A DNA stretch of 64,000 nucleotides from positions 41,401 through 105,400 of the forward strand of contig JBBHKE010000629.1 in assembly GCA_037447655.1 (NCBI GenBank), written 5' to 3'. Shown here piece by piece: positions 1 through 64,000 of the stretch. Positions within the stretch are counted from its first letter, which is position 1; the number at the start of each line of letters is the position of its first letter. Source of the stretch: Zygnema cylindricum (lineage: Eukaryota > Streptophyta > Zygnematophyceae > Zygnematales > Zygnemataceae). Both the position numbers and the translations under genes were made by a program. The notes beneath the pieces were generated by a model that was given only the letters and a program-made list of their open reading frames with translations, did not search any database and was not told where the DNA came from.

Positions 1-533
1 GACGTCATCGCCCCCGCCAAACCCGAATTTGGCGGCTTTTAAATATAGCGGCACGCTGTGCCACGTGGCGCCACATCATTGGACGCCGGAAAGGATGGGA
101 GGAGGAACGATGGCTCTCATGTTGATAAGTGTCAACTGGAGAGCCATATTGTACAATGGCCATACAAGAAGTACAATCGCCAACTCTACCTTCTTTTACT
201 ATACACCCTTTTGATTGGCCTAAGGCAGAGTAGTAGGTAGTTGTGAGTAGGAGTTAAAGAGATTTAGCGTGTTTGAGGTGCCTCTCTCCAGGTGACCTTT
301 TGTATTTATATGCCATCTTTGGCCAGCCATAACTTACTGCTTAGGGGAACAAATTCAGTGATTCTTTTTGCGTTTCACTCAAGGGAGTCTTATCCTCACA
401 GGTAGGAGGGTGGTCACAGTATTTGTGTGCCTGGGCGCCACTTATTCAGTGGGAAAGTGGAAGGGGAAAATATTATCCTAGAGGCTTCACATATGCTGCT
501 TATTTTGTGGGATAATGGAGACCACAGAATTTC
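1..533 (+). repeat. S-family copia LTR, 3' part, cut by the window edge
   Basis: This matches, in opposite orientation, the complete solo LTR at 57057-57943: the CCACGTGGCGCC block, the GTAC-rich block, the CCAAT-type motif near 213, the R/U5 block with GATTCTTTTTGC, and the terminal GACCACAGAATTTCA. It ends at 533 in the CA expected of an LTR. No PBS follows, so it is a solo LTR or the 3' LTR of an element lying to the left. Confidence 0.8.
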
Positions 534-1039
534 AATTCCCTCCCATCAAAAACTAGAATTCGTGAAGGCGGGCTCGTAACTTGTTGTTCTGAGTAATTGC
601 TCCTACTGAAGATGATGAGGATGGAACTTTAGTCATCTCATAATGAAAACAAACAAGAAGCTTTCATAAAACTTGGTTTGAAAAACATCAACTTCAACAG
701 TTAATAAATCACAAATCAGAGTCGGAATAGCTTTGCAAATCTAATAAAATGAAAATAACATAAGGAGAAACACACACACAAAGTTACTAGTAATTTTGCC
801 CTATAGATATGTGAGATATTCACAGATAAAATTACCAAAAACAGCATGTACAGTTTTTGATACAAATGTTCCTAACTCCAAAAAATGGCTAAGTCCTACT
901 CATATACATTGAAGCTTCACTACTTATCGTACATAGGCAGACATGGTATACATCTAACAACTCGAAACACCTAATACTGTGCCTATACCCGAAATGACAA
1001 GGTATGTCAAACAAAGAAATTATACACTATTCAACTAAT
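534..1039. other. AT-rich stretch without a recognisable feature
   Basis: I see no coding region, RNA gene or clear repeat here. Confidence 0.5.
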
Positions 1040-1089
1040 CAAATATAGACAAAGACAATCTCAAACGAATATTTACTATTACTTAGGAT

Positions 1090-1640
1090 TCTGAATTCCA
1101 CGTCATGCATAATTTGTCTTGCCACACGGTATTTTTTGAAACTTTTTGAAGCGTTGCAAGACACATCATAATTTTTGAAATTATTTGGTTTGTCGCATGT
1201 TATTGCGTGACATTGTAGACGTAAAGCCTTGCATCCGTGGCTGTATAACATTCCTTTGCTTATACCTCTCCCGTCCGGACGCCATCACTTCGCAAATTTT
1301 TCAGCTTTACGTAAAATGACACTGCATCATCGAGACCTTTTCAGAAAAAACTCGTAAAAGGTGAATAGGGACAAAAATGAACAACCCTATATTTTTTTCC
1401 GTCGTCCAAAAATTATATTAAATTTTTACACCTGAGAATACGTTTTCCTATTTGTGAAAATGGCCCTACTTTGTTTAAAACACACCTCCGAAATGTTTTA
1501 TGATAAGTTTGAAGATGACTGACACTGGGTTGAAAAACAGAAGACAAATATTCGTACATCCTAAGTTCGAGAATGACGCAAATTGTACTCTACAAATTTG
1601 TCATTTCTTTGTACAGTTTACAACTTTAGCTTTCGCATGT
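1090..1640 (+). repeat. Left arm of a long imperfect inverted repeat
   Basis: Its reverse complement is found at about 2815-3400. The clearest matching blocks are the GTGACATTGTAGACGTA motif (about 1207 and 3290) and a roughly 45-bp block beginning ACATCCTAA (about 1556 and 2890). The arms enclose about 1.2 kb without a credible protein, which suggests an old long-TIR DNA transposon or a folded non-autonomous derivative. No target duplication could be fixed. Confidence 0.6.
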
Positions 1641-2420
1641 GCTGAAGTTACAGTTATTTTTTGTCGTTTTCCTCCATAACTTAGAAAAAAATGAGAAAAA
1701 ATCGGCAGCTGTACCAAAAAATTGAAATTACTACCATACAAGTTGCGTTACCTTGAAACTTTATATGTAATGGAGTATCTCGTCTAGCTAGATGCAATTT
1801 GTCGTCTAACGCCATTTTCGCGTCGTTACAGCTCATGTTCAAACTTTATATAAAATCACCTCGCTAGGTGATTTGAAATAAAGTCCCATGAGGTGAGCGA
1901 ATAGTCAGATGGTGTCGCACGTGTCGGATGTTTTTTACAGCTTTTATGCGCGGAGTACAAAAAAAAAACACACTACACATTTCCAGCCTGTGCGTATTGT
2001 TTTTCGTGCGCTGATTTCCGTACAAGGGTTGTCGTAAGGCCCATCTTTCAAACACACGTGTCTTCACACATATGGGGTAGGAAAGACATTGTGCATCTGT
2101 CGGCAAGTGGGAAGACGAAAAACGAAGACGCATTTCTGTGCGAAAGGAAAATGTATTTTAGGGTTTTGACATGCCGACAATGTGGCGTATGGACATTAAG
2201 AAGTCACAAAAACTATACAGTTTGCGTAGAGACGCCTCAAATTGAAGCCGAGTGGAAGTTTTGCCTCATTTTGTGTACCACTTCATGTGTTAAGTCACTT
2301 TTTAAAGTAACAAGTTATTTGTGTTTACATCCGAATGCATTGAAAGTTGTATCTAGAATCTTCGCTAAAAAAAACAAAGTAACAATACTAAGTTTTGGTT
2401 ACATGCGAAAGTACCCTTAG
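1630..2420 (+). repeat. Dispersed repeat copy, related to 29030-29960
   Basis: Long colinear similarity to 29030-29960, including the AAGTTACAGTTATTTT block, the GACAATGTGGCG block and the TTTTTRAAGTAACAAGTTAT block. The 120-codon frame at 2058-2420 is not preserved in the other copy, so I do not treat it as a gene. Confidence 0.65.
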
Positions 2421-2603
2421 CCATATTGGGTCGTACCCTTACACATAGGGGCAAGTTTGCTAAGTTACAAGTACATGGGGACATAGCCTAAGTCTCAAAT
2501 AAATCTTTTTGCAGAATCTGCAAGTCGCTTTTGCCTTGTCTTTTAGGACATACTGTCGTGCCTAAACGTGCGCTTCGTACGCCGACAATGTGGTACTATG
2601 GTA

Positions 2604-2640
2604 CAGTACACCAACAATCGTTATTAGCGTAATGTATACT
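2604..2640 (+). repeat. Terminus of a pogo-like MITE
   Basis: After a TA, the sequence begins CAGTACACC and continues into ATCGTTATTAGCGT. This matches the terminus of the complete MITE at 4723-4948. A partner end may be the inverted motif at 3916-3941. Confidence 0.5.
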
Positions 2641-2814
2641 AATTTCTTCCCGGTTTTTTTTTTCAAATTCTCAAATAGCATAACTTGTTATGTTTTTTTC
2701 TTTACGCCATTTGGGGTTTTTTTTAAGTACCGTACAAAACAAAAGTATGGGTATGTCCCCATGTGCATAAGTAAGGGTTTTTTTTGTCGTTTTCTTGTAA
2801 AACTTAGCGCCGTA

Positions 2815-3400
2815 CTGCCTAAGTTGCAACCGTACAAAGAAATCGCAAATTTGTAGAGTACAATTTGCGTCGTCCTCGAAATTAGGATGTTTGAAAATTT
2901 GTCGTCTTGTGTTTTTCGACCCACTTCCACGACAAAAAACATCATCTTCAACCTTACGTTAAAAACACATGCGCGATGTGTTTTAAAACTAGGTATTTCG
3001 ATAAACAAATAGGAACACATATTCGCACGTGTGGTAATTTAAAAAAAATCCATAAGATTTCCAAGGACAAAGAAAAGTACAGAATTCGCTATATTTTGTG
3101 TGTTTAAGTTTTAATACGACAAAGAAAAGTACACAATTTGTTTGGTTATGTCCGTTTTCCGTCCAGTACGGATTTCTTTTTTGCAGGGGTCTTCAAATTC
3201 CGATGCCATTTCACGTGGACCGGAAAGGAGAAGCAAAGGAAAAGCGCCTCGTCTTCAACTGTGTAACGGCACAGGCTCGAAGGCGGTACGTCTACAATGT
3301 CACGGTAAGACATGCGACGTCACAAGCAGTTCCAAAAAATAATGTGCGACCACAGATTGCAGACGCTGACAACCGTCACAAGTATTGTCGACGTATACAA
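2815..3400 (-). repeat. Right arm of the long imperfect inverted repeat
   Basis: Partner of the arm at 1090-1640. Direct repeats are mixed in: the block around 1656-1690 recurs at 2775-2810 in the same orientation, and a GCTAAGTTACAAGYACATGGG block occurs near 2458 and again near 3490. The region is therefore a mosaic of related repeats. Confidence 0.55.
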
Positions 3401-3619
3401 TCGTCACGAGTGAACTTACGATTTCGTCCTTACAGACATAGGGACACTTGAAAACAGGGTCCGTCGGGTCCGCGCTAAAATACAAAGTAAGTTCGCTAAG
3501 TTACAAGCACATGGGGACATACCCTATGTTGTCTTTTATATAGTGTGGTGTACGGTCAGTGTCAGACCGTACAGAATCGTACCTTTTTAAGTAAAAAAAG
3601 CATAATTAATGAGATTTAG

Positions 3620-3945
3620 TAACCGCGGACGCATGAGAATATGCGCTCTAAAAAGGGGATGAAATCGGGCTGTCAAATATCACGTTCGCACATATTCGTC
3701 CAACAACCACGTTTTGACCGTGTGAACGCGTGTACGATTTGTCAGATTTTGTCCATATACCTATATTAGTGTAGGCATGTTTGCGACCGACATATATTTT
3801 TTTCAAAGACCCAAATTAGCATTAGTAAACAATTAGAATGTATGTTTTTTTTGAAAATTTTCAAATTTCTTATTAGCATAAATCAATGTAATTATTCCTA
3901 TACGCTAAAGAAACATGTACGCTAATAGCGATTGGCGGTGTAGCG
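3620..3945. repeat. Repeat fragment with an inverted MITE terminus
   Basis: The stretch 3748-3900 resembles 62640-62830 (TTTGTCAGATTTTG block, then a TTTTTTTTGAAAA run). It ends near 3941 in ACGCTAATAGCGATTGGCGG, an inverted copy of the CACCG...TATTAGCG terminus. Confidence 0.5.
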
Positions 3946-4722
3946 TCCAAATCATTGATTGGATGTTCCAACAGCTGGCATATAGCCTTCTCATAATATC
4001 CAGAATCAATAGAAAGATACGCGCGGCATGGATGCTCTGGAATCATCTGTACGAACGGAATCTTTTTCTGTGATATACAGCCTGTCTTAGGAATCAATTG
4101 CCTTCGATCAGTTGATTCCTGACAGGTTCGTTTTGTCTCAGAGTGCCAGCTGTGAACCATATTTCTTGTTGATATCCTGTCGGGTTCTTTACAGTCGCAC
4201 TACTGCAGTTATGTTCGAGAGGCTTCAGCTATGGAACAATTTTGTCGTTTCAAGCCTACATGTCTGAGCTATTCAACTTTTAACACGTGTCAGGGCTGGA
4301 CTTCATTGGACCATTTAAGTCTCGTCTACTCGCCCTTTTGGCTGGGCTCCTATTGGTCCAAAGAGCTTTTTTTTTTACACCCGAATTAAATTTTTACCGG
4401 CCAATGGAATCGCGATACTCTTTGAAAAAGATAATGAAGCGCATAAATAATTAAATAGAACTGTAGAAACGCAATTATTGGAGTAGGATTGTACAATTAT
4501 ACGGTCCCCACTGGCGTATATAATAAACTTTTGAATTTTGAACCGACTAATTATCCTCCACGTGGAGACTATTGCCGCGTAGATTTTTTATTTTTTTTCC
4601 TTTCGGCTTCCAGTCCTAATCTTGTATACCAAGGGTGAGCTCCATAGGCCTTGACTATATTCACAAAACAGGAATCTACCGTACTTATCGCACGTGCGCC
4701 ATAATGTACCTTTGCAGATGTA
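3946..4722. other. Non-coding stretch
   Basis: No credible gene. It contains short AT-rich and poly-T runs (for example around 4370 and 4590) and no repeat that I could match elsewhere in the window. Confidence 0.45.
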
Positions 4723-4948
4723 CAGTACACCGTCGATCGTATTTAGCGTGTATGTTTTTTTGTCTCATAAAACATCTTTTCTCCGTACATACATGTCGGA
4801 TTGTGAATCTGACGGTTGCGATTGAAAGGTTGTATTCTCAGCTTACGAATGGCGGTCTTAAATTGAAAATTGGACAAATGTGTACAGAGATAAGATGTTT
4901 TCAACGGCGAAAAAACCATACACGCTAAATACGATCGACGGTGTACTG
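4723..4948. mobile_element. Complete pogo/mariner-like MITE, 226 bp
   Basis: Terminal inverted repeats of roughly 80 bp, imperfect inside, begin CAGTACACCGTCGATCG and end in the exact inverse. They are flanked by TA on both sides (4721-4722 and 4949-4950). TA duplication and CAGTA-type ends are typical of Tc1/mariner-superfamily pogo-like elements. It encodes no transposase. A related copy lies at 9365-9540. Confidence 0.8.
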
Positions 4949-4950
4949 TA

Positions 4951-5427
4951 CTGTTCCTCATTATCATCGTACTTTCCAGTTCCTTCAAGCGAACATCAAG
5001 AGGTACAAAGTGACAAACACGATCGCGAAATCCCGACAAAATCTGACAAACAAGCTTTTGGACAAAAGGCAAGTAACTGTTCGCCACCTGGAGACAAAAT
5101 AGATATTGAAACTCTTCAGCCGTCAATCATTCGTTCGTGACCATTCGATTATAGGATGCTGGCAGTTCAGAAGCTAGCCGTCCTTCCCAACAAGTACGAT
5201 TTCGTGTCGTAAATATTTGCTTGATTTTCCGTCAATCGTTGTGTTGATTTGGGTAGCGTCAACAAAAATACGTACGGACGACTTAAATAGTACAATAGTA
5301 CTGTACTTAGACGTTTTGATAAAACGGGACACGGACCATGCCCGTGTAACGGGCGTTGATTTATAGTTTTGAAAACAATGCCTCCCTATGAAATTTCATA
5401 TTTTCTCCGTACCTCCCGAATCCAGTT
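4951..5427. other. Non-coding stretch
   Basis: No domain-bearing frame and no repeat structure seen. Confidence 0.4.
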
Positions 5428-5545
5428 AGTACACCGCGAATCGCTATTAGCGTACATGACGCTAATTGGGGTACCCCTTTTTTTGGGGCAAATTCTCAAA
5501 TAGAATAAAGTACGCTAAATGTTTTTGCACGTTATTTGAGGTACC
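5428..5545 (+). repeat. MITE terminus with internal inverted motif
   Basis: Begins GTACACCGCGAATCGCTATTAGCGT, the family terminus. The motif GGGGTACCCC and its near-copy GAGGTACCCC recur within 60 bp. The other end was not found. Confidence 0.45.
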
Positions 5546-5559
5546 CCGCTCAATATACG

Positions 5560-5626
5560 ATATATCGCAGATATATCGTATTGACGATATATCGAAAACG
5601 ATATATATATATATATATTTTTTTAA

Positions 5627-5628
<2 letters not shown>
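5560..5628. repeat. Palindromic GATATATCG repeats and an AT microsatellite
   Basis: Several overlapping copies of the palindrome CGATATATCG are followed by an (AT)n run. The same motif recurs at 6609-6665 on the far side of the inverted repeats at 5813-6605, so it probably belongs to one element. Confidence 0.6.
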
Positions 5629-5659
<31 letters not shown>

Positions 5660-5696
5660 AGCACTCAGTGGGGGGGGGGTGGGGGGGGGGGGGGGG
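5629..5696. repeat. Homopolymer hairpin: C30, 11-nt spacer, G10-T-G16
   Basis: Thirty cytosines are followed by GAGCACTCAGT, ten guanines, one T and sixteen guanines. The arms are complementary and the spacer contains the small palindrome CACTCAGTG. As DNA this could form a cruciform, a G-quadruplex or an i-motif. Run lengths may be unreliable because homopolymers are prone to sequencing and assembly error. Confidence 0.85.
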
Positions 5697-5700
5697 CAAA

Positions 5701-5766
5701 ATTTCCGTACTATTTGCCGTACTATTTTTCGTACTATTTTCCGTACTATTTTCCGTACTCTTACTG
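5701..5766 (+). repeat. Short tandem repeat TTCCGTACTATT, about five copies
   Basis: Degenerate 11-12 bp units centred on CCGTACTATTTT follow directly on the poly-G run. Confidence 0.7.
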
Positions 5767-5812
5767 TACGGACACGCAATTTTTGCGATATATATCGCAA
5801 TAGTTTATGTTG

Positions 5813-6706
5813 GTCCCGGTCAGAGGTCGCAAACGGCCAACCGAAACAGTGACCGACCGTTAACCGACCGCCCGCGCCGGATCCGGAAAGGATTCGGTTG
5901 CAAAATTTTGGGGGTCGGGCGGTTACGGTCGGTTGACTCACCAGGAAAAAAAACAACGGTCAGTTACGGTCGGTCAAACAAAAAACCAAAAAAAATGAAA
6001 ATTTTGTACTTTTTTTTTCCAACATTATTGTTCTTTGTACTTTTGGTATCGTGGAAGTACGTGGCACATGATTAGCGTCGCAAATCTGACACGGTACTGT
6101 AGTAAGCTATTTATTTCGCAAATCAAAGGGAACGCGACAAAGCGTCGCAAATCTGACACGGTAGTACACTATTCATTTCGAAAATCTTAGGGAAAGCGAC
6201 AAAGCGTCTCAAATCTGACACGGTAGTACAATATTCATTTCGCAAATCTTAGGCAACGCGACAAAGCGTCGCAAATCTGACACAGTAGTACACTATTCAT
6301 TTCGCAAATCTTAGGGAACGCGACAAATCGTAATTATTGGCTTATTCCGTCGTACATTGATTAATTTTGTACTTTTTCGGTTACGGGCGGGCACGGTTAG
6401 TCGCGAAAAATCAAGATTCGGTTAATTTTTATTTTCGTAAACGACGGTCGGTTAACGGTTAACAATTTTGGAGCGTGAGTCAACCGACCGTAACCGCCCG
6501 ACCCCCAAAATTTGGCAACCGAATCCGTTCCGGATCCGGCGCGGGCGGTCGGTTAACGGTCGGTCACGGTTTCGGTTGACCGTTTGCGACCTCTGCCTCT
6601 GGTCCCGGTACGATATATCGAGGAATCTGCAAGATCGATATTCGATATATCGAATATCGAAATTCTCGCGATATGAAACTACCCGATACCCAACACTACC
6701 AGTTAG
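5813..6706. mobile_element. Degenerate hAT-like non-autonomous element with long inverted repeats
   Basis: The blocks 5813-5940 and 6476-6605 are long inverted repeats of each other (GGTCCCGG...GAGGTCGCAAACGG at the outer ends, GTTGACTCAC at the inner end). Right of them, GATATATCG palindromes lead to a terminus reading CCCGATACCCAACACTA. That is the inverse of TAGTGTTGGGTATCGGG and is close to the TIR of the intact element at 8145-9040. The left terminus is not recognisable; the homopolymer region sits where it should be. A tandem array fills the centre. No coding potential. Confidence 0.6.
6075..6327 (+). repeat. Tandem repeat, four copies of about 62 bp
   Basis: Units start at 6075, 6142, 6204 and 6266 with GCGTCGCAAATCTGACAC and end AACGCGACAAA. 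The first unit is about 5 bp longer. The unit contains an inner inverted motif (GCGTCGC and GCGAC). Confidence 0.85.
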
Positions 6707-7895
6707 CCAGGAGTGACACGTATGAATTTAGATAATACCTTCTTTTTGAATCCGGTCACATCTGGAGTTCAGTATGGAATCTTGCAGACACGACAAATTT
6801 CGATGGGGAAATTCCAGACTATGGGTATCAATTTTGAGATAGTAGGATATTCTGTGACGGCAGGACGGCCGTCGGGCGGTTACCGTCAATTCTTTGCTCG
6901 CCTTTATATAATATTGACGGCGTTCGCGACGACCGTTCGTCCGAGGACGGGCTAAAATATTTCCCCGGCATTTTTGGGAATTAATCTGGGCCATCCGCAT
7001 GCATCTTCATATGAGATTATAACATATTTTTGATGTGAGAGGATTTTCGCACAAAAAAAAAAGGAGGTTTTTATTTATTTTATTTTTTATTTTCGCGCTC
7101 TTCCAGTATTCTTCCGAATGAGCCAATCACGTTCACCGCGGTTCGGCGGGTATTTCGAGGGTATGTCTGACACGTGTGAACCCAAAATGTGCCAATTAGC
7201 GTCATCTAAAATTTGGAAGAAAGGGACGTGTTACACCGCCGGCTAAACGACAAAATGCTAACTTCATAAAAAGTGACACCTGTTGAAATTAGGCCGAAAG
7301 AGGGTACATAACTGTACGGTAGCGGTCGATTTGTGGTCGCATCGCCAGCTATTGTACTTTTTTCAAATCGTGGCAGATACGCCTAGCTGGAGTCCTGTCC
7401 GTACATGATCTTCCGGTTCTGACAAACTTATTGTGTATTTTCAAGATTTTCCGTACTCTTTGGGATGCAGTTACAAAACACACCTACACGTCTCGATTCT
7501 GACAGGTATTAGTGTATCCGTACCTTCTTATTCAGACCCCTGACGCCAGTTTGTGGTCGTTCATGCCCCATGACCAGCTTGCGTATCTAGGAAGATACGC
7601 CTCGCTGGATTCTAGTCCGTACGCAATCCTTCCACGTCCCACTGTGATTCCCTGTATTTATTCCGAAATTCGAAAGATGCCACGTAGCCTTCGAATCTAC
7701 TGTAGCTACACCTTGAATCGTTATTAGCGTCAATGGTTTTTCCGCCACTTAAAACCATAGATGTCCTATGCGCATAAAACGCACGGAGTAAACTAACGAA
7801 TACTACGTAGAGTGCGCATAAAATAATTTCAAACTTTTAAAATTCGTAGGTAAAATTCGTACTTTTTTGTACTTTTCAAATTCAAATATTTAAAT
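6707..7895. other. Non-coding stretch with scattered GTAC and MITE-like motifs
   Basis: No credible gene. A partial MITE terminus motif (AATCGTTATTAGCGT) lies at 7716-7730. The rest is AT-rich with several CCGTAC motifs. Confidence 0.45.
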
Positions 7896-7919
7896 ATTGA
7901 AAACCCTAAAAACTGAAAC

Positions 7920-9240
7920 GTGCAACGAACTAGAGGCGAGCACCGGCATTTACGACGTCTCAAACGGCAGCTTCCTTCTGAAGACGGATTGGAGGACAGA
8001 TGAAAATACGTACACACAAATGAAGCAAAACGGCTCAAGGAAGCCGCCGTTGGAGACGCCATATATTCCGCGGCTCGCCGCTCAGATAAAAATACGCATG
8101 CGAGACGCCATAATTTCCGCGGCTCGCCGCTCAGATAAAAATACTAGTGTTGTGTATCGGTAAAAAACTTATCGCGATAACACCGATACCGATAGTTATC
8201 GGTTATCGAACGGTCAGAGGTTCCGATATATAGGTCTGGGACCAACAATTCTATATCGGCGATAACTTAAAAAATACATAGTATGCATACAATAGTACTA
8301 TAAAACATACTGTATTATTTTATTGATTTTATATAGCGTGGCATGCCACGTATAAAAAGCTGTTTTCAGTTACGGTTTAACTGCAATTTATTACGGTAAA
8401 CGTTGCACATAAACGTTGGCCAGTTAATTGAACAAAGATTTTACGGCGACATACGGAAATTTACTAAAAAACTGGTGAACATGGAACTGGAAAAGGACGG
8501 CGGACACAAAAGTACAACGGACGCAAAATAACATTCTGCGCGCCGCCGGAATCGAACGGACGACTTGGAATGAGAAAACACGAGCGGACGGGCCAGCGTG
8601 AGCGCCGACATCCCGGAATGGCTCTTTTGGCAGCTTTTGCCAAAAAAGCCGACAGATTGACACGTGGCACGTCCCCAGTGGATCTCAAGGAATTAAGGGA
8701 CAAAGCCATGGCGTCGGATGTGAAAGGTACATCGTTTTTACTGGATCCGTATCAAAATCGTACAGATTTCATGGCGGCTACGGTACTTTCTATGCTTGTA
8801 CACGTCCGGAGAATAAGACGTACAGTTGAGTGTACAGACCGTACATTTATCTGTACGGTCCGTACAGTTATCGCCGATAATTATCGTTATCGGCATTATC
8901 ACCGATAAGTACCCGATATTATCGGCTACTTATCGGCGATAAGACCGATGTTGATATATCGTACCAATATATCGATTATCGGATACCCGAAAAAAGGTCC
9001 ATATCGGTTATCGGCAAATCCTTACCGATACACAACACTAAAAAATACGCTTGCGAGACGCCATAAATTCCGCCGATCGCCGCTCAGATAAAATACGAGC
9101 GCGCAAATGAAGCAAAACTGCAAAAGTGATAAGTGCAACGAACTAGCGGCGCGCGCCGGAATTTACGGCGTCTCCAACGGCGGCTTCCGCTGAAGACGGA
9201 GTGGAGGATAAGATAAAAAAAAACACGCGCGCAAATGAAG
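7920..9240. repeat. Repeat with GAGACGCC/GCGGCTCGCCGCTCAGATAAA units, split by the hAT element
   Basis: A unit of about 45 bp (GAGACGCCATAA..., CCGC, TCGCCGCTCAGATAAAA) occurs near 8052, 8102 and 9055. An inverted relative (GCAACGAACTAG...GGAATTTACGGCGTCTCC) occurs at 7920-7965 and 9135-9175. The insertion at 8145-9040 separates the halves. This is probably an older MITE-like repeat. Confidence 0.6.
8145..9040. mobile_element. Intact non-autonomous hAT-type element, 896 bp
   Basis: The terminal inverted repeat TAGTGTTGTGTATCGGTAA is perfect at both ends, and the element is flanked by an exact 8-bp duplication AAAAATAC (8137-8144 and 9041-9048). An 8-bp duplication with a TAGTG-type end is diagnostic of the hAT superfamily. 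Sub-terminal DNA is full of ATCGGT/ACCGAT and CGATAA motifs, expected as transposase-binding repeats. Short frames inside (for example 8570-8908 plus) show no BED finger or hAT C-terminal dimerisation domain that I can recognise, so it probably depends on a transposase made elsewhere. Confidence 0.88.
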
Positions 9241-9364
9241 CAATTTTTTTTTAAATGTCCGTACAATTTTCCATACAGTTGAGGCGTACAAAATTTACGA
9301 AAGCTACGAAACAAACGAATACTACGTAATTTTCCTAAAAATGTCCAAATCCGTACGAATTGGA

Positions 9365-9540
9365 CATCTATGCTTAAAACAACTTTTCTCTGTACAAACT
9401 TGTTAGATTTTCAATTTGAGACCACCAATCGGAAGCTGGGAATGTTGCCTTTCAATCGCAACCGTCAGATTCACAATCCTACAAGTGTGTACAGAGAAAT
9501 GATGTTTTAAGTGGCGAAAAAATCATTGATGCTAATTCCA
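9365..9540 (-). repeat. Degenerate copy of the 4723-4948 MITE
   Basis: Shares the AACATC...TCTCTGTACA block, the ATTGTGAATCTGACGGTTGCGATTGAAAG block (inverted here) and the TGTGTACAGAGA block with the complete MITE. Its termini have eroded. Confidence 0.7.
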
Positions 9541-9787
9541 ATTCACGGTTACTTCCAAGGAGAGGTCGCAATCGTGTACCTGAATCTGTACCCGATCCGT
9601 ACCCGGCCGGCCTCGTCAGATCCAAAAGGTATTTAGGTGCAAAATTTATATCGTACGGACGTAGCCCACGTGTCAATCCTCTATAAAAAATGACCGTGAT
9701 TTGACAGTTGGATATTAGAATCGTACCATTTCTAAACTGATCGAAATGCAGGTCGATATTTCCTAATATATCGAAAAAATATCGACC

Positions 9788-10330
9788 TAAAATTCCAAAG
9801 ATATATTTTGCATCTCCCAAGTCCTTCATCTAAAACCTATTGTTCAGAGACGTTTTGACTTTGTTGATTTCAGTGAGAGAGTTGCTCATTATCAGCAAAT
9901 CATCTATATATACGGCTAGGTCAATCACTCCATCCTCCCCTTCCATAATATAGATGGAATGATCTAAGCTAATCTTAATAAATCCTTGCTTAGTGAGAAA
10001 CTTGTCTAGCTTAATGTTCCATTAACGAGGTGCTTACTTTAGTCCATATAAGGATTTCAACAGTTTACAAACCAAATTTTCTTTTCCCTTTTCAACATAC
10101 ATTTCTGGTTATTTTATATAGATTACTTCTTCTAGATCCCCGTGTAAGAAGGTCGTTATCAAATCCATCTGTAAGATCTCCATGTCCTCTATGGTTTCTA
10201 AGGTAAGCCAAATTCTCACAGTAGGAAATTTGACTACTAGAGAGAAGGTTTGTTCAAAATCTATTCCTTCTTTTTGATTATAACCTTTAGCAACAACTCT
10301 AGCCTTGTATCTTTCAATCTTATTATCTGG
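9788..10330 (-). pseudogene. Copia B: reverse transcriptase, C-terminal part
   Basis: Read on the minus strand from 10330 downward, this is the copia RT from the NPDN motif onward: lysine-rich KARVVAKGYNQKEGIDFEQTF-like text, a YIDDL-type active-site region and the MKDLGDAKYIFGI motif just before 9788. After that, similarity stops at non-copia DNA, so RNase H and the 3' LTR are lost. The right edge is where copia A inserted: the TCTGG at 10326-10330 is duplicated at 16741-16745, and B's coding sequence resumes there. Frameshifts and stops make it inactive. The polypeptide would have been the polymerase of a copia pol polyprotein. Confidence 0.85.
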
Positions 10331-11375
10331 TGCAATTCTGTGTCCTCCATTGGACTACAGAATACAAGAAGCCTCTAGATAGTTTTTAACTAGCCCACTT
10401 TAACCCACATACACTGCTGCCCAAGTAGTCAAGATGACAATCTCTATGGACCCTTGTGCAGCCTGGACTTCCCTGAGTCCGTAGGAAAAAGAATCTCTGA
10501 AAACGCCCAACCAGGCGATAAGTTATAAGCCGCCAAAAAATGCCAATTTTATACAAACTCTCAAAGAGAGAGGTGACTACCTAATTTTTCCTAAGTCCTA
10601 GTTTTTCCTAGTTCTCTCTCACAACCCCTATGTACTACACGTACGAACCAATCAGAACAGTGTCTAGTACCAAAAAGTACTACTGCCGATGTACTTTCTG
10701 TACGGCCTCTGTACGACAAGGCCATTAGGTGGACGCGTGTCTATTTTCCACTCGTCCGTACGTTCCTCGGAATTCCCGCGACCAAATGTCATCTCTCCAC
10801 GTGGCGCCAGGTCATGCCACGTCACTAAATGCCAAAGTGACCATTCCGGGATTTCGGCGATGATGTGCGCTGTTAGATTTGACGCGAAATAAAATCTGAG
10901 CCGTAATAAATACTTGCGAAATATTTGTTTCGCTGTCGAAACAAAATGCACAATATCCGTTTCAATTTAGTACAGTACTTCGCATTTCGTAAAACTGTAT
11001 CTATGCGTGTCGTAAAGAGTTTCTATTAAATGATTTATGCATTATACAATAGTTTAAATATTAATGAAACCCTATATCTCCTAACGGACTTATACGACAG
11101 ACTGGTTAGAGCTAACGGCTACGCCACGCTCTGCCGGTCGGGGGTTCGAGTCCTGCCGGACTCAACCTTTTGTTGAGAGTGACTTAAAGTCACTCTTTAG
11201 TCCTTCCTATGGAGCTGAGGCAGCCATGGCTCCATCGCTCTCTCTCTCCTTCAGTGACTACAACAAGTATGGGGGTAAGAGAGAAGAGATGGAGGCAGGC
11301 TGCCTACATTTTCTTTATATATTTTTCCACTAATTAATTTAGACTAAGAAAATACAAAAACTACTTATTTCAACA
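10331..11375 (-). repeat. Copia A 3' LTR, 1,045 bp
   Basis: In element sense it starts TGTTGAAATAAG directly after AAGGGGAG and ends GAATTGCA. Modules in element sense: U3 start, GCCATGGCTGCC block, antisense tRNA-like module, CCACGTGG block, GTAC cluster, CCAAT-type box, TATAAAA-type box, and an R/U5 block with a GACTC...GAGTC-type hairpin. Confidence 0.92.
11084..11166 (+). other. tRNA-like module (box A and box B), antisense within the A LTR
   Basis: On the plus strand the stretch contains GACTGGTTAGAGC, resembling box A, and GGTTCGAGTCC, an exact box B, about 40 bp apart. The T-arm is nearly paired. The acceptor stem is not, so this is tRNA-derived rather than a working tRNA. It recurs at 16449-16532 and 33964-34049. 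Confidence 0.7.
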
Positions 11376-11397
11376 CTCCCCTTATTTTCTAGTCTAA
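11339..11397 (-). promoter_or_regulatory. Inverted repeat bracketing the copia A PPT/U3 junction
   Basis: TTAGACTAAGAAAATA (11339-11354) pairs with TATTTTCTAGTCTAA (11383-11397) apart from one bulge. The loop holds the PPT AGGGGAG and the first bases of U3 (TGTTG). The stop codon of pol lies in the 5' arm. Confidence 0.75.
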
Positions 11398-12250
11398 TTT
11401 TAACTTTTTTCTTAATCCACATTTTTCCCTACAATATTTTAACTTTGGAGAGGGCACAGGTTTGGTCATCATGTTAGCCACCATTTCCTCATCTGATCTA
11501 TATACAAGATTCACTATTTTATTCTCCACTTTTTCTCTTACAAAACTTAATCTTATGTCCATATGTTTAGCCTTAAAATGGTGTTTTGGATTGGCTGCAA
11601 TTGCTATGGCCGCTTGATTATCGCAAAACACTTCATGCACTCCCTCCTTCATATACCCTAATTCTTGCAGCAAGGATTTGACCCACATCAACTCTTTCAC
11701 AGCAGAACAAGAGGCCATGTACTCAGCCTCCATAGTGGACTGAGCAACCACCTTTTGTTGCTTATTGCTCCAACAGCAAGCACCTTCCCCAACATACAAC
11801 ACATACCTAGAAGTGCATCGTCTCATAGGTGCGTCCCCATAACTGGCGTCACTCCAAGTAGTGATGTCAGTGTGCTCCCCTCCCAAATGCAACCATAATT
11901 CTCTAGTTCCCACCAGATATCTCATGACTCTCTTGGTTGCCTCCCAATCTCTCTTTCTAGGATCATTAAGACTCCTACTGAGTACTCCAACTGCTGCCGC
12001 TATGTCCGGTCTGGTACAGTTCATAAAATAGATTAAACTTCCTACTACCTGTCTATAAGCGATAGACTTCATAAACTCTCTCTCCTCTGACTCATCTGAT
12101 CGTCTTAGATCATCACACCTCGTTCTACACTCCCATCACTTATTTTTTTCAAGTCCATGGGAGTAGTACAACTGTTAGCATTTTCCATCTGGAATTTCTC
12201 AAACATATTTCCTATTGTTTCTTTATGAGTAAGTCTGATGATCTTCTTCC
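11389..12250 (-). pseudogene. Copia A RNase H and RT C-terminus
   Basis: This is the C-terminus of the copia polyprotein. Minus-strand text runs through the connection YRQVVGSLIYFMNCTRPDIA and RNase H motifs: SDASYGDAPMRRCTSRYVLY, a core containing STMEAEYMA, EVFCDNQAAIAIAANPKHH, and the tail DMMTKPVPSPKL-like. RNase H degrades the RNA strand during reverse transcription. The frame 11389-12072 is open. The segment 12073-12250 is in another frame because of a deletion near 12260-12270. The stop codon overlaps the PPT hairpin. Confidence 0.88.
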
Positions 12251-12252
12251 CT

Positions 12253-13107
12253 CTATCTCTCTCCATTTGGATCCCCAAAATCCTTCATATCAAATCTGCT
12301 CCTAAGATCTTTCTTTAGCCTATTGATCTTCTCTAAATACTTACTTAACACAAGCAGATTATCCAAATAAATTGCAATAAAAATGACACCATTCTCATCT
12401 TCAAACATATAGATAGAATGGTCAGAGCTGATACGGATATATCCCACATTGGTGAGAAACTCATCTAGTTTCTTATTCCACTGTGAAACAGCCTGCTTGA
12501 GTCCATATAAGGATTTTATGAGCTTGCAGACTTTGCTCTCTTCTCCTTCTTCCACGAACCCCTCGGGTTGCCTCATGAAAATTTCTTCCTCTAACTCACC
12601 ATTGAGAAAAGCTGTCTTAATGTCCATCTGATGGATTTCCATGTCTTCCGCTACTGCCAGACTGAGGAGAATCCTTACTTAGGGGAACCGAACAACTGGA
12701 GCAAAGGTCTCCTCATAGTCAATCCCCTTCTTTTGGGTGAACCCTTTCGCTACCAATCTTGCCTTATATCTCTCAATGGTATTATCTGGGTTTAGTTTTA
12801 GTTTAAATACCCATTTACACCGAATAGGTTTTCTATGTGGAGGGCAATCCGCTAGTTCCCAAGTATTTGCTTCTATGATAGAAGCCATCTCATAATTTAT
12901 GGCTCTAATCCATCTTTCTTTCTCTGGACTATTCACTGCCTCCGAGTAAGACTGAGGCTCATCTGGATGAGATAGCTTAGTTACCTTATGCGTTGCTTGT
13001 TTTTCCTGTATCCTTTTGCTGCTCCTCCTTCCTCCCTCAAACTCCGAAGCTGGAATAGATGGAAGTCTTGGATTTCTTCTCACTGTCTCATCGGCTCCCC
13101 TGTCCAT
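12253..13107 (-). pseudogene. Copia A reverse transcriptase
   Basis: Copia-type RT read from 13107 down. Recognisable motifs are [37 protein letters not shown]-type text, QMDIKTAFLNGELEEEIFMR (first catalytic Asp), SLYGLKQAVSQWN, and an active site that reads YLDNL where related copies have YVDDL. The second active-site Asp is therefore lost. A TAA near 12660 interrupts the frame. At about 12270 a deletion removes the usual AKYILG after KDFGD and shifts the frame. Synthesis of cDNA by this copy is not possible. Confidence 0.88.
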
Positions 13108-13264
13108 GGAATTGGTTTTTGTCCCGCTTCTTATATCTCCTTGATGTCCATAGGAGTATGTGAGGTTTCCGGTGAGTCTCTTGCATCTTGGATCTCCCCT
13201 GAATCAAAATCACGGTTTCACTCATGTACCTTTCGAGAACGACCGAGTTCCCCTCACTTTCGGA

Positions 13265-14458
13265 CTAAAATGTGATTCTTATCTTCTTTGTATATTTGAA
13301 GGGGTCTAATGACTTCCCTTCATCCATGACAACTAAGTGTTTGACCAGAATGATATCTTTCTTTGCTAAGTCATAGACTCTATATCCCTTAACATCCTCA
13401 TCATATCCCACAAAGTATCCAGGTTTTCCCTTAGCATTTAGTTTCCAGTTTTTCCTATCCGTGTTAAGACTGTAAACTTGGCTACCGAATACTTTAAGGT
13501 GTGAGATATCTGGTTTCCTCCCAACCCATCTCTCATAAGGTGTCACTCCCTTTACAGCTGAGGTAAGGACTCTATTCTTAATGTAGTTGGCACAGTTCAT
13601 TGCTTCTGCCCAAAATCTCTTTCCTATTTTCTTGTCGGCCAACATACTGCACACACTATCTCTTAGTGTTCAATTCAACCTCTCAGCTACCCCATTTTGT
13701 TCCGGGTTATATGGTACAGTTTTCTGGTGCTGCAATCCCTCATCTCTCAGATATTCCTCAAACTGGTTAGAGGTATATTCCCCCCCATTATCACTCCTTA
13801 TCCTCTTAATGGGGGTTTTATGCAACTTCTCACTCCAGACTTTATATTCTTTGAAGTAAGTTGATGCTTCAGACTTAGTTTTTAGAAAGTAGACTCTAGA
13901 GTACCTAGACCAGTCATCGGTTATTGTCATCATAAACCTCTTTCCTCGAACCGAAGGTACTTTTGCAGGTCCCCAAATATCAGTGTGGACCAAATCTAGC
14001 ACTTTCTCACCTCTATATGTGGCGGCATTGGGAAAGGGAAGTTTGTGAGCCTTACCTTGAGCACAACCACTACAATCATCCATCATTTCATTATCTCCAA
14101 ACTGCATGCCTTCTACTGCCCCAAGCTTTTTCATTTCCCTCAACCTATCAAAATGTACATGCCCCAACCGCTTATGCCAAATCATCATCTTAGGAACACC
14201 AACATAATAAGCATTTTTCTTTTCATTACTTAGGTTGAGCCTAAACATTCCTTGGCTACCTTTATTTGCCGTGAAGTAAACTTCATCCCCATACTTAGCT
14301 GTGAAGACTCCCTTTTGAGTGAAGGTATCAAACTCTTTGTCATCTAGCACAGAAGTAGAGACATGATTTTTACTCAGCTGAGGAATGTAGAGTACATATG
14401 AGAATATAAGTATAGAAGTCTTACCCTCAACTAAGACTTTCAGATCTAGTGATCCCAC
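13265..14458 (-). pseudogene. Copia A integrase with GAG-pre-integrase zinc region
   Basis: The zinc-binding HHCC module (WHKRLGHVHFDRLREM, later CSGCAQGK) is followed by the DDE core: LVHTDIWGPA with the first Asp, RSDNGGEYTSNQFEE with the second, and EQNGVAERLN with the Glu. The C-terminal part continues after a TGA at about 13666 with SMLADKKIGKRFWAEAMN and the GYDEDVKGYRVYD motif. Integrase joins cDNA to the target and makes the 5-bp duplication. All catalytic residues are visible, so the stop is the main lesion here. Confidence 0.9.
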
Positions 14459-15715
14459 TAGATATGTAGTAACTACTGTCCCATCCCCATACTCTATCTC
14501 TACAGTAGGGATTTTCCTTAACTAGTGAAGAGTTCTTTATCACGACACATATGCATGGATGCACCTGAGTCGATAATCCATCCTTCTTCTGGAGCTTCCC
14601 GAATTGCTCCAAGTGCACACTTGTGTCTTTGACGGATCTCCTTCTCCTCCAGGCTCTCATCAAGAAGAAGCTCCCCATCCTTCTTAGAGGACTCATCCTC
14701 AGTTTCTCTTATCACTTTTGTAGCCACAAGTGCCTTTTTTTTCCCTCCGGAAGAACCCCCTCCATGGTTCTCTTGGAGCCTCAACTCTGACAGCTTGGCA
14801 CAATCTGCGATGAAGTGTCCCGGTTTTTTGCAAAAATGACAAAGACCCTTTGGGGGCCTCGGTCCTCCAGGATGATCTCTTTCCCCTTTGTACGCTTTCT
14901 TCGGATCCTTCCCCCATCGGTCCCCTCCTGCTGCTAGAGCTTGAATGCTTTTTCCTCCTCTCCTAATCTCCATTGTGTTTTCCTACACAAGTATCATCCA
15001 GACCACTGTGTTCCATTTCCATGAACTATCAGGCATTTCCTGTACTCGATACACTATGTTCTCGAACTCATCTGGTAACTTCATGATAAGAGTGTTAACT
15101 TTCATTTTTCTTTGTACATGTCCACCCGGCACTTTCCATTTCCATACACAAACAACAAAGATCATTACAGTAATCTAACATCTTTCCTCCTTTGTAAGTG
15201 TAACTCACTAGCTTGTGCTCAGCCAACTAGAGCTCCTGAATAGTTCCAGCTCTATTAATCTCCACCAAACTCACCCACAGCTCCTCGGCCTTGTAAATGT
15301 GAAGATGAGGAGTGGCCAACGCTTGAGTGAGATGCCTGAGAATGAAGTTCTTGGCAGCCATGTTTACATCCTCCCACATTTGATTATCGTTTTCCGTGGT
15401 CTTAACGGTCTCCGCGCCTAGTACTGTGGCAATAGGAGTAAGTGGTGTCTCCTTCCCTTTCCCCTTTTCGGACACACTGTTGTCCCCATCATCTGCCTCC
15501 TCCGCTGAGGCAACTGTTGTTGCAGAAAACCTTACTCCCCCAAATCCTGGTGGAGTTCCAGAAGGTGGATGTTTCACTTGTCCACTGACGATACCCCAGT
15601 ATCGTTTTTCACACAAAGCTCCCATCATCATGGCTTCCCAATAGATGAACCCCGATCCATTAAAGGTGGGCACCCTAGAGGGTGGGCCCATAACGTGCAA
15701 TTCTGTGTCCTCCAT
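14427..15715 (-). pseudogene. Copia A gag, zinc knuckle and protease
   Basis: The frame starts at 15715, inside the 5' LTR, with MEDTELH, and runs through the PBS into VMGPPSRVPTFNGSGFIYWE, the conserved copia gag N-terminus. After a frame change between 15227 and 15165, the gag body continues to a CX2CX4HX4C knuckle, CHFCKKPGHFIADC (about 14780-14825). Then comes the aspartic protease motif WIIDSGASMHMC (about 14530-14570), which changes frame near 14430-14520. Gag forms the capsid and binds RNA; the protease cuts the polyprotein. Confidence 0.87.
15681..15695 (-). promoter_or_regulatory. Copia A PBS (half-tRNA type)
   Basis: CGTTATGGGCCCACC directly follows the 5' LTR. Apart from its first base it complements the anticodon arm GGUGGGCCCAUAACC of plant-type initiator tRNA-Met. 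The ATG within it is in frame with gag. Confidence 0.85.
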
Positions 15716-15911
15716 TGGACTACAGAAAACAAGAAGCCTCTAGATAGATTTTAACTAGCCCACTTTAACTCATAGCCACTGCTGCCTTTGTAGTCAAGAT
15801 GATAATCTGTATGCACCCTTGTGCAGCGTGGACTCCCCTGAGTCCGTAGGAAAAAGAATCTCTGAAAACGCCCAACCAGGCGATAAGTTATAAGCCGGCA
15901 AAAAATGCAAA

Positions 15912-15918
15912 TTTTATA
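15912..15918 (-). promoter_or_regulatory. TATA-box candidate in the A LTR
   Basis: TATAAAA in element sense, about 100 bp downstream of the CCAAT-type motif (CTGATTGG, RC near 16013-16021). H LTRs have TATAAAA at the same place; J and G have TACAAA-type variants. Confidence 0.5.
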
Positions 15919-16448
15919 CAAACTCTCAAAGAGAGAGGTGACTACCTAATTTTTCCTAAGTCCTAGTTTATCCTAGTTCTCTCTCACAACCCCTATCTAC
16001 TGCCCGTACGAACCAATCAGAACACTGTGTAGTACCAAAAAGTACTACTGCCGATGTACTTTCTGTACGGCCTCTGTACGACAAGGCCATTAGGTGGACG
16101 CGTGTCTTTTTTCCACTCGTCCGTACGTTCCTCGGAATTCCCGCGACCGAATGTCATCTCTCCACGTGGCGCCAGGTCATGCCACGTCACTAAATGCCAA
16201 AGTGACCATTCCGGGATTTCGGCGATGATGTGCGCCGTTAGATTTGACGCGAAATGAAATCTGAGCCGTAATAAATACTTGCGAAATATTTGTTTCGTTG
16301 TCGAAACAAAATGCACAATATCCGTTTCAATTTAGTACAGTACTTCGCATTTCGTAAAACTGTATCTATGCGTGTCGTAAAGAGTTTCAGCTAAATGATT
16401 TATGCATTATACAATAGTTTAAATATTAATGAAACCCTATATCTCCTA

Positions 16449-16532
16449 ACGGACTTCTACGACAGACTGGTTAGAGCTAACGGCTACGCCGCGCTCTGCC
16501 GGTCGGGGGTTCGAGTCCTGCCGGACTCAACC
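16449..16532 (+). other. tRNA-like module in the A 5' LTR
   Basis: Copy of the module at 11084-11166 with box A-like GACTGGTTAGAGC and box B GGTTCGAGTCC. It is antisense to the retrotransposon. Confidence 0.7.
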
Positions 16533-16740
16533 TTTTGTTGAGAGTGACTTAAAGTCACTCTTTAGTCCTTCCTATGAAGCTGAGGCAGCCATGGCTCCAT
16601 CGCTCTCTCTCTCCTTCAGTGACTACAACAAGTATGGGGGTAAAAGAGAAGAGATGGAGGCAGGCTGCCTACATTTTCTTTATATATTTTTCCACTAATT
16701 AATTTAGACCTAGAAAATACAAAAACTACTTATTTCAACA

Positions 16741-17960
16741 TCTGGGTTTTGTTTTACCTTAAATACCCACTTACTTCCAATAGCTTTTTAATCCGGTGGA
16801 AGGTCCACTAATTCCAAAGTTATAGCCACCATAACGGACTTCATCTCCTCATTTACTGCTTTTATGCAGTGCTCTTTTTCAGGAACTGAAAAGGCTTCTT
16901 GAATAGTCAATGGCTCTCTGGATATCGCCGAGTTTGAGTAAATTGTTGCTGAGTCTTGGAGTCTTGAACTGATCTTCTTTTTCGTTGTGCAAGTTCTCTT
17001 CCCCCTTCAGATAATCTGATGTTGGAATTGAAGGACCTCTCTTTGAGGTTCTAGCAGCATCTTCCGGAAGAATAGAGTTATCAATCTCTGGTTGTGTGGA
17101 TCCATTTGTTTCGCTTGTTTCTGTCAGAGTGGTGGTGCCAGACATTTGTCTCACTTCGTCAAGGATAACATATTCCATCTCCCTTTTATTTCTCTCCCCT
17201 GGTCTAATTGCAAATTGATATAGTGAATATGATTCATCTTTCACTAAGATATTTCTTGCCAATACAATTTTATCACTAACTTGTAAATTGACTCTATATC
17301 CTTTTGCATTATTGTCATATCCAACTAGGATGCCAGGCATTCTTTTTGGCTCTATTTTCCATTTATTTCGATCATTATTGAGAATAAATACTTTGCCTCC
17401 AAACACTATAAAATGATTGACATCTGGTTTCTCTTTTGTCCGAATTTCATAAGGTGTTATTCCTTCGGTTGCTCTACTTTATAACATGTTTTCAATATAG
17501 AGTGCACAATTTAAGGCCTCAACCCAAAATTTAAAATCCAGTCATTTGTTAGCAGGCATGGTCCGAGCTCATTCATATAAGGTTTTGTTTAGCCTTTCGG
17601 CTACTCCATTTTATTTTGCCTTTCAGCGACTCCATTCTGTTCAGAAGAATGTGGAACCGTTAGAACACGTGTAATTCCATGTTCCTTAAGATAATTCGAA
17701 AATTCGTATCATACATATTCTCCTCCGTTGTCAGATCTGAAATTCAGGATTGGTACTCCATGTATTTTTTCACTCCAAATTTTGTACTCTCGGAAATATT
17801 CGAAAACTTCCCTTTTTGTTTACATGAAGTACGCTTTAGTGTATCTTGAGAAGTCATCAGTTAGTGTAAGCATGTACTAAACTCTTCCCATGGAAGGTAT
17901 ATTTGTTGGTCCCTGTACATCCGAATGAATTTGTTATAATACTCTCTTTGCTCTATGGTT
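16741..17960 (-). pseudogene. Copia B: RT N-terminus and integrase
   Basis: Continuation of the element broken by copia A. Minus-strand text gives the RT start (KSYWKxVGKYLR-like region before the NPD junction). The open frame 16879-17406 has VFILNNDRNKWKIEPKRMPGILVGYDNNAKGYRV, the copia integrase C-terminal signature. The integrase core lies at 17410-17960 with many stops and a small duplication of the CCATTTTATTTTGCC area near 17610-17640. It is decayed more heavily than copia A, as expected for the older host of the insertion. Confidence 0.83.
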
Positions 17961-19496
17961 ACTTTCAATTGGAAATGGTAGTTTGTGAATTTTTCCTAAA
18001 GCACATCTTTCACATTGCCCGTTTGATTTTACATAAGACAATTCTACTCTTTTTATCAATCCATTTTTCACCATTTTCCCTAACCTTTCACAATGGACAT
18101 GCCCCAACCGTTTATGCCATAGATCATTATCATATGTGACACGTGAGTCCACAATTTTATTTTCATTAAATCCATCTACAAGAGTAAGCCTAAACATCAA
18201 ATTTTTTCCTCTAGTTCATACAGCTGTGACAAATCCATCCATACTGACCACTTGCTTTCCATATTTCAATCTTACTTCAAAGCCTTTGCTCTCTACCAAC
18301 GGTGTACTGAACAATTTTTGCTAAACTTTGGAATATATAATACATCATTCAGAGTTATGTCTACTGTCTAACCATCTATTTTGAGTTTAAGGTTCACATT
18401 TTATTTTGAATTTGCTACTACATAGCTGTCATCTACATAGTAGATGTATTGTGATGAGATGGGTTCAAGGTTTTCAAATAGCTCTTTGTCGCAACACATC
18501 ACAACACATGAGAGCAGACGCGACATATCGCAACGCATGTGAGTAAACACTCCTCTGTCTATAATCTAAGTGTTCTCTTTAGGTCCAAATCTTGCACTCG
18601 TCAATTGATACATTTCTTTATCTGTCACAATCAGAAAACTGCTTACTCTTTTGTCAATTTTGTGTCTATCTTCCTTTGGGATATTTTGAGTCTCGGCAGA
18701 AAAAGGAGATGCCATTTTTGGTTGCTTATAGTGTTGATTTTTGTTTGTGAAAGGCCCATTGCTGTTCCATCTTTCTCGGAAATTTCTTGTTAACGTGTCT
18801 TTTTTTCAGAACGTGACATTCTCAGACCAAACGACCTTTGTTAAAACAATAATAACAGGCCCAAGTGTTGTTAGTTTGTCGACCTTTTTGTTGCTGAAAC
18901 TGAGTGTTTAATTCTTGACTTGATTTACTTCCTTTCATTGCCTGATTGCTTGACTCTTCATATAGAACTAACTAAATTGCAGTTGAAAGATCCCATAAAG
19001 TCTGGTCTAGTTTCTTCAATGCGTTAGAGGCGTTTTTTTTTTCTTCAGGCAGACCTCTCATAAGGAACATGGTCTACTGTGCAGTTGGGAAAGTCCTCTT
19101 GAGCATGCATTCTCTAAAAATAACTTCCGAAGACTAAAAAAATAATTTGAAATACGTCCACCTATATACTTATATTTGTAAATATTTGTAGATGTTATAA
19201 ATTGTCGCTGAACATTGGTTTGTTAATACATTTCCTTCAATGATGTCAAATTTCCTTCGCCTTGTTCATCTAAATATTCGCCATTCCAATTTCCAAATAG
19301 ACTGCCTACATTAGTGCACTAACACATTGATTGTTCTTCTTGTTCCGTGTAGGATCTGTTTCTGCAAGTGAGCCGTCCACCACACTCATGAGCTCCCTTT
19401 CGACAAAGTAAACCTTCAAAATTACTTTCCAATATATATGATTATCTCCATCATATCTACCCAAAAGTACCCCACTAATTGTGAGCTTTGATCAAC
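17934..19496 (-). pseudogene. Copia B: GAG-pre-integrase, protease and gag
   Basis: The frame 17934-18200 holds LWHKRLGHVHCERLGKMV and CERCALGKIHKLPFP, the HHCC zinc module. Upstream (18200-18560) is an eroded protease region. The gag zinc-knuckle and body are recognisable only as fragments up to 19496, where the minus-strand text IYWKVILKVYFVERELMSVVDGS matches the conserved gag N-terminus of copia D (YWTDMVETYFENVNLL). The start METKYQ again lies within the adjoining LTR. Confidence 0.75.
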
Positions 19497-20278
19497 TGAT
19501 ACTTAGTCTCCATTGAGTTTTTTTAACTCAAAACACAATCACTTAGATCTTATACTTAACTCATAAATCAACCAAAGTTTCACACACAAACTCTGATAAG
19601 ACCCAAACTATCACTCATACAAAGAGGGCCATAAAGGACACTTTTCTTCCTTTGTGAACTCATACAAGTTATCCTACCTTTCACTAAGTCCTAATTTATA
19701 CTAATAGATCTCATTAACTATCAAAGTGACTAATAGAACGTTGTGTAGTACAATATCGTATTATCCTACTTCTACCTTTTGTACTAGGCTACGACAACAC
19801 AAATTTGTCCCCGTAAGTTTCTTATCTACACTGTACACACTAAAACTTAATTCGAATAGGACATGTTGTACTCTCGTGGAAACATTCCACCGACATCTTA
19901 CCTTTCCGTAATGTAATACGTGTATTTTTTTGATTGTGCAAGTGGTCCCATATTCGTACTCTTCCAATAAGGTTTATTGTTGGTGATCACCTAAACTGTA
20001 CTATAGGATATGCAAATCTCTTCAACGAATACCTGACATTGTTAATTCTATTTCAATATTCAGGGTTCTTCGCTTTGTGTATGTATCGTCGGATGATAAT
20101 CTAACATCTTCAATTTGCTAGTATGTGAAACTTCTTTTCTAAATTAATGTCCTTTTGACATGTGTCAGATTGCCATACTAAATTCAGTACATTTAGAACT
20201 TAGACATTCAAAATTATTTCTAAGTCTAAAAGTCTCTCTTACTCCGTGTTTTGAGAGACCGGAGTTTATAAAACAACA
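19497..20278 (-). repeat. B/C-family LTR, 782 bp, shared by copia B and copia C
   Basis: In element sense it begins TGTTGTTTTATAAACTCC after a PPT and ends CTAAGTATCA next to B's gag. Copia C's RNase H ends just to its right, so one LTR serves as C's 3' LTR and B's 5' LTR. Confidence 0.82.
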
Positions 20279-20302
20279 CTCCCTTTAAACTTTGGTCTCT
20301 CA
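20252..20302 (-). promoter_or_regulatory. Inverted repeat bracketing the copia C PPT/U3 junction
   Basis: The 17-nt arms at 20252-20268 and 20286-20302 (TGAGAGACC...GTTTA type) pair with only two or three mismatches. The loop contains AAGGGAG|TGTTG. Confidence 0.8.
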
Positions 20303-21868
20303 GTCACTTAGACCACAGGCTTTTCTACAATAAACCAACTTAGGAGCCAGTAGAGACTTTGTAAGCATATCAGCTATCATTTTAGCATCTGGCAAATATT
20401 GGAGTTTTATAATATTTGAAAAAAACTTTTACTTTGACAAAGTGAAGCTTAATATCCATATGTTTGCTTTTAAAATGATGGCTTGAGTTGGAAAGAATGG
20501 AAATAGCTGCCTGATTATCACACAAAACCACTTGTGCGCAACTTTGCTTGAAACCAAGTTTTTGCAAAATAGATTTTACCCAAAGTAATACTTTCACCGC
20601 TGCAATGGCAGCCATGTATTCTGCTTTTATTGTCGACTGAGCTCTGACTTTCTGAAGTTTTGTGCTCCAGCAGCATGTTCCACTTCCGATCAGTACCACA
20701 TATCCGGTTGTAGAATTTCTATTTGGTATGTCTTTATAGCTCGCATCACTCAGGGTGTTGTTTTTGACTTCAGTCCTACCAAGTTTAAGGATAAATTTTT
20801 TGTTCCAACTAAGTATCTCAAAACCCTTTTAGATGCATCCCAGTCCGCCCTCTTTCGATTTTGCAGACTTCTACTTAATGCTCCCACCGTTGCAGAAATC
20901 CGAGGACGGGTGCAATTCATAAAGTAAAATTGTCTGTAAGGAACATCGCTTAAATTTTATCTTCTGTTTCATCTCTTATTACAACTCATGTCACTATTTC
21001 TGATCCTTCTAATTTTTGTCTATTTCCCACAGGTGTTCCACTATTTTTAGCTTCTGTCATTTCAAATTTTTCCAACATATGAGTTTTGGCTTCGTTTGTG
21101 TCAGTTTGATTTTTCTAATCTGTCTGTCTCTTTCCACTTGAATTTCTAAGATATATTTTGCTTCTCCCAAGTCCTTCATCTCAAACCTATTGTTAAGAGT
21201 TGTTTTAACTTTATTGATTTGTGTTAGAGATTTGTTCATTATAAGCAAATCATCTACATATACGGCTATGTAAATCACTCCATCCTCCCCTTCCACAATA
21301 TAGACAGAATGATCGGAGCTAATTTTAATAAATCCTACCTTAGTGAGAAACTCGTCTAGCTTTATGTTCCATTGGCGAGGTGATTGCTTAAGTCCATATA
21401 AGGATTTCACCAGTTTACAAACCATATTTTCTTTTACCTTTTTCAACATATATTTTTGGTTGTTTCATATAGATTATTTCTTCTAGATCCTTGTGTAAGA
21501 TGGCCGTTTTCACATCCATTTGGTGGATCTTCATGTCCTCTATGGCTGCTAAGGTAAGCAAAATTCTCTCTTTAGGAAATCTGACAACTGGAGAGAAGGT
21601 TTCTTCAAAATCTGTTCATTCTTTTTGATTATAACCTTTAGCAACAAGTCTAGCCTTGTATCTTTCAATTGTATTATCGGGTTTAGTTATACCTTAAATA
21701 CCCACTTCCTTCTAATAGCTTTTCTATCCGGTGGAAAGTCCACTAATTCCCAAGTTTAAGCCACCATAATAGACTTTATCTCCTCATTTACTACTTCTAT
21801 CTAGTGCTCTTTTTTCTGGAACTGAAAAGGCTTCTTGAATAGTTATGAGCTTTTTGGATACCGAGGTC
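20279..21868 (-). pseudogene. Copia C: RT and RNase H remnant
   Basis: RNase H (20310-20760) has GTCCWSTKLQKVRAQSTIKAEY-type text and LCDNQAAISILSNSSHH. RT (20840-21868) has SLYGLKQSPRQWN, an intact YVDDLL and the MKDLGEAKYILEIQVERDR motif in the open frame 21057-21449. Integrase and gag are missing: at about 21868 the RT N-terminal region joins directly to an LTR fragment of the same family, an internal deletion junction. Numerous frameshifts separate the fragments. Confidence 0.85.
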
Positions 21869-22129
21869 CATAAAATACACTATTTTTCCTTTTTGAACTC
21901 ATACAAGTTATCCTACATTTCACTAAGTCCTAATTTATACTAATAAATCTCATAAACTATCTTATTGAACAATAGAACGTTGTGTAGTACACTATCGTAC
22001 TATCCTACTAAAGTACCTACTTCTACCCTTTGTACTAGGCTACGAACAACACTGTGTCCTCCTAAGATTCTAATCTACACTGTACACGCTAATACTTAAT
22101 TTGAATAGGACATGTTGTACTCTAGTGGC
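21869..22129 (-). repeat. B/C/E-family LTR, left part (split by copia D)
   Basis: Colinear with 19620-19885. It continues at 28190-28584 on the other side of copia D; the target GTGGC is duplicated at the break. Confidence 0.85.
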
Positions 22130-23029
22130 TGTTGTTTTTGGAAAGCTTTAAGTCTCAGCAAATTTATAGAACGGCGGAAAAATAGATCTATATAGACACG
22201 CGTCGTCACTTGAATCACAGTGCAGGTTTTTGAATGGTACCGACAACACAGCTGCGACGCAGATGGAACAAGCGCCGCTGCGGTTATATTTATGGTCTGT
22301 ACGGACGAACGCAGCATGCGACGCAACAGGTCAAACGCAAGTGCATATGTTTTGGTACATGACAACGCAGTTGCTACACAACAAGACAAACGCAGCTGCG
22401 GCTAACTTTTGTATGTGATAACGCAGCTGCTACGAAGCTGCGGATATTTGAATATAATCAGGAATTGGACTGGCTATTGCGGTTGATCTGAATCAAGTCA
22501 ACAGACGAGATTCACTTAGCCAGGCGACAAGTATTTGATGAAATCACCTGTATAGGATTCTCAGTCATATTGAATGTACAGTGATAGATTAGTTCTTAGC
22601 GTAAGAAGGAGCACTTAGACCTTAGTGGCAGTTTAAACCTTTTGGATGTATCGTTTTCGAACACTTGTATCGGCGGTACAACACTATGTGGTAGGACAAC
22701 TGAGTGAAGAGTACAAGACTTAGGACGTAGAATATTTTATGTATCCAAACTTCCAGATTGTGTAATCTGCAACTTGTTTTTGGGAAACCTCTGAGTTGCA
22801 TATCTTGGTGTATGTTGGATCAATTGAGCTGAAACTTTGGGAGTTTCAGTCTTTGTGATGTTTTATACTATATTATAGTCTGAAATAGTTTGGTTCATTG
22901 TATCAAATTTGGTGAGATGTAGAAAACTGTTGTTTGATAGGATTTTTGATAAGCTTCTGTGAGTGAGATTACGTCTACTTCCACTACTACTGCTGATGCT
23001 CCACCTGCTTCAGTGGTTGTAGAACAACA
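22130..23029 (+). repeat. Copia D 5' LTR
   Basis: Starts TGTTGTTTTTGG and ends GAACAACA. It contains an array of ACGCAGCTGC-like motifs (22240-22435). Its last about 70 bp encode the gag leader. Confidence 0.9.
22240..22435 (+). repeat. Array of ACGCAGCTGC-like motifs in the D LTR U3
   Basis: Around seven degenerate copies (AGCTGCGACGCAG, GCCGCTGCGG, ACGCAGCATGCGACGCAA, ACGCAGTTGC, ACGCAGCTGC and others) are irregularly spaced. The same array is in the 3' LTR at 27405-27605. A repeated palindromic CAGCTG core suggests protein-binding sites. Confidence 0.65.
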
Positions 23030-23884
23030 GGTTATGGGCCTGTCATCAAGAATTCCTATTTTCTCGGGAGAAAAATACGCGTATTGGACGGATATGGTGG
23101 AAACATACTTCGAAAATGTTAATCTTTTGGATATTTTAAATGGTTCAATGGCGGATCAGATCCGTCATGGTCAAAGAAAAATTCGCAAGCTCGGTCAATT
23201 TTGAAGTTCTGTATTTCAGAAGAATTGGCTATGTCACGGATAAAAATGAAAAAGGCGATATATATCTGGAAATCTCTCAAGGATGATTTTGAAAAGGCTA
23301 ATGTACATGAAGAGCTATTTCTGGCTGGACGAATTTGGGTCTACAAATACACGAGTGGCACAATGGCTGAATATTGTAACAAATTTTGAATACTAATAGA
23401 TTCTCATGCTTGTACAGGCGGATCTTTTCCTCAGTTTCAGTAGGCTGCTTTGCTAATGAGGGGTCTTCCTAATACTATGAGAGCAGCGTCTGATAGGCTT
23501 AAACAAAAAGATAAAGCTAGTTCGACACTACAGTTAGCTATTAATTTAATATTACAAGAGGAGGCAGATTCTAAAATTCTTAATGGTGAAAAACAAGTAA
23601 AGGCATTTAATACAGAATTTGACAAAAAAGGTCAGTTTAATCATCAGAGAAATCAGTTTAATCAGAATCAGAATCAGCACAGACAATTTAATCAAAGAGG
23701 AAATAGACAATCTTTCAATTCTTGTTTTTATTGTAATGAAAAAAGTCATGGATACAAATTCTGTCCTAAGCTTAAGAAGGCTAATGAAACAAGTCTATAT
23801 AGGCCTAGTTGGCAGCAGAGCCAGTTTCATCAAAGCTTCACGGGATCATCACAACGAGGAAATGCACTATTCTCGGCGTCTTGA
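22959..23884 (+). pseudogene. Copia D gag with zinc knuckle
   Basis: The frame begins in the LTR (the 3' LTR has ATG at the matching place, 28131) with MSxxTSTSTTTADAPPA and crosses the PBS as EQQVMGLSSRIPIFSGEKYAYW, the copia gag N-terminal motif. A frameshift near 23200 and in-frame TGA/TAG at 23387 and about 23442 interrupt it. The distal part, 23450-23884, is open and rich in Gln/Asn, with a CX2CX4HX4C knuckle, CFYCNEKSHGYKFC (about 23724-23765). Gag assembles the virus-like particle and packages RNA. Confidence 0.88.
23030..23044 (+). promoter_or_regulatory. Copia D PBS
   Basis: GGTTATGGGCCTGTC directly after the LTR complements the initiator tRNA-Met anticodon arm over its first eleven bases, then diverges. 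It lies inside the gag frame. Confidence 0.75.
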
Positions 23885-23941
23885 TCTCATCATGACGAGT
23901 CTCTCTCACTCTCTAACAAGGAGGATGATGATCTTTTTGCG

Positions 23942-24256
23942 ATGGCGGAAGCGATGGAGGGCGCTAAAGACAATGGATGGATAATGGACACGGGAGCATC
24001 GGCCCACATGTGCTGGAACAAGGCAGTTTTAAGAAATCTGAAATCAGCACCAGAGAAAAATATCTACTATGCATGTGGAATGAGTGTGCAAACGCGGGCT
24101 GTAGGTGATGTCTCCTTGCTAGTTGATGTAGAGGGGAAGGTTGTTGAGAGAACTCTTCATAATGTTCTTTATATCACTGATTTTAAGAAATATTTGTTCT
24201 CAACTTCTTTGGTAGAAAGTAAAGGGTTTGAGGTCAATCGGGAGGCAGGTTGTTAG
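23942..24256 (+). pseudogene. Copia D aspartic protease
   Basis: The text WIMDTGASAHMC contains the catalytic DTGA triad of retroviral-type aspartic proteases, and a later VLYITDFKKYLFSTSLV strand matches the family's C-terminal half. The enzyme would dimerise and cut the Gag-Pol polyprotein. The domain is in the same frame as gag (separated by a TGA at 23882), then shifts relative to integrase near 24240. Confidence 0.85.
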
Positions 24257-25505
24257 CAAAAATGGGAAAATTGCAATTACGGGAACTAGAGATGCCAGCA
24301 AAATGTATCGAATGGATATGCCCGATAATAAAGAAAATGATGTTTTATATTCCGGTGTATTATCCTCAAATGAGCTGTGGCATAAAAGGTTAGGCCATGT
24401 GAATTATGATAGTATGAAAAAGATGGTCAATGCTGGTAAAATAGAAGAAGTCACTGTGTCAAACCAGTCACCTAAAACGTGTGATGGATGTGCACTAGGA
24501 AAAATACACAGATTACCGTTTCCTCAAGAGTCTGAACATAGGTCTACTAAACTTTTGCAACTCATTCATTCTGATGTTTTCGGTCCTACAAAGATACCAT
24601 CTGCACGGGGGATGAAATATATGGTTACGTTTACAGATGATTTTTCGAGGTTTACTAAAATCTACTTCATGAAAGAAAAGAGTGAAGTCTTCACTCATTT
24701 TCAACACTACAAAGCGTGGGCGGAGAAACTACACGGTCTACCAATTTTGGAGCTTAGATCAGACAATGGCGGGGAATATATGTCAAAAGAATTTGAAAAC
24801 TTCTTACTCAAGGAAGGTATAAGTCATAAATTGACTGTCCCATACTCTCCGGAACAAAATGGGGTCTCAGAAAGACTAAATAGAACTATCACAGAAAGCT
24901 CTAGGTCTATGCTTGTGGATAAGGACGTAGATCCGAAATTCTGGGCTGAAGCATTAAATTATGCAGTTTATATAAAAAATAGGATAGGTTCAAGATCAGT
25001 AGATACCACTCCTTATGAGATCTTGACGGGTAGAAAACTGGATGTCATTCACTTCAAAGTCCTTGGAAGTAAATGCTTTATCTTGGATACGTCTAATGAT
25101 AAAAGGAAATTTGAACCTAAGGGATTGCCGGGCATTTTTCTAGGATATGATGAACACTCTAAAGGTTATAAAGTGTTTGTTTTTGAGAGACAAAAAATCA
25201 TTGTAGCAAGGAACATCGTTGTCAAAGATGAACTAGACTCGATAAACTTATTTAAAATGATAGAGCAACAGAAGCAGCAAAAAGTACAAGAATATGTCAT
25301 TTTAGATAGCATCCATTATATTGTCCCACAGATGCAAAATTCACCAGTGGTACCACCGGAGTCGGAACATAATTGGGTTCCACAACAAGTTTGTTTCGAA
25401 GCGCAACAACAGCAGTTAGTGCCTACAGATCGCAACCAGCGCAACAAGCGCAACCCACTGGAACCGACAATTTCAGCCTCAAAATTTCCGGGGAAGAAGA
25501 TCTAG
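24228..25505 (+). pseudogene. Copia D integrase (longest open frame in the window)
   Basis: A 425-codon open stretch. The zinc module has His52 and His57 (WHKRLGHV) and Cys85 and Cys88 (CDGCALGK). The DDE triad is Asp116 (HSDVFGP), Asp179 (RSDNGGEY) and Glu215 (NGVSERLN); the 35-residue Asp-Glu spacing is canonical. The C-terminal half carries IFLGYDEHSKGYKVF. All catalytic residues are present, so this domain looks biochemically intact even though frameshifts on both sides separate it from protease and RT. Confidence 0.93.
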
Positions 25506-26676
25506 TAGCCGCCTGCAAGCAAGTTTTCACTTTGCCTACTCGGCAGCCTTAGGTGAGCCTCTAACCATCCGGGAAGCCTTCTCATCACCGGAGCAGAATC
25601 ACTGGATCGAGGCGGCAAACGATGAAATGAAATCGATCATGTAGGCTCAAACATGGGAGCTTGTGGACCTTCCTCCGGATCGAAAAGCGATCGGCAGCAA
25701 ATGGGTATTCAAGGTGAAGTTAAATCCAGATAATACCATTGAACGATACAAGGCTAGACTTGTGGCAAAGGGTTATAATCAAAAGGAAGGAATTGACTTT
25801 GAAGAAACATTTTCTCTTGTTGTAAGATTTTCGACAGTTAGGATTTTGTTATCTCTACCTGCTATAGAAGATATGGAAATACATCAGATGGATGTAAAGA
25901 CGGCCTTTTTGCAGGAAGAACTAGAGGAGACCATTTACACGCAGCAGCCTGAAATGTATGCAGAACCAGGAAAAAAACACTTAGTATGCAAACTGCTAAA
26001 ATCATTGTACAGCTTAAAACAGGCCCCGAGGCAATGGAATCTAAAACTTGATGAATTCTTAACTGGTCTAGGCTTTAAAAGGATAAGCTCTGATCACTCT
26101 GTCTATGTTTTACACGGTGAGGATGGAAAAGTATATATAGCGGTATACGTAGATGATCTACTATTAGTCAGCAAATCAATGGCTGAAATTAAAAAAATTA
26201 AAATTGCTTTGAAATCACTGTTCGAGATGAAAGACCTCGCTGAGGAAAAATGTATTTTGGGTGTTCAGGTAGAGAGGGACATGAAAAACAGATTAATAAA
26301 ATTGACTCAAAAAGAGGCTATTGGAAACATGTTAGATGAATATGGAATGCGGGGAGCAAAAGGATGTGTAACACCAATGGAGTTTCGGCATAGGTTAGAT
26401 GGGGAAGAAACAGAACCGGGTGTTATTCTCAGTGAAATTTTTGAGTCAGGGGAGGATGATCCTATGACACTGATACCTTACAGAAAGATAGTGGGAAGTT
26501 TAATTTATTTCATGAACTGTACCCGTCCGGATGTTGCTGCAGCACTTGGGGTACTAAGCAAAAGTCTACAGAATCCGAGGAAATATGACCGTGATGCAGC
26601 AAAAAGTGTTTTAAGATACTTGGCAGGAACCAAAGACCTCAAACTCACACTAGGCGGAGGAGAAGTGAAGCTGTAA
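25506..26676 (+). pseudogene. Copia D reverse transcriptase
   Basis: After a frameshift and a TAG (about 25641), the open frame 25663-26676 (337 codons) carries [29 protein letters not shown] (catalytic Asp77), SLYSLKQAPRQWN and YVDDLLL (residues 162-168). The usual KDLGEAKYILG reads KDLAEEKCILG, so some drift is visible. The connection SLIYFMNCTRPDVAAALGVLS leads to RNase H. A TAA at 26674-26676 ends the open stretch within LTLGGGEVKL. Confidence 0.92.
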
Positions 26677-27132
26677 ACATGGAGTGATGCAAGCTATGGC
26701 GATATGCGAAGTCGAAAATCCACCACGGGATTCGTTCTGCAAATTGGGAACGAGAGTTGCTGTTGGAGCAGCAAACTTCAAAAGGTCACGGCACAATCGA
26801 CGATGGAATCAGAATATATGGCAGCAAGCTCGGCCCTCAAAGAACTCCTATGGGTGAAATCCATGTTACAGGAATTGGGATACATGCAGGTTGGTCCATA
26901 GGTGATCTGGTGTGATAACCAGGCTGCCATTGCCATTGCTTCTAACCCAAGTCATCTTTTCAAAAGCAAGCACATGGATGTAAGATTACACTTTGTAAGA
27001 GAAAAAGTGTTCTCTAGAGTGATTAAATTATGCTATTTGCCAGATGCAAAAATGGTTGCTGATATGCTCACTAAAGCTCTTCCAGCTCCTAAGCTGAAGT
27101 ATTGTATGGACGCAGTGGGATTAAGTGAATAG
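26677..27132 (+). pseudogene. Copia D RNase H
   Basis: In the same frame as RT after the TAA: TWSDASYGD, a short deletion before MRSRKSTTGFVLQ, QSTMESEYMA, a TAG at 26899, IWCDNQAAIAIASNPSH, then the tail DMLTKALPAPKL. The catalytic Asp/Glu residues (SDAS, MESEY, CDNQA) are present. The tail and stop lie 145 bp before the PPT, unlike in copia A and K where the stop overlaps it. Confidence 0.88.
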
Positions 27133-27277
27133 CTGAGTTGCTTCACTGCTATACTGCTATGCTGCTTTAGTCCAATAACGAGGATATAATGGGACTACGT
27201 GACTTGCTAAATTGATTCGTTGCTATGCTGCGATGCTCCGCTCGTTCGACATCGCAGCTACGCTGGCATACTGAGTC

Positions 27278-27313
27278 TAAAGCTTAAGGGGAGTGTTGTT
27301 TTGGAAAGCTTTA
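27278..27313 (+). promoter_or_regulatory. PPT and inverted repeat at the copia D PPT/U3 junction
   Basis: TAAAGCTT (27278-27285) and AAGCTTTA (27306-27313) are exact inverses around AAGGGGAG|TGTTG. The PPT primes plus-strand DNA synthesis. Confidence 0.75.
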
Positions 27314-28189
27314 AATCTTAGCAAATTTATAGGACGGCCGAAAAATAGATCTATATGGACACGTGTCGTCACTTGAATCATAGTGCAGGTTTTTGAATAG
27401 TACCGACAACGCAGCTGCGAGGCAGATGGAACAAGCGCAGCTGCGGTTATTTTTATGGTCTGTACGGACGAACGCAGCATGCGACGCAACGGGTCAAACG
27501 CAACTGCATATGTTTTGGTACATGACAACGCAGTTGCTACGCAACAAGACAAACGCAGTTGCGGCTAACTTTTGTATGTGATAACGCAGCTGCTACGAAG
27601 CTGCGGATATTTGAATATAATCAAGAATTGGACTGGGCTACTGCCGTTGATCTGAATCAATTGAACGAGATTCACTTAGCCAGGCGACAAGTATTTGATC
27701 AAATCACCTGTATAGGATTCTCAGTCATATTGAATGTACAGTGATAGATTAGTTCTTAGCGTAAGTAGGAGCACTTAGACCTTACTGGCAGTTTAGTCCT
27801 TTTGGATGTATCGTTTTGGAACACTTGTATCGGCGGTACAACACTTTGTAGTAGGACAACTGAGGGAAGAGTATAAGACTTAGGACGTAGAATATTTTAT
27901 GCATCCAGACTTCCAGATTGTGTAATCTGCAGACTGTTTTTGGGAAACCTGTGAGTTGCATATCTTGGTGTATGTTGGATCAATTGAGCTGAAACTTTGG
28001 GAGTTTTCAGTCTTTGTGATATTCTATACAGTTTACAGTTTGAAGCAGTTTGGTTTATTGTATCAGATTTGGTGAGCTGTAGAAAACAACTGTTTTATAG
28101 GATTCTTGATAAGCTTTTGTGAGTGAGAATATGTCTACTTCCACTACTACTGCTGATGCTCCACCTGCTCCAGTGGATGTAGAACAACA
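27294..28189 (+). repeat. Copia D 3' LTR
   Basis: 896 bp, close to the 5' LTR but with scattered changes and small indels. Ends GAACAACA followed by the duplicated GTGGC. Confidence 0.9.
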
Positions 28190-28584
28190 GTGGCATCATT
28201 CCACCGACATCTTTACTTTCCGTAATGTCATTTTTGTAATTTTATGATTCTACAAGTTGTTTTATATTTTTACTATTCCAATATGGTTTATTGTTGCCGA
28301 TAACTTGAACTGTACTATAGAATCTCTTTAACCAATACTTCACATTATTGATTCTATTTCGGTAATCCGCGTTTTTCACTTTGTGTATAAATCGTCAAAT
28401 GTTAATCTGACGTCTTCAATTTGCTAGTATGCGAACCTTCCTTTCTAAATTAATGTCCTGTTGACATGTGTAGACTCCCATACTTAACTTAGTACATTTA
28501 GAACTTAGATATTCAAAAATATTTCTAAGTTTAAAAGTCTCTCATACTCCAGTGTTCTGAGAGACTGGAGTTTTTAAAACAACA
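28190..28584 (-). repeat. B/C/E-family LTR, right part
   Basis: Continuation of 21869-22129, colinear with 19880-20278. In element sense it starts TGTTGTTTTAAAAACTCC after E's PPT (AAGGGGAG). Confidence 0.85.
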
Positions 28585-28609
28585 CTCCCCTTAAACTTTG
28601 GTCTCTCAG
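28557..28609 (-). promoter_or_regulatory. Inverted repeat bracketing the copia E PPT/U3 junction
   Basis: CTGAGAGAC... (28557-28573) pairs with ...GTCTCTCAG (28593-28609) around the PPT and U3 start. This is the relative of the hairpin at 20252-20302. Confidence 0.78.
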
Positions 28610-28935
28610 CCACTTAGACCACAAGCTTTTCTACAATAAACCAATTTAGGAGCCGGCAAAGACTTTGTAAGCAAATCAGCTATCATTTTAGAATATGGCA
28701 AATATTGGAGTTTTATAATATTTGAAAAAACTTTTTCTTTGACAAAGTGAAGCTTTTTATCTATATGTTTGCTTTTAAAATGGTGGCTTGGGTTGGAGGC
28801 AATCAAAATAGTTGCCTGATTATCACACCAAACCACTTCTGCCCCATTAGCATGAAGCCAAGTTTGTGCAAAATAGATTTTACCCGAAGTAATTCCTTTA
28901 CCACAGCACAAGCAGCCATATAATCAGTTGTTTTG
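28585..28935 (-). pseudogene. Copia E: RNase H C-terminal remnant
   Basis: Minus-strand text VVWCDNQATILIASNPSHHFKSKHIDKKLHF and DLLTKSLPAPKLVYCRKACGLSG is the end of copia RNase H and is close to copia C. The element is truncated at about 28935, where similarity changes abruptly to the dispersed repeat. It lacks RT, integrase and gag. Confidence 0.85.
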
Positions 28936-29029
28936 GAAAAGTTGGTTTCGTGCCTACGCGAAGTTTCTTGCATACGAGACGTTTTGTGGGTACTTAACGT
29001 GAGTTTATATGTGTAAGGGCAGTTTCCCA

Positions 29030-30060
29030 TGTGCTAAAGTTACAGTTATTTTCTGTCGTTTTCCTTTATAACTTGGAAAAAAAGGAAAAAATCTATAGCC
29101 GTACCAAAAAATTCAAATTACCACCGTACAAGTTGCGTTCCATTAAAAATTTAGATGTACCGCAGTTTGTTGTCTATCGCGATGCAATTTATCGCTTAGT
29201 GAGTTTCGACCCACTTTCGTGTCCTTCCACATCATCTTCAAACTTTATGTAAAATTATCTCGCGAGGTGATTTTAAATAAAATTCCATGACGTAGGGGAA
29301 TATGTATATGATTTCGCACGCTTTGGAGGTTTTTGACAAAATTTTCCTCAAAAAAAAACCCACTGCACGTTTACAGCCTGTACATACTATTTTTGGTGCA
29401 CCTTTTTTTGTACAGAGGAAGTAGAGGGGTCTCGACCAACGAACGCCATTTCGCAAAAGCGAAGTTTGTGAAAGCGCCTCTCTTTCTCTCCCTCTCCCAC
29501 TACCGTGTCTATCTCAAATATTTGCAACAAAAAATGTCTATAATGGTATCAAATGAAAGATCTATGAAAATGATTTCTTTTGACTATCTTTGAGCGTATT
29601 TTGATGGCAAGTAGAGAAGGAAAAAACAAAAAACAACAATCGGGAAATCATGGCGGAAAGTTTTAGAAGTTGTGACGTAGGCGATATCATAGTTGAGCGT
29701 GACGCGCGTGACGTCACAATGTCACAAACCCTAAACAATTGCAACACCTCCACATCGACAATGTGGCGTGCAGATATTGCGAAGTGACAGAAACTGTTCA
29801 ACGTGCGGGTGGACTTCTGAAATCGAAATTGAGTGGAAATTTCGCAACATTTTGTGGTTATGTGTCACATGTATGTACACGTCTACGCTTGTCACTTTTT
29901 GAAGTAACAAGTTATGTAAGATTACATCGGAATGCTCATAAAGATGTATTTTTTATAACAACCATCGGATTGACAATCTGACAAGTATGCACGAAAAAAT
30001 AATATTTGAAATAGCGAAAAACTTTACCAATAATAACGATTAGCGGTACTGTAGTTATTA
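29030..30060 (+). repeat. Dispersed non-coding repeat, related to 1630-2420
   Basis: Colinear blocks with 1630-2420 (see there). It ends in a MITE-like terminus with ACGATTAGCGGTACTG near 30040-30060, and 29945-30030 resembles the MITE at 4723. No stable coding frame. Confidence 0.6.
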
Positions 30061-31789
30061 CATATTAGCGTTAAGGATTTATTATTGGTAATTTAAAATT
30101 ACAATACACTATACTGTTTTAGTGCAAGAAGACATGGCAAGTTTTAGTCAAAAAATAAATATCTAAAATTGATGAAGAATTGTTTGTCACTTTTAGGCTC
30201 TCACCCTAGCCCTTGGAATGGGTTAGGGTAGATAAACCTGAACATACATTGGGAAGGGGTGCCGTTATGTGGCTCACAAGAGTTTAGAGGTGGGAGAAGA
30301 AATAGATGTAGATAATAGAGTAGGCAGGTTTAAACAACTTTTAATGGAATTAAAAAAATAGGAATACAATTGTCTTAGGACATTCTCTAACTAAATAAAG
30401 TTGGATTCTCCTCCTATGAGTATTCCTCTAATCTTGTGATCTTTGTGATCTATGATCTCTTTGTACAATGTGCTTGATAAACTTAAAACACCATTGCCTA
30501 ATCAAATTGTTGTCTTGTGATGTGATGTGTGAGAGAAATAAACTCTTCCTATGAAATGATATCTATTTGTATGTGTGTGCACTCCTATCCAATTATAAAT
30601 GTGCACTCGTATGGTCCAATGGCTACACGCCAAAATACACAATGTCAACCGTCGGTGGCCGCATCCCAAAATGCATCAATTTCGCTCCAAAAGTGTATGT
30701 TGTGGAATTCTCTCACTATTCTGTACGATTCGATCCTGCGGTCCATACAATATCGGCGCTCCAATTTCCGTACACAACATCGGCCGAGATCGTCCAAAAT
30801 CAACACTCCTAGTCGAGCTCGTGTTGTTATTTGCCGTGCTCCTCGATTTCGTCGAATCGCTAATTGCTTAGCTCTTCAATGGTACTCTACCTGCGGAATA
30901 TTTTCCGTTCATTCTGTACCCAGCTAGATCCACAAAATCTGTGATATTGTTAGTACCGAAAAGATTTTTCTTCGCGAAGTAATTTTGTCATAAGGACAAC
31001 ATATGGTCTTTAGAATCCTCGTCGTTCGTACGCGGACCGTGGCGATTCGTTTTCCGTACAAAGGAATTGCGCCGCTGGCGACTTTTTCCTTTGTTATTGA
31101 CTCCTCAATTAGATTACCTGACGTGTAATCCTTGTCGTTTGTGCGATCCTCCAAATCAAAGATTCGCGTAATTCTTGGTGAACCCTCGCCGTCGATGTTA
31201 TTGTCGCGAAATGTTTTATTTACGACGTCGCAAAATGTCGCATGATAAGATTGTCGCGGCCTTTGTCGTCTCCATATAGTGGGACGCGCTCTCTAAACTT
31301 TGTACTTTGAGGTATCTCCTTTGTTATCTTGAATTTCTCTGCTCCAATTTCTCCTAAGTCCTCTGCTGTGCTTCCATAGTTTAGGATGTCATCACTTAGG
31401 CCGCCTCTAACACTTAGTCTGCCATGACTTAGAACATTTTTGTGACTTAGGTTCTCCTTTTACTCTAAGCTATCAGCCAACTTTTGTTCCCTTTTCAATC
31501 CTTGAAATATGAGTTTGCTAAGGGACTTAGGGTTTTGGAACTTCTTCCCTTTTCTCCCAACCATGCCTTCTGCTGTGCATTATAAGAGGTGGCCCTCCTT
31601 TGGTGGAGATCTAAGGCTTCTCCCTTATTGTCTTGCGGATACTTGAGGTAAGATATACTTTCTTGCTTCTTGATGAGGTTTCATTGGTTAAGCTTCTGAT
31701 CTATTTTTTTGCTTAAGCTCCTGCTTGAAATGAGATTGTGCTTTTTGCAGCTCCTTCTACTCATGCAATTTCGTGTTTCTTGTAGGGTC
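30061..31789. other. Non-coding stretch, possibly an eroded LTR
   Basis: No domain-bearing frame. The segment 30600-30870 has GC-rich motifs similar in style to the mid-LTR region of the copia families (ATCTCGGCG-type text), and 31370-31470 repeats CTTAG several times. I could not define boundaries. Confidence 0.35.
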
Positions 31790-33250
31790 CAACTTCAAAC
31801 ATACATGTTAGTTTCTCTCTTCGGACTCTTTACCCACTCACACTTTCCGCTCTGATCTGTCATTGCAGGTTTTTTCCACGGGCTGCATGACCGACTGAGC
31901 TTCGGCCGTGACTGAATGCATGAGGATGCAAATTTGGCAAGGCTGATTGTCACTCCAAATTTCGATAAGTCTTCTTTCTTCCTCCTTTGAAATTTTCCAC
32001 TACGTAATGTATTGGTGTTCAAGGTTAGTAATACCTCCTTGTAGGTCTTTTGAATTTTTTGGGCCTAAATTTTTGACATCTTGCTTCCTTGTGTAGATTT
32101 GGCCTCGATTATTGACGGGTTGGACACGATTTGGGAGTTGGACTCGATGTACATTCTCACTATCGCCTGATTCTGAACTCCATTTTGGTGAGTTCTGGTG
32201 AAGATGTCCACTTTCTGCTGGCATTCTTTTTTCGCAAAGATGCCTCAAAGAGTTTGAAGGGTTAGTGTCATCCTTTTGATATTTGCTCAAGTTTTTTTTG
32301 CCAAAGTTCCTTCCTTTGCTGCAAATGTTTTCTCTCCTACAATGACAATTTTTGTGACTCCTCCTTTTCTTCTCTTTTGTTTTCATGTGTCCCATCTTTA
32401 GCGTTGGTTTGAAGACTTGCAATGTCTTCTTTGTTGGAGGTCTCGATAGAGGATTTGAATGTACCGACATTCTTCTCGCTTCTCCGCTCCTTCTTGTTTG
32501 ATTTGTATAACAGTGAGTTCCCTTCCGTCCCCTGTTTTGCCTTGCTCAACTGTCTAAATTTGTTAGTCTTTGAGCTTTTAGCATTTGAGTTTAATTCAAA
32601 CTTTCTTTTTTATGTGGCTACCTTAAATTTGTATCTCTGGGTGTCAACCTCTAATCTGAATTCCTTTGTGTTAGTTTCAGTTTTTGTCAACTTTAACGCT
32701 TCTCCCGAGGATATGTTAGTTTCTATCTTGGAAAATTCTAACACTTCTCTCCATAGTTTTGCAAGACCTTTGTCCGATCGACACTTGGGTCTTGTCCACC
32801 TGTGGCATGCGTGATGGCGAGTGATGAGGTGACTTGGGAACTATGGTTCTTTGACGTTGGTGCAAGACTCATGGGACCTTTGGTCGACAACCTCATTTTT
32901 TGTAAGAGTTTGACTTTCTTTCTCCTTTTGTCCTCAATGCTTCCTATGACGATGTTCTCTATGCTCCCACTTTTGATGGACTTGGTGAGCATCCTATCAT
33001 CTTTTGTTTTTGTCTCACCAGTAGATGTATTGAGATTTCTATCTTGTCATTGCATTTTGTCCCTTGTCATTCCTTCTATGCCCCTCCATGTGCTCCCATG
33101 CGTTACCCTCCTAGCTGGATTTTGATTCTGACCTCCTTGCACGTTTCCTTCTAGCGGATCGACTTTTTTGCCATGGTTGATGCCGTGGTCGATGCCATTT
33201 TTGTGCATGATCCCTTGACAGGATACTAAAATCCCTTGGCTGCATCTGTC
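31790..33250 (-). pseudogene. Unidentified Lys/Ser/Asn-rich coding remnant, distal part
   Basis: I do not recognise this family. The minus strand is purine-rich and gives several open stretches (32000-32470, 32738-32992, 31795-32022) of highly charged Lys/Arg/Asn/Gln/Ser-rich text, broken by stops, with no copia motif. Candidates are a retroelement gag or LINE ORF1, or a low-complexity host protein; nothing decides between them. An A-family solo LTR splits it from 34253-35162. The membrane-like plus-strand frame 32422-32814 is its mirror image. Confidence 0.4.
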
Positions 33251-34252
33251 TGTAATTCTGTGTCCTCCATTGGACTACAAAATACAGAAAGCCTCTAGAT
33301 AGTATTTAACTAACCCACTTTAAGCCACTACCACTGCTGCTGAAGAAGGCAAATTGACAATTGACTGCACCCCTATGCAGCCTTGACTCCCCTGAGTCCG
33401 TAGCAAAAAGAATCACTGAAAACGGCCAACCAGCCGATAAGTTATGAGTCGGCAAAAATGCCAAGTTTATACAAACTCTGAAAGAGAGAGAGGTTCCTAT
33501 CTACCAAAATTCTCTAAGTCCTAAATCCCTCTCACAAACCGTATCTATTGAAGTACGAACTAATCGGATCACTGTAGAGTACAGAAAAGTACTATGGCTG
33601 ATGTACTTTCTGTACGGCCCATGTACGGCAATGCCATTAAGTGGACGCGTGTCCACTTTTCACTTGTCCTTATGTTCGCCGGAATTCCTGCGACCGAATT
33701 TCATCCCTCCGCGTGACGCCACGTCACGCCACGTCCATAAACGCCAAAAGTGACCATTCCGTGATCTCGGCATTGATGTACGCCGTCAGATCAAATTCGA
33801 TATTAAATGTCCGCCGTCGAAAACAAATGTCCGATTCATTTGTTTGCGTGCGAGATAATGTTCGCACTATATAATACTTCGTTCCATGTTCTTTCGTTCA
33901 TAATTCCGTTAATCGAATTCATAGACGTAACATTGTTTAAGTAAATATCAAACTTAATATATGCTAACGGACTTCTACGACAAACTGGTTAGAGCTAACG
34001 GCTAAGCCGCGCTCTACCGGTCGGAGGTTCGAGTCCTGCCGGACTGAACCTTTTGTAAAGAGTGACATAAGTCACTCTTTAGCCCTGCCTGCTTAAGCTA
34101 GGACAGCCATGGCTCAGCCACCCTCTCTATCCCTCAGTGACTACGGCAAGTATGGTGGGAAGAGAGAGGAGGCGGAGGCAGGCTGTCCACCTTTTCTATT
34201 TTGTACTAAGTTCAGACCTAGAAAATACCATATAAAAATAACAATTTCAACA
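33251..34252 (-). mobile_element. A-family solo LTR, 1,002 bp
   Basis: Complete LTR from TGTAATTCTG to TTTCAACA with every A-family module, flanked by near-identical pentamers CTGTC (33246-33250) and TTGTC (34253-34257). No internal sequence remains, as expected after LTR-LTR recombination. The tRNA-like module is at 33964-34049. Confidence 0.85.
33964..34049 (+). other. tRNA-like module in the solo LTR
   Basis: ACTGGTTAGAGC followed by GGTTCGAGTCC, third copy of the A-family module and well conserved. Confidence 0.65.
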
Positions 34253-35162
34253 TTGTCTTGTGTTCTCCCCACGCTTTTGTGAACTTTGTTACCAACAACT
34301 AGGTAAGGTTCCACGCCTTCTAATGTGAAGGCCTCCTTGCTATTCTCGGTTTGGGATTTAATTTTGCCTACAACTGCCCTTTATGCCTTTGGTTTTGGTC
34401 TGCCCATTTTTTGTTCTAAGCTCTTCTAATACGCTTGTAGATGTCTCCTTCCTTCGGCTTGGCTTTTTTTGTGACAAGTCATTGAGTTTTGATGCAATTG
34501 AAGGCCTTAACTTCGTGCTGGAGTCAAGGTGTGGAGGTGGATCTTGAGGGCCCGAATCGTTCTCCAACTCTTAGAGTAGATAGATTTCCACATTGCTGAT
34601 CGTTCGACAATTTCCTTCTGAGTTTCTCGTCCTCTCTCCCCTTTCCATGTCCCTCCCACTTTTACAATCTCCTACATTCTTTTGTGGTTACTGCAATTTG
34701 TTAGATACAAGCATTAGATTTATTATCTTGCTCTTTGTCAAATGGGTGACTGGTTTCCGTTCCATCCTTGTTTTGGAATGCCTTAAGTTCCCTTGAATCA
34801 GGTTCTGTTTGGTGTTGACCTTTCTACATATGACTTGAAGATTCTTTGACTGCACATGTTTGACTTGGTTGGACCTGTTCTGCATTGTGGCCTCACTACC
34901 GCAGACGTGCTCCTCTCCCTTTGCAAATTCTTGGTCTGTTCTTCCACCCCTTACTTGGTAAGTAATTCCTCCTTGATTTTTCATGATCCATTTCATGGAG
35001 TTTGGGTCGGAACAGCCTTCGGTTGTTGCAATTTCTTGCTGAGGTTTGGGTTTGCCTTAGTCAATTTTCTTCTCACCTTGGCTGTCTCCCTTTCGTGCAT
35101 TCACCTTGTGTGTGATCATGAGGTTAGTCTCTTCTTGATGATCGGTGTGAGCCATCTTTATT
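34253..35162 (-). pseudogene. Unidentified Lys-rich coding remnant, proximal part
   Basis: Minus-strand text begins at 35162 with MAHTDHQEETNLMITHKVNA, is interrupted by a stop, and continues through the open stretch 34688-34996 (CSDPNSMKWIMKNQGG-type text) and 34358-34567 (PPPHLDSSTKLRPS). Composition matches 31790-33250, so the two were probably one gene before the solo LTR inserted. No known domain is visible. Confidence 0.4.
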
Positions 35163-35165
35163 GAA

Positions 35166-35215
35166 ATCACAAAATTTATTTAGTATTTTATAGGTCTGAA
35201 TAGCTTAGTAGAAAA
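35166..35215 (+). repeat. Scrap of a J/L/K-family LTR start
   Basis: TTAGTATTTTATAGGTCTGAATAG resembles the first 50 bp of the LTR at 46668. It may be all that is left of copia K's 5' LTR, joined by deletion to the integrase at 35228. Confidence 0.5.
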
Positions 35216-35227
35216 AAAAAGAAAAAG

Positions 35228-37654
35228 CGCGGAGTGAAAATGGTGGAGAGTATACTTCTAACGAGTTTGAGGATTTTCTGAGGGAAGACGGAGTTCAACA
35301 CTAAAAGACAGTTCTAGAAAACGCGGAACAGAATGGGGTAGTTGAACGATTAAAAAGAACACTAAGTGATAGTGCTAGAAGTATGTTGTCGGATAGGAGG
35401 ATAGGAAAAAGGTTTTGGGCAGAAGCAATGAACTTTGCTAATTACCTCAAAACTAGAGTTCTTATCTCATCAATAAAAGATCAAACACCTTATGAGAGAT
35501 GGACCGGCCGAAAACCAGACATATCTCACTCAAAGGTTTTCGGCAGTCAAGTATTCAGTCTAGATACAAATCGGTCTAATTGGAAGCTAAATCCTAAAAG
35601 AAAATCGGGATACTTATTAGGATAGGCTGAGGATGTTAAAGGATATAGAGTTTACGATGTAAAAAGGGAAGATATAATCTTAGTAAAACATCTAGGAGTT
35701 ATGGATGAAAGAAAGTCTGTGGATCCTTTCAAATATACAAAGACAGTAAAAATCAGATTTGAGTCAGAAAATTCCGATGACTTTGAGCTTTTTAACTATC
35801 TAGGTTTTAGAGAAGAAGACAATCTTGCAGGTACAAATCAGACCGAAAACGACTCAGCTGCGGAAACTCCAGTGACAACTCTACCCGAAGCGGAAGACAT
35901 GATGGAAATTGATTCGGAATAAAGGGATAGGGGAGAAGCCGATATTGTTCGAAAGAACCCACGAGAACCATCTATTCCGGCCACAGATTTTGAGGGGGGG
36001 AGGAGAAGTAGCAAAAGATTGCAAGAAAAATAGGTTAATACCAAGGTAACAAAACTATCTCATGAAGATGAACCTCAAACTTATAGAGAGGTGATGACTT
36101 GTCTAGAAAGGAACCGGTGGAAGACAACCATCAATGAAGAGATGTCCTCAATTATGGCAGCGGATACTTGGGAGCTGGTGGACTATCCACCTAGCCGAAA
36201 ACCAATCGGTTGTAAGTGGGTTTTCAAATTAAAACTGAACTCGGATAACACCATTGAGCGTTACAAAGCCCAATTAGTGGCAAAAGGATTTACACAGAAA
36301 TAAGGAATCGACTACGAGGAAACCTTTGCCCCGATTGTCAGATTTCCCTCCGTCCGCATACTTCTCAGTCTAGCAGCAGCGGAAGACATGAAGGTGCACC
36401 ACATGGACATCAAGACAGCCTTTTTACATGGTGAATTGGAAGAGGAGATCTTCATGCGACAACCCGAAGGATTTGTGGAGGAACGAGAGGAGAGTAAGGT
36501 ATGCCGGCTGATTTAATCCTTTTACAGTTTGAAACAGGCGTCTCGACAGCGGAATAAGAAACTTGATGAGTTTCTTAACTCTCTGGGATATATGCGGACC
36601 AGCTCAAATCACTCAATCTATGTTTTTCAAGATGAAGAAGGTATTATATTTATTGCAATTTATGTTGATGATTTGCTTGTTTCAAGTAAATCAATGGAAA
36701 AAATTAATAAATTGAAAACCGATCTTAAGGGGATATTTGAAATGAAGTATATGGGGGAAGCAAAATATATATTGGGAATTCAAGTAGAAAAAGAACGAGA
36801 AAGAAAGATTATAAGATTGACTCAAAAGAAAGCAATAGGGAACATGCTGGAAAAAATTCAGATGATAAAGCTAATAGTTGTACAACTCTAATGGAGTTAA
36901 AGAAGGGAAGTGGGGGGAGTGAAGAAGAAGGAGTCATAATCTTATACGAGGAATTAAGTCCTGAAAAACAGAAGTTCATGCAGACTATTCCTTACAGGCA
37001 AGTAGTGGGAAGCCTAATCTATTTTATGAATTGTACCCGGCCGGATTTAGTTGTAGTTGTAAGAGTGCTGAGTAGAAGTCTAAATGCTCCCACTAAGAAC
37101 GATTGGGAGGGAGCTAAGAGAGTCCTTAGATATTTGATAGGAACTAGGGATCTATGATTGCATTTGGGTGGGGAGAATACTGACATCACTACTGGGAGTG
37201 ATGCCAGTTATAATGATGCTCCGATGAGAAGATGTACTTTTGGATATGTATTATATGTTGGTGATGGAGCTTGCTGTTGGAGTAGCAAACAGCAAAAGGT
37301 TATTGCTCAGTCCACCATGGAGGCTGAGTATATGGCCTCTTGCTCTGCTATAAAAGAATTGATTTGGGTCAAATCTTTGCTTGGTGAGCTTGGTAACCTT
37401 AAGAGTGGTGTGCAAATTTTTTTTTGTGATAATCTGGCAGCAATCGCTTTTTTTGCCAATCCTAAACATCATTTTAAAGCTAAACACATGGACATTAGAC
37501 TTACCTTTGTTAGAGAGAACGTAGAAAACAAAATAATCAGTTTAGAGTACCGACCAGATAGTGAGATGGTAGCAGATATGATGACCAAACCTGTGCCTTC
37601 CCCTAAACTAATTTTCTGCAGGGAGAAGTGTGGTCTGAAATTAAAGATTAACTA
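35228..37654 (+). pseudogene. Copia K: integrase, RT and RNase H, 5'-truncated
   Basis: Starts inside integrase at RSENGGEYTSNEFEDF (second catalytic Asp reads SEN, a lost residue) and continues [98 protein letters not shown] and DMMTKPVPSPKL. In-frame stops occur at about 35624, 35920, 36031, 36301, 36514 and 37155, and the frame changes near 36890. Gag, protease and the first part of integrase are gone. It is the clearest plus-strand relative of copia A. Confidence 0.9.
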
Positions 37655-37702
37655 GAAAATAAGGGGAGTGTAGAAATCAATAGTTCTTTTATTATTTTCT
37701 AG
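37652..37702 (+). promoter_or_regulatory. PPT/U3 inverted repeat of copia K
   Basis: CTAGAAAATA (37652-37661) and TATTTTCTAG (37693-37702) are exact inverses enclosing AGGGGAG|TGTAG. The pol stop codon TAG is in the first arm. Confidence 0.78.
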
Positions 37703-37785
37703 GTCTAAATTGGAATATAGAAAGAAGCCGAGGCAGTCTGCCTCTAACTTCTCTCTCCAACTCCCACACTTGTTGCAGTTATTTA
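37669..37785 (+). repeat. Copia K 3' LTR, first ~117 bp
   Basis: Begins TGTAGAAATCAATAG directly after the PPT, like the J LTR. It breaks off near 37785, where copia L's integrase begins in the opposite orientation. Confidence 0.8.
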
Positions 37786-38884
37786 GACCTGTTGCACTTC
37801 TCGCTCCATGCTTTATATTGTCTAAAACAATCTCGAGCTTCTGACTTGTTTTTCAAAAAACACACCCGGGAATACCGAGACCAATTATCAGTTATAGTCA
37901 TCATAAATCTCTTCCCCCCCGGTGAGGGCACTCTAGCCGGTCCCCAAATATCTGTGTGTACTAGATCTAAAATTTTTTCTCCCTTATAGGTGGCTGTTTT
38001 AGGAAAGGGTAATCTGTGTGCTTTACCTTAAGCACATCCACTACAATCACTTATATCATCACTCTCACTGAACTGAATCCCTTCCCCACTCCCATCTTTT
38101 TTACCTCTCTTAACTTATCTAGATTCACATGCCCAAGCCTCTTATGCCACATCATAATATCATGAACACCAGCATAATAAAGTTTCTTCGTTTCATTACT
38201 TAAGATCAGCCTAAACATCCCATGGCTACCTTTCTCAGCAATGAAATAGACATCCTCCTCAAAACTAGCAGTAAAGACTCCTTCTCTAGTGCTAGTGAAA
38301 AAACCCTTATCATCTAATACTGATGTAGAGATAAGGTTTTTTTTCAGCTCCGGAATAAACAATACATCAGAGAATGTTAATATGGATGTCTTTCCTTCTA
38401 CTAACAATTTCAGATCTATCGATCCTACAAGAGTAGTGGTGACTATCCTCCCATCCCCGTACTCTATCTCTACGGTGGGAATCTTTCTTATCTTAGTGAA
38501 CAGGTGCCTATCTTTACACATGTTCATGGAGGCACCTGAATCTATAATCCAACCTGCTTCACCTTTTAATCCACTGTAAGCACATTTCTGCCTTCGTGGA
38601 ATTTCAACCTCATTTTTCGCCTCCAACTCCTCATCTAAAAGGAGCTCATCGTCTTCGTCCTCAGATTTCGCCTCAAGTACCTGTGTGACAAGGGCCTTTT
38701 TCTTTCCTCTCAGGGTACCACCGGTCTGCCCCTCTTTTAATCGAAGCTCGGTTAGCTTAGTGCACTTTGCCATATAGTGCCCCGGTTTCTTACAAAAATG
38801 ACATAAACCTTTGGGAGCCCTTGGTTCGAACTCGTCAGCCTGTATTTTCTGCTCCCTACCCCCATAGTTCTGACTGGTTTCCAA
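37786..38884 (-). pseudogene. Copia L: zinc knuckle, protease and start of integrase
   Basis: The open frame 38051-38884 (277 codons) carries the knuckle CHFCKKPGHYMAKC, the protease WIIDSGASMNMC with its DSGA triad, VLFIPELKKNLISTSVLDDKG, and the GAG-pre-integrase MMWHKRLGHVNLDKLREV. Integrase continues to 37786 and stops at a YKAWSEK-like motif, so the second half of integrase, RT, RNase H and the 3' LTR are lost. Protease active-site residues are intact. Copia K's LTR scrap abuts the break. Confidence 0.9.
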
Positions 38885-39699
38885 GAATCCTTGTTCCTCG
38901 TATCAGTCGTTGTAGCCAAGGCTTGGCCACTCTTTCCTCCCCTTTGAATCTCAATTGTATTCTCTTGAACGAGAATCATCCCTACCACTGAGTTCTATAT
39001 CCACCTTGAGTCCAGCAAGTCCTGCACACGGTTGACTATGTTCTCGAACTCATCAGGTAACTTCATCAGTAAACAGTTAACCTTTTCTTTTTCACTAAAA
39101 TCTTTTCCCGCACTCTTTAGCTCCATGAAGAGTGTAGCAAGCTCATTGCAAAAATCCAACATATTTCCCCCTTTGTATACATTCTCCTTTACTTTCTGAT
39201 CAGCCAACTGTTGTTGCTGAATCGTACCACTTCGGTACATCTCTATGAGAGCCATCCAAAGATCGGATGCCCTTTCTACCTACAAATGAGGACATGCAAG
39301 TCCTTGAGTGAGATGGCGTAGGATGAAGTGCTTTGCTGCCATATTGTTGAAGTCCCAGGTTTCAGTATCATTCTCCTCCTTCCTCGGAATAGGTGACATG
39401 AATGCCGAACCAGTTGCTATTGGTGTGGTCGTCTCCTTCTCATTTCCTTTGTCCACCACCTCTCCTTCTTTTGTTTCCTCCGTTGAAGGTGGATCCTCTT
39501 TCCTGATGAATCTGCTTCCTCCAAACCCTGGAGGAATTCCAAGACTTGATGGACGCCCCAACCGTCCACTCACTATCCCCCAAAACATTTTTTCCCATAG
39601 AGCTCATATCATCATACTTTCACAGTATATGAATCCAGTTCCATTAAAGATTGGTACCCTAGAGGGTGGGCCCATAACCTGAAACTCTAAAACCTCCAT
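38885..39699 (-). pseudogene. Copia L gag
   Basis: The start ATG at 39699 lies 20 bp inside the LTR: MEVLEF is encoded by the LTR and is followed by QVMGPPSRVPIFNGTGF from the PBS onward. The body follows in open pieces 39280-39588 and 38995-39255 (QQQLADQKVKENVYKGGNMLDFCNELATLF and LLMKLPDEFENIVNRVQ, typical of the copia gag UBN2 region). Stops and shifts occur near 39270 and 38990. Confidence 0.88.
39665..39679 (-). promoter_or_regulatory. Copia L PBS, best preserved
   Basis: GGTTATGGGCCCACC, all fifteen bases complementary to the plant-type initiator tRNA-Met anticodon arm. In frame with gag as (Q)VMGP. Confidence 0.88.
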
Positions 39700-40725
39700 A
39701 AGTCCTCAGACTGGACAGCTTCCAAGAAGCCTCTAAGATAATCCTGACCCCTTTGTGTTTCAGCAAGAATAACTGCCTCCCTGGCAGACAAACACTCTAA
39801 CCACTTGCACCCTTGTGAAGGTAAGACTCCCCTGAGTCGATAGCAAAAAGAATCTCTAAATTTGCTCTCCTGAGCAGTAAGTTATGGAGGGTCAAAGTTG
39901 ACCTTTTGTACAGAAGCTCTCTGGGAGAGAGGGTCCTATCTTTTAATTTTTCTAAGTCCTATCTCTCTCACAGACTCTATCTACTGGTGTACGGAACCAA
40001 TCAGATTACTGTTCCGTACGCAAAAGTACAGCTGCCGGTGTACTTTATGTACGGACATTGTACGACATGGCCTAAATGTCCACACGTGGAATATCCGGAT
40101 TCCCTCCTTTAATCCTCGGAGATGTCGCGCTCCAATGTTACATCGCCACGTGTCATCCGATGTGGCGATGCCCACAAACCGCCGAATTCTCCATCCGCGA
40201 TCTCGGCGCTAATTCCGGCCGTCCGATTAAACTCGCATTTGATCATAGCCGTAATAAATACATGCGCGATATTTGTTTCGCTTACGAAATCAATGCGCGG
40301 TATTGATTCTTATCCGTACCGCAATTCGTACTTTTACATACCAGATCTATGTATCTCGTTAACAATTATAGTTAAATGATTTATCCTACGAATTAATGTT
40401 TAATTAATTATCGTACTACATAGCACGTAAGACTACTTCTAGACTTAACGGCCAGGGCTACCGGCTATCTACTATCTGTCGGCCGGCAAGTACTAGGATC
40501 AAATCCTGTGGCGGGCATATACATTTTAGTAAACAATCCCCTAACTAATATAAATTTCCCGTAAACCTCAGGATAGCCTAGGTAGCCATGGCTCTAGCTT
40601 CCTCTCCAATTTCTCAGTGACTGCGACAAGTTTGAGAGTTGGAGAGAGAAGTTAGAGGTAGACTGCCTCGGCTTCTTTATTTCTATTCAGAACTAGAAAG
40701 TACTTTAAAACCAGTAATTTCTACA
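39680..40725 (-). repeat. Copia L 5' LTR, 1,046 bp
   Basis: TG...CA ends; same length as J's LTR1 (46668-47713) and closely related to it in inverse orientation. A tRNA-like module with degenerate box B (GGATCAAATCC) is at 40441-40515. It lies in the RT gene of copia M. Confidence 0.9.
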
Positions 40726-42791
40726 GTCTCATGTAGATTTTGTCTTCTAACTCTCCGTGTAAGATGGTGGTCTTAATATCCATCTGGTGAATTTCCATAT
40801 CCTTGCTGCGGCTTAACTTAAGAGGATTATGACAAAAAGAATTCTGACTACGGGTTCAAAGGTTTCTTCATAGTCTATTTCTTATTTTTGAGTATAACCT
40901 TTAGCAACCTACCTAGCTTTCTATCTTTTAATGGTTTTATCTGGGTTTAGTTTAAGCTTAAAAACCCACTTACATCCAATCAGTTTTCGGTCTGGTGGAT
41001 AATCTACGAATTCCCATGAATTAACTTCCATGATAGAAGCCATTTCCTCATTGATGGCACCGATCCACCGACTATTTTATGGGGTATTTATGGCCTCTAA
41101 TTATGTCGGAGGTTCATTTGGGTGAGAGGTTCATCTGGGTGAGACATTTTTGTGAGTTTTTTATTTACTTGTCTTTCTTGAAGTTGTTTTCTACTTCTTC
41201 CTCCTTCAAAATTTGACGCCGGTATGGAAGGCATCCCCGAGTTTCGTTTAGGAATATTTTCATCTCCCCTATCTTCCAATTCCGATGTCTCATCAAGTTC
41301 CTCGTTGGTTTTTATTTCGTATTGTGGAGTTACCTCGGATGTTGTCGTTTCCTCCTTGTCCTTTGGTAAATGTGCAAATTTTTCCTTCTCCCCGTCTTTT
41401 TTCTCTTCATTTCCAAAGTCAAAGTCAGACAACTGACCCAATTCAAATCTGATTTTGACTTCCTTGTTATATTTGAATGGATCAATAGACTTTACTTCAT
41501 TCATCACCACTATGTGTTTTACCAAAATGATATCTCTCTTTTTTGAGTCATACATTCGATATCCTTTTGTGCTCTCATCATATCCTACAAGATATCGCGG
41601 TTGCCCTCTTCCCTCTAGATTCCATTTAGTCTTATCGAAATTCAAACTGTAGACTTGACTTCTAAACACTCTCAAACTATACAAATCTGGTTTTCTTCCC
41701 CTCCACCTTTCATACAGAGTTTCCTCCTTATTTGCCGAAGTTAGCACTCTATTTTTGATGAAGTTAGCATAGTTCATAGACTCAGGCCAAAACAGCAATC
41801 CGATCCTCTTAACAATTAGCATACTTCTGGACATATCTCCTAAAGTTCTATTCACTCTTTCTGCTACTCCATTCTGTTCCGAATTATAAAGAACAGTTTT
41901 CTCATGCTTTATTCATGTTTTTTTGAGAAATTCTTCAAATTCCCTTGAGGTGTATTCTTTCCCATTATCACTTCTTCTCTCTTTTATTGAGGTTTCATAT
42001 AGTTTTTAACTCCATACTGTATATTCTTTGAAACATCTTAGAACCTCTGACTTATGTCTCAGAAAGTAAACCTTAGTATATCTAGACCAATCATCTATAA
42101 TGGTTAGCATCCATATTTTCCCCCATGTGAAGCATACCTGGCAGGTTCCCAAACGTCAGTGTGAACTAGATCTAATACTTTTTCTCTTCTAAATGTGGAT
42201 GCCTTTGAGAATGGGAGTCTATGAATCTTCTCTTTAAGCACATATGCTACAGTCATGTAACGTCTCATCATCCCCGAACTCAATTCCATCCACTATTCCC
42301 CTTTTCTTTATTTTCTTTAATCTATCTAGATGCACATGCCCCAACCTATTGTGCCAAAGCATCATATCACTTTCACTCGATTAGAGAACACCCTTTTCAT
42401 TGCAAAGTACAATTTTGAACATTCCTCGACTACCTTATTCAGCTATGAAATAAACCTCATTATCAAAAATAGTTGTGAAGATTCCTTTTCTTAGTTCTTG
42501 TTTCAAACTCTTTTCCATTTAGAACACCTATAGAAACTAGATTCTGGGTATGTTGTGGAATGTAAAGAACATTTGAGAGAATTACAATTGAAGCCTTTCC
42601 ATCAACTATAACTTTTAAATTAACAGATTCAACAAGACTTGTGATTTGTACTCTACCATCTCCATACTCTATCTCAACTGTTGGAATTTTTCTTTATTTA
42701 GTAAATTGCCTTCTATACTTTCACATATGCATTGAGGCCCCCGAGTCTATGATCCACCCATCCTCAGGTGGATCCCTTTTACCTCCAAAAG
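40726..42791 (-). pseudogene. Copia M: RT N-terminus, integrase, protease
   Basis: RT ends abruptly at the L LTR within MEIHQMDIKTTILHGELEDKIYMR-type text; the rest of RT and RNase H are missing. The integrase frame 41097-41855 has MNRTLGDMSRSMLIVKRIG, FRSQVYSLNFDKTKW and YLVGYDESTKGYRMYD. The integrase core and zinc module (about 41860-42360) are decayed. The protease WIIDSGASMHM lies at about 42720-42760. N's LTR starts at 42792 and cuts off the zinc knuckle and gag, so M is a host for two insertions (L and N). Confidence 0.87.
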
Positions 42792-43970
42792 TGAAATTCT
42801 ATGGGCTCTATTGCCACACAGCATTCGTAGATCCAAAGAAACTAATCTAGATAGTGCCGACTCGAAGTTTATATAAATCCAAATGATTGACCCCTTGACA
42901 ATCATAACCCCATAAGAGCTTCACCCCTGTGAAATAAGACTTTGTGTGTGCTCAGTTCCACCACAGAATGCAAAGTAAAAATATGTGATTTGGACACATT
43001 CACCCACTTTGACTTTCCCTTAGAAATGCAGCCACCAAGTCAGGCCGAAACTCTGACCAACTACACCCCTGTGTAGCGTAGACTCCCTTGAGTCCGCGGC
43101 AAAAAGAATCACTAAAAATGACCAAGTAAATAAATTGTTATGGCTGGCCAAAGTTTGCCTTTTATACAAAGTGCTCTGTGGGAGAGGCAGCTACCTACCA
43201 AAAATGTTCTAAGTCCTAAAACCCCTCTCTAAACCCCTTCTACTAAAGTAAGCCGCCAATCAGAGGACTTTACCGTACAGAAAAGTACAAGCGCTAGAGT
43301 ACTCTTTGTACGGCAATTGTACGACATGACCATACAGGTGACAACTGTCACATCCAAACTTGTTATCTTGCGTTCCACAAATTCTGCAATCCTCTAGCGC
43401 ATTTCCACGTGTCATCCGGAGTGGCGGGGCCAGAAAACGCCAAGGCGGCCATTTCGAAATCTCGGCTCGCACCACGGCTGTCGATTAAATCCACCATTCA
43501 ATTCTACCCGTCGAAAATATTTGCGCAGTATTTGTTTCGTCGTCAAAACAAATGGGCGGTATTAGTTTCGTGAGGTATCGTAAACCGTACTACTCTAAAC
43601 TGTATCTATGTACTAAGAATCTATTCGCGCCGTTAAATGAATTCAAGACGCGTACATGTTTATATAAGTATCAAACCCTACATGTCCTAGCACTAGTCCT
43701 AGACTTAACGGATAACGCTAACGGCTATGGTTTGTGTGACGGACGGTAGGTACCAGGATCAAATCTTAGGTTTGTCAAGTACCTTTTAGTAAATATATCA
43801 TTATCTACTCTTGTCTCCTTTGAGAGCTTAAGCAGCCATGGCTCTAACTCCCTTTCCAGCCTTCAGTGGCTACAACAAGTGTGGGGGCTTAGAGAAGGGA
43901 GTCAGAGGCAAGCTGCCTCTGCTATTTTCCTATCCTAAATTAAGACCTAGAAAATACTCAAATATCAGCA
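42792..43970 (-). repeat. H-family LTR (3' LTR of copia N), 1,179 bp
   Basis: TG...CA-type ends, shares all modules with the LTR at 45850. The tRNA-like remnant is at about 43701-43775. In element sense it starts TGCTGATATTTG after AAGGGGAG. Confidence 0.85.
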
Positions 43971-43990
43971 CTCCCCTTATTTTCTAGTCT
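43944..43990 (-). promoter_or_regulatory. PPT/U3 inverted repeat of copia N
   Basis: AGACCTAGAAAATA and TATTTTCTAGTCT bracket the PPT and U3 start, as in copia A and K. Confidence 0.72.
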
Positions 43991-45887
43991 TTTTCCTTTT
44001 ACTTCTTACAAACAAATAAACAAACATTCCCTTCCCCTTTTCCTTTTCCTCTTCTTTTTCCTTTTCCTTTCATAAAACTTTAATACAACACCCTCATATT
44101 TAGTAAGGTCTATTAAATGAGCTCAAGAAAACATTCTATCTAGTTGATCATACTTTTTATTTAGCATCCCACTTTTCATAAATCCGAGCAAAGATATTAT
44201 CCACCTCCTCTCTTTTCCCTCCACACAAAAACTGATTTCCCTCTTGCAATTCAACCAGCCAGCCGCATCTCCATTCTGCAACACACACCTAGATGCTATC
44301 CCATTTACAGGCACACTTTCATAAATGGCATCACTCCCATTAGTGATGTCAAAGCAATAACCCCCCAAACTTATCATTAAATCAAGAGTCCCCACTAAGT
44401 TCCTCATAAAACCTACATCTTGCGTACTCATAGTTTTGTTCATGATACTCACCCCATTTTCTAAAATTCCTCACTCTCTCCCATGGAATTCTTTCCACTA
44501 TCACTTTCTGACTTAATTCCCAATAAATATTTCTCCTCTCCCTTATCTTTTAAAGCCCTCTCTAGTTTTACTGCTCCCCTTTCTTTGGAATCCGTTGGAA
44601 TCCGTTGAAGTCTCCCTATCCGACCAAATTTTTGTTTCCAACATATCTATAAAATTATCCTCATTACTTCTAACTCCCTCAAGTACCTCCCTCCCTTAAC
44701 TTCCCTTTTACCTCCAAAAGCAAACTATTGCTTTCGTAGAATTTCCGTGTACTTTTCTCTCTTCTCCATTCTACCGATGTGAAAAAGCTCCAAAATTTCA
44801 TCATCCTCTTTCTCCTCTTCCCCTTCTTCCTCCTCAGTTACATACCAACTTCTAAGTTCTTCCAAACAAGGAAACTCCTCCATATAGTGACCCATTTCCT
44901 ACAAGCGAATCAAACCCCTTTTTTCAAAGTTCCCCTTTCTTTTCTTCTCCCTCTCTTTCCACCAAAGTTCCGATAATGTTTACCTTTGTCTTTCTTCCTC
45001 TCATCACGTTTCTGCTCATCACCGCCGTTCCTCACATCACACTTCCGCCTGTTACCACCAGCTATAAATGCAGTCCCCCTGTCACATCCCCTACGAAGCT
45101 CCAAAGTGCTTTCCCTCACAAGAATTATCCCCATGGTAATGCTCCAAGTCCACGAGGAGACATCCATTCCTTGCATACGTTAAATGATGTTTTCGTACTT
45201 ATCTGGGAGCTTCATGATTAGTGTATTAATCTTCCTCTCCTCAGATTCTACATATCCCCCACTAGCAAGTTGAACATATAACGCAGCAATATTATTGCAA
45301 AACTCTATCATGCTATTGCCTTTATCAACATAGGCCTCTATTTGTTGTTTTACTAACTGTTGCCTCTGTATAGTCTCACTCTTATAAATCTAAATTAGTG
45401 CTTCCCATATCTCTGAAAACTTCTTTAAGTTTATAAAAGTGATAGATATGGATTTAGACAGGTTTCTAAGTATGAGATGCTTTGCTATAGTGTTTTTGTA
45501 TTCCCATATTTTTTTGTCATTTTCTTCTGTTTTTATCCCTGCTAGTGGTATTATAGGTGAGAGCCTAGCTCCCCTCACCATGTGTCCCTTTTTCCTTCTC
45601 CCCTATTTCTCTATCCACGACAAGGTTTTTCCCTTCACCTTCCTTTACATCTGAACTCCGGTTGATATACTGGGTAGCCTCGAATGATTCTCCATATTAA
45701 GCTCCTCCAAAGCCAGGTGGCGGACATCTCACTTGTCCCAAAACAATTCCTCATAAGTGTTTCTCCAAAAGCAATCCCTCAATTGTAAACTCCCAATAAG
45801 TGAAGTCTGTTCCATTAGTATATGCACCCTAGATGGTGGGCCCAAAACTTGAAATCTATGGGCTCCATTGCCACACAGTATTCGCAT
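43971..45887 (-). pseudogene. Copia N: deletion derivative with RNase H and gag remnants
   Basis: Only about 1.9 kb lies between the LTRs. The left part (44123-44460) holds a degenerate RNase H (FMRNLVGTLDLMISLGG, SDAIYESVPVNGIASRCVLQ). From 44700 to 45887 are a knuckle-less gag and basic linker (44910-45176). RT, integrase and protease are deleted. The gag frame starts at ATG 45885-45887 within the 5' LTR (MRILCGNGAHRF) and crosses the PBS as QVLGPPSRVHI; Met of VMGP is Leu here. It could have moved only with help from another copy. Confidence 0.8.
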
Positions 45888-46667
45888 ATCAAAACAAGCT
45901 TATCTAGATAGTGCCGACTCCAAGTTTATATAAACCTAAATGATTGACCCCTGGACAATCATAACCCTATTACAGCTTCACCCATGTGAAATAAGACTTT
46001 TTGTGTGCTCAATTCCACCACAGAATGCAAAGTTAAAATATATGATTTGGATACATTCACCCACTTTGACTTTCCCTTAGAAATGTAGCCACCCAGGCAG
46101 GCAAAAACTATGACCGACTACACCCCTATGTAACATGGACTCCTTTGAGTCCGCAACAAAAAGAATCACTGAAAATGGCCAAGTAAACTTATTGTTATGG
46201 CTGGCCAAAGTTTTTCTTTTATGCATGGTGCTCTCTTGGACAGGCAGCTACCTACCAAAAATATTCTAAGTCCTAAAACCCCTCTCTAAACCTCTTCTAC
46301 TGAAGTACGGCGCCATTCAAAGGACTGTACCATAGAGAAAAGTACAGGTGCCGGAGTACTTTCTGTACGGCAATTGTACGACATGACCATTCAGGTGACA
46401 ACTGTCACATTCAAACTTGTTATCCTACGTTCCAGAGATTACGGAATCCTCCAGCGCATTTCCACCTGTCATCCGGAGTGGCGGCACTAGAAAACACCAA
46501 GGCGGCCATTCCGGAATCTCGACTCGCACCACGGCCGTCGATTAAATCAAGCATTCAATTCTACCCATTGAAAATATGTGTGCAGTATTTGTTTCGCCGT
46601 CGAAACAAATGCGCGGTATTAGTTTCGTGAAGTACCGTAAACCGTACTACTCCAAATTGTATCGATG
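45850..46667 (-). repeat. Copia N 5' LTR (H family), part before J
   Basis: Colinear with 42792-43615. Element J interrupts it after CGATG; a further 56 bp (49123-49178) resume on the other side before copia G begins. Confidence 0.85.
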
Positions 46668-49117
46668 TGTAGAAATTAATGGTTTTAAGTATTTTCTAGG
46701 TCTGAATAGAAATAAAGAAGCCGAGGCAGTCTACCTCTAACTTCTCTCTCCAACTCTCAAACTTGTCGCAGTCACTGAGAAATTGGAGAGGAAGCTAGAG
46801 CCATGGCTACCTAGGCTATCCTCAGGTTTACGGGAAATTTATATTAGTCTAAGGATTAATTACTAAAAGATATGTGCCGGCGACAAGATTTGATCCTGGT
46901 ACGTGCCGGCTGTCAAATAGTAGATAGCCGGTAGCCTTAGCCGTTAAGTCTGAAGTAGTGTTACATAGTATATAGTACGATAATTATTTAAACATGTACA
47001 CGTAGGATAAGTCATTTAACTATAACTGTTAACGCGATACATAGATATGGTAGTGTAAAAGTACGAATTGCAGTACGGATAAGAAATCAATACCGCGCAT
47101 TGATTTCGTAAGCGAAACAAATACCGCGCATGTATTTATTACGGCTACGATCAAATGCGAGTTTAATCGGACGGCCGGAATTACCGCCGAGATCCCGGAT
47201 GGAGAATTCAACGGTTTGTGGGCATCGCCACATCGGATGACACGTGGCGATGTAACATTGGAGCGCGACATCTCCGAGGATTAAAGGAGGGAATCCGGAT
47301 ATTCCACGTGTGGACATTTAGGCCATGTCGTACAATGTCCGTACATAAAGTACACCGGCAGCTGTACTTTTGCGTACGGAACAGTAATCTGATTGGTTCC
47401 GTACATCAGTAGATAGAGTCTGTGAGAGAGATAGGACTTAGAAAAATTAGAAGATAGGACCCTCTCTCCTAGAGAGCTTCTGTACAAAAGGTCAACTTTG
47501 ACCCTCCATAACTTACAGCTCAGGGGAGCAAATTCAGAGATTGTTTTTGCTATCGACTTAGGGGAGTCTTGCCTTCACAGGGGTGAAGTTGGTCAGAGTT
47601 TTTGTCTGCCAGGGTGGCAGTTATTTTTGCTTAAACACAAAGGGGTCAGGATTATCCTAGAGGCTTCTTGGAAGTTGTCCACTCTGAGGACTTATGGAGG
47701 TCTTAGAGTTTCACGTGGATCATAGTATTGATCGGTACATTTCTTTTACGTCAACACGTGCTAGTGTCGACTAGGTAATTAAATGTGGATCCTGGTATCG
47801 AAGGGTGCATTTTTTGTACGTCAACACATACTTGCCACCAGAAGACAAAAAAGAGGGGGAAAGTGGGGGAGTGGAGGTTGGGCGCAAGGCCTCTCAGGGT
47901 GAGGAGATGTTGGGAAGCCGTTGGAACTACGCTAGAGCCAAAGAGTCACGGTAGAGGTAGAGGTAGAGGTAAATGCAAGGTATCGCCTTGAGGATATCGA
48001 CTTTAGTAAATAAGGTGTCATGGAAAATAATTGGATTTGAGATGGAAAAAGAGGAGTGGGAAACTGTAGAAATTAATGGTCCATGTAAAAGTATTTTGTA
48101 GGTCTAAATAGAAATATAGAAAGAAGCCGAGGTAGTCTACCTCTAAATTCTCTCTCCAACTCTCAAACTTGTCGCAGTCACTGAGAAATTGGAGAGGGAG
48201 CTAGAGCCATGGCTACCTAGGCTATACAGAGGTTTACGGGAAATATATATTAGTTAGGGGTATATTTACTAAAAGGTATGTGCCGGCCACAGGATTTGAT
48301 CCTGGTACCTACCGGACGGCAGATAGCCGGTAGCCGGTACCTTAGCCATTAAGTCTTTAGTTAGTGTTACATAGCGTATGGTTTGATATTTAATTAAACA
48401 TTATCAGGTAGGAATTCATTTAACTGTAACTGTTTACAGGATACATAGATCCAGTAATGTAAAAGTACGGATTACGATATGGATAAGAAACCAATACCGC
48501 GCATTTATTTTTTTAATGAAACAAATATCGCGCATATATTTATTACGGCTACGATTAAATATGAATTTAATCGGACGGCCGCAATTAACACCGAGATCGC
48601 GGAAGAGGATTTTGGCGGTTTGTGGTCATCGCCACATCGGATGACACGTGACGGAATGACATTGGATCGCGACATCTCCGAGGGTTAAAGGAGCGAATCC
48701 GGACATACCACGTGTCGTCATTTAGGCGATGTCATACAATGTCCATACAGAAAGTACACCAGCAGTTGTACTTTTGTGTACGGAACTATAATTTGATTGG
48801 CTCCGTACATCAGTAGATAGAGTCTGTGATAGAGATAGGAATTAGAAAAATTAGGAGATAGGACCCTATCTTCCAGAGAGCTTCTGTACAAAAGGTCAAC
48901 TTTGACCCTCCATAACTTACAGCTCAGGGGAGCAAATTCAGAGATTGTTTTTGCTATCGACTTAGGGGAGTCTTGCCTTCATAGGGGTGAAAGTGGTTAG
49001 AGTTTTTGTCTGCCAGGGTGGCAGTTATTTTTGCTTAAACACAAAGGGGTCAGGATTATCCTAGAGGCTTCTTAGAAGCTGTCCACTTTCAGGACTTATG
49101 GAGGTCTCACAGTTTCA
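46668..49117 (+). mobile_element. J: non-autonomous LTR element, 2.45 kb
   Basis: LTRs of 1,046 bp (46668-47713) and 1,053 bp (48065-49117) flank a 351-bp internal region. Exact 5-bp duplication CGATG at 46663-46667 and 49118-49122. The LTRs are those of copia L, but no gag or pol is present. A purine-rich PPT-like stretch precedes LTR2. No GGTTATGGGCCC PBS follows LTR1; instead CGTGGATCATAG. This is a TRIM/LARD-like derivative that presumably used copia L-type proteins. Confidence 0.88.
47714..48064 (+). other. J internal region
   Basis: Contains two diverged direct copies of about 60 bp (TGGATCNTNGTATYGA...TACGTCAACAC; at about 47716 and 47783), a GGTAGAGGTAGAG microsatellite near 47950, and a small frame at 47785-47991 with no known domain. 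It shares nothing with copia L's internal region, so it is an acquired or heavily diverged filler. Confidence 0.6.
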
Positions 49118-49122
49118 CGATG

Positions 49123-49178
49123 TACTAAGAATCTATTCGCGCCGTTCAATGCATTTGTCTACGCGTACATGTTTATAT
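49123..49178 (-). repeat. H-family LTR fragment between J and G
   Basis: Matches 43610-43665 (TACTAAGAATCTATTCGCGCCGTT), continuing the N 5' LTR interrupted by J. Cut at 49178 by the G LTR. Confidence 0.8.
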
Positions 49179-50193
49179 TGCAATTCTGTGTCCTCCATTG
49201 GACTACAGAATACAGGAAGCCTCCAAATAGTATTTAACTAACCCACTTTAAGCCACGACCACTGCTGCCCAAGAAGGCAAACTGACAATTTGACTACACC
49301 CCTGTGCAGCCTGGACTATCTGAGTTCGTAGAAAAAAGAATCACTGAAAACGGCCAACCAGCCGATAAGTTATGAGGCACCAAAAATACCAATTTGTACA
49401 AACTCTCAAAGGGAGAGGTGACTACCTACCAAAATTTTATAAGTCTTGATTCCTTCTAATAACTTATATCTACTGAAGTACGGACCAATCAAATTACTGT
49501 ACCGTACCAAAAAGTACTACTGCCGGTGTACCTTTTCTACGGTCTATGTACGACAAGGCTATTAAGTGGACACGTGTTTGCTTTTTATTTGTCCGTACAT
49601 TCCTCGGAATTCCTATGACCGAATGTCATCTCTCCACGTGGCTCCAGGTCATGCCACGTCACAAAACGCCAAGGTGACCACTCCGGGATTTTGGCGATGA
49701 CGTGCGCCGTCGGATTCGTAATGAGACGTAATCTTAACCGTTATAATTACTTGCGAGATATTTGTTTCGCTGTCAAACAAATGCGAGGTATTCATTCTAA
49801 AATGATGTCGTACTAAAATTGTATTTATACACGCCGTATCTAGTTTTAGTTAAATGGATTTCTTACTTCCTAAATGTATATATATCTATCATACTCTATA
49901 GCACTTAGCATTGGTCCTAGTTTAGTAAGATAAAGCTGACCGCTATCGGCCAACTTGACGAACTCCAGGTTCCGGGTTCAACCCGGGTCCGTCAAGACTA
50001 TTTTTAGTAACTTTCTAAAAATAACTGCCTGTTGAACTAAGGCAGCCATAGATCAACCACCTTCTCTATCCTTTAGTGACTACGACAAGTATCGGGGCTA
50101 GAGAAAGGAGGTGGAGGCAGGCTGTCTATCCTTTTTCTTTTTCCTAATATATTTAAACCTAGAAAATACAATAGAAATCTATGAATTTCAACA
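49179..50193 (-). repeat. Copia G 3' LTR (A-related), 1,015 bp
   Basis: TGCAATTCTG...TTTCAACA, A-family module order with many substitutions. The tRNA-like module at about 49918-50000 has an unusually well paired T-arm around GGGTTCAACCC. Confidence 0.88.
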
Positions 50194-50216
50194 CTCCCCT
50201 TATTTTCTAGTCTAAT
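50158..50216 (-). promoter_or_regulatory. PPT/U3 inverted repeat of copia G
   Basis: CCTAGAAAATA (50158-50168) and TATTTTCTAG (50201-50210) enclose the PPT and the first 25 bp of U3. Confidence 0.75.
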
Positions 50217-50640
50217 TTTAATTTTTCTTTTAACCCGCATTTCCCCGACAATATTTTAATTTAGGAGAGGCTACAGGTTTGGTCATCATGTCAGCCACCA
50301 TTTCTTCATCAAGCTTATACACAAGATTTAAAATTTTATTTTCAACTTTTTCTCTTACGAAGCTTAATCTTATGTCCATATGTTTTGCTTTGAAATGGTG
50401 TTTTGGATTGGCTGCGATTGCGATTGCAGCTTGATTATCGCAAAGATTTCATGCACTCCCTCCTTCATATATCCCAGTTCTTGCAACAATGACTTCACCC
50501 ACATTAGTTCTTTTACAGCAGAACAAGACGCCATATACTCAGCCTCCATAGTAGACTGAGCAACCACCTTTTGTTGCTTACTGCTCCAACAGCAAGCTCC
50601 TTCCCCCACATACAAAACATATCCAGATAATCCAGATAAT
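50217..50640 (-). pseudogene. Copia G: RNase H C-terminal half
   Basis: Minus-strand text YVGEGACCWSSKQQKVVAQS, TMEAEYMASCSAVKELMWV and SLLQELGYMKEGVHE is nearly identical to copia A. A 1-2 bp deletion shifts the frame near 50445. The N-terminal half of RNase H and the whole of RT and integrase are missing: at about 50640 the sequence passes through a TCCAGATAATCCAGATAATAAT duplication into an LTR scrap. Confidence 0.87.
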
Positions 50641-50683
50641 AATATCCTAAATAAAGACCTAGAAAATACTCAAATATCAACAG
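50641..50683 (-). repeat. H-family LTR scrap at the copia G deletion junction
   Basis: CCTAAATAAAGACCTAGAAAATACTC...ATCAACA matches the U3 start of the H LTR (43930-43970). It sits exactly between the RNase H and gag fragments. Confidence 0.7.
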
Positions 50684-51843
50684 CACACTTCTGTCTCTGT
50701 GGAATGTCGACATGCTTCTCAATGGTTTTCACATTAAAGAGAAGCTACTTAAGCTCCTCTTCCGATTCGGTTACTTCATCTTCTTCCTCATCATGAAGTT
50801 GAGTCAGAAACTTATTTTTCTTTCCTCCATCTCATGAGGAACCTTGTCCAGATCTGCAAGTTTGACACAATCTACCATATAGTGTCATAGTTTTTTGCAG
50901 AAGTGACATAGTCCTCATCGAAGAGTTCCTCTCCCCTCTTTATCAAACCGAACACCTCTTTGTTCTCTTCCTCCAAAGTTTCGATAGTGATCTTTCCCTT
51001 TCTCCTCATCACGCTTCCGCCAATCAGATCTTGAACACTAAAACTCCCTCTCCTAAGCTTTATGGTGCTCTTTTTCACTAAAATCATTCCCAATGAATCA
51101 TCTCAATTCCAATTGCTATCTCGTATATCCTGCAATCAGTTGATGATATTATCATACTCATCAAGTAGTTTCGTCATCAATGCATTTACTCTTTGTCTCT
51201 CATACCATGAGTTACCTGCACTCTCTAGTTCTCCAAATAATGCTCCTAAATGATTGCAATAATCATTCATACTTCCTCCTTTATAAGTATAGGCTGCAAT
51301 CTTATTTTATGCAAGCTGTTGCTGCTGCAATGATCCACTCTTATATTTGTTAGCTAGTGATACTCAAATCAGAGTGGAATATATGATATGCATAAGGGGA
51401 ATGGCAATGCCTTTCACTACATTTTTGAGAAATAAGAGTTTAGCAACCTTATCCTTATAATCCACTTTTCATATTGTGACGGTTCGGTCTGATAATGTGT
51501 CTCCATTGCAGGTGTTGTTGCTGCTAGTATTGTCCTAGACAATGGAGTCCCTCAAGATGCTACTCCTTTTTTTTCTCTTTCGATGACTATCTCCTCCCCT
51601 TCCTCGCCATTATCGATGATGGTGGTAGATATTCTAGCAGCTGTAGTGATGAAGGTGCCAGAAAAACATGTTTCTCTAAACCCTCGTGGAGGTGGGCATC
51701 GAATTTGTCCGGACACTATGCCCCATGGGTGCTTCTCAAAGAGTTCTCCCTCCATCATCATTTCCCAATAAACAAAGTGTGATCTATCAAATATGGGCAC
51801 CTTAGAGTTTGGGCCCATAACTTGCAATTTTGTGGTCATCATT
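50684..51843 (-). pseudogene. Copia G gag
   Basis: The start MMTTKL (51842) is encoded by the LTR, then QVMGPNSKVPIFDRSHFVYWEMM follows through the PBS. Downstream, minus-strand text contains eroded UBN2-type gag and a C-terminal region with CHFCKK-like text (about 50870-50910) and PQRQKCA next to the deletion. There are frameshifts near 51550 and 51090. The gag is closer to the S-family side (its LTR), whereas the RNase H at 50217 is A-like, so the element is a recombinant. Confidence 0.82.
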
Positions 51844-52182
51844 GACCCACAGAATGGGCAGCCTATTTAAAGCCTCTAGGATAATTTATGCCCCTTCTCC
51901 TTTTCGGATGAATAAGTGCCTCCTTGGCTGACAAGTATTCTGACCACGCTCATCCCTGCGAGGACCGGAGTCTCGTGAGCCAAACACAAAAAGAATCACT
52001 AAATTTGCTCCCCTGAGTAGTAAGTTATGGCTGGTCAAAGATAACCTGTATAGTTACAAACTCTCTTAGAGAGAGGTACCTAAATTTCGTTAATTCCTAG
52101 TCTGCCTACTCAGGACTACCTACTACTAAACCCTAGTCCAATAAGAACACGGTATAGTACAAGAAGGTATATAGGTGATATA
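51823..52182 (-). repeat. Copia G 5' LTR (S family), left part
   Basis: Matches the solo LTR at 57057-57410. Interrupted by element T after ATATA; resumes at 55729. Confidence 0.87.
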
Positions 52183-53490
52183 TGTTGTTTTTGAAGATTT
52201 AGTTTCGTGCGTACATGAAATTTGGTGCGCACGCGACGTTTCGTGCGAATATATTTTACATGATGTACTGTGGAGTTTTGAATAGATTTACGATTCGGGG
52301 GAGTTAGTGTACTAGCAAAATTAAAGTGACGTGTGAGTGGCGCGAACAAACATTTGAAAATGTATGGCGGATCGCGAAGCGATCCGATATGAAATATGAA
52401 TTGTTTGAAACGTACGAAGTACAAATGAAGTGACGCGAAGAAGCGTACGAAAAACAGAATGCGACAAGCTAAAATATTACGTCGCACGTACAAAACAGTT
52501 TGCAACAGGCGCATTTATTGCAAACGACGTATATTCAGTACCGAAAAGATTTAGAAGGTACGGATTAATTTTCGGCAGTAGTTCGAGGTACACGTGGAGG
52601 GCGGACGGCGTCCGCCGATATTTTCAAGAGATCGTATTGTTTGATGACGTGTTATTAAGTGGACCTTACATATGCGATGTCGGTTCACTACATGGACTTA
52701 TCGACAAGTGACTAAGCAAGTTGTCACTTATGACGCGGATTTGTGGATGCGTCGGTGTAAATATTTGGAGTATTATTGTTTTGTCTTTTACATCATTATA
52801 AATTAGTGTTGATTATGATGTTTATATTTAAGTGATCAATTAGGGTTTTGATAGTTTAATTTGTGTGTGTACGATGTTGTACTTGTAGACAAGTGTACGC
52901 TTAAGATTGCTTGACTCTCAGGTGTACGCTTACGATTAGTTTACTCTTACTAAAAGGTTATTATGCGTAAATAGGATTTAGTGACAATTACGTAATTTAC
53001 TTTGGTTATTTTGACACTTAGTGATTCATTGACTGCTCACAAGTATATATATAGGAATGAGCTTTGTTAGAAATTAATCATCAATGCTGGTTAGTAAAGT
53101 GGGGACCGAAGATGTAGACTTTTAGGGTTGCCGATTAGGTCATGCATTTGAGTAATAGGTTTATTGATATACTTTTGTTTATCTAATGTTTATGTGAGAT
53201 TGCACTCTTTTTGTTATTATTTATTTATGTTATTTTATGTTTGTTTGATATGCATTATTTATGCATTTGTCCTAGGGTTTGCTTATGTTGATTATTCCAT
53301 CAAACCTTAGATGTTGTCATAGGGTTTATTTATGTTGATTATTCCATGAAACCCTAAATGTTGTTTGTTGCGTCTGTGTACGCATATAGAGGATGCATTT
53401 CAAATGATTGTTCGTCGACCTATTTTTGCTTAGCTTTTTGCATGATAGTTTGGGTCGCTTCTGCGGTCTATTTTAGACCAAAGAACAACA
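52183..53490 (+). repeat. T 5' LTR, 1,308 bp
   Basis: TGTTG...AACAACA. Contains a perfect 7-bp-stem hairpin GGATCGCGAAGCGATCC at about 52367-52383 and an ATG-less open frame at 52409-52711. Confidence 0.92.
52409..52711 (+). other. ATG-less open frame of about 100 codons in the T LTR
   Basis: The frame is open from the codon after a TGA at 52406-52408 to a TGA at 52709-52711. It reads like ordinary protein (VARTKQFATGAFIANDVYSV, RYGLIFGSSSRYTW, EIVLFDDVLLSGPYICDVG) but has no ATG. The copy in LTR2 (to 54949) differs by one His/Arg change. I recognise no family. It could be a spliced exon, a captured host fragment or chance. Confidence 0.4.
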
Positions 53491-53505
53491 GGTTATGGGC
53501 CCACA
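53491..53505 (+). promoter_or_regulatory. T PBS
   Basis: GGTTATGGGCCCACA directly after LTR1, 14 of 15 bases complementary to the initiator tRNA-Met anticodon arm. Confidence 0.87.
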
Positions 53506-54395
53506 CCCCATCTATCATATGTTAGGTTAAGTCGAGATAGGTTTGTGTCACACGCATTGTAGCGGGTTTATTTTGTTCTTGCAGGTTGTATTGCAGTAAT
53601 GGTGTCTGTGTACCCATGAGATCGGCCTTATCATAGTGTTGGTATGTGCCGAGTTTAATCTTGCATCGCCCCAAGGGTTAACTTAGTGACAGTGCCGAAA
53701 TGTCTACCCTCAATGAAAATGATTTATTTTGAGAAATGATATTTTATTTTTTGAAAAATACATGTTTATTTTTGATGAAGCATTTCGAAATGTGGAGATT
53801 TGACATTTAGTGGAGAGATGTGGAACGAGGAGTTTCGACGTTTGGGGGAGAGAGATCCGAAAGGTGGAGTTATGACATGTGGTGTAGAGATCCAATTTTT
53901 GTGGATCGATGATTGTTGAAAATTGGATTTGTAATGTAGATTTTGAGTTGTTGGAAATTTTTGGGAAATGTGACATTATTAGAATTGTTTTTGGGAAAAT
54001 AGATTTTAACTTATGTATTTTTAATGGGAAATTTTCAGATTTAATTATTAAATGAAGAGAAAAATATTGAAATCTATATTTGTTTTAGTTAAGGTAGAAG
54101 TTATTTAAGTGGGGATATTTTGTTAGTGTGATCTTTTGGCTTTAATTATTTAGTTGATTTGTGATAGCATTTTAGGAATGTAGATCCGGATTTAGATATT
54201 GGAATGAATTATTTTGTTGTAATCGGAAAATGAAAAATATATATATTATGTATTATAAAATCTGGATGGTATGTGGAGGAAGCGGAAGCGATGGTGGAAC
54301 AAGTGGGAAAATTCTGGCGGAGGAATTTGGTGGATTTAGATGGAGGAGACATCAGGAGGTGACAGTGTGACAGCTGATGACGTGGCATAATGGAT
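53506..54395 (+). other. T internal region, non-coding
   Basis: AT-rich with a run of loosely repeated GTGGAGATTTGACATTT / GTGGAACGAGGAGTTTCGACGTTT / GGTGGAGTTATGACATGTGG units at about 53790-53890. No coding signature. Confidence 0.65.
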
Positions 54396-54448
54396 GCACA
54401 AAACTAAATTTTCGGGGGAGTGTTGTTTTTGAAGATTTAGTTTCGTGC
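54396..54448 (+). promoter_or_regulatory. PPT/U3 inverted repeat of T
   Basis: GCACAAAACTAAAT (54396-54409) pairs with ATTTAGTTTCGTGC (54435-54448) at 13 of 14 positions. The loop holds CGGGGGAG|TGTTG. Confidence 0.82.
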
Positions 54449-55728
54449 GTACATGAAATTTGGTGCGCACGCGACGTTTCGTGCGAATATATTTTACATG
54501 ATGTACTGTGGAGTTTTGAATAGATTTACGATTCGGGGGAGTTAGTGTACTAGCAAAATTAAAGTGACGTGTGAGTGGCGCGAACAAACATTTGAAAATG
54601 TATGGCGGATCGCGAAGCGATCCGATATGAAATATGAATTGTTTGAAACGTACGAAGTACAAATGAAGTGACGCGAAGAAGCGTACGAAAAACAGAATGC
54701 GACAAGCTAAAATATTACGTCGCACGTACAAAACAGTTTGCAACAGGCGCATTTATTGCAAACGACGTATATTCAGTACCGAAAAGATTTAGAAGGTACG
54801 GATTAATTTTCGGCAGTAGTTCGAGGTACACGTGGAGGGCGGACGGCGTCCGCCGATATTTTCAAGAGATCGTATTGTTTGATGACGTGTTATTAAGTGG
54901 ACCTTACATATGCGATGTCGGTTCACTACGTGGACTTATCGACAAGTGACTAAGCAAGTTGTCACTTATGACGCGGATTTGTGGATGCGTCGGTGTAAAT
55001 ATTTGGAGTATTATTGTTTTGTCTTTTACATCATTATAAATTAGTGTTGATTATGATGTTTATATTTAAGTGATCAATTAGGGTTTTGATAGTTTAATTT
55101 GTGTGTGTACGATGTTGTACTTGTAGACAAGTGTACGCTTAAGATTGCTTGACTCTCAGGTGTACGCTTACGATTAGTTTACTCTTACTAAAAGGTTATT
55201 ATGCGTAAATAGGATTTAGTGAAAGTTACGTAATTTACTTTGGTTATTTTGACACTTAGTGATTCATTGACAGCTCACAAGTATATATATAGGAATGAGC
55301 TTTGTTAGAAATTAATCATCAATGCTGGTTAGTAAAGTGGGGACCGAAGATGTAGACTTTTAGGGTTGCCGATTAGGTCATGCATTTGAGTAATATGTTT
55401 ATTGATATACTTTTGTTTATCTAATGTTTATGTGAGATTGCACTCTTTTTGTTATTATTTATTTATGTTATTTTATGTTTGTTTGATATGCATTATTTAT
55501 GCATTTGTCCTAGGGTTTGCTTATGTTGATTATTCCATCAAACCTTAGATGTTGTCATAGGGTTTATTTATGTTGATTATTCCATGAAACCCTAAATGTT
55601 GTTTGTTGCGTCTGTGTACGCATATGGAGGATGCATTTCAAATGATTGTTCGTCGACCTATTTTTGCTTAGCTTTTTGCATGATAGTTTGGGTCGCTTCT
55701 GCGGTCTATTTTAGACCAAAGAACAACA
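54421..55728 (+). repeat. T 3' LTR, 1,308 bp
   Basis: Same length as LTR1. The few differences include CATGG/CGTGG (52691 against 54929), GACAATTACG/GAAAGTTACG and TAGAGG/TGGAGG. Confidence 0.92.
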
Positions 55729-56264
55729 ATATACTTATTGTAAGACCATTGTACTAGAAGGCCTTCAAGGTGATGCTTGTTAATCAGGAGCCATGGTTCC
55801 TCCTCCCATCTTTTTTTGTATCCAATAATGTGGCGCCACGTGGCATCGCGTGACGCTATCTCAAAAGGGCGCCAAAAACTCATTTCTGGTGGCGGCTGCA
55901 ACGATGGTCGTCCGATCAAATATATTTACACAGTTCGGATTCTCGTTCGTGCACGAATTGCATCATATGCGCCTCGTAGTCAGTTTGGTGTGTTTTAGCC
56001 ATCCCGTCATTGTTTAAGTATTTGTGAAACATACAAATTTTATTGTTTCCTTAGCGCCCTAATGGTTAAGGAGAACGGCCATATGGAATCTGTAGATCGT
56101 AGGTTCAAATTTAGCTAAAGACATAATTTTGGAAAAATGCCACTCTACTTTAGTCTATCACCTTCAAAATAACGCGGCAGCCATTGCGTGCCTTTAATTT
56201 TCTCTCTCTCACTTTAGAGTCTAACTAAAATAGAGAAGTGAACTATTAATAACCTATTTCTAAA
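55729..56264 (-). repeat. Copia G 5' LTR (S family), right part
   Basis: Continues 51823-52182 and matches 57420-57943, including the CCACGTGGC block, the tRNA-like module (about 56052-56115) and the GCGGCAGCCAT block. Its right end is eroded (CTAAAA in place of TCAACA). Confidence 0.82.
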
Positions 56265-56578
56265 ACTTATAAATCTCACACTTTATTTTTTTCCAAACAT
56301 AGCTCCCACCATTTGCGAATCAATTATTGTAGAATGCTAATCGTAATTAGAGGTATGTAAGCTAAATCCGTCACCCTAAATTTTGACCCTATCACCATAA
56401 ATAGAGTACATTATTCTTAATCATTCTTTACATTTTTTAAGGTACTTTTTGAATGATCAATAATAACTCTAATATTGTGCCGTTTTAAATAGTGTGGCGT
56501 ATGGTCGATGTCTCACCGTGCAAAATTGTGTTTTATTAATTAAAAAAGTACAAATAATGATTTAATACAGGTCGTTAA
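56265..56578. repeat. Repeat fragment shared with 3530-3620
   Basis: The stretch 56490-56578 resembles 3540-3625 (ATAGTGTGGYGTAYGGTC and TTTTAAGTAAAAAAG-type text). 56265-56490 shows nothing recognisable. Confidence 0.5.
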
Positions 56579-57056
56579 TGTTGAAGGTCATGGGCATTTA
56601 GACTCCGCTCTGATCCACTCCCATTAGGAGGCATACTTGCACCAACTTGGATATTCGTCACTGGAGGAGCAGGTGGAGCACTAGGGCTAATATGAGCACT
56701 TGCAGCAAAAGTTGAGGCATTATCAGACATGTTAGGAGAAACAAACCCAAAAAGGAAAACCTATCAGACTAGATCAATATTGAAAGATACGTAACTACAA
56801 ATAAAAGAGGTCTTTCAATGACACAAACGTATACTACAAGCAAATCAAAAACAATAGAACACAAAACACCTTAAAGTGCACTTAGTGCTTTCATTTCCTT
56901 AATTCTGTGTAGAATGTACATTCTGTATCCAATTTATCAATCCTAATTGAACTAAATACTCAAAAGATCTAGAAATTATCTAAAACGAATGAACAAGGTT
57001 CACCTGAAAATCTACTGACAAAATTCTAAGTACATAGACCAGAATTCTCTTGTAAC

Positions 57057-57943
57057 TGAAATTTTGTGGTATCCATTGACCCACAGAATGAGCAGCCTAT
57101 GTAAAGCCTTTAGGATAATATTTGCCCCTTCTACTTTCCTGCTGAATAAGCGCCGCCCAGGCACACAAATATTCTGACCACTCTCACCCGTGGGAGGACA
57201 AGACTCCCCTGAGTCAAACGCAAAAAGAATCACTGAATTTGCTCACCTGAGCAGTAAGTTATGGCTGGTCAAAGATGACCTTTATAGTTACAAGCTCTCT
57301 TAGAGAGAGAGGTACCTAAATTTTACTAAGTCTTGGTCTGCCTACTCACGACTACTTACTACTAAACCCTAGTCCAATAGGAACACTATATAGTACAAGA
57401 AGGTACAATGGACGATGTACTTATTGTACGACCATTGTACGACAAGGTCTACAAGGTGACACCTGTCAAATCGGAAGCCATGGTTCCTCCTCTCATCTTC
57501 TCCGGTATCAAATAATGTGGCGCCACGTGGCACCGCGTGATGATATCTCCGTATGCCGCCAAAATCTCACTTCGCGTGGCGGCTATAATGCCGGCCGTCC
57601 GATCAAAACATATTTTACACGGTTCAGATTCGCGTACATGCAGAAATTGCTCCTTTTGGTTAGTCTGCTGTTAATTAGCTGTTGCGTTAATGTTTATATA
57701 TTTATGAAACCCATGTGTATCGTTTCGTAACGCCTTAATGGTTAAGGCGTTAGGCTATAGAGAATCTAGAGGTCACAGGTTTAAATCTAGACTTAGGCAT
57801 CATTTTAGCCAAAATACCCTTTACTTCAAAAACTGCCACTTTCTAAATATTGCGGCAGCCATGGCGCGCCTTTGATCCTCACTCTCTTTCTTTAAAGCAA
57901 AAGTAAAATAGGGAAGTGAACTATTAATTACCTCTTTTCAACA
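57057..57943 (-). mobile_element. S-family solo LTR, 887 bp
   Basis: TGAAATTTTG...TTTCAACA, flanked by exact GTAAC duplications (57052-57056, 57944-57948), inserted in copia F's 3' LTR. It is the reference copy for the S family. A box A-like TAATGGTTAAGGCGTTAGGC and box B-like GGTTTAAATCT form a tRNA-like module at 57728-57797, reminiscent of the class II (Ser/Leu) tRNA D-arm. Confidence 0.9.
57728..57797 (+). other. tRNA-like module in the S solo LTR
   Basis: TGGTTAAGGCGTTAGGCT is typical of the box A region of class II tRNAs. GGTTTAAATCT is a degenerate box B. Antisense to the LTR. Confidence 0.6.
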
Positions 57944-58133
57944 GTAACAATGTCAACACCCTAAAAATCCGGGGGTATGTTTCACGTCTACATTCATAGG
58001 CGGCCGTACACACTAATTTACTCAAAGATAACTATTCGAGTAGATACTAAAAATCCACACTAAATATAGCTAATATTGAATAGTTGGTGGTCCAAAAATA
58101 TTTGACGTCCTAGACTCTAATTTCTAAGACGTA

Positions 58134-58170
58134 CTAAAGCTTAATTTTCAATACTCCCCTTAAGCTTTAG
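58134..58170 (-). promoter_or_regulatory. PPT/U3 inverted repeat of copia F
   Basis: CTAAAGCTTAA (58134-58144) and TTAAGCTTTAG (58160-58170) are exact inverses enclosing the PPT GGGGAG and U3 start. Confidence 0.8.
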
Positions 58171-59257
58171 AAGACTTACTCACTTAAACCACATGCTTTT
58201 ATGTAGTACTCAAACTTAAGAGCTAGAAAGTAAGCCAAAGATTTCTGGTCCCAACAAGATATCTTAAGAAAATTTTTATTGCCTCCTAGTCTCTCGTTCG
58301 TGGATTTTGCAAACTTTTGCTCAATACACCAACAGTTGCAGCTATATCACGCCTAGTGCAATTCATAAAGTAAATCAAACCTCTTACTACTTGTCTGTAG
58401 GGTACTTGGGACGTAAAATTTTGCACTTCGGCACTGAGTTCCTTGTCTATTATGACTCCAAACTCATGCTCCATTCCTTCAAGTTTCTGCTTATACTCCA
58501 TAGGAGTTTGGCATCAGCCAATCCAAATTTATCCAATATGTTTCCTATCGTTTTTTTTTTTAGTTTGCCTAATGATTTTCTTTTCTCTATCTCTTTCAAC
58601 ATGTATTCCAAGGATATATTTTACCTCACCCAAATCCTTCATTTCAAATTGTGAATTAAGAGCATGTTTTATTCTAGCAATTCTTTCTTTGTTCCTACTG
58701 ATTAGGAGCAAATCATCAACATACACAACAATGAATATCACCTTATTCAAATTATCACCACCCACCAAATATAATGAATTATCAGAGCTAATTCTAGTAA
58801 ATCCTAACCCTGTCAAGAACTCATGTAACTTTCTTTTCCACTGACGTTGAGCCTGCTTTAAGCCATACAAAGATTTTAAAAGCGTGCACACAAGATTTTC
58901 TTTTCCTGCTTCCTCATGACCCTCAGGCTGCTTCATATAATTGACCTCATTTAAATCACCATGCAAAAAGGCAGCTTTGACATCCATTTGGTGGATGTCA
59001 AAATCCTATATGGCAGCCAATGTAAGTAAGATGCTGACAGATGGAAACTTTACAACAGGTGAAAAAGTTTCTTCATTATCTATCCCCTCTTTTTGATTAT
59101 ACCCTTTAGCAACACAGCGAGCCTTATACATGTCTATAGTATTATCTGGGTTAAATTTTAATTTAAACACCCATTTACTTCGAATAGCCTTTCTTCTAGG
59201 AGGAAGTTCCACCAGATCCCATGTTTGGGCCTCCATAATGGACTTTTTTTTCTTCAT
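58154..59257 (-). pseudogene. Copia F reverse transcriptase, with RNase H core deleted
   Basis: Minus-strand frames 59006-59257 (KWVFKLKFNPDNTIDMYKAR, EGIDNEETFSPVVKF) and 58529-58987 (MDVKAAFLHGDL, SLYGLKQAQRQW, YVDDLLLIS, MKDLGEVKYILGI) give a full RT active site. The connection FMNCTRRDIAATVGVLSKSL follows at 58286-58390. RNase H then jumps from LRYLVGTRN directly to LALKFEYYIKACGLSE: its catalytic centre is deleted. This copy could not have completed reverse transcription alone. Confidence 0.88.
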
Positions 59258-60567
59258 TGACTGCTTCTACCCAGTGTTCTCTTTCATTACTTGATAATGC
59301 TTCCGTCAACGTTAGAGGTTATTCTGTATGTGTAGAGTGAGCAAATGCTACATTTTCTCCCCTGAGTCGCGCACTTCGACTAACTCCACCTGGAAATTCT
59401 GTCGCGGGTATAGATGGTTGGGTCCTCCTCGATACATGTGATTCTTCTTGTGATTCAGTTTTGGCTTGAGGTAGAGGAGAGTCTGCAACTCTTTCAGGCA
59501 TAACAGTTCCTGTTTCTGGTGAAAGAGATGATTGCAAGTCACTTTGAGTTGATGTAGATGCATTTTGTATTTTTTTTTCTGAAAAATATAGGATTTTCCT
59601 CTAAAAAGATATAATCGACACTTCGATATTTCTTTTCATCTGTATGCTGACTAAATACATTTACTATTTTTCCCTCATTCTTCACTATGATGTTTCTGGC
59701 TACCACGACTCTATTTCTTTTAATGTCATATACTTTAAAACCCTTGGCATGATTATCATACCCTAAAAATATCCCTGGTTATGCCTTTTGGCTCTAATTT
59801 CCATTTTTGTGGATCATTATCTAACATGAATATCTTACTTCTAAAAAATTTGAAGTGACTTACATTAGGTTTCTGTCTTGTCCACATTTCGTACGAAGTT
59901 TTATCTTTTACCGCCTTTGTTTCTAACTTGTTTCTCACATAAGCTGCACAATTCATGGCCTCTGCCCAAAATTTGAAATCTATGTCCATCTCAGCCATCA
60001 TTGTCCTAACACACTCTGATATGGTCATATTCATCCTCTCTGAAACATCGTTTTGTTCCAAAGAATAAGGAACAGTTAGCTAACGTGAGATTCCATGCAA
60101 TTTTAGGAATTCTGCAAACTTATTAGAAATGTACTCCCCTCCATATCACATTTGAATCCCGCTATCTTTCTCTCATGCAGATTTTTAACCCAAGCCTTAT
60201 ACTTCTTAAATTTTGCAAAGACTTCATCCTTACTTTTCAAAAAATAAACTGTAGTAAATCTACTATAGTCATCTGTAAAGGTAAGCATAAACTTAGCACC
60301 TCCCACAGATAGATATCTAGATGCCCACCATACATATGAATAAATTAGTTATAGCACCCAACTACTTCTATGATTAGTTTGCAAAGGAAAAGGCAACTTA
60401 TAATTTTTTCCTTTTGCACAACCATCCCATTTATTTGATGCTGGTTTTTGACTAATTTTTACACCTTCTACCATTTTTTGATTTACCATCTTTTCTAATC
60501 TATCACAATTCACATGTCCTAAAAGTTTATGCCATAAATCAAAATCATTGATTACACTAGAGTACAT
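59258..60567 (-). pseudogene. Copia F integrase
   Basis: Zinc module LWHKLLGHVNCDRLEKMV and CDGCAKGK-like text (here WDGCAKGKNYKLPFP, first Cys replaced by Trp) at 60349-60567; core 59756-60306 with KFMLTFTDDYSRFTTVYF, FKCDMEG-type text where RSDNGGE is expected (decayed second Asp region) and NDVSERMNMT with the Glu. The C-terminal WKLEPKGI motif reaches 59756. A Ser/Pro/Gln-rich linker (59319-59560) joins it to RT. Stops and shifts are frequent. Confidence 0.85.
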
Positions 60568-60589
60568 AACATCATTCTCATAAACATTT

Positions 60590-61200
60590 GCAAGACTCAG
60601 TCGGTATAAGTTGTTCCCTCCAGCAAATCCCTCTACACTATTTTCCCATTCTTACTCACTATTTTCTTCCCATTCTCAGATATAATTTTAAAACCTTCAT
60701 TTCTACCACTAATGTAGAGAAAAAATTCCTTAAAAACGCTGGTACATGCAACACATCTTCTAGGACCCTTTTCACAGTTTTTCCACCTATATTCAACATC
60801 AATGACACCCTCCTCTTAGCTTTAGACTTAACAAAAGTATCATCACTAAAATAAATTTTGATAGGAGAGGTAGATTGAATACTTTCAAACAAATGGCGAC
60901 TGCGGCACATGTATGCAGATGCACATGAATCCATAATCCATTAGTCTTCCTCCACGCCTTCCGTTGCTGGTGCCATCGCAGAGTATTTCTTTTCGCTGTT
61001 ATTGGGAAAGCTGCTCACGTACTCCTCTTGAAGTATGTTGGAAAATGTTGCTGGTCCTCCACTTGATTGAGATGGAACTCGGCTTTTGTCCCATCCAGAG
61101 CGACAATTTTCTATAGCTTTCGCTCTCTTGTAGGCATTACACGGCTTGAAAATATAGCCTTTTGCATCACAATAATAGCATGTCAACGGTGACCTTGTAG
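60590..61200 (-). pseudogene. Copia F protease and zinc knuckle
   Basis: The protease text reads MDSCASAYMC: the catalytic DSGA triad has Gly replaced by Cys, which should inactivate it. VSLMLNIGGKTVKRVLEDVLHVPAFLRNFFST follows the family pattern. The knuckle at 61100-61186 reads CYYCDAKGYIFKPC, with Tyr in place of the zinc-binding His. Both signature residues are therefore lost while the frames remain open. Confidence 0.83.
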
Positions 61201-61990
61201 GACCATTACCTCTACAACTGCCATTGTTAATCTTAGAGTCTGAAAACTGGTTAGTAAGTGCTTGAATAGACTTACTACTACCTCTTTATGAAATCTGGTT
61301 AGCTTTGTCACTCAAAATAAGTTGAATTGCTAATGCTATGTTACGTTGACGCTTTCGAAGAGCCTTAAGCCTATCCATGGCTCCCTTGTACTCATCGGGT
61401 AAAGTTCTCATCGATAACATAGCTTGCTAAGGTGGTGAAAAGTCCCCACCTTCACTTGTACTCTGAAAGAACAACCTTTTCATAGCATGGCAATGATCTG
61501 ACATACTACCTCCAAAATATCTAAATTCAAAGATCTCTATTGCTATATTAGTCTGAACAGTGACATCTAGCTGAACATACGTAGCATGTATACTAAACCA
61601 GTTTGGGAAGCCTTTTTCATCTCAAGGTAAGACATTACCAACTCCTTTGTCATAGACTGCTTCAAGACGTTGAGGCAATGGAGATTCTTCTTTCTCCAAT
61701 CCGGTGCAGTCTCATCAGCAGTCCCATCCACAATGGATGACAAGGCCCTCTCTTTAAAATAGGAGCTCAACATATCTTCCGAGTACAAGTAGTCCGATCC
61801 ATCAAAGATAGGCAATTTGGGCGGTGGGCCCATTACCTATAGAAGGTCATGGGCATTTAGACTCAGTTGTGATCCACTCCGATTAGGAGTCACACTTGCA
61901 CCAGCTGGGATATTCGTCCTTGGAGGAGCACGTGGAGCACTAGGGCTAATAGGAGCACTTGCAGTAGGAGATGAGCCATTATCAGACATG
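61201..61990 (-). pseudogene. Copia F gag
   Basis: A leader encoded by the LTR starts at ATG 61988-61990 (MSDNGSSPTASAPISPS...), is Ser/Pro/Ala-rich, and stops at TAG two codons before the PBS ATG; the matching place in the 3' LTR reads CAA CA, and related families have CAG. After the PBS the frame 61567-61833 gives MGPPPKLPIFDGSDYLYSEDM and the gag body. Further stops lie between 61201 and 61560. Confidence 0.82.
61824..61838 (-). promoter_or_regulatory. Copia F PBS
   Basis: GGTAATGGGCCCACC, one mismatch to the half-tRNA PBS of copia L. Confidence 0.85.
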
Positions 61991-62571
61991 TTAGCACAAG
62001 CAAACCTAAAGAGGAATACCTACCAGACTAGATCAATACTGTAAGATATGTAACTACAAATGAAAGAGGTCTTTCAACCATATCAATACTGTAAGATATG
62101 TAACTAGAAATGAAAGAGGTCTTTCAACCAGACAAACATATACTACTAGCAAATCAAAGAAAATAGAACAAAAAACACCTTAAAGTGAACTTAGTGCTCT
62201 CATCTCCTTTACTCTGTGTAAAATGTACATTCTGTATCCAATTTATCAATCCTAATTGAACTAAATTCTTAAAAGATCTAAAAATTATCTAAAACGTATG
62301 TACAACGTTCACCTGAAAATCTAATTATTAAATTCTAAGTACTTGGACCAGAATTGTCTTGTAACAATATCTACACCCTAAAAATCTGGGAGATATGTTT
62401 CACGTCTACATCCATAGGCAGCCGTACACACTAATTTACTCAAAGATAACTATTTGAGTAGATACTAAAAATCCACACTAAATATAGCTAATATTGAATA
62501 GTTGGTGGTCCAAAAATATTTGAAGTCCTAGACTCTAATTTCTAAGACTTACTAAAGCTTACTTGTCAATA
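61839..62571 (-). repeat. Copia F 5' LTR, 733 bp
   Basis: Colinear with the 3' LTR apart from a 50-bp tandem duplication (62031-62080 and 62081-62130) that explains its greater length. Flanked on the right by GTTAT against GTTAA left of the 3' LTR, a near-match target duplication. Confidence 0.87.
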
Positions 62572-63300
62572 GTTATCATGTAACTGTGTTTTAACAAACG
62601 ACGTAGTGCATACGTCATAATGAAATGAAACTGTACGTTTTGTCAGATTTTGTAAGTGTACCTAATTTATAGTAGATATATTCAGTGCCCGAATTTAAGT
62701 CCAAATTAGAGTTATTGATAAATTAGAGTAAATGTTTTTTTTGAAAAGGGTTGATTTCCCAAAATAGAGTTAATTACTCTAATTATTATTTTTCGTTTTT
62801 TTACTCTTATTATTTCTTTACTCTAATTACGATTCGCGGTGTACTTTCATGTGATTCGAAAAAGTACACGTATTTTATTGTCGATAAAGATAAAATATTC
62901 CGTGCGCTTTTCTTTTCGTACGTTATTCGCTGCGTACGATCTTGTTTCTGTGCACAAGAAAACCTACGGTGTACTCCGGCGCTTCTTCCCCTGTTTGTAC
63001 GGATTCCAAGTCACGACAAATTAGTGGTCCATATTCTTACAAGATACTGAAATATTCGTACGGACAAGTGGCCTGGTTTCAATTTTGATTTCTATTTTTT
63101 TACATTTATTTATCTTTTTTTAGGGTTAGCGACTGGAGATTGGCGGAGAAAAAATTGAAAGGGAGAGTTCAAAATTTAGAGCTGGATAATAGAAAAGAAA
63201 AAAGAATAGTAATAATAAAAATAAAAAGGAAATGAAAGCATGAATAATAAAAAAAAAAAAAAAAAAGGGAAAAACACGGAAGCAGGAACTAAGTAGCTTG
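62572..63300. repeat. Non-coding repeat with a MITE terminus, AT-rich
   Basis: 62640-62830 resembles 3748-3900; several TTAGAGT/ACTCTAA motifs are arranged as inverted repeats (62714-62835). The sequence ACGATTCGCGGTGTAC at about 62828-62843 is the inverse of the MITE terminus. No gene seen. Confidence 0.5.
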
Positions 63301-63457
63301 AAATCTCTGTCCTCTTTCTCTCCCTCTCCTTCTCTCCCTCCCCATTCCACTCCCTCTCCCTCTCCCTTTCCCTATCCCTATCTCTCTCCCTCCCTCTCTT
63401 CCTCCCTCCCTCTCTTTCTCTTCCCTCCTCTCCTCTCCCTCCCCTCTGCCCCCCATA
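63301..63457 (+). repeat. Polypyrimidine (CTCCCT)n tract
   Basis: About 150 bp almost free of purines on the plus strand, built from irregular TCTCCC, CTCCCT and TTTC units. Mirror-repeat-rich polypyrimidine DNA can adopt triplex (H-DNA) structure. Confidence 0.8.
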
Positions 63458-64000
63458 CTTTTGTAATGGGCACTCACGTTATTTTTTCTCAAAATTCGGA
63501 AATTTTATTTCTGCCCGAATTCCCGGGCAGGCCAAAAAAAAAACCCAATTCCCATTTTTTTCCTCGGGAAAGGAAAAATTCAGAAAATAATAGAAAATTA
63601 GAAGAAAATAAAACAATAAAAAAATTGACATTATATTCAAAATTTAAAATTGGACCTCAAAAAGAAGAAAAAAGAAAATTAGGAAATTTAAAATCAGTTC
63701 AAACTGTCAATTGGGTCTCAAATTTTAATTCAAAATCTAATTTTATTACTCCTTTAAATTTAAATTTTGATTTAAAAAGGGGAAAAAAAAGGGTTTTCAA
63801 TTGTGCCCCTGGAGGGATACAAATGGGAGTTGAAAATGAGGAAAACGACAAAAAAAAAGAAGAAGACAAAATAAGGGAGCCGGAATTTTTGGAGGTATTT
63901 TTTCAGGAAAGAACTAAAAAAAAAAGAAGAAAAAATGAATAAATAAATAAATAAAAAAAAAATGTTATTTTTTGTAGTTATCATCTCTCTCGCTCTCTCT
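63458..64000. other. AT-rich stretch without a recognisable gene
   Basis: Poly-A and AAATTTTAAAT-like low-complexity DNA, ending in a CT microsatellite cut by the window edge. Confidence 0.45.

What the first reader, a model, noticed from the sequence alone, without database searches (positions are those of the whole stretch)
54396..54448. Inverted repeat enclosing the PPT/U3 junction, conserved in position but not sequence across copia families
In T, 13 of 14 bases pair around CGGGGGAG|TGTTG. The same geometry is found in A (11339-11397), K (37652-37702), G (50158-50210), N (43944-43990), D (27278-27313), C (20252-20302), E (28557-28609) and F (58134-58170). A, G, K and N share one stem sequence; C and E, D and F, and T use different ones. 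The paired arms differ between families yet stay complementary, as compensatory change would produce. One arm lies in the internal region and the other in U3, so LTR copying cannot create the match. A stem-loop presenting the PPT and U3 start could control plus-strand priming, RNase H cutting, RNA stability or 3' integrase-end recognition.
Basis: partly seen in the sequence, partly recalled or inferred. Interest (0 to 1): 0.9.

Follow-up and report, generated by a model that had tools for sequence, protein, structure and literature searches.

The report
Inverted repeat around copia plus-strand primer
Copia-type jumping genes in this genome carry two short matching arms on either side of the site where the second DNA strand starts; the pairing is real and kept by matched mutations, but this kind of arrangement was already described in copia elements in 2010.

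Summary
The nine PPT|U3 junctions recognised in the window carry an inverted repeat: left arm ending 0-2 nt before the PPT, right arm starting at U3+10 to +26. All nine score >=9; 1 of 85 other (G/A)GGGAG sites does; eight 5'/solo LTR starts are at chance. In the host genome GGGGAGTGTTG occurs 6,570 times, its reverse 179 times. Of 213 distinct sampled sites 180 have the stem, against 70 of 2,520 shuffles. Divergent families pair with their own partner better than with swapped ones (0 of 2,000 permutations); one position shows all four Watson-Crick pairs. Compensatory change is supported between families and in the T clade, weakly in the A clade. The element with the most alike LTRs, T, has the best stem. 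The structure is known: Bousios et al. 2010 (PMC2829016) described it in Sireviruses and almost half of classic Ty1/copia elements, with similar dimensions, and proposed a role in PPT primer formation. Added here: genome-scale counts, controls, covariation. No G.U excess was found, so RNA versus minus-strand DNA stays open.

The parts
54390..54413 (+). T: left arm, in the internal region, ending 1 nt before GGGGAG (directly before the run GGGGGAG)
54415..54420 (+). T: polypurine tract GGGGAG (run GGGGGAG from 54414), directly followed by the TG of U3 at 54421
54431..54454 (+). T: right arm, inside U3 of the 3' LTR (LTRs 52183-53490 and 54421-55728, 99.5% identical)
11332..11405 (-). A: left arm 11383-11405 (holds the stop codon of the open frame 11389-12135), PPT 11376-11381, right arm 11332-11354
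50153..50215 (-). G: left arm 50201-50215, PPT 50194-50199, right arm 50153-50168
43942..43991 (-). N: left arm 43978-43991, PPT 43971-43976, right arm 43942-43956
37652..37702 (+). K: left arm 37652-37662, PPT 37663-37668, right arm 37692-37702
27271..27321 (+). D: left arm 27271-27285, PPT 27288-27293, right arm 27306-27321; downstream of integrase and reverse transcriptase frames 24216-26676
58125..58178 (-). F: left arm 58160-58178, PPT 58154-58159, right arm 58125-58144; U3 begins TATTG
20252..20302 (-). C: left arm 20286-20302, PPT 20279-20284 (AGGGAG), right arm 20252-20268
28557..28609 (-). E: left arm 28593-28609, PPT 28585-28590, right arm 28557-28573

Best explanation
This is the PPT/3'LTR inverted repeat of Ty1/copia elements. 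Shown here: the arms exist, the left one abuts the PPT while the right one lies at a variable distance inside U3, they are found where internal region and U3 meet at a PPT and not at the control sites tested, and they change together between families. Inferred: the pairing helps to select the PPT as the plus-strand primer. The anatomy fits a step of reverse transcription: the arms fold back on each other (in the RNA before copying, or in the minus-strand DNA once RNase H has cut the RNA), leaving the PPT next to the stem. The stem would clear RNA fragments from the flanks and mark the 5' border of the primer, while the loop leaves room for extension into U3. Whether RNA or minus-strand DNA is the selected form is not decided. 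The 0.6 is for a role in plus-strand priming; that this is the known inverted repeat is about 0.97.
For: Moving the left edge upstream of the PPT lowers the pairing to background: mean 11.6 at the PPT, 9.1 at 4 nt, 7.6 at 8, 5.2 at 16 (120 of 241 junctions). Within the 0-3 nt that the score allows, the left arm ends 0 (83), 1 (135) or 2 (16) nt before the PPT in the 234 of 241 junctions with a symmetric score >=7. Chance level at 8 of 8 5'/solo LTR starts and 84 of 85 other purine tracts below 9. Own arms 10.2 against swapped 5.6 among 16 representatives under 60% similar, 12 of 16 own and 19 of 240 swapped at >=9. One D-type position: C-G 27, G-C 12, A-T 6, T-A 1 (element E), 2 mispairs; two further junctions not placed. 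T clade: 5 double Watson-Crick changes against 0 or 1 in six slid controls. The published proposal is the same (PMC2829016 section 18).
Against: No functional test exists here. The PPT acts as primer while hybridised to DNA, so an RNA hairpin cannot be present at that moment; a passage of PMC3616985 starts the same objection for HIV/SIV (cut off in mid-sentence). Covariation in the A clade is weak: 1 double Watson-Crick change against 0, 0, 0 and 1 in four slid controls, beside 41 changes to other mispairs, 17 to G.U and 14 to A.C. 33 of 213 sampled sites score below 9. In the T clade 55 changes break a pair on the tree. Inside tight clusters of the first set own and swapped arms hardly differ (10.56 against 10.35).
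Confidence: 0.6

Rival explanations
1. The stem acts in the genomic RNA and not in priming itself: as a stable 3' element for RNA stability, packaging or 3'-end formation, or by slowing reverse transcriptase before the PPT.
For: Both arms are together in the genomic RNA only at the 3' junction. Predicted RNA energies of the nine window junctions are -10.7 to -24.0 kcal/mol in the sense strand, lower than for the reverse complement in 7 of 9 (RNA parameters for both).
Against: No excess of G.U over A.C (38 against 46 in 109 stems at a 0.9 similarity cutoff; gains on internal branches 12 against 9, on tips 25 against 33, T and A clades). C and E fold better as reverse complement. It does not explain why the left arm abuts the PPT.
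Confidence: 0.2
2. It is a double-stranded DNA signal: a palindromic protein-binding site at the 3' LTR, or an integrase-end recognition structure.
For: Equal tolerance of G.U and A.C is what a double-stranded repeat would show.
Against: Arm spacing varies (right arm start 5-95% range U3+10 to +27) and arm sequence differs between families, which does not suit a protein site. By the established LTR replication scheme the left arm is absent from the U3 end of linear cDNA.
Confidence: 0.12
3. By-product: the left arm is fixed by the end of pol or by the primer region and the right arm matches by ancestry or chance.
For: In A the stop codon of the last long frame lies in the left arm (that it is the end of pol is recalled, the frame had no Pfam match). 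In the A clade the stem is conserved more than covarying.
Against: Coding explains one arm only. Shuffles, purine-tract controls and swapped arms do not give it. T has no frame of 150 aa in its internal region yet has the best stem.
Confidence: 0.03

Closest known systems
PPT/3'LTR inverted repeat of classic Ty1/copia elements (Bousios et al. 2010, PMC2829016; abstract, passages and sections 8, 16, 18, 24 read)
   Same: Left arm borders the PPT, right arm inside the 3' LTR, loop holds PPT and U3 start. Published means: 19 bp, 88.6% identity, right arm from 18 bp inside the LTR. Here: 17.4 positions, 86.9% Watson-Crick, U3+15 (234 of 241 junctions).
   Different: Here in 180 of 213 sampled sites of one genome instead of almost half of a set of elements; covariation counted; also in the short element T.
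PPT/3'LTR inverted repeat of Sireviruses (same paper)
   Same: Same position relative to the terminal PPT.
   Different: Sirevirus arms average 28 bp and AT stands between PPT and TG; in the nine window junctions U3 follows the PPT directly.
PPT structure in HIV-1/SIV RNA (PMC3616985, passages only)
   Same: Base pairing at the PPT.
   Different: In the passages seen, part of the PPT itself is paired; flanking arms of this kind are not mentioned there.

Membership tests
Ty1/copia (Pseudoviridae) LTR element | Integrase before reverse transcriptase, RVT_2 type | tested here: met
   Element D: gag_pre-integrs, rve and SH3 in 24216-25502, RVT_2 in 25645-26673. Not tested for each of the nine; T has no long frame in its internal region and is linked by its junction only.
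PPT/3'LTR inverted repeat of Ty1/copia | Left arm borders the PPT; right arm inside the 3' LTR | tested here: met
   Nine of nine window junctions
PPT/3'LTR inverted repeat of Ty1/copia | Absent from purine tracts other than the terminal PPT | tested here: met
   1 of 85 other (G/A)GGGAG sites in the window at >=9
PPT/3'LTR inverted repeat of Ty1/copia | Role in PPT primer formation | not testable with these tools
   Proposed, not shown, in PMC2829016 section 18
Sirevirus | AGGGGGAG, then AT, then TG | tested here: not met
   U3 (TG, or TA in F) follows the PPT directly in the nine window junctions. The genome motifs were chosen with direct TG, so they say nothing about Sireviruses elsewhere in the genome.
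Sirevirus | Several identical PPT copies upstream of the 3' LTR | not tested
   -

The most novel reading that the evidence does not exclude
The pairing is selected in the minus-strand cDNA, not in the RNA: after RNase H cutting, a DNA hairpin displaces the flanking RNA pieces and stacks against the short PPT RNA, so that a 6-8 nt purine tract can serve as the only primer.
Probability: 0.25. Interest if true: 0.6.

Novelty: new member of a known kind. Interest (0 to 1): 0.36.

Why it matters
How reverse transcriptases pick a very short polypurine tract as plus-strand primer is an old question. A structure kept by compensatory change at a motif found thousands of times in one genome supplies natural variants with which the 2010 proposal can be tested, and the lack of a G.U preference raises the question of whether DNA or RNA is the folded form.

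Tried and rejected
A loose local pairing score without the anchor at the PPT was too noisy (D, G and N reached by 47, 40 and 64 of 300 shuffles; F was mis-placed there) and was replaced by the anchored score. A scan of viral contigs with the reverse transcriptase of D gave 13 pattern matches and no confirmed relative. The G.U/A.C test was meant to decide between RNA and minus-strand DNA and did not. Host: no RuBisCO large-subunit match in the assembly; for an HSP70-family frame the named organisms among the 120 listed proteins are land plants at 65-76% identity and the best hit, unnamed, has 81%, so a green-lineage host is likely but none closer is named. Literature searches listed no paper whose title or abstract start reports covariation of this repeat; the library holds open PMC papers only, and most listed papers were not opened.

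Rows left out: first pattern, 92 of 100 listed sites fetched, 88 distinct; second, 94 of 100, 86 distinct; third, 40 of 100, 39 distinct. The lists are the first places in contig order, not a random draw. The score allows the left arm to end at most 3 nt before the PPT; stems elsewhere are not seen by it. Junctions with other purine tracts than (G/A)GGGAG-like ones were not looked for.

Full report
What is there. The window holds many nested Ty1/copia pieces. At each, an inverted repeat has its left arm in the internal region, ending 0-2 nt before the tract, and its right arm inside U3 (coordinates). Junctions with other kinds of tract would have been missed.

More than chance. With a score anchored at the tract, the nine reach 9.0-17.0, where shuffles of the same letters average 4.6-6.4; 0 to 24 of 1,000 shuffles reach the observed score. 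Eight U3 starts that I take for 5' or solo LTRs, with LTR sequence inside but no PPT outside, score 3.0-7.0, at chance. Of 85 other (G/A)GGGAG sites in the window 1 reaches 9 (10.5). Left arms paired with U3 positions 61-120 give 1 of 100. In the nine-by-nine swap, four cells between groups also reach 9.5-10, and the own partner is best in 5 of 9 rows.

Genome scale. In the 352.8 Mb assembly the motif GGGGAGTGTTG, split by its upstream letters, occurs 3,618 + 927 + 2,025 times; the reversed motif 18 + 63 + 98 times. Sites taken in contig order have the stem (score >=9) in 75 of 88, 70 of 86 and 35 of 39 distinct cases; shuffles in 38 of 880, 18 of 860 and 14 of 780. Some low scorers look like no junction at all (for example L182, a purine-rich stretch), but I did not remove them. 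Of 22 distinct T-type places printed (the window's included), 21 keep a T-type stem by eye; L025 has another sequence as U3, and L020 did not match the motif and was not examined.

Compensatory change. With 16 representatives under 60% similar, own pairs average 10.2 and swapped pairs 5.6; 0 of 2,000 permutations reach the own mean, also at five other cutoffs; the own partner is the best of all in 11 of 16 (17 of 111 at the loosest cutoff, where close relatives share stems). In the D-type group one stem position is C-G in 27, G-C in 12, A-T in 6, T-A in 1 (element E, placed with two mismatches), mispaired in 2; two related junctions could not be placed. In the T clade (64 sequences) 975 of 1,147 cells are Watson-Crick and 39 G.U, against 216-371 Watson-Crick for partners slid by 1-3 columns, and a tree from the flanks gives 5 double Watson-Crick changes against 0 or 1 (6 with slightly different flanks). 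In the A clade (75 sequences) the stem is conserved and covariation weak, 1 against 0, 0, 0 and 1. Breaking changes are many in both clades, as expected of dead copies.

Age. T (LTRs 99.5% identical) scores 17.0, A (96.6%) 13.5, D (92.7%) 9.0, F (LTR pieces at 80-94%) 11.5. T has the highest LTR identity of the pairs. Four elements are too few for a trend.

RNA or DNA. If the structure worked as RNA alone, G.U should be tolerated more than A.C. With symmetric scoring there are 38 G.U and 46 A.C in 109 stems at a similarity cutoff of 0.9 (67 and 78 in 177 stems without a cutoff). Gains on internal branches of the two clade trees are 12 G.U and 9 A.C, on tips 25 and 33. This does not decide, and gives no support to RNA alone. 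Predicted energies favour the sense strand in 7 of 9 window junctions (RNA parameters for both strands).

Known or new. Bousios et al. 2010 (PMC2829016; abstract, passages and sections 8, 16, 18 and 24 read) describe a precisely positioned inverted repeat around the PPT/3'LTR junction in all but three of their Sireviruses and almost half of classic Ty1/copia elements, its left arm bordering the PPT. For classic elements they give 19 bp, 88.6% identity and a right arm from 18 bp inside the LTR; here the means are 17.4 positions, 86.9% and 15 (234 of 241 junctions). They propose that it exposes the PPT to RNase H. Benachenhou et al. 2013 (PMC3601003, passages) repeat this and call for a systematic search. 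The window junctions fail the Sirevirus attachment-site test. So these are new members of a known kind, with counts, controls and covariation that I did not see in the parts of those papers that I read.

Mechanism. Shown: position, restriction to the junction against the controls tested, co-change. Inferred: a role in choosing the PPT as primer. The fixed left border and loose right border suit a stem that marks the 5' end of the primer and leaves room for extension. An RNA stem must be melted when the hybrid forms, so a fold in the minus-strand DNA after RNase H cutting is a serious alternative; I give it 0.25.

Noticed in passing
G000 contigs C339 (184557-191617), C2031 (233227-238179), C2185 (53443-56005): T-type junctions recur head to tail with a step of about 2.2 kb, close to one LTR plus one internal region. 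They may come from recombination between LTRs or from circles.
   Followed up: no
window 52183-55728: T is a short element (LTRs of 1,308 bases, internal region 930 bases) with no stop-to-stop frame of 150 aa in its internal region, probably non-autonomous.
   Followed up: partly
window 58153 and 62571, - strand: The two LTRs taken for element F both begin TATTG instead of TGTTG, so the change may predate the insertion.
   Followed up: no
window 54535-54541: A second GGGGGAG tract lies inside the U3 of T.
   Followed up: no
L169 (G000:C127:1190-1540): A GGGGAGTGTTG site with arms unlike the other families seen (score 13.0, right arm from U3+5). It may be a different kind of element.
   Followed up: no
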